Shown: positions 1-64,000 of the stretch, in pieces
How positions within the stretch are numbered: the stretch's first letter is position 1
How the letters are laid out: every line of letters starts with the position of its first letter
Source: Thermoguttaceae bacterium
GTDB taxonomy: Bacteria; Planctomycetota; Planctomycetia; Pirellulales; Thermoguttaceae
Direction: 5' to 3'
Assembly (NCBI GenBank): GCA_025060325.1
Contig: JANXBW010000007.1
Coordinates: 1 to 64,000 of the forward strand
DNA: 64,000 bases
The notes under the pieces: generated by a model
What the model saw: the letters and a program-made list of their open reading frames with translations, nothing else
Databases searched by the model: none
What the model was told of the DNA's origin: nothing
Position numbers and translations under genes: made by a program

Positions 1-183
1 CCGCTAGCTGACACGGCACCGTCCCGGGTTTAGAATACACTTGCTTCTTGCTCCCCATCATGGCTCGGAAGGTCTCAGTCGTGCACAAGTGGTCACGTTA
101 TACGGGATCGGAAGTCTGTGGAACATACCGCCTGCAACTGGAAGGAGCAAGCCGTTCACAAACCATCGTAAAGGAGCCCAACC

Positions 184-1059
184 ATGAAAAACAGTTTGAG
201 TCGACGCACCTTGTTCGGTGCTACCACCGCAGGATTTGCTCTGTGGCAGTTTGTGAAAAGCATTAGGCCCGCAGCAGCGCAGGAGGAATTCGTGCCTCTC
301 AGGGGTCGGCTTAAGCAGTCGGTGAGTCGATGGTGCTATAACCGGATCCCTCTGGATGTTCTGTGCAAATTCTGTAGCAAATTGGGCATCAAATCCGTCG
401 AACTTATCGGTCCGAAGGAATGGCCGGTCGTGAAAGAACATGGTCTTACGTGCGCTATGGTCTCCTCCGGCACTCCGTTGACGCGTGGGTTCAACCGCCG
501 GGAGAATCACGATTGGCTTGTCGCCCACTATGAACGAATGATCCCGATGGTAGCCGAGGCAGGCTTTCAAAATCTTATTTGCTTCTCCGGCAATCGCGAA
601 GGGCTCGATGACGAAACTGGTCTTCGCAACTGTGAGGAAGGAATCAAGCGACTCCTGCCCTTGTGCGAAAAGCATAACGTGGTGCTCGTGATAGAGCTCC
701 TCAACAGTAAAGTCGATCACCCCGACTACCAATGCGACCGAACGCGCTGGGCCGTCGAGCTTTGTAAACGGATCGGGTCCGAGAAATTTAAGATTCTCTA
801 CGACATCTACCACATGCAAATCATGGAGGGAGATCTGATTCGCACAATCCGGGAGAACATTCAATACATTGCCCACTTCCATACCGGCGGCAATCCAGGG
901 CGGAATGAAATTGACGAGACGCAGGAGATCAATTACCCCGCGGTGATGCGGGCAATTGCCGACCTCGGATTCACCGGCTACATCGGTCATGAATTCGTGC
1001 CGAAATCGCCGGATCCCCTGGCCGCCTTGGAACGCTGTGCCCGATTGTGCGACGTGTGA
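184..1059 (+). CDS. Exported hydroxypyruvate isomerase-like TIM-barrel protein
   Basis: A 291-residue protein of the xylose isomerase-like TIM-barrel superfamily, closest in feel to hydroxypyruvate isomerases (Hyi). Residues 1-33 form a Tat-type signal: twin arginines at 7-8 (SRRTLFG), a hydrophobic stretch and an AAAQ cleavage region, so it is probably exported folded. Candidate metal and substrate residues are visible: VIELLN, YDIYHMQ (Asp and His), HFHTGG and GYIGHEF, matching the Glu/Asp/His/Glu pattern of the family. The ATG is preceded by AAAGGAG seven bases upstream. Planctomycetes encode many Tat-exported members whose substrates are unknown, so isomerase activity is inferred from the fold only. 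The gene stands alone and converges on the outer-membrane factor gene. Confidence 0.85.
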   Translation: MKNSLSRRTLFGATTAGFALWQFVKSIRPAAAQEEFVPLRGRLKQSVSRWCYNRIPLDVLCKFCSKLGIKSVELIGPKEWPVVKEHGLTCAMVSSGTPLTRGFNRRENHDWLVAHYERMIPMVAEAGFQNLICFSGNREGLDDETGLRNCEEGIKRLLPLCEKHNVVLVIELLNSKVDHPDYQCDRTRWAVELCKRIGSEKFKILYDIYHMQIMEGDLIRTIRENIQYIAHFHTGGNPGRNEIDETQEINYPAVMRAIADLGFTGYIGHEFVPKSPDPLAALERCARLCDV

Positions 1060-1214
1060 TCCTGTTGCAGGGCAGAACGGCTTTTCAACCTTAAGCAATC
1101 CGGAATGCAACCCGAGAAGGGTGGCGGTCGAAATCTAGGCTGCGTGCTGCAAAAATGCGCCCGGCCGAGGGTCAGTTTCCTCAACAGGTGGCCGGGGGGC
1201 GGTAACCGAATCGA

Positions 1215-3056
1215 TTAAGATCCCGACTGAGGTTCCAGAAGGAGCACGGGCACTTCGTCGCCAGCGGTGGCTTCGTCCCTTGGGCCCTTTGGAGCCTGCA
1301 CCGAAACGGGAAGCACTTTGTCCCCCTGCAGATCCCTGGCGGGTGAGGTACCAACCGGCCGGGAGGCAGCAATTGTTTGCGACCGTTTGGCTTCTCCTGC
1401 AACGATTGCCGGGGTGACCACTTCCCCTGGCCTCAGGCGGACTTGCCACCCCCCACCTAAAGCTTTGTACAGGGCCACCAAGTAAAGGGCGACATTGCCT
1501 CGACTTTCCGCCAGGGCATCTTGTTGCTGCAAAAGGACGCGCTGAGAGTCAATGAGCCTCTGATAATCGATGACACCCTGTTGATAAAGTGCGGTGGCCA
1601 GCTGCACCGCCTGTTCAGTGGCTCGGACCGAATCCGCCAAGGCAGCAGCCCGTTCTTTTTCCCGCAGGTAGGCGGCGATTGTTCCCTCCGCCTCCTCAGC
1701 AGCCCGCAGGACTGTTTCCTGATAGGCAAGAATCGCCTGACGCAGCCGAGAATCCTCGGCCCAAATACTGTTCCAAATCCGACCGTAGTTAAGAATCTTC
1801 CACGAGAATGCCGGACCGACACGGCCGGCGATGGCATCGCCGAGAAACAAATGCCCAAATTTTTCGGCCTCCCAGTTAAGTGTGCCGGTGATGGCAAAGT
1901 GTGGATAAAGATCCGCCTCCGCGATCCCGACACGGGCTGATTGCGCGGCCACGAGGCGTTCCATTTTCCTCACATCCGGGCGTTGACGAAGGAGGTCGGC
2001 CGGAAGCCCCACCACAACCTCCGCAGGAGGATCCGGAATCTTGCCCGTTCCCACAAGAGGATCGAGGTCCTGAGGGGGCATGCCCAAAAGGGTACACAGG
2101 CGGTTTTCCGCCCGACGGCGACCTAGCTCCAAAAGAGGAATAAGCGAGCGGGTAGTGGCGACGATAGCTTCCGCTTGACGAAGGTCGAGGCCGCTGACCA
2201 GCCCCGCCTCGAATCGGGCTTTGACAATGTCCAGGGTTTGCCGCTGGAGATCCAAATTCTGCCGGGCCAGGGCCAATCGTTCGTCAAACGTCCGGAGTTG
2301 GATGTAGTTTGTGGCCACCTCCGCTTGAAGAATGACAAGCACTTCGTCGTAGCCGGCTTCTTGGGCCTCCAAATTGGCTTCGGCAGCCTCAATGGCCCGG
2401 CGGAACCGTCCCCAGAAATCGAGCTCCCAAGCCGCTTCAAATCCCACACTCCAGTGGTCAAATCTGCGTCGAATGGGAAAGCGTCCCCACGGGAAGGCTT
2501 CGGCACTGAATTGATTGCGTTGGAAAGTCCCCTTCATTTCCTGCATCTGCGGCCAGAGCGTTCCGCGGGCAACTCCTAGCTGCGCCCGGGCCTCCACCAC
2601 CCGCTCTGCAGCAATTTGGAGAGGCAGGTTTTCGGCCGAAGCCATTTCGATGAGCCGGGTCAGCGTGGGATCATTAAATACCGCCCACCAGGCGACGTTC
2701 ACCGGCGTCTGTCCTGTCCCCTGGCGGCCCTGACTGGCGGTGGGCTCAACTTTCAGTTCGGGACTGGAGCTATCGATCCACTGGTCACTGACCTTGGCGT
2801 CCGGTCGGGCGTAATTTGGGCCGACCTTGAAGCCGTTTCGGACCCACTGGCGAAGGCTCGTTCGGCACCCGCTCCCGGCAAAACACAGGGAAACGGCCAG
2901 CAACGCGATTGCCCAACGGAGGAACCAGGAGCTCTTCCCGGCTGAACCTGCGCCCTGCTGGTTTAACAGGGGTGGGGCGGCTGGCAAATTTGCGGGGAAT
3001 GGTGAAATCCCCTTGCACCACACACCGCGATCAATAGACCGGTTGCGTAAATCCAT
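1215..3056 (-). CDS. RND efflux outer-membrane factor (NodT/OprM family)
   Basis: A TolC-type outer-membrane channel of 613 residues, the exit duct of a tripartite RND efflux pump. A hydrophobic segment ends in a cysteine at about residue 64 (FAGSGC), suggesting a lipoprotein, followed by KVGPNY, the usual start of mature NodT proteins. Two OEP repeats follow, with the landmarks AWELDFWGRF, DLRQAEA, LPADLLRQRPDVR and an Ala/Gln-rich helical C-terminal half. The ATG at 3056 has GGAGGAG nine bases upstream and is preferred over the ATG at 3074, but about 45 residues then precede the signal, so a later non-ATG start is possible. It is transcribed divergently from the TetR/adaptor/permease genes and is very likely their partner. 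A proline-rich tail of about 90 residues lies after the second OEP repeat. Confidence 0.9.
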   Translation of the reverse strand: MDLRNRSIDRGVWCKGISPFPANLPAAPPLLNQQGAGSAGKSSWFLRWAIALLAVSLCFAGSGCRTSLRQWVRNGFKVGPNYARPDAKVSDQWIDSSSPELKVEPTASQGRQGTGQTPVNVAWWAVFNDPTLTRLIEMASAENLPLQIAAERVVEARAQLGVARGTLWPQMQEMKGTFQRNQFSAEAFPWGRFPIRRRFDHWSVGFEAAWELDFWGRFRRAIEAAEANLEAQEAGYDEVLVILQAEVATNYIQLRTFDERLALARQNLDLQRQTLDIVKARFEAGLVSGLDLRQAEAIVATTRSLIPLLELGRRRAENRLCTLLGMPPQDLDPLVGTGKIPDPPAEVVVGLPADLLRQRPDVRKMERLVAAQSARVGIAEADLYPHFAITGTLNWEAEKFGHLFLGDAIAGRVGPAFSWKILNYGRIWNSIWAEDSRLRQAILAYQETVLRAAEEAEGTIAAYLREKERAAALADSVRATEQAVQLATALYQQGVIDYQRLIDSQRVLLQQQDALAESRGNVALYLVALYKALGGGWQVRLRPGEVVTPAIVAGEAKRSQTIAASRPVGTSPARDLQGDKVLPVSVQAPKGPRDEATAGDEVPVLLLEPQSGS

Positions 3057-3572
3057 TCTCTTGGGCTCCTCCATGAGCGCCGGATTTCCGCGGGTTTCCT
3101 CTCCCCGACAGCAATTTGGGAGCGGAGGGATCCAACCCGGCCGATGGTAGCAAGAATTTCTCCCCCAGGAGCGGGGAATGGTCTAAGTCCAACTTTGGCA
3201 GAGACCCCGGCCCCCGCCCGAAACAGGATCTTGGGTCGGCCCGGGCCTCCTGGCCATACCTTCCCTATTCTCATCATCTTCGGCAAACCACGATCAGCTT
3301 TCGAAGGAGTCACGGCTTTTCTGATTGCTGACAAATGCAACCGCGGGAGGCTCGGCCGGCCACAACCTTAATCCGGGTAATTTTGCTGACCGATATAACG
3401 ATGAACTGACTGATGGGTCAGAATTTCGGATCGCTGTATTGCCGCTCGAATGTAGATGGGGTAAAATAGACCGGGAGTCATTGAGGCGACCATCATTGCC
3501 CGATTTGGATTGCCCAGTTTGGCTTCGGCTTTGGTGAAGGACCTACCCTGCGCGTCGCGGAGAGGATCGCCG
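3057..3572. other. Divergent control region of the efflux genes
   Basis: This 516 bp spacer separates the outer-membrane factor gene (minus strand) from the TetR gene (plus strand) and should hold both promoters and the TetR operator. A good candidate promoter towards tetR is listed separately. An inverted pair CTGACC (3386-3391) and GGTCAG (3416-3421) is a weak operator candidate. No protein gene was seen. Confidence 0.5.
3439..3467 (+). promoter_or_regulatory. Candidate sigma70-type promoter for the tetR gene
   Basis: TTGCCG (3439-3444) and TAAAAT (3462-3467) are separated by exactly 17 bases, about 105 bases upstream of the chosen tetR start. The match is by eye; promoter consensus in this phylum is poorly defined. 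Confidence 0.45.
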
Positions 3573-4280
3573 ATGAGCTTCGAGCGGGAAACCCAGGGGG
3601 GAAAGTCGCTGGCGGCCCAATGCCGGGAAATTGCCACCGCGGCTATGCGGGAAGGGATTTTTCAGGCGGCACTGAAGGTTATCCGGGAGCGCGGCTTCGA
3701 AGGACTAACCATGGACCGTTTAGCAGAGGTGGCAGGGGTCGCAAAGGGCAGCATCTACAACTACTTCGCCACCAAGCAGTCGCTAATGGAGTTCATCTTT
3801 GAGCGGGTGGTAGGCCCGGCTTTGGAGCGGGCACGGCAGGTGGCGGCCTCCGCCCTCTCCCCCGTAGAAAAGCTCCGTGGCATTCTCCGCGAATGGGCGA
3901 ATCACTTCGCCAGCTACCGGGGTGTTTTTGAAATCATGTTTGCCGACCCGGTTATTCGGCATTTTTGTGCTGATGCTCGCCGGGGCAAGTACTCGGAAGG
4001 TGTCGCCATTTTTCAGTCCGTTTTTCAGGAGGGTGTCCAACAAGGTTTATTTCGGCCCATCGATCCCCACCTGGTGGCCGAGGTCTTGGTAGGGGCACTT
4101 GTGTTGCCAGTTGAGCGGGACTTGGAGTCTGGCCGGGTCCGCTCTCCGGAGGAGTGGGCCGACAACTTACTGGACATGCTCCTTTGGGGCCTTGCAGGCA
4201 AAGCTATCTCTGGCCCAATTGCCTCGGCGGGGGCAGATGAGGCTGCAAGGCTAAGTCCACAGTTAGCTCCCCGGCCTTGA
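3573..4280 (+). CDS. TetR/AcrR-family transcriptional regulator
   Basis: A 235-residue one-component repressor. The N-terminal helix-turn-helix is clear: an FQAALKVIRERGFEGLT segment, then the recognition region AEVAGVAKGSIYNYF, ending in the family hallmark YNYFATKQSLMEFIF. The remainder is the variable all-helical ligand-binding and dimerisation domain. The ATG at 3573 has AGAGGA eight bases upstream; an upstream TTG at 3510 is open in frame but lacks a ribosome-binding site. The gene lies directly before the adaptor and permease genes and divergent from the outer-membrane factor, the standard arrangement for a drug-sensing repressor of its own efflux operon. The ligand cannot be told from sequence. 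Confidence 0.9.
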   Translation: MSFERETQGGKSLAAQCREIATAAMREGIFQAALKVIRERGFEGLTMDRLAEVAGVAKGSIYNYFATKQSLMEFIFERVVGPALERARQVAASALSPVEKLRGILREWANHFASYRGVFEIMFADPVIRHFCADARRGKYSEGVAIFQSVFQEGVQQGLFRPIDPHLVAEVLVGALVLPVERDLESGRVRSPEEWADNLLDMLLWGLAGKAISGPIASAGADEAARLSPQLAPRP

Positions 4281-4452
4281 ATAACAAGAGGCATCCCTGA
4301 AGCAACGACTTCTGACATAGGGCTCTAAGGCAATTACCCGGTTTTGTGGCAGTAGACCTAGCTTGATAAAGGTCAGTTTCTGAGCAGGAAATAAGCTTTC
4401 CTTTGCGCTCTTAAATACGTGACAAGGCAAGCTTTAATGGGAGCATCCGCCC

Positions 4453-5715
4453 ATGGCTAGTCGGGGGACCTCCTGGCTGGTTGGTTTTGGAATTCTCATC
4501 GTTTGCGGTGCTGCCGTAGGGGTAGCCGCGTGGCAAGCAGGTAAAGGCGCAAACAACCGGCATCCGGTAGCAACTTCGGCCCCGGCTGAGGAACAAGCCG
4601 TAGGGGTAGTTGTCGGCTCGGCCGAGTGGCGGGAATTCCGTCAGGCAGTGAAGACCTCAGGCAGCGTTTACGCGGTGCATTACGCTCTTGTCTCGGCGCG
4701 GATTCCGGGCACACTCGATGCTGTTTATGTCCGCGAAGGAGACCGCGTTGAGGCGGGCAAGACCAAGCTCTTCCAAACTGACTCCCTGAAGCTTGCCAAA
4801 GCCCTGGCCATTGCCCAGGAGAATCTCAAAGTGGCCGAGGCGGCCCTCCGCGAAAAGGAGGCCTTAAAGGAAAAAACCCTTGTCGCCAAGGAGCAAGCGG
4901 AGCGCGATCTAAAGCGATACGAGGAGCTTTTGGCAGCCAACGGGGTGTCCCGGCAAACGGTGGAACACCAGCGGGCGCTTGTCCAGCAATTGGCGGCCGA
5001 TCTGAAGCATGTGGAGACACTAATCGACTTGGCCCGGGCTCAGTTGGAGCAGGCGCGTCTATCAGTTGGTATCGCCGAAAAGGATCTATCGGACTCGCTT
5101 GTCTATGCGCCTATCTCTGGCGTGGTGGAAGAGCGCTATCGCGAGCCAGGAGAGATGGCCGGGGCAGGAACTCCAGTACTAAAGATCTCCGATCCCACTG
5201 TGGTGGAAATTCGCGTGCATGTGCCCCAAGAGTATTATGGCTCGCTCCGGCCCGGGCAGACCCAGATGTTGGTCCGCGTGGGGGCACGCGAATTGCCCCC
5301 GCAACCGGTTTCATACAAGGCGCCCACCATCGACCTTCGTTCGCGCACGTTTGAGGTTCGCTGCCGCATTCAATCTCCCCCGGAGGATGTGGTACCGGGG
5401 GCGTTGGCCGATGTGACCATCATCTTGGAAGGCCGCAAGGGAGTCGGGGTGCCGCTTGATGCAGTTGTTCAGGCCGGCACCTCACCTGTCGTGTTTGCCG
5501 TCGAAAACGAACGGGTCCGCAAGGTCCCTGTGCGACTGGGACTCCGTACCGACGGGTACTACGAGGTGCTTGAAGGTATAAGCGCCGGCACACCGGTAGT
5601 TCTTTCGGGCCAGGGACGGTTAGACGACGGAACTCGTATTCGCATCTTGTCAACCAAAGATACCAAAGCGACAACTGTGACGGAACGACTCACCCGCCAA
5701 GAGCCAAGTGTTTAG
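4453..5715 (+). CDS. RND efflux periplasmic adaptor (membrane-fusion protein)
   Basis: The HlyD/AcrA-type adaptor (420 residues) bridges the inner-membrane permease to the outer-membrane channel. An N-terminal membrane anchor (about residues 9-28) is followed by the first half of the lipoyl/barrel-sandwich domain (ARIPGTLDAVYVREGDRVEAG). A long alpha-helical hairpin, rich in Ala, Glu, Lys and Gln, covers about residues 110-210. The second lipoyl half has YAPISGVVEERYREPGE, then come the beta-barrel and membrane-proximal domains. GGGAG lies nine bases before the ATG. It follows tetR by 172 bp and precedes the permease by about 150 bp, so the three are probably co-transcribed. Confidence 0.92.
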   Translation: MASRGTSWLVGFGILIVCGAAVGVAAWQAGKGANNRHPVATSAPAEEQAVGVVVGSAEWREFRQAVKTSGSVYAVHYALVSARIPGTLDAVYVREGDRVEAGKTKLFQTDSLKLAKALAIAQENLKVAEAALREKEALKEKTLVAKEQAERDLKRYEELLAANGVSRQTVEHQRALVQQLAADLKHVETLIDLARAQLEQARLSVGIAEKDLSDSLVYAPISGVVEERYREPGEMAGAGTPVLKISDPTVVEIRVHVPQEYYGSLRPGQTQMLVRVGARELPPQPVSYKAPTIDLRSRTFEVRCRIQSPPEDVVPGALADVTIILEGRKGVGVPLDAVVQAGTSPVVFAVENERVRKVPVRLGLRTDGYYEVLEGISAGTPVVLSGQGRLDDGTRIRILSTKDTKATTVTERLTRQEPSV

Positions 5716-5863
5716 CTGCCCTAGCTGCGGAGGCAGCTGGCTCGATAGACCGGCTAAATAAGGACCAAGTGTGGCGGCTCGTTAACAGGACTAACACGGG
5801 TTAAACCGACCATTCAGGACCGATATTTGTCAACAAAGCGGCGATTTGGAGTGGGCTAAGGCT

Positions 5864-8800
5864 ATGTGGCTTGTTGATATTTCCATTCGTCGACCAGTCG
5901 CGCTCACCTGCCTTTATATCGGGCTTGTCATCCTTGGCATTTACTCGTACCGGCAGATGCCGCTTGAACTACTGCCCAAGCTTGATGTCCCCTACATAAC
6001 GGTGGTAACTGTTTACCCGGGGGCATCGCCAGAAGACCTCGAGCTTGATGTGGCCAAACGAATCGAGGATGCGGTGCTAACCGTGGAGGGACTTAAGCAC
6101 GTCAGCTCCTCGTGCATGGAAAACGTGGTTGTCACCCTGCTTGAGTTCCAGCTTGGTACTGATGTTGACAGGGCGGCCACGGACGTCCGCGAAAAAATTG
6201 ACCTCATCCGCCGTGATTTGCCCGAGGGTGTGGAAGATCCCAAAATCGAAAAATTTGACATCAACGCGTCGCCTATCATCACCCTGGCCTTAGTGGGCGA
6301 CCAAACCGTCACTGTTGACGACCTCTATGACTACGCGGATAACACCCTGCGAGACCGCCTTACCACAATCGAGGGCGTAGCCGGCGTGCAGATCGTCGGT
6401 GGGGCGAAGCGGGAGGTGCGGGTGGAACTTGACCCAGAACGGCTATTTGCCCGCGGGTTAACCACTGCCGACGTGATGGAGGCCTTGCGGCGTGGCCTGG
6501 GGACAATCCCCTCCGGTCGCGTCCAGGAAGGAGGCACTGAGTTCTCTGTGACCTTTGACGCCGATCCCCGAACGGTAGAAGCTTTGGCCGATCTTGAGAT
6601 CGCCAACTTTGCCGGCCGGCGGGTCTACCTTCGGGACGTAGGCTCGGTGCGAATGGGCACCGAAGAACTTCGGCAGCTTGCTTGGCTGGATGGTCGCCCG
6701 GCCATTTCTATCCGCGTGGTGAAAAAAGCGGAGGCCAATGCTGTTGCCGTCACCCGGCAGGTCCGCCAACGGCTTGCGGAAATCCAGAAAATGCTTCCCC
6801 CGGGCATGGAGCTTGTTTGGGTAGCAGAAATCGGCCGTTTTATCGAACAAGTCAACCAAAGCGCCTGGCAGGACGTGGGGATGGGAATTGTGCTCACGGC
6901 CGCCATCCTCTTTGTATTCCTCTACAACCTCCGGTCGCTTCTGATCGTGGCTATCAGCATGCCCGTGACAATCGCGGTGGGGCTATTCTTTATGCGGGTG
7001 GCGGGGCTGGGATTAAATACGTCCACGCTTATCGCAATAGGCCTGTCAGTTGGGGTGCTGGTGACCAACTCGATCGTCGTGCTGGAGGCCATCTTAATGC
7101 GGCTTGCCCGGGGGATGAATCCTTGGGAGGCAGCTCGGATTGGCGCAAGCGAAGTGTTCATCGCCGTGCTTGCCAGCGCGACCACGAACATGGTGGTGCT
7201 CTTCCCCTTAGCCACGATGCAGACGCGGGTTGGACTTTTCATCGCCCCGCTTGCCATCACGATGTTTATTATGACCGTGGTGTCTCTATTTATTTCCTTC
7301 ACGTTGACGCCGATGCTTGCCTCCCTGTTTTTGCGAGAGCAAAGGGACGGTCGGACCGGCCTGCTTCAGCGGATAGCTCGGCTCTGGCAAGGGGGACTTG
7401 AGCGGTTGACCGAGGGCTACCGAAAAGTGCTTTGGCAGCTTACCCGCCCGGCTGTTGCCCTCTTGGTGGTCGCTTTGAGTATTGGTCTTCTTGTCCACGC
7501 GGGCTGGGTTGCCCGTCAATTGGGCACAAGCTTTATCGCTACCCCGGACATGGGCCAGGTGTACGTTAAGTTGGAATTTCCCACTTCATACACACTTGAG
7601 CGAACGGCGGAAATCGTCCGCCTAGCCGAGGCCCGAATGCGGGATCTGCCAGAGCTTAGGCATATTCTGTCGACGATTGGCAAAGTCGAAGGCGTCCTGG
7701 GGCAGGCGAGCGAGGGCGTGTTCCTTGCCCAGATCCTTGTTGTCTTCTCCGATAAAGATCGCCGGTCGTTGACGATCGAGGAGTTGATGGAGCAAATTCG
7801 TCAGCGGATTGCCGATCTGCCGGATGCCGCTATCACGGTAAGCCAGCCGTCGGCGATCGGTGGCCAAAGCTACCCGATTGAAATGGAAATTGCCGGCGAA
7901 GACCTTAAGACGCTTGACCGCCTGGCCGACCGAACGTTAGCGCTTGCCCGAGAAATACCAGGAATTTTGGACGCGACCACCACGGTCCGCCCGGGTAAGC
8001 CTCGGCTAAGAATCACTCCGCGCCGGGAAATCCTCGGCGACTTGGGAATTCCTTCAACGGCTGTGGGCTTAACCCTCCGGGGCAATTTGGAAGGGATCGA
8101 AGCCGGCACATTCAAAATGGGCGCGCGGAACTATGACATCGTCGTTTCACTGAAGAAAAGTGAAGGCCGGGACCAAGTTTGGGAATATCAATTTCCCGGC
8201 AGGCCGGGGCAACCTCTAGTGCTTACTTCGTTTGCGAGCATTGTGCAGGACGAGGTTCCGATCCAGATCTTTCGGAAAGACAAGGAGCGTGTGCAAAAGC
8301 TCACTGCCCAATTGGCTGAAGGGGTGGCCCTCGGGAACGCGGCAGCTCAACTCTCGAATGCAATCCGGGAAAAGGCGGGATTCCCGCCGGGCTATTCCTT
8401 CCGCTTTACGGGGATTTTTGAGGTGATGACCGAGGGCCTGGGCGGACTGGCAGAGGCCGGGGTGCTTTCGTTACTTTTGGTCTACCTTTGCCTTGCTGCC
8501 ATCCTGGAGTCGTTCCGACAGCCCTTCCTGGTGATGGCAACTGTGCCCCTTGCTCTTGTGGGAACCTTTTGGGCCCTAGGTCTGACTGGCGAGAGTCTCA
8601 GCATCTTCGCCGTGATGGGAATAGTCATTATGATAGGTATTGTAGTAAACAATGCTATCCTTATCGTGGACCGGCTGAATATCATCCGGCAAACCACGGC
8701 AACCACTTGCACCTCGGCAATGATCGATGCCGCTTGCGACCGACTCCAGGCGCAGCTCATGATCACCCTGGCGGCGGTAATGGGCATGCTTCCCATGGCT

Positions 8801-9004
8801 GTAAGCCGCGGCCTGGGGGCTGAGCTTCGCAATGGCGTCGGGATTGCTTCGGCCGGGGGGATCCTGGTATCCGCCACACTGACGTTATTTGTCGTCCCGG
8901 CCCTTTACCTCTTGGCCCACTGTCGCGAGCGCAGAAGCTCCGCCCCTGCCAGCAGCACCGATTCGGCAAGTCTCGAGCCGCTCCCCGAGGAAAGGCAGGA
9001 GTAA
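5864..9004 (+). CDS. RND-superfamily efflux permease (AcrB-like) with atypical relay residues
   Basis: A 1046-residue inner-membrane pump subunit of the AcrB/HAE1 type. It starts with the typical SIRRPVALTCLYIGLVILG helix 1 and has two large periplasmic loops (about residues 35-335 and 555-855), each followed by a bundle of transmembrane helices. Key oddity: in transmembrane helix 4, where AcrB has the proton-carrying Asp407-Asp408 in LLVDDAIVV, this protein reads VLVTNSIVV, with Thr401-Asn402. In helix 10 the position of Lys940 is Asn929 (GIVVNNAIL). The proton relay is therefore missing, although the protein is otherwise full length. ATG 5864 is chosen over an in-frame TTG at 5846 because helix 1 normally begins within a few residues of the start. 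Together with the adaptor and outer-membrane factor it forms a complete tripartite pump set. Confidence 0.93.
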   Translation: MWLVDISIRRPVALTCLYIGLVILGIYSYRQMPLELLPKLDVPYITVVTVYPGASPEDLELDVAKRIEDAVLTVEGLKHVSSSCMENVVVTLLEFQLGTDVDRAATDVREKIDLIRRDLPEGVEDPKIEKFDINASPIITLALVGDQTVTVDDLYDYADNTLRDRLTTIEGVAGVQIVGGAKREVRVELDPERLFARGLTTADVMEALRRGLGTIPSGRVQEGGTEFSVTFDADPRTVEALADLEIANFAGRRVYLRDVGSVRMGTEELRQLAWLDGRPAISIRVVKKAEANAVAVTRQVRQRLAEIQKMLPPGMELVWVAEIGRFIEQVNQSAWQDVGMGIVLTAAILFVFLYNLRSLLIVAISMPVTIAVGLFFMRVAGLGLNTSTLIAIGLSVGVLVTNSIVVLEAILMRLARGMNPWEAARIGASEVFIAVLASATTNMVVLFPLATMQTRVGLFIAPLAITMFIMTVVSLFISFTLTPMLASLFLREQRDGRTGLLQRIARLWQGGLERLTEGYRKVLWQLTRPAVALLVVALSIGLLVHAGWVARQLGTSFIATPDMGQVYVKLEFPTSYTLERTAEIVRLAEARMRDLPELRHILSTIGKVEGVLGQASEGVFLAQILVVFSDKDRRSLTIEELMEQIRQRIADLPDAAITVSQPSAIGGQSYPIEMEIAGEDLKTLDRLADRTLALAREIPGILDATTTVRPGKPRLRITPRREILGDLGIPSTAVGLTLRGNLEGIEAGTFKMGARNYDIVVSLKKSEGRDQVWEYQFPGRPGQPLVLTSFASIVQDEVPIQIFRKDKERVQKLTAQLAEGVALGNAAAQLSNAIREKAGFPPGYSFRFTGIFEVMTEGLGGLAEAGVLSLLLVYLCLAAILESFRQPFLVMATVPLALVGTFWALGLTGESLSIFAVMGIVIMIGIVVNNAILIVDRLNIIRQTTATTCTSAMIDAACDRLQAQLMITLAAVMGMLPMAVSRGLGAELRNGVGIASAGGILVSATLTLFVVPALYLLAHCRERRSSAPASSTDSASLEPLPEERQE

Positions 9005-9347
9005 CCGAGGCGCAAATAATTCATGAAGACTTCTCGAGAGAAACCCGCGGCAGACCAGCGTAGAAGTATCAAAGGAGTTAAAAGTTCACCGCTTGGTCCG
9101 TGGGAGAAAGCTTGTTTGGCTGGTGGTAACAAAGTGTGAACGCTAGGAGTCCTCTTAAAGCGCACGGCTTGCGGCGGGGGAAATGGGCTGCCCGGGAATG
9201 CTAGGCTCTCAGCGGGAAACCGGACCGGGTGGTTTAGAGCCGTGACTAGCCGGTTCCGGATCGGGAAAAGGACCTCTGGGCTAAGGACGCCAACCGGCAA
9301 ATTTTCCCCCATTGACGACTTGATGGCGATCCTCAAGGGAGATCGAC

Positions 9348-9989
9348 ATGAAGCGGGCTTCCAAAGGGCAGCAGCGAAAGTCACTTGTTCCTGGGGCAAT
9401 TCCCCCGCGCCATAAGGCCGTGCACGGTCTGCGGATTATCGGAGGCAAATTCAAAGGCCGGCGGATCGCATATAACGGCTTTGTCACGGTCCGCCCGATG
9501 CGGGATATTGTCCGCGAGGCCCTCTTCGCCCATCTGGCCGAGCGGGTGGAAGGAAAGCATGTGTACGATCTTTTCGCGGGAACGGGAGCGCTGGGGCTAG
9601 AGGCACTCAGCCGCGGGGCTGCCCGGGTAACCTTTGTGGAACGTCACTATCCCACATTGGAAACACTCCGCCAAAATGTGGCCAGCTTGGGGGTGGAAAA
9701 CCAATGCGAGATTGTCTTCGGCGATTGCTTTGTCTGGGGTCGGCGGCTCCAAGCCCCCGTTGACGATACCCCCTGGCTTGTCTTTGTCTGCCCGCCGTAC
9801 GCTTATTTTCACAGTCAACCGCTTGCTATGCGCGAACTGCTCGCCCGCCTTTTGGAACTTGCCCCGACAGGAAGTATCGTAGTTGCCGAAGCGGACAACC
9901 ATTTCCGCGGCGAAGCTCTGCCAGAGAATTTCACCTGGCACAAACGGGACTATGGTCAAACGGTCTTGTGGATTGCGACCAAGGAGTGA
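9348..9989 (+). CDS. rsmD: RsmD-family RNA (guanine-N2) methyltransferase
   Basis: A 213-residue SAM-dependent methyltransferase of the RsmD family, which in E. coli methylates G966 of 16S rRNA. Family landmarks are present: IIGGKFKGRRI, the RPMRDIVREALF segment, motif I VYDLFAGTGALGLEALSRGA and the acidic motif II residue in FVERHY. The catalytic motif IV, usually DPPY or DPPF, reads CPPY here (Cys148-Tyr151), losing the conserved acidic residue. The ATG follows AAGGGAG with a good spacing. About 35 extra N-terminal residues rich in Lys and Arg precede the domain. The next gene (cupin) lies 102 bp downstream in the same direction. The family call is firm; activity and target base are less certain because of the Cys. 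Confidence 0.82.
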   Translation: MKRASKGQQRKSLVPGAIPPRHKAVHGLRIIGGKFKGRRIAYNGFVTVRPMRDIVREALFAHLAERVEGKHVYDLFAGTGALGLEALSRGAARVTFVERHYPTLETLRQNVASLGVENQCEIVFGDCFVWGRRLQAPVDDTPWLVFVCPPYAYFHSQPLAMRELLARLLELAPTGSIVVAEADNHFRGEALPENFTWHKRDYGQTVLWIATKE

Positions 9990-10091
9990 GCCGGTCGCAG
10001 GAGGTTCTTCGCTCGAACGACTCAAAACCCCGGGGTCCCTAAAGCTGGGTGTGCGACCAAGCGTATTCCTGACCACAAAAAGGAGTAGCCC

Positions 10092-10469
10092 GTGGACGTG
10101 CGAAACGTTGACGAAGTTCCGGTTTTTGTTACAAAGGACGGCTCGGAAATTAGGGAGCTCCTGGCATACCGCAATTCAGTAATACGGAACCAAAGCTTGG
10201 CCGAAGCCCGCCTCAGGCCAGGGCAAAGCACCATCCCTCATCGGCACTTAAAGACCGAAGAGATCTACTTCATTCTTGAAGGCACCGGCCTCATGCAAGT
10301 CGAGGACGAGCTCCGCGCCGTAAGACCAGGCGATGCTATCGCGATCCCCCCTGGGGCATTTCACCAAATTACTAACACCGGGGTGGAAGAGCTGCGGTTT
10401 CTGTGCTGCTGTGCCCCGCCGTATGAACACGAGGATACGGTACTTGAGGAAGGGGAAGCTTCTGGCTAG
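10092..10469 (+). CDS. Cupin-domain protein
   Basis: A small single-domain cupin (125 residues). Cupin motif 1 is visible as IPHRHLKTEEIYFILEGTGLM, with the His-x-His and Glu of a metal site. Motif 2 follows as GDAIAIPPGAFHQITNTG, with the last metal His. These proteins range from sugar isomerases to dioxygenases and storage proteins, and nothing here decides between them. The GTG start has AAGGAG seven bases upstream. It sits 102 bp after rsmD in the same orientation, possibly as a loose operon without an obvious functional tie. Confidence 0.85.
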   Translation: MDVRNVDEVPVFVTKDGSEIRELLAYRNSVIRNQSLAEARLRPGQSTIPHRHLKTEEIYFILEGTGLMQVEDELRAVRPGDAIAIPPGAFHQITNTGVEELRFLCCCAPPYEHEDTVLEEGEASG

Positions 10470-10983
10470 TCGCCTGGCCTCTCCCGGCGAAGGGTTCCTC
10501 ATGCGGGCAAAACTTCGAAGTCAACGCCTCCGGTAGTTTTCCGGGGGCGGTGCTGCCCGCACAAAAGCTACCGCCTATCCTTTAAAGGGCTGATGGCACA
10601 CTAGAGCCCGGGACCAAGACTGCCCGACGGTAAGCCCCATGCCCGTTCGGTCAGCATATGGCATTCCGGCGCGCAGTTCCCCGGAGCACTCCCTTAGGGT
10701 AGCTCGGCGCTTGTTTACGAAACCAGCCCATCCGACGCGCTAGCGTCTACTGCCCCGACAAACGCTCGCCCTCGCTACACAGACCTAATATCCTGGAGGC
10801 CCCAGGAGTTGAGGCCTTCGGCGGCCGGTTCTTCCTTGAGGAAGGACAAACTCCCTTCTGCTGGGCGAACCACGCGCACTTGCTAAGAAGCGCAGGACGC
10901 CGAACCTTTTTGGGACCTGGTGTCACGCCAAGGTTTAAGCGGCAGCTTCCACGGCGTCAAATGCTTACGCCACAGGTCGTCGC
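10470..10983. other. Gene-free spacer between convergent genes
   Basis: This 514 bp stretch lies between the stop codons of the cupin and esterase genes, which point at each other. No ORF in it has family features. It contains two short perfect hairpins, at 10791-10807 (TCCTGG/CCAGGA) and 10831-10844 (CTTCC/GGAAG). They could stop transcription from either side, but neither has a T-tract. Confidence 0.4.
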
Positions 10984-12426
10984 TTAACGCCGCCCTGCGG
11001 TCACCAAGGGGAAGTTATCGGTGCGGAACGGCGAGGCCGGGAGACCGACCGCGTTGAACAAGTTCGGCTCGGCATCGTCGCTCCAGCCGAAACGAACCCC
11101 AACCGGTTGCGGGACTTCGTCACTCCACACCACAACCGTTTCGCCGTCAATGACTGCCTTAGCCGGCCGAAATTCCCCATCCGCACCGGCCACCTGGAAG
11201 TGCGTAAGCTCCCCACCTTTAGCCACTAGTCCGCCGTCGACGTGATCAAAGAAAAGCCGAACTTTGTTCCCCTCGATTTTTGCCTCCCGGTAAAGGGGGC
11301 CGCTGTAAACAACATCTTGGCCGTAGGTCTTCGCCAGGGCCCACAAGGCCAGCCGTCGACCCACCTCCTGTTTATTGGTCGGATGGATGTCGTTGACATC
11401 GCCGATATCGGTGGTCACCACCATCCCGGTGTTCGGTAGGCGAAGGGTCAGACGCTGGGCCTCACGAAGCTCCGCGGCATTCCGTGGGTCGGCGTTCCGG
11501 TAACGGAAGGGTGCAAGCTGAACGAAGTAGAACGGAAAGTCACCAAGCCCCCAGCGCTTTCGCCAGTCCTGAATCAGCGTTGGGAAAAGTTTCTGATACT
11601 GCTCGGCCCGAGCACAGTTGGATTCCCCCTGATACCACACCACGCCGCGAATGGCGAAATTCAAAAGCGGATGAATCATCGCGTTAAAAAGCACCGCTGG
11701 CTGATGCGGGGACTTGGGATCGAAATTGGCCCCACGTTCCAGGATCGGGGCAAAGTCTGGATCAGTTTGCAAAGCTTCGCGACTCGTCCACGCCTCCGCC
11801 ATGGTGCCGCCCCAGGAGCTATTAATTAAACCCACCGGCACGTCGAGTTCCTGATGAAGTTTCCGCCCGAAGAAGTAAAGCACAGCAGAAAAGTCCGCGA
11901 TCGTCTGGGGAGTACACACTACCCACTGCCCCTCGCAATCCTCTTGTGGGGTGGCGGCTATTTTGCGGGCCACCGTAAACAGCCGTATCTTTGGCCAGTT
12001 TGCTTCGGCAATTTCTTTTTCCGCGTTCATCGACCGGCTCACTGGCCACTGCATATTCGATTGGCCTGAGCCGACCCACACCTCGCCGACCAGCACATCC
12101 TCAAGCTGGATTCGGTTCTTGCCCGCCACAACTAAACTCTGAGGCCCGCCGGCAGAGACCGGATCCAAAACCACAAGCCATCGCCCCTCGCTGTCCGCTA
12201 CCACAGATCGGCTCTGACCAGCAAAAGATACTTCGACCTTTTCGCCGGGGTCAGCCCATCCCCAGACCTTCACTGGCCGCTGCTGCTGGATAACCATATG
12301 CGAGCCAAAGATCTTGGGCAGGCGGACATCAGCCCAAGCTGGTGCGACATAGATCACCACACTCGCTAAGACGGTAACTGTCCACACATAAAGTGCCTGC
12401 CGCGGAAGCATCCTGAGATGTGACAT
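10984..12426 (-). CDS. Sialate O-acetylesterase-like exported esterase
   Basis: A 480-residue secreted esterase of the SASA/DUF303 type (SGNH hydrolase fold), which removes acetyl groups from sugars. Residues 1-32 are a signal peptide ending APAWA. A beta-sandwich region follows (MVIQQQRPVKVWGWADPGEKV), then the catalytic block VWVGSGQSNMQW with Ser123 in GQSNM. Further family motifs are NSSWGGTMAEAW, VVWYQGESN and TDIGDVNDIHPTNK, which supplies the Asp and His of the triad. The ATG at 12426 has AAGGAG nine bases upstream and is better than the upstream in-frame start at 12465. The neighbouring PL10 lyase points the same way, suggesting joint use on acetylated plant or algal polysaccharide. 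Confidence 0.9.
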   Translation of the reverse strand: MSHLRMLPRQALYVWTVTVLASVVIYVAPAWADVRLPKIFGSHMVIQQQRPVKVWGWADPGEKVEVSFAGQSRSVVADSEGRWLVVLDPVSAGGPQSLVVAGKNRIQLEDVLVGEVWVGSGQSNMQWPVSRSMNAEKEIAEANWPKIRLFTVARKIAATPQEDCEGQWVVCTPQTIADFSAVLYFFGRKLHQELDVPVGLINSSWGGTMAEAWTSREALQTDPDFAPILERGANFDPKSPHQPAVLFNAMIHPLLNFAIRGVVWYQGESNCARAEQYQKLFPTLIQDWRKRWGLGDFPFYFVQLAPFRYRNADPRNAAELREAQRLTLRLPNTGMVVTTDIGDVNDIHPTNKQEVGRRLALWALAKTYGQDVVYSGPLYREAKIEGNKVRLFFDHVDGGLVAKGGELTHFQVAGADGEFRPAKAVIDGETVVVWSDEVPQPVGVRFGWSDDAEPNLFNAVGLPASPFRTDNFPLVTAGRR

Positions 12427-12710
12427 ACTCGCTGACTCCTTAAAGATAACGGCAAACGGCAACAACCCGATCCGGTTTGAAAACCTCTAGAGTTTCGCAA
12501 CTAACGCTGACACACTGATCGAGAACCCACCCTGTGCCCCACGGGAAAGCACCGCTCCCTCATAGGTGTTGCCCCTTTAAGCTTTGCTCCACCACGCGGA
12601 AGGACCGGAAAGCCCACTTGCCGTCGCGTTTGCCCCCAAATGCTCCTCAGATTCGCGGAGAGCTACGTGAACGCAATTGGCTCAGGTTCGAAATCGGCCG
12701 TTGCGGCCAC

Positions 12711-14234
12711 TCAGGTGGCTGATGGCGACGCTAGGTAACGGGAGAGAATGTCAACATTCCGAATAAATGTCGTTGTCGTAATGATCTGCTTAAGATCCCG
12801 CGGACCTTCCTCCAGTCGACCGGACTGAAGCCATCGTCCCTCGGGGTCTAGTTCGTCGATGATCCGACGCACGTTGGCAAGTTCCGAACGCGACGGCGGC
12901 CGGAGCAGATACTTCTCCTTGGTCTCCTCCGCCGCTGCTTGTTCGGTTAAGCGTCGATATTCCCTCTCGATCGAATCCAGGTTGTTTGACACTTTGAAAC
13001 CGTAGTGTTCCGGCACATCCTTTTCGTCGTAAGTCAGCTGATAGTCGCGAGTGAAATACAGAGGACGATTGGTTTTGAGCTCATAAAAGCGAGCAAGTCG
13101 GCCGTCGGGCAAAACGGAACGACGAAGGTAAGCGATAGCCCGGGGAATTGGCTCAAGGAAGTTTTTGTTGCCTGTGCGGCGGTAAAGGAGCATCAACACG
13201 CGAAGGACATCCTGAGACTCATACCCGGAGATGGCCGGCGGCTCAAACTTTCTGGCCCAGGCCGGGTGCATTTGAAAATCGTATTGCTGGGCCCAAGCCG
13301 GCTGAGGATCGGGCATCTGAGCAAGGAGGAGAAACTCCCCTCCCTTGACCGCGGTCTGCAAGTAGCGTGGCTCATTGTAAACATCCGCTGCCAACAGGAA
13401 CATTCGAATAGTGTTCATGTGGGCAAGATCGTTCAAGGTGTAAAAACGCCAATACTCCTTAAAGGTTGGCGCCGGGGGAATCTCTGGCGGATAGCTGGCT
13501 CGCAACACCGGGTAAGCTGAGGGGTCGGGCGGCTCCCGATAGCCCTGCGGCCAGGCACCGCACGGGTACTGCACCGCGATGAGCTTCTCCAGCCCATAGC
13601 GAACACATTCGTTGACGGCCTTGTCGCCAAAACCCAATGCCCGATCAAGCCGCATCAAAAACCGCAAGGCACTTTGCGTGGTATCGTCATCCAGCGTGCT
13701 GACGTTAAAACCCTTTTCGCCTCGGGGAGGAAGTCGATAAAGAAACCTCCGCCGCGCCGCCGGGTCAAATTCGATCCGATAAGTCCAGCCGCCGCTTTCA
13801 AGTTGCCCTTGCACCAGACACAAGCCGGCTTTCTTTGCCCCGGCCAAGCAAATTTCCTCTCCTGTCCGTTCATAAGCAGTGAGAAGGATATCCCCCACTG
13901 CCGGCGTTCCGGGCGGTTGGACCCACACGGTCTTCTCCGTTGCCCGGCCTTCACCCTCCCGGTAGCGAAGATCGGGAGAATACCGCCACACGTAGCCACC
14001 TTCGACGGCAACCTTGTCCACAAAGAATTGCACTGCCCTCCGTAAAGCAACCCGCGCCGCTTCACGAAGTTCCCTAGTGTCAACAACCTGGCTAGCTGAC
14101 CCACCCCCAAATTGAGTTCCCCCAAGTGCAGCCCGAATCAAATCTCCCCCACCCAAAGCACCGCAAAAACTAGCTAGCACTCCCGTGCTAAGCCGAAGCA
14201 TCCCTCGTCGCGAAACCTTCTTACCCTTACGCAT
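12711..14234 (-). CDS. Tat-exported PL10-type pectate lyase
   Basis: A 507-residue protein resembling polysaccharide lyase family 10 (pectate lyase, Pec_lyase). A Tat signal occupies residues 1-30, with VSRRGMLRL carrying the twin arginine. The alpha/alpha-barrel part shows GGWTYRIEF, DDDTTQSALRFL, QYPCGAWPQGY, TLNDLAHMNTIRM and the strongly family-like WAQQYDFQMHPAWARKFEPPAISGYES. These enzymes cleave polygalacturonate by Ca2+-dependent beta-elimination. The C-terminal 80 residues are an added, less recognisable tail. The start at 14234 has GAGAGG about nine bases before it, and the twin-arginine motif sits correctly behind it. It is upstream of the esterase on the same strand, separated by 284 bp. 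Confidence 0.85.
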   Translation of the reverse strand: MRKGKKVSRRGMLRLSTGVLASFCGALGGGDLIRAALGGTQFGGGSASQVVDTRELREAARVALRRAVQFFVDKVAVEGGYVWRYSPDLRYREGEGRATEKTVWVQPPGTPAVGDILLTAYERTGEEICLAGAKKAGLCLVQGQLESGGWTYRIEFDPAARRRFLYRLPPRGEKGFNVSTLDDDTTQSALRFLMRLDRALGFGDKAVNECVRYGLEKLIAVQYPCGAWPQGYREPPDPSAYPVLRASYPPEIPPAPTFKEYWRFYTLNDLAHMNTIRMFLLAADVYNEPRYLQTAVKGGEFLLLAQMPDPQPAWAQQYDFQMHPAWARKFEPPAISGYESQDVLRVLMLLYRRTGNKNFLEPIPRAIAYLRRSVLPDGRLARFYELKTNRPLYFTRDYQLTYDEKDVPEHYGFKVSNNLDSIEREYRRLTEQAAAEETKEKYLLRPPSRSELANVRRIIDELDPEGRWLQSGRLEEGPRDLKQIITTTTFIRNVDILSRYLASPSAT

Positions 14235-14790
14235 AACGGGGCAACCTCTCCCAAAGTGACGGCTGGGAAACGTCAACATACTTGACCACTAACCGAAAGA
14301 CCCGGTTCCTCAGCCTACTTGTACACGATGAAGGTTTACGCGGTAGAGGTAACGTTTGCTACCGCTCCCAGGGCTTCTGGCCAGTGGAGACATCGACGGG
14401 CCGGGTGCAAACCTTAGCCCAAAGGCGGGACCTGTCAGTGGGGGGCCAAAAGGCCTTTATCGGCGCATATCACAACGGTTAAAAACCGGCTTTCCGGCGA
14501 TCCGCCAAAGCACCGCGACTTAAGCCAAAGGTTGTGCCCGACCGAGGGGGCCCAGCTCCCCCGAGGAGGCACCCGAGGCCACCGCAAGGAGGCGATCATA
14601 CCCGGGCACCCATTCGTAGCAAGGTGCACAGCGATCCCGACCGTCCGGTCCCCAGTCGGCCGGTGCTCCCAAGGCGCTAGCCGAGCAAACACTTGTCGGC
14701 CAAACGTGAGATCCGTGTGGCTGAAACGCCGCCCACAGGGAGCACCCTCACCTCACCCCGGAGCGCTTAGGCCCCCAGGTTGGCCAAGCT
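14235..14790. other. Gene-free spacer between the PL10 gene start and the SNF2 gene end
   Basis: About 556 bp with no credible ORF, lying upstream of the PL10 lyase and downstream of the SNF2 helicase. It should contain the lyase promoter, but no convincing -10/-35 pair or palindrome was found. Confidence 0.35.
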
Positions 14791-16293
14791 TCAGGCTGCT
14801 TGGTCAACTGCATGCAGCCCTACAACTTGCCGGGCCTCCTGCTGTGGCGGATCAAATAAGGCAAGCCACTCCTCAGGTGCAAGGACCAGTCTACCGTCCG
14901 GATCGCCGCCGGAAAAGATTCGCGCGAAGAGCTGCCGCTTCTTTTTCAGAAGTTCCTCGATTCGTTCCTCGATGGTTCCAGCCATCAGGTACCGCGTCAC
15001 AATTACCGTGGAAGTACTGCCCAACCGATGTGCTCGGTTGATGGCTTGATCTTCCACCGCCGGATTCCACCATCGATCGAAGAGGAAAACGTAACCGGCA
15101 AACTGGAGGTTGAGCCCGACTCCCCCAGCCCGATAGGTGAGCAATAACACGCGTCGGGAGGGATCGTCTCGAAACTCGGCGATGATGGCCTCTCTTGTTT
15201 CGCGATCAATGCCCCCAAAGTAAAGGAGGGGATGCCACTGCGCCAAAAGACTAGCCAAACGACGCAGTGTTCCCACAAACTGACTAAACACAATTGCTTT
15301 CCCGCCGGAAGCCAAGGCCTCTTCCAAGTCCTGCTGAAGGCGCTCGGCCTTGGCACTCCGACCGGTTACGGGATCAAAATTGCAGATCTGCTTGAGCCGG
15401 AGGATCTGCACAAACACATGCCGGAGGAAGTGTTCCCCCGCCGACTCCCGCAGTAGCTTACGCGCCCGACACGTTAGTTGACAATAGCGAAGGGCTTGCT
15501 CGGGAGTAAGCTCAAGTACGCAGTCGCGAAAGACCTTTTCAGGCAATTGCTTGGCCACCATCTCCTTTGTCCGCCGCAAGACATAAGGAGCCACGGCGGT
15601 TCGAATTTGGGCAAGGACCATCTGACTGTTGACTAGCCCCGGCTTTACGACCGCAAAAACGCCACATAAGTCGGCCACGGAGTTTTCTAACGGAGTCCCA
15701 CTCAGTGCCCACACGCGCCGCCGCGGCACGCGTTGCAAGACTCGCGATGCCCGAGCCGTCGGGTTTTTGATCCGCTGGGCCTCGTCAAGAATCACCAGGT
15801 CGTACCACAAGAGCCCCTGGCTTGCCCATCGCTCAAGGTACCGCGCGTCGTGGACTAAAAGCTCGTAGTGGACAAGCTGCAACGTAGCCTGCGAGTGCTG
15901 CCAGAGCCATCGACGCTGCGCCGGCAGGCCGGCAATAAGCTGAGTCCGTACCGTCGGCGCCCATCGCGCAAGCTCCCGCTGCCAATTGGTAAGGAGCGAT
16001 TTCGGGGCCACAAGGAGTGCTCGCTGCACCTGCCCCTGGCTCACCAAGATTTGGAGCGCCACGAGCGTCTGAGCGGTCTTTCCCAACCCCATTTCGTCGG
16101 CAAGGAGAGCCGCGCTTCGAGCAAGAAGAAAGCGAACACCTGTCCACTGGTAGGGGAAAAGTTGCGGTCCATGACCGGCCTGCAACGGAACAAAAACTTC
16201 GGCCCGCCCCGAACCCACATCCGCTGCGGTCGGGCAATCGTAAAGTCCGGATGGACTGGCAAAAATTCCGTCGGCCTGGCTCGAAATTTGCAT
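14791..16293 (-). CDS. SNF2-family (HepA-like) helicase/ATPase
   Basis: A compact 500-residue SNF2/RapA-type DNA translocase. Both RecA-like lobes are complete. Lobe 1 has motif I DEMGLGKTAQT (Walker A GLGKT at 69-73), VAPKSLLTNWQRE, motif II DEAQRIKN and motif III LSGTPLENS. Lobe 2 has KAIVFSQFVG, LLLTYRAGGVGLNLQFA and motif VI QAINRAHRLGS. Bacterial members commonly have DEAQ in place of DEAH. It lacks the N-terminal SWIM or SNF2_N-associated extensions found in many bacterial homologues of about 1000 residues, so it is close to a minimal motor. No strong ribosome-binding site precedes the ATG. No restriction, nuclease or defence partner gene is adjacent, so its role (repair or RNA polymerase recycling) is open. 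Confidence 0.9.
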   Translation of the reverse strand: MQISSQADGIFASPSGLYDCPTAADVGSGRAEVFVPLQAGHGPQLFPYQWTGVRFLLARSAALLADEMGLGKTAQTLVALQILVSQGQVQRALLVAPKSLLTNWQRELARWAPTVRTQLIAGLPAQRRWLWQHSQATLQLVHYELLVHDARYLERWASQGLLWYDLVILDEAQRIKNPTARASRVLQRVPRRRVWALSGTPLENSVADLCGVFAVVKPGLVNSQMVLAQIRTAVAPYVLRRTKEMVAKQLPEKVFRDCVLELTPEQALRYCQLTCRARKLLRESAGEHFLRHVFVQILRLKQICNFDPVTGRSAKAERLQQDLEEALASGGKAIVFSQFVGTLRRLASLLAQWHPLLYFGGIDRETREAIIAEFRDDPSRRVLLLTYRAGGVGLNLQFAGYVFLFDRWWNPAVEDQAINRAHRLGSTSTVIVTRYLMAGTIEERIEELLKKKRQLFARIFSGGDPDGRLVLAPEEWLALFDPPQQEARQVVGLHAVDQAA

Positions 16294-16336
16294 AGGCGAT
16301 CACTGCGGGAATATACCCGCACGAATGAGGCTGCCT

Positions 16337-16397
16337 AGGCACAGCCGGCAATCGGCGCACAATACATTCGACGTTGGCACCGATTGGCCGGCTGCCT
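16337..16397. repeat. Long interrupted inverted repeat upstream of the SNF2 gene
   Basis: Left arm 16337-16355 and right arm 16380-16397 pair through three segments, AGGCA/TGCCT, GCCGGC/GCCGGC and AATCGG/CCGATT. Small bulges separate them and the loop is 24 bases. It lies 45-105 bases upstream of the SNF2 start and about 260 bases upstream of the next plus-strand gene, in a spacer of 360 bp (16294-16653) that otherwise shows nothing. It could be an RNA stem, a regulator site or a REP-like element. Confidence 0.5.
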
Positions 16398-16653
16398 CTT
16401 TACTTCCTTCTAGCAAAAGCGGTTGAAATTGGATTCCGGCGGTAACAGGTAGGGGCACACCGGGCTTTTCCGATGGGATGTCCGGTCACGCGGAGTTTCT
16501 ATATCGGGCGAGGACCGGCCAAGTTTGAGAAGATCCTATGGCATCCGAAACCATCCAAGGTTTTCCGCAAAGCATACTTCGTGCTCGACGGCACCCGGTG
16601 TGCCTGAATATACTGGCTTAAGAGGTCAAAAGTAGCGCAAGAGGGTACCGAGG

Positions 16654-17130
16654 ATGAGCCAGGAACGACCGCCCCATCCGCCTAGCTTTTACAGTCAGAT
16701 CGATGTTTCCCAAATAGGAACTCTGCCGGCCAGGCAAGTTCCCGGCGATGCGAATGCGGAAATCATTCACCTTCTTAGGCAAATCCTCGCAGCCCAAGAG
16801 CGGCAAATTGCCTTGCTTCAGGACTTAACCCACTACTGGACGCACCTGCAGCGCGAGCGGGCGCAAGAACTAGCCCAATGGCGGCAAGCAAATCCGGAGT
16901 TAGCTAAGCGCTGCCGGGCGGCCGCGGAGGTCTTGGCTCGGGCCCATAACGAATATCTGCACGCGCTGACGCAGGAGGTGGTGGAAAACGCCGATGTTCT
17001 CCAGGAAGGGGAATTCATGCTAAGCGAGTTCATCGACAGGTTCGGGCCACGAATCGCACACCTCAACGGCCTTTTGCACCTTCTTTATCAACTTGGCGCC
17101 CTATCCGAGCAACAACCGAAAGCAAGCTGA
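16654..17130 (+). CDS. Small helical protein of unknown function
   Basis: 158 residues, no family recognised. The N-terminus is proline-rich with a pattern PSFYSQIDVSQIGTLPARQ. From about residue 32 it is almost entirely helical and rich in Gln, Arg, Leu and Ala, with heptad-like spacing typical of a coiled coil (HLLRQILAAQERQIALLQDL). There is no signal peptide or membrane segment, so it is cytoplasmic. The start ATG has GAGG immediately and GAGGG about eight bases upstream. Composition and codon use resemble the neighbouring genes, so it is probably real. It may be a planctomycete-specific protein. Confidence 0.7.
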   Translation: MSQERPPHPPSFYSQIDVSQIGTLPARQVPGDANAEIIHLLRQILAAQERQIALLQDLTHYWTHLQRERAQELAQWRQANPELAKRCRAAAEVLARAHNEYLHALTQEVVENADVLQEGEFMLSEFIDRFGPRIAHLNGLLHLLYQLGALSEQQPKAS

Positions 17131-17714
17131 TCGTCCCCGCAGGGTCAAATCTCGCGGGCAACCGGCCTGGAAAGCTGGAGACCGAAAGCTCCGGATTCTG
17201 CCCGCCGGCTAGTACACTTTTTCCCAAAGGTTTTCAAACGGTTCGCAGTTGCCGGGTTTTATCGCGGCAACCCTCAGCCGTCAAGCTGCCCTTTGGCCAA
17301 CCTTACACTATTAGCACCGATTTAGCGAGCGCAACGGCCCTCAGTCGAATAAGCTCAAGTTTTTTCCTAGGCTGGGGTTTACTCCGTTGCGGGGGGTAAA
17401 TGAGCGGGCGCTACTAGCAAGTAATCCTTCTGCCCCAGGTCCTCGGGGCCCGGAGCTGGGCCTAGCCATATCAGAATCGAAACAAACACAACTAAGGCGT
17501 TTTATGCTCGGGCGGAATTACGGCCGGTGTTGAGGAAATCTTCAGATCTACTGGGAGGAGGAGCCCTTAAACCAAACTAGGTAGTAAGTCAACGCCTGTT
17601 TTTGTGCCCCGGAGTCCCGCGGATTCCGGCAGTCTTCCCGAAGCGCGTGATGGTCTTCAAGCCGGCCGGCAATTCGAGCGGAAAGTACTTTTGGAGAGCC
17701 GTTACAGCAGCCTC
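17131..17714. other. Gene-free spacer with a perfect hairpin
   Basis: 584 bp between the converging small helical gene and the glycine-zipper gene. A perfect 7-bp stem GTTGCCG/CGGCAAC lies at 17248-17271 with a 10-base loop. It is about 120 bases after the stop at 17130 and could act in termination, although no T-run follows. Nothing else was recognised. Confidence 0.4.
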
Positions 17715-18497
17715 TTATTTGTAAACACTAACTCCCCAACTAAAGCGTGTCCGCGGCGGATGATGATAGTAGTAACGGTACCGCGGATAATGCCACCAGG
17801 GCGGCCCGTAATGGTACTCTTCGATGATTACCGGGGGCGGCGGTGCCTCCCGCACAACCACCGTTCGCGGCGCTGGCGGGGTGGCCGCCTCTTGAATCGC
17901 CCGAATGACCGCAGCGCTGACGCCCTCTTGTTTCAATGTCACCAATTCGTGCGGCCCTGGTTGCCGGGTAACGCCGTTGGCCCGGATGTGGTTAATAATT
18001 AACTCATCCTCAACGCCCGCCTTGACCATCATCACAATCTCTTCGATAGTCACAGGCCCCGGGCGGACTTCCCTACCCAGTTGGGCAGCGATCATTGCCC
18101 GATTGCGGGCTTCGATCTCATCAAGAGTGTCCCCAATAGCAGCGCCAGTGATTGCCCCCACGCCCGCCCCCACGACGGCGCCGGCCCCAGTGTGGCCTAA
18201 GGCATTTCCTATGAGGGCACCAGTCCCCGCACCCAAAAGGCCACCCAATAGGGCACCGCGGTCACTGTAATAGGGCGAAGCACAGCCCGAGCCGAGCCCC
18301 AATATGACGACAATGATTGGTGAAATGCTGAAGATCCCGCGAATCCTCGGAAGACAAGTCGGCTGAGACGCCGCACTCGAAGGGCCCTCCCATGTTAGGC
18401 GGCCATTTGAGTGCCAGCGCGGATCTTGCTTTCGGTAAGACTTGCTTACCAGATATTTACCTTTCCACGGATCAATTGGTATCTGCAAGCCTTCCAT
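17715..18497 (-). CDS. Glycine-zipper lipoprotein
   Basis: A surface or periplasmic protein of up to 260 residues. After a hydrophobic segment (SPIIVVILGLGSGC) with a lipobox-like cysteine comes a double glycine-zipper region with Gly every fourth residue (GALLGGLLGAGTGALIGNALG, GAVVGAGVGAITGAAIG), of the type found in outer-membrane lipoproteins such as SlyB/Rcp. A helical domain follows (EEIVMMVKAGVEDELIINHIRANG) and then a Pro/Tyr/His-rich tail with many aromatic residues (PPWWHYPRYRYYYHHPP). The 18497 ATG leaves about 50 residues before the signal. No nearer ATG is in frame, so a non-standard start may be used. Planctomycetes commonly have such proteins; the function is structural or unknown. 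Confidence 0.8.
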   Translation of the reverse strand: MEGLQIPIDPWKGKYLVSKSYRKQDPRWHSNGRLTWEGPSSAASQPTCLPRIRGIFSISPIIVVILGLGSGCASPYYSDRGALLGGLLGAGTGALIGNALGHTGAGAVVGAGVGAITGAAIGDTLDEIEARNRAMIAAQLGREVRPGPVTIEEIVMMVKAGVEDELIINHIRANGVTRQPGPHELVTLKQEGVSAAVIRAIQEAATPPAPRTVVVREAPPPPVIIEEYHYGPPWWHYPRYRYYYHHPPRTRFSWGVSVYK

Positions 18498-18917
18498 GGC
18501 ATATCGACTAATTCAAGAGGCGTAACCTAGCTCGGCGGTGAGGCATTCCCGCCGGCCACGAGCGGATCTACCCCTCATCCGGCATCTTTAACACCACATC
18601 CCGTTACTAGCAGGTGGATTCCGGTTTCGAGCCGGGGCAATTTCTTGTGGCGCAAAAAGGCCACGCCCAATTCGCCGATTCAGTTCCCCAAGTAGGCGAT
18701 CGGGCTCCCCCATACCAATCGACTCGATGCCTTCCCGCCGGCACCCCGCTGGCAAAAGCCGGCCGACTATGCCGACCAGCTGCTCCCTCTGTAGTGCCCG
18801 GTTTATTCCCTTTAAAAAGTTGAACCAGGGAACGATAGCGCAAGTACCGGAAGTTACTCTCGCCAAAAAAAGCTCGGCGATCTCTATGACTCCTACGAGC
18901 CGGCCCCAAGCGCTACA

Positions 18918-18986
18918 CTCCCGTCGTGGAGCTATTTAAAAAGGCGCCCCGCTTGGCCCGAGCCGCTAAATAACTCCACATGGGAG
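18918..18986. repeat. Imperfect inverted repeat with 20-base arms
   Basis: Arms at 18918-18938 and 18967-18986 match over CTCCC and GTGGAG(C/T)TATTTA, with one C-T mismatch and a short bulge. The loop of 28 bases is GC-rich. The stem would be very stable as RNA or as a DNA cruciform. The AT-rich end of each arm faces the loop, unlike a rho-independent terminator. Confidence 0.65.
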
Positions 18987-19078
18987 CGACATCGCAGGCA
19001 TCTGAACACGATCTTTCGAAATAAAGCGGCCCTCTCTGTGGGTTCTTCCAGCAAGCTGTCTGGCGCTACAGTTCCTTT

Positions 19079-19091
19079 GTGGAGCTATTTA
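19079..19091 (+). repeat. Third copy of the GTGGAGCTATTTA core
   Basis: This 13-base segment is identical to the left-arm core of the inverted repeat at 18918-18986 and lies 93 bases after its right arm. No complementary arm was found beside it. Confidence 0.5.
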
Positions 19092-19196
19092 CCGGCAAGA
19101 AGCGGCAGCATGCCCACTTACCTTGTCAGGGCGTCTGCCTTCGGCACTTAATCCCAATCGACGCCCAATTCGCCGGACTTTAGGCTCGCAAAAACA

Positions 19197-19217
19197 CCCC
19201 GGGGGGACGCTCCGGGG
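19197..19217. repeat. Short GC hairpin
   Basis: Perfect 6-bp stem CCCCGG/CCGGGG with a 9-base loop inside the gene-poor island. Another perfect hairpin, GCTCCCA/TGGGAGC with a 6-base loop, follows at 19274-19293. Confidence 0.35.
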
Positions 19218-19553
19218 ATAGGTGCGAAGCCGATTATTCCGGAAACCTTCCGCCAACGACAAGCTCGCTTCCGGCTCCCACTAAGTTGGGAGCACCTCAC
19301 CAAAACAGCGCGTTAAGAAGTTAAGATAGGGCGCAAGCTGCGTTCCAGCCCGTTGGCAATATTGGGGAGCCGCATCTAAGTACAGCTCTGTGCCGCAGGT
19401 CGGGCGCCAGCTTCCTGACCTGGAGAAAGCCACCCCGCGAAGAATGGGGCAAGGCTTCGTGCCGACAGTCTGCTTAATTCAAGTAGCCCCTAAAGTGCCT
19501 AAGTTTCGCCGACTTCACATTTTCCAAAAAGCGCAGCGTCCTGCCCGGCGGCG

Positions 19554-19586
19554 GCCGACGTCAGAATGAGGTGCCGACGTCAGAAT
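19554..19586 (+). repeat. Tandem direct repeat containing GACGTC
   Basis: GCCGACGTCAGAAT occurs at 19554-19567 and again at 19573-19586, a period of 19 bases (nearly two helix turns). Each copy has the palindrome GACGTC at its centre. A run of six T follows shortly after the second copy. Confidence 0.5.
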
Positions 19587-20057
19587 AGGTTTTTTGTCTC
19601 GGCGCCTCCCGGCTAATCTCAGCGGTGCGAGGGCCGGCACCTAAAAGAAACCTGCGCAACCCAGGCGGCTCATGGGTGCCGTCCCAAAGTTCCGCGCGTT
19701 TTCCAGGTGCCAAATGTGGCGAATGCCTACCACAAAGGAACCGCTTACTTGCCCTTTCCCCGCAATGGCGGAAAAGCCGGTGGTCCGTAAGCCCAATGGG
19801 CTTCCCACCTCTGGAAAACCGTTGGCTGTTTTTCTTAAGAAGTCCCCCCACGCCGACCGAAATAGCTCCGGGCACTAGTCCGCCCAGCCAACGGGGATTT
19901 TTCGCCGGCAAAACTCGGGAACTGGCAAGAGGAAGACCCATTTTTTGGGAGCCGATCTTGCCGACCCAGGCCCTGCCCGAACCCAGAGTCTTACGGAACG
20001 AAGGCAAGTGCAAAATAGTCGGCTTCTGCAGACTTTCCCCTCAAAGGACGAAATTCG

Positions 20058-20858
20058 GTGATCGCTAGCCGAACTTCGGGAATGAGGCTTCCCAGTAAGG
20101 ATCTCCGTCTAAGGAGCCGATTGGGTCAGCGTTGTACGAGGCATCGCACCCTTTGGCTCACTATTACCTTTCTGGCCGGTCTAATCGGATGGCTTGGTGC
20201 GCCCCGGGCTCCCTTCGCCCAGGAAGGACTTGAGCGCTCCCCCCAACCAAGTGCTTTCAGCCAACCTTCCGGCACACAGAGTTATCCGCTTGCCGGCGGT
20301 TACGGTAGGTGCAGTGATCCTCTGGATAGCGGCTGCGAGATTGGATCGGCCATCACCGCTCCTTTTCGTTCCACTTGGCAGCTTCTGAAGTACGGTTGGC
20401 ACCAGTTTCGCTCCGACTACTGCGCCAACCGCACTTGGCCAGCACCCTATGCCGATTGTGACCGGGCTTCAGTGTCGCCGGCTTTTTCCCAAATGGTCCA
20501 GAAAGGTTGGCCGCGGCAAAACTTGCTGGCGGATCCGCATTTCATCCAAGCGGGTGATCAGTTGTCCGAAGCCGGTAAAGAGCGCATCCAGGCAATCCTC
20601 CAACTACAGCCTCCTTCGCGAAGGACTATTTTCGTGTACGCGTCTGATCCCCAGCTTGCGGCAAAAAGGATCGCGGCCGTTCAGCAATTCATCCAGGCAA
20701 GCTCTTGGGAGGGACCACCACCGGCAATTGTGCCTACGCATACTCCGCCGGTATGGTCATCGGGAACCGAGCTAGACATTGTTCGCCGGAAATATCTCGA
20801 GTCAGCGCCGATTCCTCGCCTACCGGCCTACGAGCCAATTCAAGTAAGATCACCCTAA
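20058..20858 (+). CDS. Exported protein with OmpA-like C-terminal region, planctomycete type
   Basis: 266 residues. After a basic N-terminus a signal peptide runs from about residue 30 to 55 (LTITFLAGLIGWLGAPRAPFAQ). The middle contains TWQLLKYGWHQFRSDYCANRTWPAPY, then DRASVSPAFSQMVQKGWPRQNLL. The segment from about residue 170 (LSEAGKERIQAIL, TIFVYASDPQLAAKRIAAVQQFI) resembles the OmpA/MotB peptidoglycan-binding fold, where a sugar-chain contact sits near paired Asp/Arg residues. From memory, planctomycete genomes carry proteins of this layout, but no role is established. The GTG start has AAAGGA upstream; an ATG at 20082 is the alternative. A TPR gene follows 210 bp downstream in the same direction. 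Confidence 0.7.
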   Translation: MIASRTSGMRLPSKDLRLRSRLGQRCTRHRTLWLTITFLAGLIGWLGAPRAPFAQEGLERSPQPSAFSQPSGTQSYPLAGGYGRCSDPLDSGCEIGSAITAPFRSTWQLLKYGWHQFRSDYCANRTWPAPYADCDRASVSPAFSQMVQKGWPRQNLLADPHFIQAGDQLSEAGKERIQAILQLQPPSRRTIFVYASDPQLAAKRIAAVQQFIQASSWEGPPPAIVPTHTPPVWSSGTELDIVRRKYLESAPIPRLPAYEPIQVRSP

Positions 20859-21068
20859 GCGGGCAACTTTGGGGCCAATCGGCTTCCCCCAGACACGAAC
20901 TCCACGACACAAAGGGCACCGTGGGGCACGGAGAGCGAAGGGCATTTACGGTGGAAGGCACCGTTGGGCGCTAGGAGGCGACCGATTAACGCTTCTGCGA
21001 TCCTCTCTTTTTCGTAGGCTTTTCTTTCTGGTGGCGTTTCGCCCAATAGTCATGGGATTGAGCCGGAC

Positions 21069-22262
21069 GTGATCAGCCGCAAATCCATTTGCCGACAGCG
21101 AACCTTTGTGACAAGTAGCTTGATGGCTGCTCTTTGGGGCTTTTGGCTTTGGGAAGGCGACTTTGCCCATTCTGCGCGACACGGACCGCCCAAACTCTTT
21201 TTCCCGCAGGGTAGCTGTGGGGATTTTGTTAACAAAGAGCAAGTCCTCGCCGCGGACTGGCCGCTGCTTGGGAAACGAGATCCTCTTGCCAGTCAAAACG
21301 GTGCGAAGGACATTCTTTTCGTACAGTGGCCGGCAACCAACTTGGGAAGCGGCACCAGCAGGGAATCCTGGTGGACTCAACTGACCGCACCAATTCGCCA
21401 AGGAGCGAAGAAAATAACCTCGTTCTTCACCGAATCGGTTGGGCCGCGGACTGAGCCTACCTACAAGGCCGATGCTATCTCACTGAGCCGGCCGGCGCGA
21501 GCAAGTCCTCAACTCTATGTGGCTTTGGCGCGATTGGCCGAACAACGTGGACGATTCGACGAGGCCGAGCAACACTATCGTCGGGCGCTGGAAATTGCCC
21601 CGAGTGACCTCGATGCACTCCTTGGTTTTGCGCGGCTCAAAGACCGCCTCAATGAGCCAGAGACCGCTGCGCAACTGTATAGGAAAGCCCTATCTACCCA
21701 TCCCCGCGAGTCCGCCGTGTACAACGACTATGCTCTTTATCTCGCCCGGCGTGGCGATCTACTCCAGGCAAGCAAAATGATGGAGGAAGCCATTCGGCTT
21801 CAACCAAGGCGGTGGCTTTACCGCACAAACATGGCGGTCATCCTCTTGGAGCTAGGTCAGCCAGAGGCCGCTTTGGCTCACCTTCAGGCGGTGCAAGACT
21901 CGGCCTCAGCCTGCTATAACCTGGGTTACTTGGCTTATCGCAAGGGCGACATTCACTTGGCCGTACACTATTTCGGTCGCGCTCTTGAGTTTAATCCCCA
22001 CTTCGAGCCGGCTCGTCAGTGGCTGGATCAACTGGCCAGGTCACAGGCTGTGCCCGCTCCCGGGACAATCCCTCAGGCGAGCTTGTTTCCTGAGTACGGT
22101 CCTAGCGCCCCCGATCCTGCGGAGCCTATAGCCCCATACGCGGCAAGCTCTGCCTCAAGCCTACCTATATGGACGCATGTTTCCCAGCCTGGCGGTAGCT
22201 CCCCACCCGCCTTAACGCCTCCCCAGTCGCCAGCTCAAGCGATGCCCGGGCTTCTACGTTGA
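21069..22262 (+). CDS. TPR-repeat protein, probably exported or membrane-anchored
   Basis: 397 residues. A hydrophobic segment at about residues 17-32 (SLMAALWGFWLWEGDFA) suggests a signal or anchor. From about residue 140 to 325 there are five to six tetratricopeptide repeats with the W/L-G-Y-A-P pattern. Examples are YVALARLAEQRGRFDEAEQHY, YNDYALYLARRGDLLQASKMM and CYNLGYLAYRKGDIHLAVHYF. A Pro/Ser/Ala-rich tail of about 70 residues ends the protein. The layout recalls TadD-like scaffold lipoproteins but is not diagnostic. The chosen GTG is only weakly supported; an ATG at 21123 also fits the hydrophobic segment. It may be co-transcribed with the preceding exported protein and act with it at the cell envelope. 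Confidence 0.8.
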   Translation: MISRKSICRQRTFVTSSLMAALWGFWLWEGDFAHSARHGPPKLFFPQGSCGDFVNKEQVLAADWPLLGKRDPLASQNGAKDILFVQWPATNLGSGTSRESWWTQLTAPIRQGAKKITSFFTESVGPRTEPTYKADAISLSRPARASPQLYVALARLAEQRGRFDEAEQHYRRALEIAPSDLDALLGFARLKDRLNEPETAAQLYRKALSTHPRESAVYNDYALYLARRGDLLQASKMMEEAIRLQPRRWLYRTNMAVILLELGQPEAALAHLQAVQDSASACYNLGYLAYRKGDIHLAVHYFGRALEFNPHFEPARQWLDQLARSQAVPAPGTIPQASLFPEYGPSAPDPAEPIAPYAASSASSLPIWTHVSQPGGSSPPALTPPQSPAQAMPGLLR

Positions 22263-22801
22263 TGTTCTTAGTTTTCTTAACGACGCAAGTTCCGACAGTC
22301 ACACGGCATTTTGACGAGGCTTTAAGCCCGCTTTACTGCTTGTGCCCGCCACGAAAGCGATAAAGGCAATAGTGGGAATATTTCCCGAAAAGCGAGCTCT
22401 TTGTTAACCAAAGCCCTAGTCGTCCACGTGATAGGCTTTGCAAGAACCCTTATTAACAACACGGTGCCGGCTTGGCCGTGCATCCTTGTGTAAACAACTA
22501 TGGACAGCGGCCGGCTCCCATGGCCAGTTCCGAGCAACTACCAAGAAGGCGACCCGTCTAAGAACGTTGCTTCGGGTGTCAAGACCGCGGCTTCGAAAAC
22601 GCTAGTCGCCTTTTCCTCTTAAACGCTGGCCTAAGAGCGCAAGGCCCGCAGCCAGGGAAGGCCGTAGCGCGGCGAACATAGCGGAACCAGGCGATGGGTG
22701 TACAGGTGGCTCGGTAATCCGCACAATGGGGGGTACTATACAGTCGTCCTAATCCAGGGGCCACAGGAAAAGGGCACCCCTCCAGCGTTGGAGTCCGGCA
22801 A

Positions 22802-22847
22802 AGTCGCAACACTTTGGTCTTCGCAGTCGCAACCCTTTGGCCTTCGA
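22802..22847 (+). repeat. Imperfect tandem repeat, two 23-base units
   Basis: Units 22802-22824 and 22825-22847 match at 20 of 23 positions. Each begins AGTCGCAAC and contains CTTTGG and CTTCG. There are only two units and no spacer between them, so it is not a CRISPR array. Confidence 0.55.
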
Positions 22848-23263
22848 TAGGCCTACCCGACATCGGCACAGCTGAGTTGCTGCTTTATTTCCCGCGGCAA
22901 ATAAAACAATCCCCGCCCCCAATTTGGGCATCTTATCCTAAGCAAGTTTGTTAAACAGCCAATGATTCCATCGGTGCGAGCCCAGTAGTAGCGCAAGTCA
23001 TTTGACAAGGACGCTAATGATGGGCTCAGTGCCGTATAAGCAGTCGTGCAAATCCGGACCTTCGTAGCCTAACCCACCAACCCATCGGAAGGGGCGTTAC
23101 CAACTTGGGGTGTTTGATCCACGCCCATCACCCTGAAAGGGTTGCGGGACAAGCCGGCACCAGCAAAACTTGTGGGATGGTTGGCTAAGGCCTGGCGTGG
23201 ATTTGGCCATGCTGCGGCAAAAGTGCCGAGGCGAGATTTTCTGGGAATTTTTGAAGACGAAAT

Positions 23264-23272
23264 TGGTATAAT
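23264..23272 (+). promoter_or_regulatory. Extended -10 promoter candidate for the hdr/mvh cluster
   Basis: TGG followed directly by the perfect consensus TATAAT (23267-23272) gives an extended -10 element. No good -35 lies 17 bases upstream, which extended -10 promoters can tolerate. It is about 150 bases before the hdrC start. Confidence 0.5.
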
Positions 23273-23422
23273 TTTTCTGACGGCGTCTAGCCGGCGCTCA
23301 CGGGAGAAATCGGTCCAGGCTTAATGAAAAGGAGGGTCAGTCGTCTTTCACTAACCTCGCCTTCAGCGGTAAGCCCGCCCTTGTCCCAAGCCAACTAACC
23401 CTGGCCTGCGGGAGAGCAATCG

Positions 23423-23986
23423 ATGATTCAGATGGCCAATAAAGAGGGAACGTCGTTTTTACATCAGGTAATGGCCGAAACCCCCCGAGGGGAGCGACTT
23501 CTCCATTGCATTCAATGCGGGAGCTGCGGGGGCTCTTGTCCGAATGGCCCGGACATGGACTATTCGCCGCGGATCCTCTTTGCATTGATTCAAGCGGGCG
23601 AGCGGGAGAAGGTCCTTTCGGCCAACACCATGTGGATGTGCGTTTCCTGCTATTACTGCACGACCCGCTGCCCCCAGCAAATCCCCATCACGGACATTAT
23701 GTACACGCTTAAGCGGATGTCTCTCCGCGAAGGGTTGGCCAAGGGGACCGATGCCCCGGCTCTGGCACGCACGTTTGTCCACTATCTGGCCACCTACGGG
23801 CGGGCTTTCGAGCTGGGACTTGCTACACGGTTTTACCTTTTTAATAAACCACTTGCCATGGTCAAAATGGGCCCCTTGGGTCTGAAAATGCTTGCTCATG
23901 GCCGGATGTCACTCATGCCGAAAAGAATCCGCAACATCGGGCAGCTGCAAGCCATTATCGCTAAGGCTCAGGATTTGGGAGATTGA
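23423..23986 (+). CDS. hdrC: Heterodisulfide reductase subunit C homologue
   Basis: A 187-residue iron-sulfur protein matching HdrC in length and layout. Two CxxCxxCxxxCP motifs, at Cys29-32-35-39 and Cys73-76-79-83, bind two [4Fe-4S] clusters that carry electrons from HdrA to HdrB. The rest is helical. The ATG has GGGAGA eight bases upstream. The stop codon lies two bases before the hdrB start, so the two are translationally coupled, as in methanogens where HdrB and HdrC act as a unit. It is the first gene of the six-gene cluster. The substrate reduced by HdrBC in this organism is unknown. Confidence 0.93.
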   Translation: MIQMANKEGTSFLHQVMAETPRGERLLHCIQCGSCGGSCPNGPDMDYSPRILFALIQAGEREKVLSANTMWMCVSCYYCTTRCPQQIPITDIMYTLKRMSLREGLAKGTDAPALARTFVHYLATYGRAFELGLATRFYLFNKPLAMVKMGPLGLKMLAHGRMSLMPKRIRNIGQLQAIIAKAQDLGD

Positions 23987-23988
23987 CC

Positions 23989-24885
23989 GTGAAGTATGCC
24001 TTTTATCCCGGCTGCTCGCTGGAAGCTAGTAGCGCCGCCTATGCTCGGTCGATCGAAGCGGTGTGCCGGGCACTTGGGATCGAGCTAGTGGAAGTTGACG
24101 ATTGGAATTGCTGCGGCGCAACCGAATATCACTCCCTTCATCGACTGACAGCCGCGGCGGTGATCGCTCGGAACTTGGCGTTAGTCGACCAGCAGCTGAC
24201 GCAATTGGTGGCTCCCTGCGCTGCGTGCTTTCTCAATTTGAAGAAAGTCGATCATCAAATGGCAGACGAGCCGGCCTGGGCCGACAAGGTCAACGCCGCT
24301 CTGGCCGCTGGCGGACTCCATTACCAGCCGGGACGCGTTAAGGTCCGTCATCTGGTGGAGGTCCTCCATTCCGATGTCGGCAAGGAGGGAATTCAGGCCC
24401 GGGTTAAAAAGTCGCTTGCCGGCCTTAAAGTGGCGCCTTACTACGGGTGCCAGATTGTCCGGCCGTTTAAGGATTGGGATAACCCCGAGTATCCCATGAA
24501 ACTTGACGAACTAATGTCCTGGGTCGGCGCGGAGGTGGTTCCCTATCCGACAAAAGCGGCCTGCTGTGGGGGCCATATGACGCAAATTAGCGAGGCCCAG
24601 GCTTATGAGCTTTTGCGGCGGCTCCTTCAGTCGGCTGTCGACGCAGGCGCCGACGTCATTTTGTGTATGTGCCCGATGTGCCAGCTCAATTTGGACGCCT
24701 ATCAGTCGGCAGTGAATAGTTACTTCGGCACCAACTACCGGATGCCAATCCTGTTTTTCACCCAGGTGCTCGGACTAGCCTTCGGCCTGTCTCTTAAAGA
24801 GCTTGGCTTCGGCTCAGAGATTGTGGCCGCCCTTCCGGTCTTGCGGCAAAAGGTCCCGGCCGTCCTTGCCGCGGCAAAAAGCTAG
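23989..24885 (+). CDS. hdrB: Heterodisulfide reductase subunit B homologue
   Basis: 298 residues with two complete CCG domains. The first has Cys9, Cys41-Cys42, Cys77 and Cys80 with spacings 31 and 34. The second has YYGC, ACCGG and CPMC with spacings 37 and 34. In methanogen HdrB these ten cysteines bind the two non-cubane [4Fe-4S] clusters that split the CoM-S-S-CoB disulfide, so the catalytic disulfide-reducing machinery is intact. The GTG at 23989 has GGGAG seven bases upstream; an in-frame TTG at 23983 overlaps the hdrC stop. A short perfect hairpin (24908-24921) follows the stop codon. Confidence 0.93.
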   Translation: MKYAFYPGCSLEASSAAYARSIEAVCRALGIELVEVDDWNCCGATEYHSLHRLTAAAVIARNLALVDQQLTQLVAPCAACFLNLKKVDHQMADEPAWADKVNAALAAGGLHYQPGRVKVRHLVEVLHSDVGKEGIQARVKKSLAGLKVAPYYGCQIVRPFKDWDNPEYPMKLDELMSWVGAEVVPYPTKAACCGGHMTQISEAQAYELLRRLLQSAVDAGADVILCMCPMCQLNLDAYQSAVNSYFGTNYRMPILFFTQVLGLAFGLSLKELGFGSEIVAALPVLRQKVPAVLAAAKS

Positions 24886-24907
24886 CTCAAGATCCGTAGA
24901 CTACTCC

Positions 24908-24921
24908 GAGCCGTTCGGCTC
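24908..24921 (+). promoter_or_regulatory. Short intercistronic hairpin after hdrB
   Basis: Perfect stem GAGCC/GGCTC with the loop GTTC, 23 bases after the hdrB stop, in the 182 bp hdrB-hdrA spacer. It could protect the upstream mRNA or reduce read-through. There is no following T-tract, so full termination is unlikely. Confidence 0.35.
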
Positions 24922-25067
24922 AGCTTAATTTCGCGAGAACCGAAAAGAACTAACCTTAAAAGGTATTTTAGCGGGGAACAAGCGTCGGAATTAAACCAGA
25001 AAGAAGGCGTTGATGCGGCAGCTGGCGCTGTCCGGTCCGCGATAGTTGACAAAGCGGGAGTAAGCCC

Positions 25068-27107
25068 ATGGCCGAGCGAATCGGCGTTTACGTCTGCCAC
25101 TGCGGAAGCAACATCGCCGGCACCATCGATGTGGAGGAAGTAGCCCGGTGGGCAGGCGCCAATCTCGAAGATGTTGTGGTGGCCAAAGACTATAAGTTCA
25201 TGTGTTCCTCTTCCGGCCAGCAGATGATCGAAGAGGACATTAAGACGCACAATTTAACAAGGGTCGTAGTAGCCGCCTGTTCCCCCCAACTCCACGAGCG
25301 AACCTTCCGCCGCGCCTGCCAGAACGGAGGGCTGAATCCATACCTTTTCCAAATGGCCAATATCCGCGAGCACATCTCCTGGGTAACCACCGACAAGGCG
25401 GCAGCCACCGAGAAAGCCAAAGCCATTGTGGCGGCCGCAGTGCGGCGGGTGCGGCATCACAAGCCTCTTGAACCTTTGCCTGTGCAGGTCAATCCCCGGA
25501 CGCTTGTGGTCGGTGGCGGTATCGCCGGCATTCAAGCAGCCCTCGAACTTGCCGACGCCGGCTATCCGGTCATTTTGCTTGAGCGGGAACCTTCCATCGG
25601 CGGCCATATGGCCCAGTTTGATAAGACGTTCCCGACGCTTGACTGCTCGGCATGCATTTTGACACCGAAGATGTCCGAGGCCGGCCAGCACCCGAACATT
25701 AAGCTGCTTACTTATTCGGAGTTAGAAGAAGTCTCCGGCTCGATTGGCCACTTTAAAGTCAAAATTCGTAAACGGGCACGGTTCGTGCGGGAAGACCGCT
25801 GCACTGGCTGCGGGATTTGCGTGGAAAAGTGCCCCACCAAAGTTCGCGATGACGCCTTCGAGGCAGGGCTCGGGTTCCGCAAGGGTATCTATATTCCTTT
25901 TGCTCAAGCCGTGCCGCGGATACCGGTAATCGATAAAGAACACTGCATTTATTTCACCCGGGGCAAGTGTCAAATCTGCGGCAAGTTCTGTCCCACCGAT
26001 GCCATCGACTACGACCAGAAAGACGAAATCCTCGAGTTCGAGGTGGGCAATATCATCTTGGCCACTGGTTGGAAAATGTTTGATTGCACCCGGATCCCGC
26101 AGTATGGCTACGGGCGACTGCCCAACGTGTTTACAGCGCTTGAATTCGAGCGAATGTGTAATGCCGCTGGCCCCACCGGTGGCAAGATTGTGCTCCGCGA
26201 TGGCAAGACTGAGCCTCGTCGCGTGGCTATCATCCACTGTGTAGGGAGCCGCGATATCAACTACAACGAGTACTGCTCCGGCATTTGCTGTATGGCGGCT
26301 CTCAAATTTGGGCATCTTGTGCTGGAAAAGACCAAGGCGGAGGTCTACTCCTTCTACATCGACATGCGGACCAACCAAAAGGGTTACGAGGAGTTCTATC
26401 AACGGCTGCTTGAAGAAGGCATGAAATTCGTCCGGGGCAAGGTGGCTGAGGTGACTAACGCCGACCGCACGGAAGAAGAAAAGGGGCGGCTCGTCGTCCA
26501 GGTCGAGGACACACTCACCGGCCGACAGCGCCGCATCCCCGTGGACATGGTCATCCTCATGGGGGCCCTTGAGCCACAGGAAGATGCCTTCGAACTTGCT
26601 CGAAAAGTCGGCATCTCGTGCTCAACTGCTGGGTGGTTTACAGAACGTCATCCCAAGCTAGATCCAGTGGCCACGATGACTGACGGCGTCTTTATCGCCG
26701 GTTGTTGTCAGGGGCCTAAAGACATTCCCGCCAGTGTCGCGCAGGGTGCGGCAGCGGCAGCCCGGGTCGCCGGGCTGATAAGCCGTGGCACCGTGTGGAT
26801 TGAGCCGATTGTGGCTTCCATCGACGAAGAAAAATGTTCCGGCTGCCGCATTTGCAACAACCTCTGCCCGTTTAACGCGATCGAGTTTGATCCGGTCAAG
26901 CAGGTCAGCCGAGTCATCGTGGCTTTGTGCAAGGGTTGTGGTACGTGTATTGCCGCTTGCCCAGCGAAGGCCATCACCGGCGCTCACTTTGCCGACGAGC
27001 AGATGATGGCCGAGCTGGAAGGGGCCCTCTGGGACGCAAGCGAGGAAGCCCTGGCGGCCATTGTAGGGAGCAAGTCCCAGCAGGAACTTCCTGTAATTGG
27101 CGCATAA
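25068..27107 (+). CDS. hdrA: Heterodisulfide reductase subunit A homologue (FAD, multiple Fe-S)
   Basis: 679 residues, the flavin subunit that in the MvhADG-HdrABC complex performs electron bifurcation. N-terminal cluster cysteines are seen in YVCHCGSN (Cys10, Cys12), Cys46 and Cys71. The FAD-binding fold starts at VVGGGIAG (149-154) and continues with LEREPSIGGHMAQFDKTFP and LDCSACILTPKM. An inserted double ferredoxin has Cys245-248-251-255 and Cys293-301-304-308. A second flavin-site motif reads GVFIAGCCQGPKDIP. A C-terminal 2x[4Fe-4S] ferredoxin (CSGCRICNNLCP, CKGCGTCIAACP) ends the protein. This is the full methanogen-type layout with no fused oxidoreductase. GGGAG lies nine bases before the ATG. 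Confidence 0.94.
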   Translation: MAERIGVYVCHCGSNIAGTIDVEEVARWAGANLEDVVVAKDYKFMCSSSGQQMIEEDIKTHNLTRVVVAACSPQLHERTFRRACQNGGLNPYLFQMANIREHISWVTTDKAAATEKAKAIVAAAVRRVRHHKPLEPLPVQVNPRTLVVGGGIAGIQAALELADAGYPVILLEREPSIGGHMAQFDKTFPTLDCSACILTPKMSEAGQHPNIKLLTYSELEEVSGSIGHFKVKIRKRARFVREDRCTGCGICVEKCPTKVRDDAFEAGLGFRKGIYIPFAQAVPRIPVIDKEHCIYFTRGKCQICGKFCPTDAIDYDQKDEILEFEVGNIILATGWKMFDCTRIPQYGYGRLPNVFTALEFERMCNAAGPTGGKIVLRDGKTEPRRVAIIHCVGSRDINYNEYCSGICCMAALKFGHLVLEKTKAEVYSFYIDMRTNQKGYEEFYQRLLEEGMKFVRGKVAEVTNADRTEEEKGRLVVQVEDTLTGRQRRIPVDMVILMGALEPQEDAFELARKVGISCSTAGWFTERHPKLDPVATMTDGVFIAGCCQGPKDIPASVAQGAAAAARVAGLISRGTVWIEPIVASIDEEKCSGCRICNNLCPFNAIEFDPVKQVSRVIVALCKGCGTCIAACPAKAITGAHFADEQMMAELEGALWDASEEALAAIVGSKSQQELPVIGA

Positions 27108-27278
27108 AGGTCACTAAGGGGAGAAAGCCTCCACCCGTCGGGGTTCAAATAGACACGGTAACGGCAGAAAGTTGACAACCGATGATTTCAAGGTGTGGGG
27201 GATTGATCGCGTTGCCAAAGAGTAGACGACCGGTGGAACTACTGCTTCCGCATCCCAACCGGTGACAAAGGAACTGAT

Positions 27279-27779
27279 ATGAGCGACGGACAGGTGTTTG
27301 AACCAAAGATCATTGGATTTTTCTGTAATTGGTGCTCCTACCGGGCGGCAGATCTTGCAGGTATCGCTCGGATTAAACAGCCGCCGAATGTCCGCGTTAT
27401 TCGGGCAATGTGCAGTGGGCGAATAGATCCGGTGTTCGTCCTCAAAGCTTTCGCTCTCGGGGCGGACGGTGTAATGATTGCCGGCTGTCATCCGGGCGAC
27501 TGCCATTACATCGAGCAGAATTACAAAACGATCCGCCGGTATGTGATGCTTAAGCACACGCTGCGCCAGTTGGGAATTGAGACCGAACGACTGAAGCTCG
27601 TTTGGGCCTCGGCGGCCGAAGGGCACATTCTTGCCGAGGAAATCGCCAAATTTGTTGACCAACTGAAAAAGTTAGGACCCCTGAACTGGCGGGACAATTG
27701 GCGCCCGGATGAAGCCGAGGCAGAGGCAGTCGAGGCCTTAGCCCAGGAACACGCAGAAGCCTTAGAGGTGCCAGCCTAG
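27279..27779 (+). CDS. mvhD: MvhD-type hydrogenase iron-sulfur subunit
   Basis: 166 residues, the [2Fe-2S] protein that links the [NiFe]-hydrogenase to HdrA. Five conserved cysteines are present: Cys16 and Cys19 (FFCNWCSY), Cys45 (AMCSGRIDP), Cys70 and Cys75 (AGCHPGDCHY). The LKAFALGADGV segment is also typical. It is a separate gene, not fused to hdrA as in some bacteria and archaea. About 20 acidic, Ala/Glu-rich residues extend the C-terminus. An AAAGGAA ribosome-binding site precedes the ATG. Its place between hdrA and the hydrogenase genes fits a docking role. Confidence 0.93.
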   Translation: MSDGQVFEPKIIGFFCNWCSYRAADLAGIARIKQPPNVRVIRAMCSGRIDPVFVLKAFALGADGVMIAGCHPGDCHYIEQNYKTIRRYVMLKHTLRQLGIETERLKLVWASAAEGHILAEEIAKFVDQLKKLGPLNWRDNWRPDEAEAEAVEALAQEHAEALEVPA

Positions 27780-27828
27780 TTGTGGAGGCCAGAGCTCAAG
27801 TGCCGATCCTTAAGCCTAGGGTGCACCG

Positions 27829-27868
27829 AGCCCAAGTTGCGGCAAGGACGAATTAAAAACCTTGGGCT
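27829..27868 (+). promoter_or_regulatory. Perfect 8-bp hairpin between mvhD and mvhG
   Basis: Arms AGCCCAAG (27829-27836) and CTTGGGCT (27861-27868) enclose a 24-base loop, about 50 bases after the mvhD stop. An A-rich run follows. It may be an mRNA-processing or stabilising element that sets the ratio of Hdr to hydrogenase subunits. Confidence 0.45.
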
Positions 27869-27981
27869 TACAAAAAAACCGGCGTTTTAGGGTCGCACGG
27901 ATCGAGCAACAAAGCAGGTCCTCGTTGGGATAGGACAACCGAGTTTCTCGACCCAAATTTGTCCGCAGTTAGGAGCAGATC

Positions 27982-29037
27982 ATGAGTGGGCCATCTGCCA
28001 CATGGTCCGTCGAAAATAAGACCAAGCCGAAGCTTGCCCTTTACTGGGCGGCCAGCTGCGGCGGATGCGAAATTGCCGTCCTGGCCATCGACGAGAAGAT
28101 CCTTCAAGTGGCCGATCATTTCGACATCATCTTCTGGCCCTGTGTAGTGGACGGGAAAGTCCGGGATATTGAAAAGCTGCCGGACGGCGCGATCGACGTG
28201 TGTTTATTCAACGGGGGCATCCGCACTAGCGAGCAGGAGTACATGGCCCGACTTTTGCGTCAGAAATCGCGAATTCTGGTAGCGTTCGGGTCATGCGCTC
28301 ATGAAGGGTGCATCCCAGGATTGGCCAATCTCAGCACGCGAGAAGAAATCTTCAACACGGTTTACCGCGACTCCGTTTCCACAGATAACCCCACAAAAGT
28401 AGTGCCGCAGACGGAAACGGAAGTAGCGGAAGGGACAATTCATCTGCCACTTTTCTACGACACACTGCGGCCGCTTGCCGACGTGGTCCCGGTGGATTAC
28501 ACGCTCCCCGGTTGTCCCCCGGAAGCTGAAAACATTTGGGAGGCACTTCAGGCGATTATGGACGGCCAATTGCCGCCGCGGGGAGCGGTCATCGGGAAGC
28601 AGACCACTGTGTGTGATGAATGTCCCCGGACCCGCAGCGAAAAGAAAATTAAGGGCTTTAAGCGGATCTGGCAGGTCATCCCCGACGACACCACATGCCT
28701 CTTGGAGCAAGGGATCATTTGTTGTGGAATTGCCACGCGTGCTGGCTGCGGAGCAAAATGTCCACAAGTCAATTCTCCGTGCATTGGCTGCCATGGGCCA
28801 AACGAAGGGGTAGAGGACTTTGGCGCTCGAATGATGGCCGCGTTGTCGTCGGTGATCGACTCGAAAGATCCTGCGGAAATCGAGCGGATTATTAGCGAGG
28901 GTATCCCCGATCCGGTAGGGATGCTCTACCGGTTTAGCCTAGCCTCCAGCTTGCTCAAACGATCGCGGTTGCCGAGGCGCCAGGAAAAGGCAGAAGCCGG
29001 CCAGCCCCAGATGGCTATGGCTGCAGCGAAGGGTTGA
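27982..29037 (+). CDS. mvhG: [NiFe]-hydrogenase small subunit, MvhG type
   Basis: 351 residues, the electron-transferring small subunit of a group 3c-like (F420-non-reducing) [NiFe]-hydrogenase. The proximal cluster ligands appear in YWAASCGGCEIAVL (Cys26, Cys29), FGSCAHEGCIPG and LPGCPPEAENIW. A C-terminal half with many cysteines (CDECPRTRSEKK, GIICCGIATRAGCGAKCP, SPCIGCHGPNEG) holds the medial and distal [4Fe-4S] clusters. There is no Tat signal, so the enzyme is cytoplasmic as expected for group 3. TAGGAG precedes the ATG. About 35 extra C-terminal residues are basic and Ala-rich. Confidence 0.93.
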   Translation: MSGPSATWSVENKTKPKLALYWAASCGGCEIAVLAIDEKILQVADHFDIIFWPCVVDGKVRDIEKLPDGAIDVCLFNGGIRTSEQEYMARLLRQKSRILVAFGSCAHEGCIPGLANLSTREEIFNTVYRDSVSTDNPTKVVPQTETEVAEGTIHLPLFYDTLRPLADVVPVDYTLPGCPPEAENIWEALQAIMDGQLPPRGAVIGKQTTVCDECPRTRSEKKIKGFKRIWQVIPDDTTCLLEQGIICCGIATRAGCGAKCPQVNSPCIGCHGPNEGVEDFGARMMAALSSVIDSKDPAEIERIISEGIPDPVGMLYRFSLASSLLKRSRLPRRQEKAEAGQPQMAMAAAKG

Positions 29038-29175
29038 ATTTTCCGCGGCGTGTACTTACCTGAGCGAGTGGATATCAAGAGACCGCCGAAACGCACGGAC
29101 ATACTTGGCAAGATGAATAAGTGATTCAATTCGGAGAGCTTGCTGATAAGCGCGCTTTTTTCCAGTCGGTAAACA

Positions 29176-29217
29176 CTGCCCCCACTTGGGCAGAAGTGCT
29201 TGCCCCCGGAAGCAAGC
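29176..29217 (+). promoter_or_regulatory. Two adjacent hairpins in the mvhA leader
   Basis: CTGCCC/GGGCAG (29176-29193, 6-base loop) and GCTTGC/GCAAGC (29198-29217, 8-base loop) are both perfect. They end about 13 bases before the AAAGGAG site of mvhA, so they could influence its translation or mark a processing point. Confidence 0.4.
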
Positions 29218-29246
29218 CTCTTGCTCGGAAAGGAGCATGATAAAGG

Positions 29247-30725
29247 ATGGTCACCACTTCCAAGCGCATCTCAATCGATCCGATTACGCGGCTTGAAGGT
29301 CACGGGCGGATTGACATCTTTTTGGACGACGCGGGCAATGTTGCCAACGCTTACCTTGTCATTCCAGAGCTGCGAGGGTTCGAGCGCTTCTGCGTCGGTC
29401 GGCCCGCTGAGGATATGCCAAACCTTACCAACCGGATTTGCGGTGTTTGCCCGGAAGCGCACCACATGGCCGCCGCCAAGGCGCTTGATGATCTTTTCCA
29501 TGTCGATCCGCCGCCGACGGCCAAGAAGCTCCGCGAGCTGTTTTACTCCATCTTTTTTGTCACCGATCACACAACGCACTTTTATGCTCTTGGTGGCCCA
29601 GATTTTGTCGTTGGCCCCGAAGCCCCGCCGCTTGAGCGGAACATCTTGGGCGTCGTGAAAAAAGTCGGCATGGAGATCGCCGGCAAAGTGTTGCGAATGC
29701 GGCACACCGGGCACGAGCTCATCCAAATGCTCGGTGGACGTCGTGTACACCCCAACTGGGCTGTTCCAGGCGGTGTAAGTAAAGGCATTAACGAAGAGCA
29801 ACGCCGGCTCATTGAAGAGCGGGGCCGCGAGGCGATCGAGTTTGCCCAGTTCTCCCTGAAGCTATTCCGCGATACGGTGTTGTCAAATAGCCGCTATGTT
29901 GATCTGATCAAAAGCGACACGTACACCCACCGCACTTACAATATGGGCACAGTCGACGCCCAAAATCGGGTGAATTTCTACGACGGAATGATTCGCGTCG
30001 TTGGCCCGGACGGTCGCGAACATGCCAAGTATCATCCACGTCAGTACCCCGAATACATCGCGGAACATGTCGAGCCGTGGACTTATCTAAAGTTTCCGTA
30101 CCTGAAGAAAATCGGGTGGAAGGGACTGGTGGACGGAGAGGATTCTGGCGTTTACAAAGCGACGCCGCTTGCCCGGCTGAACGCAGCCGATGGGATGGCC
30201 ACCCCGCTTGCTCAGGCAGAATACGAACGCTTTTACGATGCACTTGGGGGGAAGCCGGTCCACCACACCCTGGCTACTCACTGGGCACGGTTGATCGAGC
30301 TCCTTTACGCAGCCGAGAGATGGGTCGAGCTGGCCACCGATCCGGAGATCACCGGGAAAGAGTATCGGGTTTTGCCCACAAAGACGCCCACGGAAGGTGT
30401 GGGCTGCGTGGAAGCTCCGCGGGGAACGCTGACCCATCACTACTGGACAGACGAGCGGGGAATTCTCACACGCGTCAATCTGGTGGTGGGTACAACAAAC
30501 AATTATGCCCCGATTGCCCTCTCGGTCAAAAAGGCGGCTCAGGGACTTATCCGGCAAGGTCAGGTTCGGGAAGGCCTACTGAACATGGTGGAAATGGCCT
30601 TCCGGGCTTATGATCCGTGCTTTGGCTGCGCCACTCACTACCTGCCGGGCCAAATGCCGCTTGAGGTCAACATCCGGGCGGCCGATGGGACGATCCTTCA
30701 GACCCTCCGGCAAAACCTAGATTGA
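29247..30725 (+). CDS. mvhA: [NiFe]-hydrogenase large subunit, MvhA type
   Basis: 492 residues, the catalytic subunit that splits H2. The N-terminus has the family signature DPITRLEGHGRIDIF. The L1 motif is RICGVCPEAHH (Cys65, Cys68) and the L2 motif is DPCFGCATH (Cys458, Cys461), giving the four cysteines of the NiFe site. A 28-residue C-terminal tail follows the last His; in related enzymes such a tail is removed by a maturation protease after nickel insertion. No hyp or protease gene lies in this window, so maturation must be encoded elsewhere. AAAGGAG is eleven bases before the ATG. It is the last gene of the cluster and completes MvhADG-HdrABC. Confidence 0.94.
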   Translation: MVTTSKRISIDPITRLEGHGRIDIFLDDAGNVANAYLVIPELRGFERFCVGRPAEDMPNLTNRICGVCPEAHHMAAAKALDDLFHVDPPPTAKKLRELFYSIFFVTDHTTHFYALGGPDFVVGPEAPPLERNILGVVKKVGMEIAGKVLRMRHTGHELIQMLGGRRVHPNWAVPGGVSKGINEEQRRLIEERGREAIEFAQFSLKLFRDTVLSNSRYVDLIKSDTYTHRTYNMGTVDAQNRVNFYDGMIRVVGPDGREHAKYHPRQYPEYIAEHVEPWTYLKFPYLKKIGWKGLVDGEDSGVYKATPLARLNAADGMATPLAQAEYERFYDALGGKPVHHTLATHWARLIELLYAAERWVELATDPEITGKEYRVLPTKTPTEGVGCVEAPRGTLTHHYWTDERGILTRVNLVVGTTNNYAPIALSVKKAAQGLIRQGQVREGLLNMVEMAFRAYDPCFGCATHYLPGQMPLEVNIRAADGTILQTLRQNLD

Positions 30726-31890
30726 TTTTTCGCCCAGTTGCCCCCGGAAACCCTTGGATTGCTTGGGCGGTCCCACGCTCCCGACACTTGGCTGCCAAGG
30801 CTCCTCGGAATGCGATGGGGCCTGGCCTTCTCACGCGGTATTCAAAGCCCACCGCCTGCGGGCGGCTAACCCAAAGCCGCTTCAGCGGGTCGGTACACAC
30901 CTCGGTAGAACGCACAATCCCGACAGATAAACTTCGCCTGCTCTCGCGGCCCAGACATTCGATGGACACTTGTTTCCCCTTGGGCTCATCCGCTTGATCG
31001 GATTCGGCCCGCTTTAGTCACCCTGAAATCGGGTGACATCCCCTCCTTGCAAATTTCCCACCATGCGGCTTTTACTGGGTCATCCCCAGCCGCTCCCGGG
31101 CTCCTGTTTTTTCGGTCGCGGCTTGTCGCAAGAATCGGACAGTTACTCTCCGGCAACCTCTCGCCGAAAGAGGCGGGCGAACTGGACATCTTTTGCCCAT
31201 AGAGCGGTCCCAGCGCTTCCCTGCGCACGATAAGCATCCATAAACATAAAGCAGCGCACAATATCCACAAACGGTTCGAAGACATCTTCCTGATGTGCGG
31301 GGAGGCCCCTGACTCGGTGTCAAGTCTTGTCCGGAATTTGCCAAAGCCCGCACTAGGGACGGCGGGGTGTGGACGTTTACTACGCCGCAGCACGTCCCAT
31401 TGTCTTCGCTCCCGGTTATTGATGCCTCCAAGTGACCTACGACTGGGAGCGGTTGGCAACCGCGTGCAACTGGCGCCCTGGGCTTTTAAATTAGGCCGGC
31501 GTTTGAAAACACTCGGCAAACTTTCCTCGCCGATATCAACTCTGCGTAAGGCGTCAGGTGATATGCCGATCCGGCCCCTCGCTCCCACTACCTTATCCAG
31601 TCGCGGTGGGTGATTGATTGCGGTCACTCTGCCAAGTAAGCTGAAGTCGCAATTGGGGCCGGGTAATTTGCCGTCCAACGGAGAAACGGCTAGCTGAAGA
31701 CCGCGAGGAGGTATTTGTCCGGGTGGCACGCCGTCCGGGGAAGAATCCTTGGCACGATTTGAACCGGAAGTCGCTTGAGCCAAGTTAGTCGGCTTGTTAG
31801 TGCTGGCCCTTGCGGCTGGCGAATTTGCAAAGTCTTAACGAAAAGTGCAACGTGAACGTCGGCGCTCCCCAAGAAGGAAGCCACTCACCC
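30726..31890. other. 1.16 kb gene-free region after mvhA
   Basis: No credible gene was seen. A 265-codon open frame on the minus strand (30986-31783) was rejected. A perfect 7-bp stem GTCACCC/GGGTGAC with a 7-base loop lies at 31017-31037, about 290 bases after the mvhA stop. It is the best termination or control structure here but lacks a T-tract. Confidence 0.4.
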
Positions 31891-33087
31891 ATGATCAGAG
31901 TGCAGCCTCAAGCACAAAGAGCGATCCGTCTAATTGTCAACACAACTTTGGCCGTCGTGTGGTTAGCGGTTTGTGCCCCGGTGCTTGCGGAGGTGACACT
32001 TGTCCGGTGGCGACACCTCTCCAGTACCCGGGGCGAAGTTCCAGTCCCCGTTACGGGTAACGAGCAGACGGCGTGCCTTGTCGCCGATTTGGACGGAGAC
32101 AAGCTTCAGGATATTGTTATCGCCGAGCGGACCAAGGCCCCGTCGCTTGTTTGGCTCCGCCTCCGGGCGGGAAGTTGGGAGCGATTAGCTGTAGACGACA
32201 ACCCGCTGCCCATTGAGGCCGGCGGGGCCTGCGGAGACATCAACGGAGATGGCCGGCTCGATCTTGTCTTCGGTGGTGATTGGCGAAGTAATCAGGTTTG
32301 GTGGTGGGAAAACCCGGGGCCGCCGTTCGATCGGCCTTGGCGGCGTTTTGTTATCAAAGCAAGCGGCGGAAATCAACATCACGACCAGATCTTCGGCGAT
32401 TTCACCAAAGACGGCCGCCCGGAAGTTATCTTTTGGAACCAGCGAGCTCGGACCCTCTTTTTGGCAGAAATTCCGCCGGATGTGTACCGTCCGGAAAATT
32501 GGGAGCTGCGCGCCATCTGGACCTGGCAGCAAGGGTCACACGAGGGTTTAGCCCGGGCTGACATCAACGGGGATGGTGACCTTGATCTTGTTGGGGGAGG
32601 CTACTGGTTTGAATATCTCGGCGAGGGTAAGTTCCGCCCTCATAAGATTGACGATTATGGCACGTCGCGGTCGGCCGCAGGCGATCTTAACGGGGACGGC
32701 CGGGTGGATGTGGTACTCAATTCCGGAGATGGGATCGGCCCTTTAACCGTTTATTTCAATAGGGGCGGGGAGTGGGAGAAAAACATCCTAGAGGCGAAAA
32801 TCGACCATGGACATACACTTGAGATTGCCGATCTAAACGCCGACGGAGCGTTGGATATCTACGCTGCGGAAATGCACACCCCGGGGCCTAAAGACAAATG
32901 TCGACAGTTGATCTTTTACGGTAACGGCCAGGGAGAGTTTCAACCGCAGGTCATATCGGTCGGCATCTGCAATCATGAATCACGGGTGGGGGATGTCAAC
33001 GGGGATGGCCGGCTCGATATTATCGGAAAACCCTATACCTGGAGTGCCCCACGGGTAGACATTTGGCTTAACGAAGGCTCCCAATAA
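31891..33087 (+). CDS. Exported FG-GAP/VCBS seven-bladed beta-propeller protein (copy 1)
   Basis: 398 residues with a signal peptide (about 1-33, ending PVLA). Seven Ca2+-binding FG-GAP-type loops of the D-x-(D/N)-x-D-G-x-x-D pattern are spaced along the chain. Examples are DLDGDKLQD, DINGDGRLD, DFTKDGRPE, DINGDGDLD, DLNGDGRVD, DLNADGALD and DVNGDGRLD. Seven loops fit a single seven-bladed integrin-type propeller. The ATG at 31891 has AAGGAAG about 12 bases upstream and places the signal peptide properly; an upstream in-frame start at 31810 is unlikely. A related gene follows directly. Such planctomycete proteins are secreted or surface-bound and their ligands are unknown. Confidence 0.87.
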   Translation: MIRVQPQAQRAIRLIVNTTLAVVWLAVCAPVLAEVTLVRWRHLSSTRGEVPVPVTGNEQTACLVADLDGDKLQDIVIAERTKAPSLVWLRLRAGSWERLAVDDNPLPIEAGGACGDINGDGRLDLVFGGDWRSNQVWWWENPGPPFDRPWRRFVIKASGGNQHHDQIFGDFTKDGRPEVIFWNQRARTLFLAEIPPDVYRPENWELRAIWTWQQGSHEGLARADINGDGDLDLVGGGYWFEYLGEGKFRPHKIDDYGTSRSAAGDLNGDGRVDVVLNSGDGIGPLTVYFNRGGEWEKNILEAKIDHGHTLEIADLNADGALDIYAAEMHTPGPKDKCRQLIFYGNGQGEFQPQVISVGICNHESRVGDVNGDGRLDIIGKPYTWSAPRVDIWLNEGSQ

Positions 33088-33320
33088 CCGGCCACGCCCA
33101 GTCTCACTTAGAAGAAGCCAAGGTATTTGTCGACATCAACCCTGACAGGAACAGGTGGTTAATTGCGGCCGAAGCCTCGGCTTGCTGAGACCCGCAAGAA
33201 AGGTTCCGCAATTTCGTGCGGGGTTTTGTCGACATAAAGGGTATTGGTGTGAGATTGGTAAGGGTTCTTCCGCATTCGATCGCGAGCTTAGTGCGACCGG
33301 ACTCTCATTAGGGCAAGAAA

Positions 33321-34550
33321 ATGCTAGGGAACATCTCCTCAGGGCATGGTGCCAGGTGTGGTTGCGTGCGTTTGTACGTGTTTATGAGCTTGATTATCAT
33401 GGCCGGGGCAACACCGGCCAGACTAGCAGCGCAAGCAATCCCCTCGGGCCGGTCTTCGCGTGTGGTGTTCGAGCTTCAAATCGTGGACGAGTCGCCGCCA
33501 AATCGACCTTGGGCTAAGTTGGCCGGGGATCTTGATCGCGACGGAAAGGTGGACATTGTGATAGCCGGCGCCAACGGCCCGGTGGTCTGGTATAAGTCGC
33601 CGATGTGGACAAAAGCCGTTCTGGCCGACGGGGGTTGGGACGGTGTGCGTGGGACAATAGCCGACATCAACGGCGATGGCTGGCCGGACATTGTTCTTGG
33701 CGGTCTAGTTTGGCTAGAAAATCCAAAAGACGAGCCGGGGCGATGGCCCTCCCATCTTATCGAAAAGCGAAGGCTTCACGACGTGCTGGCCGTCGATCTT
33801 GACGGTGATGGTAAGCTGGAGATCATCGGCCGGGACCAGTCGGCCTTCGGGAACAAAACAGGCGATGCCGTTTACCTTTACCGCAAGCAAACCGGAGAGA
33901 ATTGGGACAGACTAGTGCTTCCGTGCGACCACGGCGAGGGGATTGCCGCGGGCGACTTAACAGGCGACTGCCTGCCGGAGGTCGTGATTGGGCCTCAGTA
34001 CTTCGAAAATCCCGGGAAGTGGCAGCCAGGCTGGACGCGGCGGGCAATCACCGGCGCGTGGACGCATCCTCACAATAAGGTGGAGCTTGCGGACCTTAAT
34101 GGAGACGAGCGGCTTGATGTGGTCCTGGCCCCGGCCGAGCTTGCCGGACAAGTTTACAAAATAGCCTGGTTTGCTGCCCCCCGCTTGCCCGACCGAGCTT
34201 GGCAAGAACATGTCGTGGTAGACAGGATCGAGGCTGTCATCCACTCGTTGGTTGCTGCCGATTTCGACGGTGACGGCGCGGTCGACCTCGCATATGCCGA
34301 GATGCATCAAGGGCAAGACCCGGACGAAGTTGTCGTTTTGCTCAACCGGGGCCAAGGCAAGAACTGGCATAAACACGTCCTTTCGGCGCGAGGTTCCCAC
34401 GATCTGCTGGCCGTCGATGTCAACGGTGACGGTGCAGTCGATCTTTTGGGGGCCAACCACGGGGGACCCTACCAGGCAGTCGAGCTTTTCCTTAATCGTA
34501 CGACTTTAACCAAGACAGATATTGGCAGCCTTTTGCAAAAAGACCGTTAG
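33321..34550 (+). CDS. Exported FG-GAP/VCBS seven-bladed beta-propeller protein (copy 2)
   Basis: 409 residues with the same plan as the preceding protein. An N-terminal hydrophobic segment (LYVFMSLIIMAGATPARLAAQA) is followed by seven calcium loops. They are DLDRDGKVD, DINGDGWPD, DLDGDGKLE, DLTGDCLPE, DLNGDERLD, DFDGDGAVD and DVNGDGAVD. Shared words such as VVLN, YAEMH and WWENP/WLENP-type repeats show it is a diverged paralogue of its neighbour. The exact start is uncertain; ATG 33321 is used. The 233 bp gap allows co-transcription. Confidence 0.85.
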   Translation: MLGNISSGHGARCGCVRLYVFMSLIIMAGATPARLAAQAIPSGRSSRVVFELQIVDESPPNRPWAKLAGDLDRDGKVDIVIAGANGPVVWYKSPMWTKAVLADGGWDGVRGTIADINGDGWPDIVLGGLVWLENPKDEPGRWPSHLIEKRRLHDVLAVDLDGDGKLEIIGRDQSAFGNKTGDAVYLYRKQTGENWDRLVLPCDHGEGIAAGDLTGDCLPEVVIGPQYFENPGKWQPGWTRRAITGAWTHPHNKVELADLNGDERLDVVLAPAELAGQVYKIAWFAAPRLPDRAWQEHVVVDRIEAVIHSLVAADFDGDGAVDLAYAEMHQGQDPDEVVVLLNRGQGKNWHKHVLSARGSHDLLAVDVNGDGAVDLLGANHGGPYQAVELFLNRTTLTKTDIGSLLQKDR

Positions 34551-35034
34551 GCGCACTCTCGGCGCCATTCCCTGAGACATTGCTCCGCCGGGGACTTAGC
34601 TGTGGGCGCTTGGCGCGCACTTCCCTTTAAATGTAAACGAATATTCGGCGCCGAGGGAAATCGCCTCGGCCAGTAATTCCTAAAATCAATTTCCCGGGGC
34701 CAGGGCGCCGGACCCCGGCCGAAGAAGAGTACGCCCCTTCACGGACTAACGAGTCAATGCCCGGTACCATAATGGCCATGGCCCGATCGTCCCGCGCATT
34801 GAGCCAGAACCTTCTTTAGAAAGCTCCCCGCCGGGCCTTGACACGGCTGCTGCCAAGAACCGGTCTGCCAAGGACTTTGCACTAGATTTCTAAGCCGAAG
34901 AGGCGATGAGAGTCGCTCCTGGTTGTGCGTGGCATTTAAAGAAGGCCCTTTCCGCGTCAACTCGTGCGGGCTAAGAGGCAGCCGAAGATGGTTGCTTTCT
35001 GGACAGTGGGCTAACTCGCTGACACTTTCGGCCT
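34551..35034. other. Gene-free spacer between convergent genes
   Basis: 484 bp between the second FG-GAP gene and the end of polA, which converge. No ORF or strong terminator-like hairpin was recognised. Confidence 0.35.
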
Positions 35035-37977
35035 CTAACGGCGGGAAAGATCGATTGCTTGGAGCTCGCCCCAACTTGGCCCGGCGGCAAGGTCGACTTT
35101 AAGCGGCACTCGTAAGGGATAAGCGCTGGCCATTACTTCGCCCACAAGGACCGCCGTCTCAGGGAGGGCCTCCTCGGCCACTTCGAACACAAGTTCGTCG
35201 TGGATTTGGAGGAGCATCTGGGCGGGCAATTTCCGCCGTGCAATTTCCCGATCGATTCCGATCATGGCCAGTTTGATTAAGTCGGCGGCGGAACCTTGGA
35301 TCACCGTGTTGATGGCTGTTCGCTCGGCCAAGTTTTTCTGCCGACCGGGATTGGCACGCACTCCGGAGATGGGTCGACGCCGCCCGAGAATCGTTGTCAC
35401 GTAACCATTCTCCCGGCAGGTACGGAGGACTTCGGCCATGAAGCTCTCAATGGCCGGGTAACTTGCGAAATAAGCGTCGATGAATTGGGCAGCTTCTTCC
35501 TGGGGAATTCGTAATTGCTGGGCAAGCCCATATGGTGTCTGGCCGTATATGACGCCGAAATTGACCGCCTTGGCTTTCCGCCGCATCTCCGGCGTCACTT
35601 CCGCAAGGGGCACGCCGTAAATCTGACTGGCCACTCGGGCGTGGATGTCCTCATCGCGAGCAAATGCCTCGCAAAGCCGAGGATCCTGAGAAAAGTGCGC
35701 AAGCACCCGAAGTTCAATCTGGGAATAGTCCGCCGACAAAAGTTTCCAACCCTTGCGGCCGGGGACAAAAGCGGAGCGGATTTGCCGGCCCTCTTCGGTG
35801 CGAACCGGGATGTTTTGCAGGTTCGGATCGCTTGAACTGAGTCGCCCCGTGGCCGTCACCGCTTGATGGAAGGACGCATGGATCCTGCCGGTGTGCGGGC
35901 AGATCATCTCCGGTAATGCCTGGACATACGTTCCCAAAAGTTTGGCAATCTGACGGTACTCCACTAACTTAGGCACGACCGGGTGGGCGTCGACAAGCTC
36001 TTCCAGCACCTCCACATCCGTGCTTGGTCCCGTCGCTGTCTTTTTGATCACTGGCAGCCCGAGCTTTTCGAAAAGAACCTGCTGAAGCTGTTTAGGCGAA
36101 TTGATGTTAAACACCTCTCCGGCCAGGGTGTGGATTTCCGCTTCCAACCGGGCAAGCCGCTCGGAAAGCTCTCGTTCCAGCCGGGCAAGCACTTCCGGGT
36201 CAACACGTACGCCTGTGTACTCCATCTCCGCCAGGACGGAAACAAGTGGCATCTCTACGTCCTCAAAAAGCCGGGAAAGGCCGGTCTCTCCCAGCTTCTG
36301 GCGGAGAATGGCCTCCAAACGCAGCGGCAAAACAGCATCGTCTACAGCGTAGGGAACAATCTCGGCAAGCGGAACCTCGTCCATACGACGCTGACGTTTA
36401 CCGCTGCCGATGAGACTTCCGATCTTGATCGTCTGGTAACCCAAAAAACGGTACGCAAGTTCATCGAGCCCGTGGCTTCGTGCCCCTGGTTCAAGCAGGT
36501 AGCTAGCCACCATGCAATCGAAGCTAGCCCCGGCCACCTTGATCCCGGCGCATCGGAGTACCACCAAATCGTACTTGAGGTTTTGCCCAATTTTGACAAC
36601 ACCTGGATCCTCAAGGACCGGCCGGATAAGTTCAATCACAATAGACTCATCCAGCCGGGGTTCGCCTGCCGGGGCACGTATGGGGATGTACCAGCCTTCC
36701 TCCGGTGAACAGGCCATTGAAATCCCCACAAGCTTTGCCCAGCGAGGCCGGATGTCGGTCGTCTCAGTGTCCAGAGACATCCGACCGGCAGAACGAATCC
36801 GCCGAAGGATCTTTTTTAATTCGTCGACAGAAGTGATGGCGTGCCGCTTTGGCGGAGGAGGCCCCTCCACCTTGACGGTGGGGGCTTGACCAACCCAGTG
36901 TTCAAAATCGCGCGCCAAGCTGCGAAAACCGAGCCGACGGAAAAGCTCTCGGACACGCTCCTGGTCAACGCAGGCCGGCGTCACTGGTCGCCAATCAATG
37001 CGAACCGGTACATCCGTACAAAGCCGGACCAATTCCCGGCTCAAAAGGGCCTCTTTTTGGTGCGCAAGCACAAGCTCTCGCAAATTTGGCCGGAGTTTAC
37101 TTGCCCCATCGGCCAGCAGGGCGTCCAAAGATCCGTAGCATTCAAGAATCTGCTGAGCTGTCTTCGGCCCCACTTTGGGGATGCCTGGGACATTATCTGT
37201 CGAATCGCCAACTAATGCCTGAAAGTCCACAACCTGCCCCGGTTCGATCCCCCACTCGGCCTTCAAAGCGGCGAGATCGAAAACCTGATCTTTGCGAATG
37301 TTGTACAGAAAAACCCGATCGGAAATAAGCTGACGGCAGTCTTTGTCCCCTGTGACCAAATAGCAGGTGCCACCGGCCTCCTCTGTGAGCCGAGCCACGG
37401 TGGCCATGACGTCGTCTGCCTCGTAGCCGACACAGCCCAGGAGGGGGATACCAAAAGCTTCGATCAATTCGTAGACAAGAGCAATCTGTGTTTGCAAATC
37501 CTCGGGCATTTCTGGCCGATTGGCTTTGTAGGCCTCGTATTTCTCGTGCCGGAAGGTCTTGCCTGGCACATCGATCGCGCAAAAAAGAAAGTCGGGTTTT
37601 TTCTGGCGAAGAAGAAACAGAATATCCCGGGCAAAGCCAAAGACTACCGCCACGGGCTCCCCCTGAGGGCTTGCCATCTCTGGCATAGCGTGGTACAGCT
37701 GATGGACAAGTGCATGCGTGTCAACGATCCAGACGCTTTTCTCCTCCAAGGGTGGCGGCGCTGCCAGAGGCGAATCGGCCGGCTGAAACTCCTCCCGACT
37801 AGCAACCGCTGCCGCTTGGGGGGAAAGCTCCGCTCGAGAAGACTTCGCACCGCCGGCCGTCACAGAAGGAGCAGAGCGGCCCGCTTGCTTTGGCCCCGTG
37901 CTTGCTTGCGGTGGCTGATGAGAGAGTTTTCCCCAGCCTTCAAACTCAAGTTGCGTGTCTTTCTTTTTTCGTGCCAT
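35035..37977 (-). CDS. polA: DNA polymerase I with 5'-3' and 3'-5' exonuclease domains
   Basis: 980 residues, longer than the usual 850-930. About 80 polar, low-complexity residues precede the 5'-3' exonuclease domain, which starts at VWIVDTHALVHQLYHA and contains YEADDVMAT and DSTDNVPGIPKVGPKTA. The 3'-5' proofreading domain (about 375-560) keeps its acidic residues: LDTETTDI, NLKYDLVVL and YAVDDAVLPL. The polymerase domain has motif A DYSQIELRVLAH, motif B RRKAKAVNFGVIYG and motif C IHDELVFEV. Phe in the O-helix position suggests discrimination against dideoxynucleotides. The ATG at 37977 has AGGGG upstream; the longer reading frame to 38109 has a non-homologous N-terminus. It acts in repair and Okazaki fragment processing. 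Confidence 0.96.
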   Translation of the reverse strand: MARKKKDTQLEFEGWGKLSHQPPQASTGPKQAGRSAPSVTAGGAKSSRAELSPQAAAVASREEFQPADSPLAAPPPLEEKSVWIVDTHALVHQLYHAMPEMASPQGEPVAVVFGFARDILFLLRQKKPDFLFCAIDVPGKTFRHEKYEAYKANRPEMPEDLQTQIALVYELIEAFGIPLLGCVGYEADDVMATVARLTEEAGGTCYLVTGDKDCRQLISDRVFLYNIRKDQVFDLAALKAEWGIEPGQVVDFQALVGDSTDNVPGIPKVGPKTAQQILECYGSLDALLADGASKLRPNLRELVLAHQKEALLSRELVRLCTDVPVRIDWRPVTPACVDQERVRELFRRLGFRSLARDFEHWVGQAPTVKVEGPPPPKRHAITSVDELKKILRRIRSAGRMSLDTETTDIRPRWAKLVGISMACSPEEGWYIPIRAPAGEPRLDESIVIELIRPVLEDPGVVKIGQNLKYDLVVLRCAGIKVAGASFDCMVASYLLEPGARSHGLDELAYRFLGYQTIKIGSLIGSGKRQRRMDEVPLAEIVPYAVDDAVLPLRLEAILRQKLGETGLSRLFEDVEMPLVSVLAEMEYTGVRVDPEVLARLERELSERLARLEAEIHTLAGEVFNINSPKQLQQVLFEKLGLPVIKKTATGPSTDVEVLEELVDAHPVVPKLVEYRQIAKLLGTYVQALPEMICPHTGRIHASFHQAVTATGRLSSSDPNLQNIPVRTEEGRQIRSAFVPGRKGWKLLSADYSQIELRVLAHFSQDPRLCEAFARDEDIHARVASQIYGVPLAEVTPEMRRKAKAVNFGVIYGQTPYGLAQQLRIPQEEAAQFIDAYFASYPAIESFMAEVLRTCRENGYVTTILGRRRPISGVRANPGRQKNLAERTAINTVIQGSAADLIKLAMIGIDREIARRKLPAQMLLQIHDELVFEVAEEALPETAVLVGEVMASAYPLRVPLKVDLAAGPSWGELQAIDLSRR

Positions 37978-38168
37978 AGCAGGCCCCTTGTCCCCCGGCC
38001 AGCTGTATTCGTTGACGGCATCCTCGAACGGCGATAGATTATTCAAGAGGACATAATTGGAAGCTTGAACGAGCAAGCGCAGGCGGCAGTCGCAACCGTT
38101 CCGCGTCAATTTTCGGCCTGGCCACCGCTTGATGCCAAATTCATCAAACCACCCGGCGGGACCCCGCC

Positions 38169-38729
38169 ATGTCCGTCACCTATTTTAAGCGATACCGGAT
38201 GGAGGCGGATCTTCACGACCTGCCCCTTCATTGGCCGCAAGTCCCCGCTGGATACCGCCTCCTCCCATGGTGCCAGGAACTTTTGGATCTTCATGCCGAG
38301 GTGAAATACCTCAGCTTCCGCCACGAATTGGATGCCCAACTTTTCCCTTGCTTCACCGATCTTGCTGCTTGTCGTCGCCTGATGCGGGATATTGCAAGTC
38401 GAGAAGGTTTTCTCCCCGATGCGACCTGGCTGGCCGTGTGTTATCGGGGGCCGGACTGGCTGCTTGAACCCTGCGGAACGATCCAAGCCGTTGTTGATTC
38501 CTGCGGCGAAGGATGGATTCAAAACGTCGGGGTGGTTCCTCAACACCGTCGACGAGGAATCGGCACGTGTTTACTGCGGCATTGCTTGGCCGGGTGTGCC
38601 CGTGCCGGTCTTAAGCGAGTCCACCTTGAAGTAACAGCCGACAACCTGCCGGCCGTCGCCCTTTATCAACGGGTTGGGTTTTCGGTGGCTCGGACGATCT
38701 TCAAACCGGTAGAAGTCGCCTGGCGTTAA
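38169..38729 (+). CDS. GNAT-family N-acetyltransferase
   Basis: 186 residues. The acetyl-CoA-binding core is typical of RimI-like GNATs: VVPQHRRRGIGTCLLRHCL (the Arg/Gln-x-x-Gly-x-Gly motif A) and LEVTADNLPAVALYQRVGF (motif B with the Asn and Tyr). The N-terminal 90 residues are less conserved and include a CRRLMRDIASREGFLPDATWL segment. The ATG follows a weak Shine-Dalgarno sequence. It lies in the gap between polA and zwf and is transcribed in the opposite direction to both. The substrate is not predictable. Confidence 0.85.
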   Translation: MSVTYFKRYRMEADLHDLPLHWPQVPAGYRLLPWCQELLDLHAEVKYLSFRHELDAQLFPCFTDLAACRRLMRDIASREGFLPDATWLAVCYRGPDWLLEPCGTIQAVVDSCGEGWIQNVGVVPQHRRRGIGTCLLRHCLAGCARAGLKRVHLEVTADNLPAVALYQRVGFSVARTIFKPVEVAWR

Positions 38730-38838
38730 TACCCCGGGGGCAAGCTGTCAACGCCCACGCTTCTCAGCCCAATAAACCTATCTTGGTTTTGACATCAGCC
38801 AGATAGCCCTTTTCGGGGAAAGATCTATCGACAATGAC

Positions 38839-40290
38839 TTACGGTAACACCGGGCAGACGTTGAACCAGCGGCGGCCTTGGGCTTCCATCCATTGCTCGG
38901 AAATGGGCGGTCCCCACTCGCCCGCCTCATACAGGGCAAGCGGCGGTTGACCTGCTTCCCACGCTTCCAGGATCGGGTCGATAATCCCCCAGGCTAGCTC
39001 CACTTCATCGGATCGAGCAAACAGGCTGGCATCTCCGTGCATCACATCAAGAAGCAGCCGTTGGTATGCGTCCGGCATGTCGTCGGCGAATTTTTGCCGG
39101 AATTGAAAGCTCAAATCTGTAAGCCGCAGCTGCATCCCTGCGTCCGGCACTTTGGTGTGGAAATGGAGCTGGATACCTTCGGCAGGCTGAATTTGAATAA
39201 CCAGACGGTTGGCTTCTTTGACCGACCGCGGCCCGGTGGCAAACATCATGTGGGGCGGCAGTTGAAATTGGATGACAATTTGCGTGGTGTTGCACTCCAT
39301 AGCCTTTCCAGAACGAAGGTAGAAGGGGACTCCTTTCCACCGCCAGTTCTCCACATACAAGCGAACCGCGGCAAAGGTAGCCGTCGTGCTGTGGGGACGG
39401 ACATTCGGCTCGTCGCGGTACTTGCGATATTGACCGCGGACAGTTGCCTCGGCCACCTCTTCCGGACGCATTGGGGTAATTGCTCGCAAAACTTTGACCT
39501 TCTCGTCCCGGATAAAGTCCGCGTCGAAACGGGCGGGGGCTTCCATCGCTGTTAGCGTCAACAATTGCAGTAAATGATTTTGAAACATGTCCCGAAGAAC
39601 CCCTGCCGAATCATAATAGGCCCCCCGCGTACCTACTGTGCCCGCCTCCGCTGCGGTAATCTGTACATGGTCGATGTAGTTACGGTTCCAAATCGGCTCG
39701 AAGATCGAATTGGCAAATCGCAAGACTAGTAAATTCTGGACCGTTTCCTTGCCCAGATAGTGATCGATGCGGAAGATCTGATGTTCGCGAAAAACCTCGT
39801 GCAGCACAGAATTAAGTTGCCGCGCCGTAGCCAAATTGGTCCCGAAGGGCTTTTCCACTACAATCCGGCGCGGTCCCGATTCTTCCGCGGCCATCCCGGC
39901 TATGCCCAGGTGGCGCACGGCAATTTCGTAAAACTCTGGTGCCGTAGCCAGGTAGTAAACGCGGACCGTCGGCTGCTCGCCTTCAAGCTCCCTTACGGCA
40001 GCCTCCAGCCGCGGAAAACTTTCGGGATCGGTGATGTCGCCCGGCCGATAAAAGAGGCAAGGGGCAAACTGGTCCCAGACGGTCGGATCGAACTTTGCGC
40101 CGACAAATTCCCTGGTGGTCCTTTGGAGGTAATCCCGCCAGGCGTCATCGGAATAGGGGGTTCGGGAAAAACCAACCACCCGAATGTTCGCCGGTAAGCG
40201 TCCTTTTCGCTTTAGTTCGTAAAGTGCGGGAACCAATTTCCGCCGTGTGAGATCCCCTGAAGCGCCGAAAATGACAATCATCTGATTCAT
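38839..40290 (-). CDS. zwf: Glucose-6-phosphate 1-dehydrogenase
   Basis: 483 residues, the normal length for bacterial G6PD, the first step of the oxidative pentose phosphate route (glucose-6-phosphate plus NADP+ to 6-phosphogluconolactone). The dinucleotide-binding motif IFGASGDLTRRKL is at the N-terminus. The substrate-binding signature RIDHYLGKETVQNLL carries the catalytic His, followed by FANSIFEPIWNRNYIDHVQIT. KVLRAITP and the C-terminal LLLDVMHGD are also conserved. No partner gene such as pgl or gnd is adjacent. A 15-base perfect palindrome lies about 205 bases upstream. Confidence 0.96.
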   Translation of the reverse strand: MNQMIVIFGASGDLTRRKLVPALYELKRKGRLPANIRVVGFSRTPYSDDAWRDYLQRTTREFVGAKFDPTVWDQFAPCLFYRPGDITDPESFPRLEAAVRELEGEQPTVRVYYLATAPEFYEIAVRHLGIAGMAAEESGPRRIVVEKPFGTNLATARQLNSVLHEVFREHQIFRIDHYLGKETVQNLLVLRFANSIFEPIWNRNYIDHVQITAAEAGTVGTRGAYYDSAGVLRDMFQNHLLQLLTLTAMEAPARFDADFIRDEKVKVLRAITPMRPEEVAEATVRGQYRKYRDEPNVRPHSTTATFAAVRLYVENWRWKGVPFYLRSGKAMECNTTQIVIQFQLPPHMMFATGPRSVKEANRLVIQIQPAEGIQLHFHTKVPDAGMQLRLTDLSFQFRQKFADDMPDAYQRLLLDVMHGDASLFARSDEVELAWGIIDPILEAWEAGQPPLALYEAGEWGPPISEQWMEAQGRRWFNVCPVLP

Positions 40291-40494
40291 CGATCATTTC
40301 CCTCGCCGCGCGCTCGAATCTCTCCAAATAATGCGAGAAGCCCCTACCACCAAACCACTTCCTCGGATCACTCACTAGGCCCATTAAACGGAACATGCCT
40401 TGGGCGTCGAACCGAGCCTTCGGTCCCCTTGCCGTCCACCTCCCTTCACGGCTGCTTGCAAAAAAACAGCCAATTGAGAAAGCCCCCCGATCAT

Positions 40495-40509
40495 CGCGGA
40501 AATTCCGCG
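40495..40509. promoter_or_regulatory. Perfect palindrome CGCGGAAATTCCGCG upstream of zwf
   Basis: Seven-base arms around one central base, in the 355 bp spacer (40291-40645) between trkA and zwf. It has the form of a binding site for a dimeric regulator. Nothing else was seen in this spacer. Confidence 0.4.
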
Positions 40510-40645
40510 GACTGACGCCCGAAGCCTGGCTGTCGATTTCACCTTGGGATTACAAGGCGACGATTTAGCCAATAATCATTGCGGCTGCCCGGTCCGGGAT
40601 AGGGGCGGGGCCGTTTTGCTCACCGCTATCAAGCTATTGCTAGTG

Positions 40646-41995
40646 CTATTCAGCTCCCTCGGCCGAAAACTGCTCAATCACTTGTTCGATCGCAGCGTCC
40701 CGGACCAAAACGACCACTGTATCCCCCGGCTGGATGCGGTCGTCAGCCCCCGGTGTCCAGGCATATTCTTCCCGGATGACCGCAGCGACCAGCGACTGAG
40801 AGGGAAGTCCGACCCGGGCTAATTCATCGCGAGTAGCCGGAGCACCTTCCGGGACTTCGATCTCCAAGACGAAGATGCCACTCCGCTCGGCCAAGGGGAT
40901 TCGCGAGACCACTGGCCCCCGCGTCAGAAAGCTTCGGACTTGCCGGGCCATCACCACCCGGGGACTAATCGCTACCTCAATCCCCAGCTTGTGGACGACA
41001 TTGGCATAGTCGGGGCGGGCGACGATGGCCATCGCTCTCTTGACGCCCAAGTCGAGAGCCTCCACGCATGCGATAATGTTGTCCTCGTCGTCCCCTGTGC
41101 AGGCGACAAAGACATCGGCGTCTCCTACCCGCTCTTCCTCAAGAATTGACCTTTGCTGGGCATCCGCGTGGATGACCGTCACTTTTTGCAAGTGTGCAGC
41201 GAGGAATTGACACCTTTCCGGATTGCTCTCCAAGAGCAAAACGCCAAACTGAGGGTTATCAAGCATTTGCGCCAAGTGATAGCCGGTCTCCCCACCGCCG
41301 GCGATGACCACGCGAAGCCGAGATAGCTCAATACCAAAAAGATCGTAAACTTTTCGCAGTTGATCCCGCTCACCCACAAGGATCACTCGGTCGCCGACAG
41401 CGACAACGTCATCCGCGCCGGCAATAAACCAGGTCCCATCGCGAAAGATCGAGCCAACCCGAACCCCTTTTGGCAGCCGGAGATTGCGAAGCGGAGTCCC
41501 GACGGCCGGGACCTTCTCCCGGATCGGGACCTCCTGAATCTCCAGTTCCCCCCGGACGAGACTTTCGACCAAAAGGAGCTCCGATCCGCGAATCGCCCGG
41601 AAGAGCTCCATCGCTGCCAGGTGTTCCAAGCTTAGTAACCGGTCGATGCGAAAGTGTCGCCGGTAGTCGAAAGTGCTATAGTCGCGATAGATCGGGGCAT
41701 AGACCCGGGCAATTGACCGCCGACTTCCCATCGCCTTGGCCAAACTAGCTGCGACGAGGTTAACTTCGTCGGAATTTGTGACGGCCAGGCAGATGTCGGC
41801 ACTTCCCACCCCCGCCTGGAAAAGAACGCTCGACTGGGCTGCCTCACCGGCAATGCCGCGGACATCAAGCTCGTCATTGATCCGCTGAATGATGGCCGGA
41901 TTGCGATCGACCACCGTGACCTCATGCCGCTCCTGGGCCAACATCGCGGCGATATTCCGGCCGACAGTTCCCGCACCTAGGACGACGATCTGCAT
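40646..41995 (-). CDS. trkA: Trk potassium uptake regulatory protein TrkA
   Basis: 449 residues, a duplicated RCK protein that gates the TrkH/TrkG potassium channel in response to nucleotides. Two NAD-binding Rossmann halves are visible: VVLGAGTVGRNIA with VVDRNPAIIQRIND, and RVVIAGGGETGYHLAQML with LLESNPERCQFLA. Each is followed by a TrkA_C domain, the last ending in PGDTVVVLVRDAAIEQVIEQF. No trkH gene is adjacent; the neighbouring upstream genes encode small membrane proteins with no channel features. The start is well placed, since the first Rossmann strand normally begins within five residues. Confidence 0.95.
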   Translation of the reverse strand: MQIVVLGAGTVGRNIAAMLAQERHEVTVVDRNPAIIQRINDELDVRGIAGEAAQSSVLFQAGVGSADICLAVTNSDEVNLVAASLAKAMGSRRSIARVYAPIYRDYSTFDYRRHFRIDRLLSLEHLAAMELFRAIRGSELLLVESLVRGELEIQEVPIREKVPAVGTPLRNLRLPKGVRVGSIFRDGTWFIAGADDVVAVGDRVILVGERDQLRKVYDLFGIELSRLRVVIAGGGETGYHLAQMLDNPQFGVLLLESNPERCQFLAAHLQKVTVIHADAQQRSILEEERVGDADVFVACTGDDEDNIIACVEALDLGVKRAMAIVARPDYANVVHKLGIEVAISPRVVMARQVRSFLTRGPVVSRIPLAERSGIFVLEIEVPEGAPATRDELARVGLPSQSLVAAVIREEYAWTPGADDRIQPGDTVVVLVRDAAIEQVIEQFSAEGAE

Positions 41996-42073
41996 AGGTA
42001 CCCCCTACACAGCGAATAAGTCAGCCCACTGTGGCACCTCGAAGGTTGCACAAATCGGCCACGAGGGCCCCAC

Positions 42074-42280
42074 TTATTGGAACCACGTGAGGATGACCAA
42101 AACTGCCAACAAGATAAGCATAAAAGTGACGATCCAGCGGGCAACTCGGAGGGAATAGCGAAAGATCTCCGGGAGGGTCTCAAAACGAGTGGCGGCATAG
42201 ACAAGGGCAATTGCCACGATAAGGGGGACGGCAAACCACAGGTCATTGGACCATATAGCTTCCCACCAAGAACGCTGCAC
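42074..42280 (-). CDS. Small membrane protein, unknown function
   Basis: 68 residues from a GTG start with AAAGGA seven bases upstream. Two membrane segments are clear: LWFAVPLIVAIALVYAAT and WIVTFMLILLAVLVILTW. They are joined by a basic loop TRFETLPEIFRYSLRVAR. An upstream in-frame GTG at 42409 would add 43 residues of unlikely composition. It lies about 80 bp upstream of trkA on the same strand and downstream of the DUF6677-like gene. No function is known; an accessory role in the membrane with its neighbours is only a guess. Confidence 0.7.
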   Translation of the reverse strand: MQRSWWEAIWSNDLWFAVPLIVAIALVYAATRFETLPEIFRYSLRVARWIVTFMLILLAVLVILTWFQ

Positions 42281-42612
42281 GTCGGGATCCTTTGGCAAAA
42301 AGGACGGATTGTAAACGGGCGAGATTGAAACTGACCCCCAACTTGACAGGCTAATCTCTGAAAGCTTTAAACAGTGCCCCCTGGCTTCGAACGCAAATTG
42401 GCGTGCCACAACGACGTTCCGACCGACAGGTCATGGAGCCCGTAGGGCCGAGAACATCGTCACCCACTTCGCTCGCGACCCTTGGAACACCAGGTCTAGC
42501 GGCTCGCTCTGCCGGAAAGGCACGCGGAAGGCTGGGGAGAACATTCGTCCCCGAAAGGCGTGCTTCCCGATACCAGCCAAAAAAACTTTTCAAAATAAGC
42601 CCTCTCTCCCTG
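42281..42612. other. Spacer between two small membrane-protein genes
   Basis: 332 bp between the DUF6677-like gene and the 68-residue protein gene, all on the minus strand. No further gene, strong hairpin or promoter was recognised. Confidence 0.35.
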
Positions 42613-43221
42613 CTAGCCTTCAGACGCCGGTTCGTCCGGATGCTCCTCCTCTTCCCCAGCCACCGGACCGCCCCAGGCATCGTAAATCACCAGAATGTTC
42701 AAAAGTCCCGCGATCGCCGTATAAACCGTCCCTAGGTCAAAGAAGCGGTGCAGCCGTTTCTGGAGGGTGTCCAAGGTGTAGGGTGGGGCGAGGTCCTGCG
42801 GATCCTCGCGATCCGGCCCAAGAATAGGTGGCGCCATAAAATAGTGCCAAAGCGGTTCTTTTCCCGAATTTACCCGAATAGCCTGAATTATCGCCGGCAG
42901 AACCGGCACTCCGACCCACATCTGACCGAAAAACCACAGCCGGCGATCACCGGGCCGCATCGAAAAGTACACGACTCTTCCCCAGCCCAGTTCGCGACTA
43001 CCGCCAAGAAAGAGTCCCCAGACGAAAATGGTCATAATCGTGATCGAAAAAAGAATTGCTTTGTGAGTCCGCCCCTGGTAAAGGTGACCAAGGCCCGGGA
43101 ATACCCAGGCAAGAAAAGCTGCGACCCACGGGTCCCGCAACTCTATCGTGGGGGCGGCCATTTGGGCGGAGGCCCTGGGCGGTTCGCCCCGCGGCGAACT
43201 TGCGCGTGGTTGGTGCTCCAT
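42613..43221 (-). CDS. DUF6677-type membrane protein
   Basis: 202 residues. The N-terminal DPWVAAFLAWVFPGLGHLYQGR is characteristic of the planctomycete DUF6677 family and resembles the TM2-like pattern PGLGHLYQGR. Four hydrophobic stretches follow: AILFSITIMTIFVWGLFLGG, FFGQMWVGVPVLPAIIQ, the HYFMAPPILG loop and YTAIAGLLNILVIYDAW. The C-terminus is acidic. The ATG at 43221 has AGGA upstream; a GTG at 43239 is in frame and possible. It precedes the 68-residue protein and trkA on the same strand. Function unknown. Confidence 0.78.
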   Translation of the reverse strand: MEHQPRASSPRGEPPRASAQMAAPTIELRDPWVAAFLAWVFPGLGHLYQGRTHKAILFSITIMTIFVWGLFLGGSRELGWGRVVYFSMRPGDRRLWFFGQMWVGVPVLPAIIQAIRVNSGKEPLWHYFMAPPILGPDREDPQDLAPPYTLDTLQKRLHRFFDLGTVYTAIAGLLNILVIYDAWGGPVAGEEEEHPDEPASEG

Positions 43222-43806
43222 AAGAAGGTCCTGTTTCACACGAGGCTAAGACTCACCGGGTAGTCGAAAACCCTTAATCGTGGCCCCTTGACCGATCGGG
43301 TTCCCTTTACGGCGTAAAGGCTTTCCCCGTAGCGGGTCCCAACTTTCCGAGCCCTGCGTATCCGTGCTCGTATGCCGCCCTTCGGAATGCTGGCCTCTCA
43401 CGGGCTAGGTTTACCCAAATTAACCGCAAGGCGACTGCTGTCTGGGGCTAATATCCAACTTTCGGCGGGCGAATGATCGCCCCTGTAGGCTCTGAGGGGT
43501 TTGGGCGGACGATTACCCGCTTTGTTTCCCTCGCCAATTAGCTCCCAGGGATGGGGGCGTCGAGTCTCTCAAGTGTATTTCGGGCAAACCTTGCTGCCCA
43601 GCATCCACCCCGCCGGCGGCTCTCTGTCCGGCGCCCGGAAGGAACAAAACGATCATGGAACTTGGCCAAGAAATCGTCGGCCCCGTAGCGGAAATCACAG
43701 CCAGACCGGTAATTGTGGCGGGAAAGAAACCAACCGGGCAGGTCATGTAGCTCGGGGCAAAATGAGGGCGGACGAGTTTCCGCAAATTAGCGACTGTATC
43801 CCCGGG
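43222..43806. other. Spacer between dprA and the DUF6677-like gene
   Basis: 585 bp. It contains a perfect hairpin CCTTTAC/GTAAAGG with a 3-base loop at 43314-43330, about 95 bases upstream of the DUF6677-like gene. A 31-codon plus-strand reading frame (43655-43750) with a Shine-Dalgarno-like sequence is treated as a finding. Confidence 0.4.
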
Positions 43807-45315
43807 CTAACGTCGGCAGACCCAGTTGCCGCCAAGTCGGCGAAGAAGTTGCCTCATTTCAAGCAAGCTAATCGTGGCAAGAACCTCCGCAGTCGGGAGC
43901 CCCGTGCTTGCCACAATCCAGTCGATGGAGGTTGGGTCTTCGCCGACAGCCCGCAAAACCGCAAGTTCCTTCTCGGAAAGGTTAGCCCCCAACCCCGCCG
44001 GCACTCCCGAGGATGGACGTGCGGAACCGGCGAGCACCGAAGAGGCTTCACAGGTGCCCCCGGCACCCGGTTCCGACACCGGGAAGCCGACATTTGCACC
44101 CGCGACTGTGGGGTATTTACCCCTTTTGGCGGGGAAATGATCCCTTCCGGAGGCGATCATCGGCCGAAGAACCTCGATGACATCCTCCGGGCAGGTAACC
44201 ATCGTGGCTCCGTCCCGCAAGAGCCGGTTGCACCCTTGGGCAGTGCGATCGTCGGCCCGGCCGGGAACGGCGAAAACTTCTCGACCTTGGTTCAGCGCAT
44301 GCTGGGCAGTGATCAATGCGCCGCTTTTTGCCCCAGCTTCGACCACGATGGTTCCCCAGCTCAGACCACTAATAATCCGATTGCGTTTCGGAAAGCGGTT
44401 GCCCACCGGTGGGTCGAATGGTCGGCATTCACTGAGGAGGGCACCCTGGCTAACGATCTGATGTGCTAAGTCCTTGTGTTCCGGTGGATAGACGTTTAGT
44501 ATCCCGCTCCCGAGCACCGCCAATGTCCGGCCGCCGGCCAAGAGAGCACCCCGATGGGCGGCCGCATCAATTCCCCGGGCAAGTCCACTGACGATGGTAA
44601 AACCCACGGCAGCTAAACCCGCTGCTAACCGCTCTGCCTGGCGAAGCCCATACGGCGTGGCATGCCGAGTGCCCACAATGGCCACGGCGAAGTAATCCTG
44701 CGGCAAAAGCTCCCCTTTTACAAACAACACAGTGGGCGGATCCGGGAGCTGCCGCAAGAGCTCCGGGTAATCCGGGCTATCTGGGAAAAGGATGGCAATG
44801 TTTTCCTGCCGGCAGAGCGCCAACAGCTCGCGGACCTCCGTCTCGCTCGGAGCCTGCGTGATCCGCTCAGCCAGCACGGGACCAATCCGGGGCACTCGTT
44901 GGAGGGCGGTGGGCGAAGCCCGCAAGACCGCTTCCGGCGTTCCAAATCGGGCCAAGAGAAATTGGATCGTCCTCGGTCCAACCCCCTCCACTAATGCAAG
45001 CCGAAGATAAGCAATTCGTGACTCAACATCCTCTCCGGCGGGAATGGCCGAGTGAGAGGGGAGAGCTCGGGCCGAGCTCGCGCCGCTTTTCGGCACCGCC
45101 TCCTCGGGTCCCGCTGCCCCCTGGCCGGTAAGGGCATCGTCGGAGTCCTCTTTCTGGCCGGGCGGTTGGCCTTCCGGTTGCGCCTCGTGGCCTTCGAACC
45201 CTAACAACAGTTGATCAAGATCCGAGACTTTTCGCGACTCGCGAGCCACTGCCCATTTCCACCCCGCCAAAACATGCGAATCGTCCGTCGAGGCTTGCCC
45301 CCCGAGGGTCCGCAA
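43807..45315 (-). CDS. dprA: DNA-processing protein DprA
   Basis: Up to 502 residues, the single-strand DNA-binding protein that loads RecA during natural transformation. A helix-hairpin-helix-like N-terminal part (LVEGVGPRTIQFLLARFG, VPRIGPVLAERI) precedes the Rossmann-type DprA core. The core shows VAIVGTRHATPYG, VSGLARGIDAAAHRGAL, VLGSGILNVYPPEH, SECRPFDPPVGNRFPKRNRIISGLS and SGALITAQHALNQGREVFAVPG. A C-terminal winged-helix domain (IVASTGLPTAEVLATISLLEMRQLL) ends the protein. About 85 polar residues before the first domain are unusual, and the TTG start is uncertain; the true N-terminus may be shorter. Confidence 0.94.
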   Translation of the reverse strand: MRTLGGQASTDDSHVLAGWKWAVARESRKVSDLDQLLLGFEGHEAQPEGQPPGQKEDSDDALTGQGAAGPEEAVPKSGASSARALPSHSAIPAGEDVESRIAYLRLALVEGVGPRTIQFLLARFGTPEAVLRASPTALQRVPRIGPVLAERITQAPSETEVRELLALCRQENIAILFPDSPDYPELLRQLPDPPTVLFVKGELLPQDYFAVAIVGTRHATPYGLRQAERLAAGLAAVGFTIVSGLARGIDAAAHRGALLAGGRTLAVLGSGILNVYPPEHKDLAHQIVSQGALLSECRPFDPPVGNRFPKRNRIISGLSWGTIVVEAGAKSGALITAQHALNQGREVFAVPGRADDRTAQGCNRLLRDGATMVTCPEDVIEVLRPMIASGRDHFPAKRGKYPTVAGANVGFPVSEPGAGGTCEASSVLAGSARPSSGVPAGLGANLSEKELAVLRAVGEDPTSIDWIVASTGLPTAEVLATISLLEMRQLLRRLGGNWVCRR

Positions 45316-45427
45316 TTAACGGACAAAACTATCCGATTCTAAGAGCTAGCAAAGCCGGTCGAACCTCTTCTCGGGCCAATCTTGGATCCTTCCCAGCGCG
45401 GATCTTAGCCGCCGAAAACTAACAAGT

Positions 45428-46396
45428 TTAAGCGCTCTTAAGGACTTGAGCTACGAGTTTTTCCAAGAAGATGCGAGTGGCTTTAGCCGCGCTCAGGATC
45501 CCGTCCGCATCGCGCGGATTGGGCCGATCTACGCACTCGACGACAAGATCGCCGCTTGTGAATCCTCCCTGACGCAGCCGCCGCAGAACTGCAAAAAAAT
45601 CCACACGGCCCTTACCGGGCGTGACCCAAACGTCCTTCCGAAGTTGACCGCCTTCCTGGCTCATGACAAAGTCTTTGATGCACATACCGTGTCGGACAAG
45701 ACCGTCAACCTGGGCGGCGTCATCAACTGGATCAAGCTTACCATCGGAGTAGAAAAGAATATTCCCTGGGTCGTACCACAGGCTAAAGTTCGGGTGGCCT
45801 ACTTTTTCGATTGCCTTCCGACAATCTGGGCCGGTGGCATTCAGTCCTCCGTGAGGCTTAATTGTCAAGACAATTGATCGCTCTGCCGCGTAATCACAGC
45901 AGGCTTTGATCGTATCGTAATAAAGGTCGTAAAGCTTGGGATTACCAGTGCCACCGAGGAGAATCGATGTTGCACCGGCTGCCTTGCAGTTGTCGATTAA
46001 CCGCTGCAGACTAGCGACGGCGGCCTCCTGACCGGCGGAGAGGTTAAAGTCGCTGTAAACCGATGTTAGGACCAAATTCCGCTTGGTGATCTCTTCACCG
46101 ATGGCGGCGGCTTCTTCCCGGGGAATGTCCGGTGTAATAACCAATCGCCGACCGGGGAGGGTTGTTGTCATCAAGCCTACGTAACGGTACCCGGCCGTCG
46201 CTGCTGCATCAAGTGCCACGCGATAGTCGAAGGCATCCCACGGTCGCGTGTAAATGCCGATCCGATAGCCGCCAGCTTCTTCAAGGATGCCAGCGGAAAG
46301 GCGTCGCACTTGCCCGAGCAGAAGGCCCGTTGCGGTTACGCCAATAGTCCCATGCAAGAAACGGCGCCGGTTGCAAGTTCGATCTGTTGCTTTCAC
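45428..46396 (-). CDS. Tat-exported sugar phosphate isomerase/epimerase-like TIM-barrel protein
   Basis: 322 residues of the xylose isomerase-like TIM-barrel family. A Tat signal is present (NRRRFLHGTIGVTATGLLLG). Conserved barrel features include YRIGIYTRPWDAFDY, LTIKPHGGLNATGPDC, LWYDPGNILFYSDG, MCIKDFV and LVVECVD, with the acidic and His residues of a divalent-metal site. The GTG at 46396 has AAGGAG nine bases upstream and sits just before the twin-arginine motif, which is decisive over the longer frame to 46597. It is the second exported member of this family in the window. Two similar inverted repeats lie 230-330 bases upstream. Confidence 0.87.
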   Translation of the reverse strand: MKATDRTCNRRRFLHGTIGVTATGLLLGQVRRLSAGILEEAGGYRIGIYTRPWDAFDYRVALDAAATAGYRYVGLMTTTLPGRRLVITPDIPREEAAAIGEEITKRNLVLTSVYSDFNLSAGQEAAVASLQRLIDNCKAAGATSILLGGTGNPKLYDLYYDTIKACCDYAAERSIVLTIKPHGGLNATGPDCRKAIEKVGHPNFSLWYDPGNILFYSDGKLDPVDDAAQVDGLVRHGMCIKDFVMSQEGGQLRKDVWVTPGKGRVDFFAVLRRLRQGGFTSGDLVVECVDRPNPRDADGILSAAKATRIFLEKLVAQVLKSA

Positions 46397-47037
46397 GCTG
46401 AGATTCTCCTTCTCTTCTATTTGCGGCAAAGGCTGGATATTTATAAACGCGAAGCCTGCGTTTTTGCCAACGACCCGCCCTAAGTTAGCACCTGCTATTC
46501 TACTTCTCGGAGCAGCAACTTGCGTAAGATTTCCCTCGTCCTGAAGATATGTTTTTACGGGGCTAGCTATCCACTTCTGACCGCCCCACCACCGCAATCT
46601 CTACCAACCAAACGCGCGCCCTAATCAGCCGTAGAGAACTCTACGCTGCTACCCCGGCCGAGAATTTCCGTGTCTTTTGCGCGGCGGATCCGGAAGGCAA
46701 GCTTTCGCCCGGTAGGGAGAACTCCTACTTTGTCAACGGCCGGGAGATTAAAACGATCGGTTGTGCCATCGCGCTTCCAGTCTTATAGTTTCTCGCCAGC
46801 GACATGCAAGCACAGTTTCTCCCGGTATCGGTTTGCTTTCGAGCCAATTCAGTGCAGCCGGAGCTAATGGGGCCGGTTCGCTCTGCCGGTTCACAGCTGC
46901 TGTAACCTGCTTCGAGCAAGCAACCGAGGACGACCGCCGCAGGATGCCCCAATTATCTCGCCACGACAAGAAAATGGAAAGTCTGCCCGCCGTGGAATCA
47001 TATGCGGCCGGCGGGGGTTCCGCTTTGTTAACAGCTA
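46397..47037. other. Gene-free region with paired inverted repeats
   Basis: 641 bp upstream of the TIM-barrel gene and downstream of the sulfatase gene. Apart from the two related inverted repeats listed separately, nothing was recognised. Confidence 0.4.
46630..46728. promoter_or_regulatory. Two related inverted repeats, possible operator pair
   Basis: Site 1 (46630-46645) is CGTAGAG-AA-CTCTACG, perfect seven-base arms. Site 2 (46712-46728) is GTAGGGAG-AA-CTCCTAC, the same plan with one extra G on the left. Both share GTAG...GAGAACTC...TAC. Their centres are about 83 bases apart, close to eight turns of B-DNA, which would put them on the same face. Confidence 0.45.
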
Positions 47038-48837
47038 TCAGTTTTTACCAGCTGACACAAGCCGAAGGCTAATCATCCACACGTCGACAGCACGCTGACC
47101 GGGGATCTTATCCGCTCGCAAAGTCAAGAGCCCTCTGTCGGCCGGGAGATTTAACATCCCTAAACGAAGAGGCCGAAACTCCTTCATGTACGATTCCGAC
47201 CGCGGTACGCGATCTTCGGCGGCACCGATCAACGGAGGGTCGAATGCCTCGGCGACTGTCGCGGCTACAGAACTTTCGCCAAAGCTCAGTCGCAACTGGG
47301 CGCCGACATCCTCTGCCCGGCAAGTGTAGTAAAGGGTAGCCTCGTACAAGCCGGCTGTTTTCACCTCGATGTCCCACGTGATGCTGTCATCGGTGCTTTC
47401 CCAGCCAGTGAAGAAGGAGCAGTTCGGATGCACCGAACTTCGCCGGATCTTACCGTGTGGGACCCCATCGCGGGCCGGCAAGTAAGCAATCGGAAACTGT
47501 GTATACCCCACGGGAAAAGGCCGAGTGTCTGGCTCCTTGGGCAGGACCTCCTGGCGAAAACGCTCCACGGCCTGAGAAAGTCGAGCAGCCACCGCCGGGA
47601 GCTGACTCCGAAGATCCCGGGTTTGCCCCGGATCGGTTACAAGCGAGTACAGCCGGCCGCGGTCATCGAGCACGTATTCCCGCGTGCGCACGCTAACACG
47701 ACCATTCTGATGGACGAGAATCATTCGGTCAGGCCAGCCCGCACTCTCTCCGCGTAAAAGCGGCACAAGGCTCTTGCCGTCAACAGGTTTTGGGGGCCGC
47801 CAGCTTAGACCAGCAAGTTCCACCAGGGTGGGGGCTAAATCGATGGCGGCAGCCGGCTCGGCGATGACCATGCCTGCCGGAATCTGCCCAGGCCACCAAA
47901 AGATGCACGGCACCCGGCACCCGCCCTCATCAGTGGAGCCTTTCCGACCACGCAGTCCTCCATTCCAGCGCCAACCATTCGGTCCGTTGTCAGAAAAGTA
48001 AACAACGATTGTCCGGTTCTCTAATCCCAGCTCGGCTAGTGCCCGACGGAGCCTACCCACGTTCCAGTCGATATTTTCGCACATTGCCAGTGCGGCCCGA
48101 GTTGCCTGGAGATCTTCCTCGGCTGCATGGTGGGGCATCGGTAACTCAGCGATGGCAAAACGTTGATAAAACTCATCCGGCACCTGAAAGGGAGAATGCG
48201 GCGTATTGAAGGCTAGGCAGCAAAAGACCGGTTCGTCCTGGTGTTTACGGAAAAAGTCAATGGCCCGATTTGTCAAATCATCCGGCAGATAGCCGCTCCC
48301 CCTGACCCATGTGTCGTTCCATTCAAGCGGCGGACTAAAGTAATGACCCCAATGGCCGGAGGTGAAGCCATAGAATTCCTCAAACCCACGCCCCAGCGGG
48401 TGGTATGGATATTGGCTACCGTTATGCCACTTCCCGAAAATCGCTGTGCGATATCCTGCCTGCCGGAAGACCTCTGCCACAATCTGTTCGTCCAAGTTGA
48501 GCCGTTCTGCTCCGGTGGTGACACCTCGTACACCGGTGCGTGGATGATAGCGGCCGGTAAGGAATTCGGCCCGGGTTGGGGCGCAAACAGGGCTAACATA
48601 AAACCGTTCGAATCGAGCACCCTCTTGAGCAAGTCGGTCGATGTTCGGCGTCCTAAGATTTTTGTTGCCGTGGATGCTCAAATCGCCCCAGCCTTGGTCG
48701 TCGGTGATGATAACAAGGACATTCGGCCGTTTGGCTGGCCCGGGGCCTTCCACCGCAAACATTTGCCCCCTGCGACCGAGAGCAACCACAGCCACCATAA
48801 GGCAGGAGGCAAATGCGATCACTCTCCGCCGGGACAT
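47038..48837 (-). CDS. Exported type I sulfatase
   Basis: 599 residues. A signal peptide (about 1-29) is followed by the arylsulfatase core: RPNVLVIITDDQGWGD with the paired metal Asp, the formylglycine motif CAPTRAEFLTGR with Cys85, FGKWHNG and YFSDNGPN. Maturation needs an anaerobic or FGE-type activating enzyme, not seen here. After the alpha/beta core (to about 430) there is a C-terminal beta-rich domain (IRRSSVHPNCSFFTGW, ITWDIEVKTAGLYEATLYYTC, VDVWMISLRLV) that looks like a carbohydrate-binding module. The start at 48837 is chosen because the basic-hydrophobic signal begins there, although the frame extends to 48948. A glycosidase gene lies 204 bp upstream on the same strand. Confidence 0.92.
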   Translation of the reverse strand: MSRRRVIAFASCLMVAVVALGRRGQMFAVEGPGPAKRPNVLVIITDDQGWGDLSIHGNKNLRTPNIDRLAQEGARFERFYVSPVCAPTRAEFLTGRYHPRTGVRGVTTGAERLNLDEQIVAEVFRQAGYRTAIFGKWHNGSQYPYHPLGRGFEEFYGFTSGHWGHYFSPPLEWNDTWVRGSGYLPDDLTNRAIDFFRKHQDEPVFCCLAFNTPHSPFQVPDEFYQRFAIAELPMPHHAAEEDLQATRAALAMCENIDWNVGRLRRALAELGLENRTIVVYFSDNGPNGWRWNGGLRGRKGSTDEGGCRVPCIFWWPGQIPAGMVIAEPAAAIDLAPTLVELAGLSWRPPKPVDGKSLVPLLRGESAGWPDRMILVHQNGRVSVRTREYVLDDRGRLYSLVTDPGQTRDLRSQLPAVAARLSQAVERFRQEVLPKEPDTRPFPVGYTQFPIAYLPARDGVPHGKIRRSSVHPNCSFFTGWESTDDSITWDIEVKTAGLYEATLYYTCRAEDVGAQLRLSFGESSVAATVAEAFDPPLIGAAEDRVPRSESYMKEFRPLRLGMLNLPADRGLLTLRADKIPGQRAVDVWMISLRLVSAGKN

Positions 48838-49041
48838 AGGCAAAACCCTAAAAAGCAAAATAAACAGGATCGGGACGCAAAAGCCGCGGGCACGCAGACC
48901 AAGACAGCTCTTTGGCACAATCACGGCGCTATCGTGCCGCGTGTACACTAGCGCGTGGTGCAGGATTGGCCCTCACGCAGACTGGCCCGTTGCTTGCCGC
49001 GAGAGTGCTGGTAGTGGCGGCGTTTTCAATTCCCGGCCAAT

Positions 49042-51690
49042 TTACCGGGACGAAGCTGCCCCAATTTCAATTTCGTACCATAGGGTTTGATAACTTGGGT
49101 GGATTTCGACGGCGCAGACCTTGGCTCCCCGGATCATTGGCCGACTAACGCGAACCTCAGCTTTTCGATTCCCGCGCTCGTCGAGCGCCCAAGCGCGGAC
49201 TTGCTCGGCCGGGACCGGCAGCTTGATTCGACCAGCAATACCCTCGCATAGCACCGGCTCGGTCCCCCAATTGCGGCGGAGGGTAATGCGCTGGCCGCCA
49301 AGCTCCTCGAGCTTTGCGCCGCTGTTTTGCACATAACCGGTGGCGGCAAGAAGGATCCGTGCTGGTCCGAGGAAGTCATCGCCCTCAATCACCGTGAGGG
49401 AAACTGTACCCCAGTCCAGCCGAGTCTTCTCAAGTTGGAGGCCCACCTCTCCCAGATCAAAAGTTCGCCCACCGATGAATCCAGTGAACACCTTGGTGCG
49501 AGAGGTGTTGACGATGAAAAAGCCAGCCCCCTCTTGCGAAACATCCCAAACAATCTCCCCCGTGTCAGAGCGAAATACCTGCTGAGGGGGTAGACCCTGG
49601 GGAGGCTCTCCGGCCTGGCTTCCCTTGACGTCCACACCAATCGCGTGGACGAGACCCCACCGAGAAGGCAGGCCTACGTCGTCTGTGGTTAAACGGCGGG
49701 AATTAAGCGTTTTTCGCAGAATTTCCCGTTCCTTCTCCGGTGAAAGTGGCGCAGCCAGGAGCTTCTCCGCCGGCTTTACATCGCCGCGAAGGAACATAGC
49801 GGCACAGGCTGGCATGTGCACAAGTCGCGTTGGATCGCTTTTGATGTCGAAATAGCCCTGAAGGCGCCGGATTTCAAAATCGCGGCTGTGGGAGTAACAA
49901 AAGACGTAGATACCACCCCAACCCTGGAAGGCCCCGAAGGCAGCCACCATGGGGAACCCTTCCGCCGCATAAAACAGGGGTGCCGGATGATTGTATTCAC
50001 TTAGTGTATAGACTCGTCCCACCACGCGCCGAGAGGCGAGTGTCGTCAACGTGCCCCCTGGATTGTTGACCATCGCGATGTTGCGGACATACCAGTTCTC
50101 GGGATCCCACGGGCGTCCAGGAAAAGCTGGATGTTGCCAATAGGCGTGATCATCGAGATAGTCCAGTTGGGCCTGAATGTGCGTGGGGCCATAGCCTAGT
50201 TGGGTCCCAGCCACTAGGGCTTTAACCCCAAGCTCCTCTTTAAGGAAGCGGAACATGCCCACCCAATAGGCCCGCTCTACGTCCCACATAAAATCGGCGA
50301 AATCAGCTCGAGCTTGTTCGGGTATCACCGGCCCGCGGCGCCTGGGGACCGGCACAGAATCATCCTCAAGCCGCTCGCCGGCTTTCAAACCGATCACACC
50401 GCCTGGGCGAAGCGAAAAAAGAGCCAGCTCGTATGTGCCCGGTTGTAAACTTGTGATCGTGATCCGGGCATTGGGGTCATCCTTCTCGGCGAAGAAGGTT
50501 AGCTGGAAAGATCGCCACTCTCGATCAACCGGTATAGGGCTGGCTAGCCCTAGATTCTCCCACGGCTCGTGGGCCATCATGCAGTTAACCGTAATGGAAC
50601 CGGGCTTATCCGCGCGGACAAATCCTTGTAGGGTGTAAGGCATGCCTTGCTTAACGGCAATGCCCGGGTGCGCTATTTGTGGACGCCAGGGCACCTCCCC
50701 CATTCGCTCGACGCGGATCTGAAGTGCCGCCGCCCCTTGCGGACCAGTGGGCAGACGCCTAATTTCCACCAGAGTTTGGCTGTCGCGCTCCAGGCGCCAA
50801 AACTTTTCGTAATCCGGGCCGAACTTCCCGCCGGCAAGGAGCTCTTCGCCCAGGGGAAATTCGCCTGCCTTCCAAGCAGCGCGAAGGGCGTCAGTAGTTC
50901 CGTACTTTTTCTTTAACCAGTCGTTCCACAACTTTCGGAAGGTCGTAGCATAGGGATCGGGCAGATCATCAAGATCTCCCCAGTTCCACACTGTGTACAA
51001 AGCGTCCTCATTGCTTATCTCTACAAAGGCAACGGCCGGGTCCTCAGCATACGTGAGGCCTGTATACGGATTGCGGTGCAAGAGGAGATCGCGAGCATAT
51101 TTCTTCTGAAGCTCGATCATCCGCGGCTCAAAATTGCCCAATCCCTTGTCATACTGCGGTCGCTTGTCGCGATGAGGGAAGCCTTCCTTGTCGTCCAGCC
51201 AGCGGGAAACGTGCAAATTGATATTGACGTAAATCCCGTTTTCCTTGAGCTGGTAGATAAGGTAATCGAGTTGATCAAGCTTTTCTGGATCAATGATCGT
51301 CTTATTAGGGCTTTTGCCCCAGATGGAATAACTATCCATGTGGTGAAGCCGGACCACGTTAAACCCAAAGCTTGCAAGTCGCTTGGCCAAACGCTCGGCC
51401 TCCTGTCGGCTGGGGAAACAGGCTTCAAAGCACAGATTAGTTCCCCAGAAGCGGATCGGGCCTGCGTCGGTCACTAGACGATCGCCCTGGGCCCGAACAT
51501 GCCCAAACTTCCCGGCAGGCCGATGCAGCCACCTAGAGACATCGGTAATATTCGGCCGGTCACCGTAAGCGACGACAAATGGAAAAAGATCGCCCTCGGC
51601 TTGGGCTGTTGACGAAAGACCCACTGCCACAAGGCCGGCCACTAGGCCGACAAGCCATGGAACAGTCTGCAAAAAGCGGCTTTCCTTCAT
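49042..51690 (-). CDS. Exported clan GH-A (GH5-like) glycoside hydrolase
   Basis: 882 residues with a signal peptide (about 1-31, ending TAQA). The catalytic TIM barrel starts with PIRFWGTNLCFEACFPS and has FNVVRLHHMD, YVNINLH and FVEISNEDAL, giving the acid/base Glu228 after Asn. The probable nucleophile is the Glu in YTLSEYNHPAP at about residue 605. A beta-sandwich resembling a carbohydrate-binding module is inserted in the barrel (about 320-430, with GMPYTLQGFVRADKPG). Another beta domain follows it. Specificity (cellulase, mannanase or galactosidase) is not clear. Its place next to the sulfatase suggests sulfated polysaccharide breakdown. The sulfatase gene lies downstream. Confidence 0.85.
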   Translation of the reverse strand: MKESRFLQTVPWLVGLVAGLVAVGLSSTAQAEGDLFPFVVAYGDRPNITDVSRWLHRPAGKFGHVRAQGDRLVTDAGPIRFWGTNLCFEACFPSRQEAERLAKRLASFGFNVVRLHHMDSYSIWGKSPNKTIIDPEKLDQLDYLIYQLKENGIYVNINLHVSRWLDDKEGFPHRDKRPQYDKGLGNFEPRMIELQKKYARDLLLHRNPYTGLTYAEDPAVAFVEISNEDALYTVWNWGDLDDLPDPYATTFRKLWNDWLKKKYGTTDALRAAWKAGEFPLGEELLAGGKFGPDYEKFWRLERDSQTLVEIRRLPTGPQGAAALQIRVERMGEVPWRPQIAHPGIAVKQGMPYTLQGFVRADKPGSITVNCMMAHEPWENLGLASPIPVDREWRSFQLTFFAEKDDPNARITITSLQPGTYELALFSLRPGGVIGLKAGERLEDDSVPVPRRRGPVIPEQARADFADFMWDVERAYWVGMFRFLKEELGVKALVAGTQLGYGPTHIQAQLDYLDDHAYWQHPAFPGRPWDPENWYVRNIAMVNNPGGTLTTLASRRVVGRVYTLSEYNHPAPLFYAAEGFPMVAAFGAFQGWGGIYVFCYSHSRDFEIRRLQGYFDIKSDPTRLVHMPACAAMFLRGDVKPAEKLLAAPLSPEKEREILRKTLNSRRLTTDDVGLPSRWGLVHAIGVDVKGSQAGEPPQGLPPQQVFRSDTGEIVWDVSQEGAGFFIVNTSRTKVFTGFIGGRTFDLGEVGLQLEKTRLDWGTVSLTVIEGDDFLGPARILLAATGYVQNSGAKLEELGGQRITLRRNWGTEPVLCEGIAGRIKLPVPAEQVRAWALDERGNRKAEVRVSRPMIRGAKVCAVEIHPSYQTLWYEIEIGAASSR

Positions 51691-51876
51691 GATTGGATCC
51701 CTACACGAAGACCTTTGCCACCTTGAAGTTTCGGCGGGACATTCCCTTTGACCCTGCGAGGTTCTCAGACTTGCCCTTTAGGGGAAAGTTACCGGCAGGA
51801 CCGGCCCGGCGGGCGGGCATGCCGAGTTAACCGAGGCAATTCCGGCTGGAAGTGGGTAACACGAGGCCGGTGGGCG

Positions 51877-53715
51877 CTAGAACTCCATCCGGCAAAAGGC
51901 GCGGATCCCCAGCCACATGGGCACGGCAGCAAAAAGCCCTCCAATAACCGGGCTTGCCACCGTCCCGAGCAGCCACCACCACCGCAAGAGCGGTTCAAGC
52001 TGGGGATGAAGTTCAGCAATGGTACTGCCACCAGGGGTCCATGATCCAAGCAGCAGATGCGTGGGCAGCCCCGCCGCCATCACCACGCTGACAATTAAAA
52101 CGGTGCTAAGAATCAAGTTCAATGTCCCGCCAAATCCGGCAGCTATTTTCGCCGGAGACGGCTCTCGGAAATTAGGAATCTTTGCCCCCAGCCCCACCGC
52201 CAACCCTGATAGCCCAACCGCTAAGCTCACACAAAGAAGCTGATGAGTGGCAAGGATCTTTGGCGAGACCCCCAGCATGCTGTCACTCAGGAGAATCAGT
52301 CCACAGCAAGGAATAACTGTTCCCACGGTGGCAAACCAGAATTTGCTCCACAACAAGGTTTCCCGCTTAAGCGGCAACAGGCCAAGGATCCAAAAATTGC
52401 GGCCTTCGAGGCTAATCATCGGGAAGATGAATCTCGTCGTAAACGTCGAAATAAGCAGAGCCACCACAGCCAGGTTGAGCAAGCTTACCATGTTGACCCA
52501 GCCTTGGTAGTAGGTCTCATAACTAAAACGCCGAATGTTGATGAAATAAAGCACAAGAAGGCCGAAGAAGATAAGCACTTGTGTCCACTGCACCGGATCG
52601 CGGCGGAAAAGGCGAAAGTCCTTCAGGAGTAGCACTCGGGTCTGCAATGGCAAAGGACTCAAGGATGCCGATAGCCACCGGTCCAAAGAATGCAACCTGA
52701 CTTTTCTCCTGCGGGTTTGGCCGGCTTGAGCTTCCGAGAACACTCGCCGGAAAAGCCCCGCGGCTGTCCAGACCCCAATTTGCCGAAAGAAAAGTGCATT
52801 GGCCACCAGCACCCCAAGGAAAGCAAGACTTTCCACCGGTTGGTGGCGGCTTGCTTCGAGCAAAGCACTACTTAGCCACCAACTGGGCAACAATCGATGT
52901 TGTGTAAATCGCAGCCGGGCAAAGATCTGCTGGAACCACTCCGGGGCCAATGCCTGCTCACTGAGGGCCGTGCGAACATACCAAACCCCCCAGGCAAGGC
53001 CAAAGACCACCACAGTCCCGGCAAGAATCGCAAGAAGTCCCGGCCGTCGCAAAATCCGGTGCACTAACACCAAGCACACGATCGCCCCAAAAGAGGCGGG
53101 GATGTGGGTAAAGGCGACCAAATTGGCCGGCATCAACAGGTAGTAATACCAGGGTGCCTGAACAACCACACCATAAGCAAGAAGAACGGGAGTGCCCAAA
53201 AGGAGAAAAGCCCAACTGCTTAGAAAGAAAGCATCTCCATACTTGAAAACAAAGATCCGCTCTGCTCGCACGGGCAGTGTCAGTAGGAGGCCCACATCCG
53301 GCGAACGAAACAGACTTCCGTAAAGCAGAATCGCCGAAGAGAAAGCAAGCATAATCATCAACGTGACAAAAAAGACGCCAAAAATGACCTCGATCACCTC
53401 CACCAATAAGTCCGCAGGGATAGTGTTCTTCAGAAATAGGAATCCGTCGGCAGACAGAAGGAAAAGAGCAAGCCAAAGCACGGCGCTTAGCAGTGCCATC
53501 ACGCCCAGCTGAAGCCATGAGTTCTGTATGGTTTGCCAGAGAACCGTGCGAAAGATCCGGCGCCGCAGCTGACTAAACGTGGTGCCCTCTGTCCAAGAAC
53601 TAGGCAAGCGCGCTGTGTACGAGTTTACCACACTCTGAAGGCTTCCAGCAAAGAAAGGCGTGCCTTCCGTCGCAATATCGATGGTACCAGCTGAAAGATT
53701 CGCCGATCGACTCAT
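51877..53715 (-). CDS. ABC-2-type transporter permease
   Basis: 612 residues with about 12-14 hydrophobic segments, for example WLQLGVMALLSAVLWLALFLLSA, VIFGVFFVTLMIMLAFSSAILLYG, FVSFPVMLPVLLAYG-like stretches and LILSTVLIVSVVMAAGLP. This length suggests a full two-half exporter in one chain. No catalytic motif is expected. It is followed upstream on the same strand by the ATPase gene, so the two probably form one exporter. The substrate is unknown. The ATG at 53715 has only a weak ribosome-binding site. Confidence 0.8.
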   Translation of the reverse strand: MSRSANLSAGTIDIATEGTPFFAGSLQSVVNSYTARLPSSWTEGTTFSQLRRRIFRTVLWQTIQNSWLQLGVMALLSAVLWLALFLLSADGFLFLKNTIPADLLVEVIEVIFGVFFVTLMIMLAFSSAILLYGSLFRSPDVGLLLTLPVRAERIFVFKYGDAFFLSSWAFLLLGTPVLLAYGVVVQAPWYYYLLMPANLVAFTHIPASFGAIVCLVLVHRILRRPGLLAILAGTVVVFGLAWGVWYVRTALSEQALAPEWFQQIFARLRFTQHRLLPSWWLSSALLEASRHQPVESLAFLGVLVANALFFRQIGVWTAAGLFRRVFSEAQAGQTRRRKVRLHSLDRWLSASLSPLPLQTRVLLLKDFRLFRRDPVQWTQVLIFFGLLVLYFINIRRFSYETYYQGWVNMVSLLNLAVVALLISTFTTRFIFPMISLEGRNFWILGLLPLKRETLLWSKFWFATVGTVIPCCGLILLSDSMLGVSPKILATHQLLCVSLAVGLSGLAVGLGAKIPNFREPSPAKIAAGFGGTLNLILSTVLIVSVVMAAGLPTHLLLGSWTPGGSTIAELHPQLEPLLRWWWLLGTVASPVIGGLFAAVPMWLGIRAFCRMEF

Positions 53716-54013
53716 GGGCTAATTGTTACACAAGTTGATATCCGCTGATCGTCCCACTTCAACGCTCAAGTTATTGTCGCCAAAGCAGTCGCCGTGCCTG
53801 GCCAAAGGTGACTCGGCCGGCTTCGGCACCAGGTCCCGCGAGTATTCCCCCCTCTTTGTCACTCAGGCGCTTCGGTTTCTGCCGTTCGCGAAATTAACCG
53901 ATCCAGCCACTTAAATCGATTGCAGGCTAAATAAAATCTGCGACTTTCATCCACGCGCGGCAGCCTGCCGATCGCCGCCCGGGCTTGCTAAGCGGTAACA
54001 GCGTTCTTTCTGG

Positions 54014-54778
54014 CTAAGAGGCCTCCCGAGCAGTTACTGGGCCTTGTGCCGCCCTTTCCTCTAAAGTCAGTTGGAGGAACATGCTTTCAAGCGATTCGTC
54101 AGGGGCGGCCATTTGTCGACGCAGCTCTTCCACCGTCCCGTCGAAAAGCAGCTGGCCCCTGTGGATGATCCCAATACGAGTGGCGATCTCTTCAGCAATA
54201 CTTAGGGTGTGAATGGACATAAAAACGACTCCGCCCTGACGAGCCCAATCACACAGGAGATCTTTGACCATGCGTGTACTTTTTGGGTCCAGACCGACCA
54301 TCGGTTCGTCGACAACCAGGATGGGGGGCCGATGGAGCAAAGCCGCCGCGAACACCGTCCGCTGCCGCATGCCGTGGGAGTAGGTTTCCACCAAGTCGTC
54401 AAGGAAACCGACCAGCTCAAATCGTTCCGCTTGTTCGCGGATTGCCCGCTCGGTTTCTTGCCGGCTCATCCCCCTGATTTGGGCCACAAATTCCAAGAAC
54501 TCGCGGCCGGAAAGCTTTTCGTATAAGAAAGGCTGGTCGGGAACGTACCCCATTAATTGAGCACATTCCCGCGTATGTTGTCCGACGTCAAAGCCTCCGA
54601 CAAGAACGCGGCCTGCCGTCGGTTGCAAGAGACCAACCAACATCTTAATTGTGGTCGTCTTACCCGCTCCATTAGGGCCTAAAAAGGCAAAAAGCTCTCC
54701 CCGGCCGATGGATAAACAAAGATCGTTGACGGCAACAACCTTCCCAAACCGCCGGGTCACATGGACAAAATCGATCAT
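54014..54778 (-). CDS. ABC transporter ATP-binding protein
   Basis: 254 residues. Walker A is GPNGAGKTTT (about 34-43), the Q-loop region is MGYVPDQPFLYEKLSG, the signature is YSHGMRQR, a form common in ABC-2 exporters in place of LSGGQ. Walker B is LVVDEPMVGLDP and the switch His lies in SIHTLSIAEEIA. The chosen ATG at 54778 gives MIDFVHVTRRFG, the proper start of the domain. It lies between the permease gene and a membrane-anchored protein gene, all on the minus strand. It energises export, substrate unknown. Confidence 0.93.
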   Translation of the reverse strand: MIDFVHVTRRFGKVVAVNDLCLSIGRGELFAFLGPNGAGKTTTIKMLVGLLQPTAGRVLVGGFDVGQHTRECAQLMGYVPDQPFLYEKLSGREFLEFVAQIRGMSRQETERAIREQAERFELVGFLDDLVETYSHGMRQRTVFAAALLHRPPILVVDEPMVGLDPKSTRMVKDLLCDWARQGGVVFMSIHTLSIAEEIATRIGIIHRGQLLFDGTVEELRRQMAAPDESLESMFLQLTLEERAAQGPVTAREAS

Positions 54779-54997
54779 AAGCCACTCAGAAAGGGACGAA
54801 GCACAAAATCCACGGTGTGAAATCTTCCGCTCCGGAAACTTGACTTGACGCACTCAGCAGACAACGGGGCCTTGCACCTTAGGCCATCCTGCCCTAACAG
54901 GAGCCGCCGGTTGTTGACGGACAACACCCCGGAAAGTCTTGGCCTGGGGATGGCGGACGGCTCGCTCCAGCGCCAATTTCTTGTACCGCCCAAGTCC

Positions 54998-55912
54998 CTA
55001 TTTATCCCTTGCCGTTAGCTCAGAAAACCTAGCGGCAAGTTGGGCCGCTGCCTCGTTCCTCAGCCGAACAAATGTCAACCTCGCGTCAAAGACTTGTGCC
55101 TCCTGTTTAAGCACCGTTCCGTCGGGGCGAACCCACAGCCTACCGCGAGGGACGGCCGCCCGACTTGCACCCTTACCCGGTTCACTGCGGTACACCACCA
55201 CCCAAACTGGGTTTATGCGACCACCCCAAGCAATTTGGTCCAGTCGTTCGACTCGGGCTTCAAGAATTTCCACCGGCTGATTTGGCGAGGCAAACGGGCT
55301 ATAGACTTGAACAGTCCAGCGCTGCCCTTCGCGGAGCCCGGGCAATTTGGCCACAGGGGAGCTTGTGTCACCAAAAAGCGAGTGACGCGGCAGCGGGATC
55401 TCCAATTCTTGGGAAAGGTCTCCGTAGCGGACGGTTAAGTGAAGCTTGCCTTCGTCCGCTTTACCAAGCACGCGGACCCCCTCCGCGACTGGGGGAAAAC
55501 GGACGTGCGAATAGAAATGGGTTAATCGGGAAAGAGGGTCAAACATTGCCTCGCTGCGGACTTCCATCTCCAAACGGATCCGTCGGGGATCTACCTCCGC
55601 CGGCAAAAGCAAGCCCTGCAGCCATTTCGGGAGGAGGTCTTCAAGCGGAAGCCGTTCCAAGTAGACGAGGCTATCAACCCGGGTCATCCCATCCTGTAAT
55701 TGCTTCGTTAGCGATAGAGCCCAACCGATGTCTTTTTCGTTGCAAAGGACTTTCCAACCGACTAGGGGATCTTCCCGCTGCGACTGCAGGATGCTTTGAT
55801 AGCTTGGCGGCTGGCCGATGCGAAGGGTCGGCAAGACCTTCGCGGTGAGCAGCCAGCCCATCGCGACCAGCCAGGTGGTTATGACCGTCAAGTTGTACCA
55901 AAGCGTGTTCAT
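54998..55912 (-). CDS. Membrane-anchored protein associated with the ABC exporter
   Basis: 304 residues, no family recognised. One N-terminal membrane segment (LTVITTWLVAMGWLLTAKV) is followed by a beta-rich extracytoplasmic part with LYLERLPLEDLLPKWLQ-like and WTVQVYSPFASPNQP segments, and a C-terminal helical stretch. It is first in a same-strand series with the ATPase and permease. This suggests it is a third component, for example a periplasmic assembly or substrate-handling part, but this is inference. The start is an ATG directly before the membrane segment. Confidence 0.7.
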   Translation of the reverse strand: MNTLWYNLTVITTWLVAMGWLLTAKVLPTLRIGQPPSYQSILQSQREDPLVGWKVLCNEKDIGWALSLTKQLQDGMTRVDSLVYLERLPLEDLLPKWLQGLLLPAEVDPRRIRLEMEVRSEAMFDPLSRLTHFYSHVRFPPVAEGVRVLGKADEGKLHLTVRYGDLSQELEIPLPRHSLFGDTSSPVAKLPGLREGQRWTVQVYSPFASPNQPVEILEARVERLDQIAWGGRINPVWVVVYRSEPGKGASRAAVPRGRLWVRPDGTVLKQEAQVFDARLTFVRLRNEAAAQLAARFSELTARDK

Positions 55913-57003
55913 CGATTAGTGTCTCTGCCCAGCGCGGTGCGAGCCAACTATCGACGCTCCCTTGAGGCAGTTCGCGATTCCCGAAATAGCGGTTTCCGGG
56001 CGCCCTCGTACGCGTAAATCCCCCATTTTTCCTGCTTCCTCCCGCTCAGCCCGTCCATCCCCCAGGGCTTGCCCAGGATTTTGATAATCCCTGACTGCCC
56101 CCATTAAGTGGGCCCCAATTGGGGGCTATTTCGGCCGGGCTCCAACGGGAAATCCGGGACATCGTGCCGGGTGGAACTTTACGCTCCGCCCATTATTGTC
56201 GCCGCCGGGACTAGTGGCCGGAAGCGCTGCAAACGTTGCGGAAGCTTGGGTGGTTAAACTAGCCCACACAATAAGTGAAGCCGCACTCGCAGTGGCCAGC
56301 GGGCCCGCCATCCCTATAATTGCGAATGAGTTGCAACTGCGTTTATTTCCCAGGCTGCGCTTTAAAGAATCGGCGAAGGGCTCTGCCCAGAAGCACGTGG
56401 GCTTGGCAATCCCGGCGGATCGCCGACGGTCCGGATCTAGCGAGCAAAGACTCCTGGTGGGACCCGACGCGTCAGGCCTGCGACTCCGCTGACCCTGGAC
56501 AGGAGCGAGTAAGGTGTTCCGTAAGAGCCGGTGCAAAGGCACAGGGACTCCTCCCGGTCGGGGGTCGGAGTGCGCAAATTCCAGGTCTCGGCCAGCAATC
56601 CGGAGCCTAGACGGCGTTTTTGCTTGGCTATTACTAGCGAAAACCGGCGGTTTTTGCGAAAAAAGAAACCCAAACGTTTCCAGCGGGCCGTAACGCTGAT
56701 CCGTGGTTGGGGTAAGCTTGTTTGGCGGAGGGGCCCCCAGCGGAAAGGTAAACTCCGTCACTTCGCCCAGCGGGCTCGGTATTCATTGGATAAAGCGGGA
56801 ACGAGCAACTCTTGAGCCTTGATTGCGGTTGAAACGGTTCAGGCTTTCGTAGCGAAACTTACCTGCATTTGGGGGATGCAAGCAGGAAGTGGGGTCTTCG
56901 CTAGCCGAGACTAGCTAGAGTCGGGGAAATTGGTAAAAGTCCCCACAGCATTTGAGGAACGAATCCGCTCACCGCTGAGCTTACGGATTTTAGAAACAGG
57001 TCA
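55913..57003. other. 1.09 kb gene-free divergent region
   Basis: It lies between the divergent ABC-associated gene and resB. Open frames on both strands here lack family features and were rejected. The stretch should carry the promoters of both gene sets, but no clear -10/-35 pair was found. Confidence 0.4.
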
Positions 57004-59154
57004 ATGGCTGGTGGTTCTCCTGGCAGTTCCTCCCGTCTGACAAAGGGCGGGCTTCTTTGGCAGCTCGTTTGCTTCTTGGCCTCTCTCCGCGTGGCGGTCG
57101 TCTTGTTGACGATTTGCGCCCTTGTCCTAGCTGCGGCAACGTTCCTTGAGTGGCGGTGGGGTACCGAGGCAGCTCATTACCTGATTTACCAAGCGTGGTG
57201 GTTTCACCTGCTCATCGTGCTATTATCACTTAGTGTGCTCTTTTCCGCGTTGGTGCGGTTTCCTTGGAAGCGGCATCATGTCGGATTTTTGATAACGCAT
57301 TTTGGGATACTTGTGCTTCTCGTCGGGGCTTTGCTCGGTCTGTGGTTTGGTGTGGATGCTCAGCTCCCGGTCTTTGAAGGTCAAACTGCCCATCGGGCCT
57401 TTGCCCAAGAAAGTCAATTCGTTCTGACGATCTCCCCCTGGGCTAGAGGGTCGGAAACGGGGGATGTTCGGTCAATCGTAAACAGCGGGGGAGCCGGGGA
57501 TAACTCGCCTCAGGGTAAGATTATCCGCATTCCTTTTCGCCCCGGGCCTTTCCACTGGGATAGCTACTCCAGTTGGGGTATCTGGCTTCTTGGGCAACTA
57601 ACGCCATCCAGGGGCGTGCTTTATGACGACGGTAACATCCGCCTTGAGGTCCTAGATTACTACCGAGATGCTGACGTTGTGCCGGCGCCGGCTCTGCGCT
57701 TGGGGGTGCGGAAAAAAGACGGCAGCTGGGAGCAGCGGTCATTCCGCGCCGGACATCTTACCCATTCTGGCATGCCCCACCGGTCTTTTGCGGTTGGTGC
57801 GCGACAAGAACTGCCAGGGGGACAACGGATCGTATTTTGGGTGGCCTCAAGCCGGGCTGAAGGAGAAGCTTTCCTCAAGGTGCTCCCAAATGGCGAATTA
57901 CCGCCGGGTGGCCAACTTGTGCTTTTTCACCGCGGGGCGGTTTTCCGCGCATCGGTGGACGAATTGGAGGCGAAAGGCCAGGCGATTTTCGACCTTGCCA
58001 AATTGCGTATACGTCTGAGCCAGGTCAACCAACGCTTTCACGGGGCGGTAGTTGACCTGGAGCCACTCCAAGCTGTTGGCAAGGCAGGGCAGCCAGCCTC
58101 CCAATCCCGCCGGGTTATCCTTTTTGCCGACCTGGTGGAGTTTAACCGGCATGATGATTACTACGGTGTTTACGGGGCTTATTGGCACGACGGTGCAAAA
58201 GCCGCCGAGGCTGTTGATTCGCCAAGCGGGCAGAGCGCTTCTCAGGAAACTGGCACAGGTGAGGCTTCCCCTCGCCCATCGGGCCTGTCCCGGCCGGACA
58301 GACCGCGCGTTGACATCTTGCAGACAGTCGATGGAACACTCCTTTATCGAGCATGCGCCAAGGGCAAAGTGCTGCAAAGCGGCGTGTTGCCGATAGACCG
58401 TACACCGGTGCGACTTTTTGCGGGACTTCCGGAGGAATTTGAGATCCGTGTGGAGAATTGGGCGCCGATGGACCGACCGGGCGAGCTTCTTCGCCCGCTA
58501 CCGCTCCAAAGTGGGAGCAGTCGGAATTTCAAGCAGCCTTTTGCCCGGGTGCGGTTAAGCGTTGACAATTGGTCTGAAGAATTTTGGCTTGAGGAGCAGC
58601 CAGCAAGCCCATTTATGGAAGAGGAGGCGGAGCAATATCGGCGCTGGGTAGCCGGGCAGGGGCGGAGTGTAGCTGTTGACCTTGTCCCTAGGATGTTCGA
58701 GCTGGGGTTTGTAGTGCGGTTGCATGAATTTGAAAGGCGATTGGAGCCCGGCTCAAAAATTCCGGCAAGCTATGCCAGCCGTGTTGACGTAATTGACCGC
58801 CGGGACACGGGACGAGTGCTTGTGCGGGATTGGTGGATTTCGATGAACCGGCCGCTCACTGTGAGGGATCCGGCGACTGGGTATGTATACCGCCTTTATC
58901 AGGAAAGTTACCGGGGGCCATTTACCCCGGGCGATCCGCTTTTTGAGCGGGTGGTCCACGGTGGCGAGGCCCGTCAACAACTGTACCTATCGTGGCTTGC
59001 TGTTAGCTATGACCCAGGCCGCGGATTGAAATACCTCGGATCGTTGTTGACAGTTGTGGGGATTATCATCACGTTTTACATGCGTGGCTATTTCCGCAGC
59101 GGAGGAGCAACCCAGGAGGAACGTTCCATGTCCGCGGCAGTCACTCCTCGTTGA
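57004..59154 (+). CDS. resB: Cytochrome c biogenesis protein ResB
   Basis: 716 residues, larger than the 540-650 usual for ResB/Ccs1. In system II cytochrome c maturation it works with CcsA to deliver and attach haem on the outer side of the membrane. Three N-terminal membrane segments are seen: FLASLRVAVVLLTICALVLAAATFLEW, WWFHLLIVLLSLSVLFSALV and HHVGFLITHFGILVLLVGALLG, including the family SLRVAVVLL start. A large periplasmic region of about 550 residues follows, then a final membrane helix (YLGSLLTVVGIIITFYMRGY). The ATG is preceded by a modest AGG site. ccsA follows 185 bp downstream. Confidence 0.9.
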   Translation: MAGGSPGSSSRLTKGGLLWQLVCFLASLRVAVVLLTICALVLAAATFLEWRWGTEAAHYLIYQAWWFHLLIVLLSLSVLFSALVRFPWKRHHVGFLITHFGILVLLVGALLGLWFGVDAQLPVFEGQTAHRAFAQESQFVLTISPWARGSETGDVRSIVNSGGAGDNSPQGKIIRIPFRPGPFHWDSYSSWGIWLLGQLTPSRGVLYDDGNIRLEVLDYYRDADVVPAPALRLGVRKKDGSWEQRSFRAGHLTHSGMPHRSFAVGARQELPGGQRIVFWVASSRAEGEAFLKVLPNGELPPGGQLVLFHRGAVFRASVDELEAKGQAIFDLAKLRIRLSQVNQRFHGAVVDLEPLQAVGKAGQPASQSRRVILFADLVEFNRHDDYYGVYGAYWHDGAKAAEAVDSPSGQSASQETGTGEASPRPSGLSRPDRPRVDILQTVDGTLLYRACAKGKVLQSGVLPIDRTPVRLFAGLPEEFEIRVENWAPMDRPGELLRPLPLQSGSSRNFKQPFARVRLSVDNWSEEFWLEEQPASPFMEEEAEQYRRWVAGQGRSVAVDLVPRMFELGFVVRLHEFERRLEPGSKIPASYASRVDVIDRRDTGRVLVRDWWISMNRPLTVRDPATGYVYRLYQESYRGPFTPGDPLFERVVHGGEARQQLYLSWLAVSYDPGRGLKYLGSLLTVVGIIITFYMRGYFRSGGATQEERSMSAAVTPR

Positions 59155-59339
59155 AAATGTTGTCTGGTAGTTTGAAGGGAATTGGGGGAGTGACTCCCCG
59201 AAAGGCCGTCAAGAGCCAGATCATCGCCGGAAATGTTGACAAACTGGTTATCCTCGCAATTCTGCCTGGCCGCTCAAAACCTTAGAAAAGCTTCGCTCGG
59301 GTTTTGTGAGATAAAGAATCGGTTAGAGAATCGTTTGCC

Positions 59340-62210
59340 ATGTGTGGATTTTCTTTGCCTTTAAGATCAACCCGCCGAGGCGGACCACTTCGAGCCCGTA
59401 GGTTCCAACAGGCTACCCTCACCCACATAGCCGGGGCAGTGGTAGCCCTGGTGGCACTTACTGGCACCGCGACTGGCCAACAAGTGGATTGGTCGGCCTG
59501 GGAGGAGCTGCCTGTATTCCACAACGGCCGGGTGATGCCGCTTATTTCGTTTGCCGAGGAAATGGCGGAGCTTATCTGCGGTCGCGCAAATCCCGTTCTG
59601 GAACCGGATGGGGCTCCCGGCCCGGGCACCCCCCTGTTTCCCGACGGCAGGCCCCGGCGTTTTCGCGCAAGCGAGCTTGTCTTCAGTTGGCTAGTCGCCC
59701 CGGACTACTGGGAAAGTGTGCCCTTCCTGCTGGCCGGACATGAGGAGCTTCGCACCTTATTGGGGGTGCCCGTAAGAAATGCCAGCGGTAGCCGGTTGCG
59801 ATTCGTCTCCCCGCGGACGGTGGCTGAGTCGGCCTCCTTTCGTGAACAGATTGGCCAAATTAACCGGAAGGTCGGCCAGGCAGAAGCTCAGGGTATTAAG
59901 GTGCGATTGACACCCTTCGAGGACAGTTGTCAACGGCTCTACCGGGCGTTCCGACTCTATCAGATGCTTAGCTTCCGCAGTAACCGAGCAGGAGAGCCGC
60001 CCGCGGAGTTTTGGGAAGCTGCCGGGGCCGCTACGGAGGCTTTCCGAGGAGCTCGGGATACTGTGAGCGAGATCGACCAGCTTTCGACGAAGCTGCCACA
60101 GGATTTTTCCATTGGCCCGCTCGCCAAACAGCTGACCACCGTCCAGCAAGTTATCCATGAGTTAATGAACTTCGGAAAGGCCGAAGAAGCATCCGTAGTT
60201 TCTGCCGAATCGTTGATATCTAGGCTGGGACAAGCTGCGGATGAACTCCGCCGGGCGGCCTTTAAGCTCCGTGAAGACACACTTGCCGCAGTTGGGCCGA
60301 AAACACTTACCTCTGAGGAATGGCAGAGCTTTCTCAGTGCCGTCAATCGGCTGGCCACTTTGTCGGCGCAAATGACTTGGGAGCTGCGAACGGCCCACGT
60401 GGCACTCTTCGAACCGCAATATGCCGTCCGCGTAGTTCCTGCACTTGAGCCGGCGTTTCTTGAGGTGGGACACACGGCTGCAGAAGAACCACACGTTTGG
60501 CTGGCGCTGGTAACGGTGCTTGATGGCACCCCAGCCATTTTGGGACCGATGCCCGAGGAAAACCTGCGGGCGGTTCGCGCCGCGTTTGCCAAGGCAGAAG
60601 CTGCTTACCGTCAGGGCGCTATTTGGACGCAGCCCAAGCTTTTCTCCGATTATCTCCGGGAGCTCAGTGAGGCACTTCGGGGACTGGGCACATCCGTCAA
60701 CAGAGTCCGCGACGGCTTGCCTGTTGCCCAACGCGACGTGGTGTTCGATCAAGCTACCCGTTACCCGGAGCCCGGCGCTCTTTCGGCAGAAATTGTTTAC
60801 CATCGTCTGCAGCCGTTCCTTTGGGCGTGGGTTACGAGCGGACTTGCGTTGGTGGGATTTGGACTGTCGTTTGGAGTCATTCGGCGGGTTGCCTTCGTTT
60901 TCGGGGCGATTGCCCTACTTGCTTCGGCCGGCTTCATCGGGTACGGGCTGACCTTGCGGGCACAAGTCACCGGCTACACCCCGGTCACCAACATGTTTGA
61001 AACGGTGCTCTTCGTGGCGATGGTGACAGCTGTCCTGGGGTTGTGGATTGTCGGCTGGCCCTGGTTCGGACCAGCACTTACCCGGGGATGGCGCCTAACC
61101 GCGGTGCCAAAGACATTCGAAGAAACACCGCTTTCTCCCGCGGATTTAGCCTTCGCAAGGGAGACAACTTGGCGCCAAGTCGGGTGGATCTCCGCGACTA
61201 TTCGTTTACTGCTTGGGCTGGCGACAATTGCGATCCTTCTTAACTTGCGATCCGGCGCAAAGGGAGGCCAGCCAATATTCTCACTGTTGCCGGGAGGCGG
61301 TGGGGCCCTCACGCTAAACGACTGGGTGGTATGGTTCGTAGGGATCTTGGTGTTGGTAAGCGCCGCGTGGTTTGTTCCGCGGGTTTTGCTTGCGATCGTG
61401 TTAACGCCGTTTATGTTGCCGTTCTCGCTCAGGGGGATTGCTCCTGGGGAATTATGGCGGGAACTTTTTAAGCGGCGGGCACTTGCAGCGGTAAGCGCCG
61501 CAGTCACACTTCTTGCCGCCTTGGTTGCCTACATGGCGCCAATTTCCGGAAAAAGAATCGCCCCGCTCATGCCAGTGCTGCGGGACAACTTTTGGTTGGC
61601 GCTCCATGTGTTGACGATAACGGCCAGCTACGGTGCCGGGGCTTTGGTGTGGGGACTGGCTAACCTATCGCTTGGGCACTTCTTACTTGGCCGCTATCGA
61701 TTAGTGACCGAGCAACAGGGGGGCGAGTCTGCTCCTTCGGTCCGCAAACAACCGCCGGAGGCGTGTTCGGCATTAGCCCAATATATGTATCGTGGCATGC
61801 AAGTGGCCGTCGTGCTTTTGGCTGCCGGAACCATTTTCGGAGGTCTGTGGGCTGATGTCTCTTGGGGACGCTTCTGGGGGTGGGATTCCAAAGAAGTTTG
61901 GGCGCTTATTGCCCTGCTTGTTTACTTAGGAGTGCTTCATGGCCGGCTGGTGGGAATGCTCAACGAGTTCGGCCTGGCCGTGGGAGCCATCTTCGGGGCC
62001 ACAGCCATCATCGTCGCCTGGTATGGTGTGAATTTTGTCTTCGGAAGCGGTCTTCACTCTTATGGCGAGGGGACGGGTGGCGGGGGTTATGTGGCGCTGG
62101 CGCTTGTGCTCAATTGGTTGTTTGTGGGCGCGGCATGGCTCCGATACAAAGCGGAGCTTCTTAGTCCGGGCGAAATCGGCCGGCAGCAACTCTCGGTCGA
62201 AAGCGCATAA
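59340..62210 (+). CDS. ccsA: Cytochrome c assembly protein CcsA/ResC with long N-terminal domain
   Basis: 956 residues, about three times the usual CcsA length. A signal-like segment (TLTHIAGAVVALVALTGTATG) is followed by a long helical extracytoplasmic domain of about 450 residues. From about residue 493 the protein has eight or more membrane helices. The haem-handling WWD domain reads SWGRFWGWDSKEVWALIALL (about 837-856). Conserved external His residues are seen in LALHVLTI and GSGLHSYGEG, and TGYTPVTNMFETVLFVAMV is typical of the family. It attaches haem to c-type cytochromes together with ResB. Start at 59340 is weakly supported by ribosome-binding site but fits the signal segment. Confidence 0.92.
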   Translation: MCGFSLPLRSTRRGGPLRARRFQQATLTHIAGAVVALVALTGTATGQQVDWSAWEELPVFHNGRVMPLISFAEEMAELICGRANPVLEPDGAPGPGTPLFPDGRPRRFRASELVFSWLVAPDYWESVPFLLAGHEELRTLLGVPVRNASGSRLRFVSPRTVAESASFREQIGQINRKVGQAEAQGIKVRLTPFEDSCQRLYRAFRLYQMLSFRSNRAGEPPAEFWEAAGAATEAFRGARDTVSEIDQLSTKLPQDFSIGPLAKQLTTVQQVIHELMNFGKAEEASVVSAESLISRLGQAADELRRAAFKLREDTLAAVGPKTLTSEEWQSFLSAVNRLATLSAQMTWELRTAHVALFEPQYAVRVVPALEPAFLEVGHTAAEEPHVWLALVTVLDGTPAILGPMPEENLRAVRAAFAKAEAAYRQGAIWTQPKLFSDYLRELSEALRGLGTSVNRVRDGLPVAQRDVVFDQATRYPEPGALSAEIVYHRLQPFLWAWVTSGLALVGFGLSFGVIRRVAFVFGAIALLASAGFIGYGLTLRAQVTGYTPVTNMFETVLFVAMVTAVLGLWIVGWPWFGPALTRGWRLTAVPKTFEETPLSPADLAFARETTWRQVGWISATIRLLLGLATIAILLNLRSGAKGGQPIFSLLPGGGGALTLNDWVVWFVGILVLVSAAWFVPRVLLAIVLTPFMLPFSLRGIAPGELWRELFKRRALAAVSAAVTLLAALVAYMAPISGKRIAPLMPVLRDNFWLALHVLTITASYGAGALVWGLANLSLGHFLLGRYRLVTEQQGGESAPSVRKQPPEACSALAQYMYRGMQVAVVLLAAGTIFGGLWADVSWGRFWGWDSKEVWALIALLVYLGVLHGRLVGMLNEFGLAVGAIFGATAIIVAWYGVNFVFGSGLHSYGEGTGGGGYVALALVLNWLFVGAAWLRYKAELLSPGEIGRQQLSVESA

Positions 62211-62461
62211 GCTTTCGATACGATACCCACCCCACTGAAAGCCGGAGTTGCTTAAGCGGGCGCCGCTGCACTGCGACAAAGCGGGAAACCGAGGGTTAGC
62301 CCGGCGGCCGCCGTCAGAAACTTTTACCCCTACGGAACAAAGCTTTCGAAGTAGCGGTCGCCTTGGGCGTGCTTCCTCGATGCAAGTAAAAAGGCGCTTA
62401 GCCAATTTCGCCCGATTGAGCGATCGAGACATGTACCTCGCAGAACCGAAACCCGCAAGGG

Positions 62462-62962
62462 TTAACTGCCCGCCTCGCCCATAAGTCTGTAGCCGGCCAA
62501 GCAACCGGGCTCTTCTTCCACCCAGACCTCGACCTCTTGAGGACTAGGTAGTCCTTTCTCCGCTGCCCGTTTCTCGACCTGCAGGGCAATAAATTCGGCA
62601 AGCCGTTCTGCGGTCACATTATCCACATCGATAAGCGCACAAGCCGACCGGGGCAGTTCCAGCGTGCTCCTGCCGCATTGCACCCGAACCTGAGTGCGAT
62701 CAAGCGTGATATCAATTGCCGGATTTCGCACCGGCAAGAGCACGCGATCGTTAAGTTCCGACAGTATCTCCCCCGCGAGGGATCTCAGCCGCCTGAAATC
62801 GACGATATATCCATACCGACCCAGCTTCCCTCGCCATATCACTTCCACGCGGAAAGTGTGGCCGTGAATAGGTTCGCACCTTGTCCGGCCAAAGGTGATG
62901 AAATGGGAAGCCGAAAACGCAAGGCCGGTAATCTTGATAGCAAAAAGCCCCGGGGATGGCAT
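62462..62962 (-). CDS. 6-pyruvoyltetrahydropterin synthase/QueD-family protein
   Basis: 166 residues. The family's catalytic and zinc residues are visible: FSASHFITFG, RCEPIHGHTF (Cys plus the HGH zinc pair) and YGYIVDF. The final Glu lies in VEVWVEEEPG. The family makes 6-pyruvoyltetrahydropterin or 6-carboxytetrahydropterin (the queuosine precursor) from dihydroneopterin triphosphate. No partner such as queC, queE or folE is adjacent, so the pathway is not fixed. About 25 extra residues extend the C-terminus relative to E. coli QueD. The gene is transcribed away from the LptF/LptG gene on its right. Confidence 0.87.
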   Translation of the reverse strand: MPSPGLFAIKITGLAFSASHFITFGRTRCEPIHGHTFRVEVIWRGKLGRYGYIVDFRRLRSLAGEILSELNDRVLLPVRNPAIDITLDRTQVRVQCGRSTLELPRSACALIDVDNVTAERLAEFIALQVEKRAAEKGLPSPQEVEVWVEEEPGCLAGYRLMGEAGS

Positions 62963-63291
62963 CCTGGGAAGTTCCTATCGGGCTTGATTTGTTCAGGAGC
63001 CAAGGACGACCTGTGTAGACCCCAAAACCGATTGGGGTAAGCACAGCTTTTGCCTGTCTAAGTTTACCGGTCTAAAAAGTCAGAATTGTACCGCTCCGCC
63101 GCGACCACGTATTATCTTGGCCGAACTGCGGCCGCAATTTGGGGACGTAATCCGAGCGGCAACGACTCCTGCGCAACGGAAGGATTACGAACGGGGGCCT
63201 CTCTTTAATAGGGAAGCTATGGCCGCGGATTGGCCCATGTTGTCTGCGGAAAGATCCGCCAGCTGCAAAACCACAAGGCATCTTTCGACGC
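62963..63291. other. Divergent regulatory region with a perfect hairpin
   Basis: 329 bp between the QueD-like gene and the LptF/LptG gene. A palindrome ACCCCAA/TTGGGGT with a 6-base centre lies at 63019-63038, about 57 bases upstream of the QueD-like start. A promoter candidate for the plus-strand gene is listed separately. Confidence 0.4.
63086..63115 (+). promoter_or_regulatory. Candidate promoter for the LptF/LptG-family gene
   Basis: TTGTAC (63086-63091) and TATTAT (63110-63115) are 18 bases apart. They lie about 175 bases before the ATG. Confidence 0.35.
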
Positions 63292-64000
63292 ATGTATCCT
63301 GCGATTATCGACCGGTATTTGCTTCGCCAATACTTCTGGACGGCCTTGATAACCGCCATCGGCGTGGTCGGCCTATTTGTGATCTTCGATGGCTTCACAA
63401 ATTTGGAAGAGTTCCTCCGCGCGGCGGAAAAGCATGGGGGACTTCTGCCCCTTCTTGCCCGGTATTATGCATCACAAGCAGTGATGGTCTTTGATCGCAG
63501 TGCCTCGCTGGTGACACTTATTGCCGCCATGTTTACGATCACCTGGATCCAGCGGCATAACGAAATGACGGCGCTTCTGGCTGCAGGTATCCCCCGATGG
63601 CGGGTCATCTTGCCGGTGGGGGTTGCGTCCGCAGCGATTATTTTCTTAGCGGCGGCCAATCGGGAGATCGTCATTCCTCAACTACGGGATCAACTTGCCC
63701 AGCGGCCGCAGGATTTGATAGGGGATCGAGCCTTGCCATTTGTGCCGCGATTTGATCGGCAGACAAACATCCTGTTCCGTGGTCGCGCGTGTTATCGAGA
63801 GGGCAAACGGATCGCTGAGCCGAACCTTCTCCTTCCGCCGGAACTAGGCAGGCTTGGCCGGCAACTTTCCGCCCAGGTAGCGTTTTATCAACCCGCCGGC
63901 AAGGCTTACCCAAGTGGCTACCTCTTAAAAGGAGTCAACCGGCCAGCGAATATTGCTGAATTGCCGTCGGTGTGGCTGGGCGATTCCCCCGTCATAATCA
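63292..64000 (+). CDS. LptF/LptG-family lipopolysaccharide export permease, partial
   Basis: The open frame runs from ATG 63292 to the window edge (at least 236 residues, no stop). It begins MYPAIIDRYLLRQYFWTAL, the typical LptF/LptG (YjgP/YjgQ) start, then helix 1 GVVGLFVIFDGF. The segment VMVFDRSASLVTLIAAMFTITW and the conserved NEMTALLAAGIPRWRVILPV motif (helix pair with the coupling loop that contacts the LptB ATPase) follow. Then comes the third membrane segment and the start of the periplasmic jellyroll. In Gram-negative bacteria it moves lipopolysaccharide to the outer membrane. The C-terminal half is beyond the window, so the choice between F and G is open. Confidence 0.9.
   Translation, partial: MYPAIIDRYLLRQYFWTALITAIGVVGLFVIFDGFTNLEEFLRAAEKHGGLLPLLARYYASQAVMVFDRSASLVTLIAAMFTITWIQRHNEMTALLAAGIPRWRVILPVGVASAAIIFLAAANREIVIPQLRDQLAQRPQDLIGDRALPFVPRFDRQTNILFRGRACYREGKRIAEPNLLLPPELGRLGRQLSAQVAFYQPAGKAYPSGYLLKGVNRPANIAELPSVWLGDSPVII

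Follow-up and report, generated by a model that had tools for sequence, protein, structure and literature searches.

A predicted RND exporter clade with conserved neutral residues at the site of the AcrB proton relay

INTRODUCTION

The closest described relatives of the transporter studied here are the RND exporters of the HAE-1 type, such as AcrB, AcrD, MdtB, and MdtC, whose proton relay is formed by D407, D408, and K940 together with the auxiliary pair R971 and T978 (AcrB numbering). In one study, the AcrB mutants D407N, D408N, K940A, and R971A neither translocated protons nor supported efflux (PMC4359379). Two other papers assign S481 to the hydrogen-bond network of the relay and describe L449 and I445 as flanking an inhibitor that forms a salt bridge with D408 and occupies the cavity bounded by TM4, TM5, and TM10 (PMC8749003, PMC13139501).

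Here, we analyzed a stretch of 64,000 nucleotides (referred to as the window) from a Thermoguttaceae bacterium (assembly GCA_025060325.1, contig JANXBW010000007.1, positions 1 to 64,000). A previous inspection of the letters alone (the sequence-only reading) had claimed that an RND permease in it carries Thr401, Asn402, and Asn929 in place of Asp407, Asp408, and Lys940 of AcrB, while being otherwise intact and accompanied by TetR, adaptor, and outer membrane factor (OMF) genes.

RESULTS

Permease gene and operon in the window

The locus comprises the following features (window coordinates).

1215 to 3074, minus strand: outer membrane factor (NodT/OEP, profile matches), 619 aa, divergent
3510 to 4280, plus strand: TetR-family regulator (profile match); longest ORF, with a TTG start, true start unsure
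4453 to 5715, plus strand: periplasmic adaptor (RND_mfp and HlyD_D23, profile matches), 420 aa
5864 to 9004, plus strand: relay-less RND permease, 1046 aa, ATG start; an alternative TTG start is possible at 5846 (18 bases upstream)
7064 to 7069, plus strand: codons T401-N402 (TM4), at AcrB D407-D408; the DNA reads ACC AAC
7085 to 7087, plus strand: codon E408 (AcrB E414), the only acidic TM residue kept throughout relay-less and D-D-K permeases alike
7175 to 7189, plus strand: codons S438 to N442 (TM5), with S438, T441, and N442 at AcrB I445, V448, and L449; clade-specific partners of the site
8648 to 8653, plus strand: codons N929-N930 (TM10), at AcrB K940-N941
8741 to 8743, plus strand: codon R960, matching AcrB R971; retained in this permease, relaxed across the clade
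8762 to 8764, plus strand: codon I967, at AcrB T978; T lost here

The permease gene follows those of the TetR regulator and the adaptor on the plus strand, with the OMF gene divergent on the minus strand. Its product matched the Pfam profile ACR_tran (PF00873) with 757 bits (cut-off, 28), covering positions 2 to 1021 of 1021. None of 13 NCBIfam RND subfamily models, including RND_permease_1 and 2, MdtB, MdtC, AcrB, AcrD, OqxB, and 2A0602, reached its curated cut-off, the best score being that of NF033617 (646.5 bits versus a cut-off of 1250), and the model of the CusA/CzcA heavy-metal RND transporters (TIGR00914, 2A0601) gave 377.5 bits, under its cut-off of 701.45. The three replacements at the relay were borne out by the DNA and by a MAFFT alignment with AcrB of E. 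coli K-12, MdtB, MdtC, and CusA, in which D407, D408, and K940 correspond to T401, N402, and N929, E414 to E408, R971 to R960, and T978 to I967. The permease has an AcrB-like fold over its whole length and adaptor and OMF genes alongside, as HAE-1-type exporters do, and lacks both their relay (T, N, and N) and their auxiliary pair (R kept, T replaced by I). Fold match and gene neighbors agree with the intact tripartite setting read before. We assign the gene product as the permease component of a tripartite RND exporter linked to a TetR regulator, with export as its predicted function; its subfamily is best read as a tripartite RND branch that is very probably no longer driven by titration of the TM4 aspartates.

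The AF2 model of the permease (57 sequences; pLDDT, 85.3) gave a VIA Z of 53.8 and an rmsd of 2.6 over 1001 residues against Klebsiella AcrB chain 8p1i_C. It matched AcrB, AcrD, and AdeB over the whole length, CusA (3ne5) was also among the structural matches, and identity to the chains heading these matches (AcrB, AcrD, AdeB, MdtF, and others) was 22 to 26%. The model was closest to O-state chains (rmsd of 2.5 to 3.1 to the listed chain C entries versus 3.8 to 4.6 to many A and B chains; the assignment of chains to states is partly our assumption). An O-like state as the sign of a locked pump was considered and dropped, since a D-D-K control from Desulfosporosinus (L117), modeled with 58 alignment rows (the same 57 plus L119), also matched O-like chains best. 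The modeled TM10 has a break at residue 927, just ahead of N929-N930 (window positions 8639 to 8653), while the helix of the D-D-K control is unbroken; this break may be noise.

Distribution and phylogeny of relay-less permeases

Nine orthologues at 59 to 80% identity were found among 59 relatives. All nine have T-N at 407/408, and N occupies position 940 in all eight whose sequence reaches TM10, so that the aspartates, whose presence in close homologues would have pointed to a local sequencing error, are missing there too. The 20 weaker matches (L017 to L036, at most 34% identical) comprised 17 D-D-K pumps, one D-N/N, one D-D/A, and one D-D sequence without TM10.

Named genomes were scanned with two peptide patterns located upstream of TM2, in the periplasmic part, and the TM4 motif was not used for picking. 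The loci were ranked by likeness to the window permease, and the best 80 of 109 were taken. Both aspartates were absent in 75 of these best 80 loci, namely, in 74 of the 75 at at least 35% identity and in L120; the other five were L096, with D only at 408, and four D-D-K pumps. Among these best 80 of 109 loci, planctomycete record titles named Thermoguttaceae, Pirellulales, Phycisphaerae, and Sedimentisphaerales, and further titles named Desulfobacteraceae, Kiritimatiellae, Lentisphaerae/Victivallales, Verrucomicrobia, Hydrogenedentes, Omnitrophota, Sumerlaeota, Krumholzibacteriia, and others, with the caveat that most records are metagenome assembled and single taxon titles may therefore be wrong. 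Starting from L120 (Bacteriovoracaceae), nine more members were found among 144 genomes of its phylum.

Relay-less permeases were present in 10 of 294 planctomycete genomes, that of the window included, and the other 13 genomes above threshold had D-D-K pumps. Scores were bimodal (>950 versus ≤720 bits), save for one contig-edge fragment. In the order to which the window belongs, 14 of 246 genomes carry the permease by score (at least 1373 bits; the next, 714), motifs having been read for part of them only. Three carriers, Planctomycetes bacterium CA13, Desulfosarcina cetonica JCM 12296, and Desulfatitalea alkaliphila, are probably in culture, since their titles are not marked as metagenome assembled, and cultured carriers would allow the energy source to be tested directly.

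For residue counts, merging rows at 98.5% identity, which removed 13 and left 181, gave a nonredundant set of 91 relay-less permeases (window gene included), 68 D-D-K pumps, and 22 other RNDs. Four halves of paralogues from the window's own genome, the duplicate L150, and any row with an identical counterpart were left out, and loci L209 to L215 lie outside this alignment. Merging at 90% identity (84 relay-less, 61 D-D-K) gave the same pattern.

In a 60-row mixture-model tree built with the trait columns removed, all 24 sampled members, including L096, fell behind one branch (SH-aLRT, 100). FastTree with 92 rows recovered the same grouping once L120, labeled "other" in that run, was counted as the relay-less permease that it is; it falls inside the clade. 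The sister group differed, being D-other pumps with FastTree versus D-D-K pumps in the mixture-model tree. The window permease lies inside the supported clade and has N408, T448-N449, and N940, with neither D407 nor D408. Phylogenetically, the sampled relay-less permeases are placed in a single old clade that spans several phyla, with sequences as little as 27% identical.

A conserved neutral set at the relay site

N402 (position 408) is Asn in 91 of 91 relay-less genes and N929 (position 940) in all 86 with data. A third asparagine, N442 on TM5 (position 449), is found in 90 of 90 relay-less genes with data and in none of the 68 D-D-K pumps or the 22 other RNDs. To these add T441 (position 448; Thr in 90/90) and S438 (position 445; Ser in 87/90), while S481 (AcrB numbering) is kept in both sets (90/90 and 68/68). 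The position of T401 varies (T 74, A 13, S 3, and M 1 of 91). The auxiliary pair, fixed in 68 of 68 D-D-K pumps, is relaxed: R971 is R in 47 of 85 relay-less genes (also K 16, Q 10, E 10, and T 2), and T978 is T in only 19 of 85. Given that L449, I445, and S481 of AcrB are in or contact the cavity of D407, D408, and K940, the clade-specific residues would line the emptied relay site, N442 being placed in the cavity by alignment to AcrB. The pattern argues that the site was refitted in the clade and did not decay. Such a coordinated, clade-wide remodeling of the cavity, with a third invariant Asn on TM5, goes beyond what had been read from the single gene.

One clade member, L096 (L096:5214-8258), has M-D on TM4 (D at 408), with H at position 449 and S at both 940 and 971. 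The site thus appears to have changed jointly, in the direction of ionisable residues again. As this D408-bearing member is also without N449, N940, and R971, the positions of the site seem to move as a unit.

Ionisable residues in the transmembrane core

Over a TM core of 165 columns, delimited by what we take to be the TM boundaries of AcrB, the mean number of ionisable residues was 0.96 in 76 relay-less permeases versus 5.33 in 67 D-D-K pumps. Fifty-eight of the 76 had no acid in the core, and 19 had no ionisable residue at all, while at least two acids were found in 67 of 67 D-D-K pumps. The core acids of relay-less permeases sit at TM2 positions 342, 343, and 346 and, once, at 440; the window permease has one, D337, plus H545. 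The only acidic TM residue common to the whole clade is E414 (91/91), which is equally invariant in D-D-K pumps (68/68). At TM11 position 970, near the cytoplasmic end, D or E occurs in 68 of 85 relay-less versus 5 of 68 D-D-K sequences, and the proton-entry residues of AcrB, E346 and D924, are conserved neither in the clade nor across the D-D-K set. An acidic replacement one turn away, a way out foreseen in the sequence-only reading, was looked for in the alignment, and no new acid fills the site. By sequence comparison, no core acid appears to take over from D407/D408 in the clade.

E864 (AcrB S875; window positions 8453 to 8455), close to where TM8 begins, is a Glu enriched in the clade at a position that is mostly hydrophobic in D-D-K pumps. 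It was rejected as a replacement acid, as it is not universal (E in 69 of 86, but K 9, N 3, T 3, G 1, and S 1).

Operon context and porter domain across the clade

Operons were compared in 76 clade loci from the named-genome scan (best 80 of 109), L096 and L120 included. The adaptor gene lies directly upstream of the permease in 70 of the 73 loci with room and ≤460 bases away in two more; a TetR gene is found within 6 kb in 46 of 54 and an OMF gene in 43 of 54. Only 2 of the 76 loci have a second RND frame, which in L065 has the residues of a D-D-K pump. Judged by their surroundings, clade members would still be pumps.

When sequences of equal overall identity are compared, conservation is shifted from the TM domain to the porter domain in the clade as against the D-D-K set, which mixes several families of paralogues (TM/porter identity ratio in the 50% bin, 1.15 versus 1.39). 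In place of the aromatic residues of the AcrB deep pocket, F610, F615, F617, and F628, 95 rows have mostly L, K, E, and L, while the D-D-K set is more often aromatic at 610 and 628 and mixed at 615 and 617. We infer a substrate narrower and more polar than that of AcrB.

Some loci had unusual architectures. In a Kiritimatiellae MAG, a single frame of 1476 aa (L090:8001-12428) matched both permease and OMF profiles, a possible fusion of the two, and the permease frame of L095 has 1472 aa. In L120, whose operon consists of TetR, OMF, a 235-aa protein, and the permease, the 235-aa protein in the adaptor position (L120:7291-7995) had no Pfam match and is perhaps a minimal adaptor.

DISCUSSION

Energy source

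Since the AcrB relay mutants are inactive, the AcrB scheme cannot simply run with the residues of this permease, and protonation of carboxylates on TM4 is very probably not what drives the pump. What replaces it can be put forward only tentatively. In our preferred reading, the H+-titratable relay (D407, D408, and K940, with R971 and T978) was dismantled in one old clade, and the same membrane cavity was refitted with a neutral hydrogen-bonding set consisting of N402, S438, N442, S474, and N929, with T401. Neutral oxygens of this set might hold a cation, Na+ being the likeliest. Its binding and release would then do the switching between the two TM repeats that protonation does otherwise, and the porter domain would still cycle. 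A cation site is suggested because the invariant neutral oxygens occur at one place. Neutral Na+ sites are found in other transporter folds, e.g., the Na2 site of LeuT, and Na+ as the bound ion is a guess from chemistry. Against this reading, the same conservation would be expected of an inert lock held by hydrogen bonds, the relaxation of R971 and T978 fits a loss of coupling equally well, and the variation at T401 (T in 74 of 91) speaks against it as an obligatory ligand. The Na+-pumping NADH dehydrogenase was rejected as a correlate of the clade, since NqrA does not track relay-less carriers: it was found in 3 of 10 carriers versus 9 of 27 noncarriers of the same family (three of the nine being fragments or weak matches), with no association, and the genome of the window yielded no match. 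These counts neither support nor exclude Na+.

An uncoupled exporter, in which hydrogen bonds of the Asn residues hold a neutral TM scaffold and the trimer, as a conduit of the regulated or facilitated kind, lets periplasmic substrate run down its gradient into adaptor and OMF, fits the data nearly as well as the cation site, and we hold it to be possible, if on the unlikely side. It would account for the core being without any acid (58/76) or any ionisable residue (19/76), for the relaxed R971 and T978, and for a TM domain less conserved relative to the porter, although this last ratio sets a single clade against a number of D-D-K families that are paralogues and is weak either way. However, three Asn and a Ser have remained invariant in sequences down to 27% identical, and a passive scaffold seems to need less.

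A shifted proton relay, with the proton taken up by E408 (AcrB E414) alone or together with the acid at TM11 position 970, is improbable. E414 is invariant in the clade and position 970 is enriched in acids there, but E414 is just as invariant in D-D-K pumps and hence not a new carrier, and the acid at 970 is neither universal nor far from the cytoplasmic end of TM11; E346 and D924 do not decide the matter, because they are unconserved in both sets. Of the sequence-only reading, therefore, the relay loss and the intact tripartite setting stand, while its shifted relay is weakened, E414 being common to D-D-K pumps; its other two proposals, another ion and a non-cycling component, are both kept as candidates.

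We consider it very unlikely that the permease, with its relay dead, is part of a mixed trimer in which another RND protomer supplies the power. MdtB and MdtC do have unequal energetic roles in one complex (PMC4338810), but a second RND frame was found in only 2 of 76 clade loci (a D-D-K pump in L065). In the window's draft genome (95.6% complete), a Pfam search found no D-D-K pump and two other RND permeases (DD/N and DD/R), which are ca. 24% identical, of other types, and on other contigs (C42 and C55). The mixed trimer was set aside on this gene content. Sequencing error is refuted as the cause of the relay loss, and misassembly or gene decay is hardly conceivable, given T-N in nine of nine orthologues and the absence of both aspartates in 75 of the best 80 of 109 loci.

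Comparison with known systems

No description of natural RND permeases without these residues was recognized in the open-licence full text that was searched. Borrelia BesB might be without relay residues. The available parts of PMC2279261 and PMC3807786 do not state such a loss.

We find it somewhat probable that the clade is either an RND exporter running on an all-neutral Asn/Ser cation site or a family of RND exporters that evolution has kept in an uncoupled, trans-envelope form. The former would be the first RND without any coupling carboxylate and the latter the first conserved uncoupled trans-envelope RND family; either would be an exception to the rule by which the center of the membrane domain holds an acidic residue in all RND transporters. 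By sequence, the clade, which spans several phyla with a conserved replacement of its own, runs counter to this statement as worded in the parts of the literature available.

AcrB, AcrD, MdtB, and MdtC have in common with the permease the whole-length fold, the ACR_tran domain, and the adaptor, OMF, and TetR genes. Against AcrB-type chains, the permease is only 22 to 26% identical, has D407, D408, K940, and T978 replaced and Asn at 449, and has a nearly uncharged TM core. CusA (HME) shares fold and tripartite setting and departs from D-D-K as well (D-A/E), but it keeps the first aspartate, which the relay-less clade does not. The D-N/N permeases (L154 to L156, L168, L029, and L207) resemble the clade in having N at 408 and 940 and, in five of six, T at 448; they differ in keeping D407, R971, and T978 in six of six and in lacking N449 (T in five, F in one). 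One of them, L207, is carried by a 2.6-Mb record labeled as an Acetoanaerobium plasmid, a size that suggests a chromosome instead. The AcrB mutants D407N, D408N, and K940A have neutral relay residues like the clade, yet they are inactive (PMC4359379), while the neutral site of the clade is conserved. The clade may serve as a natural experiment on how ion coupling relates to the RND cycle, with a neutral site kept by evolution and with the D-N/N and D-D/K pumps, and L096 differing at several positions together, as points of comparison.
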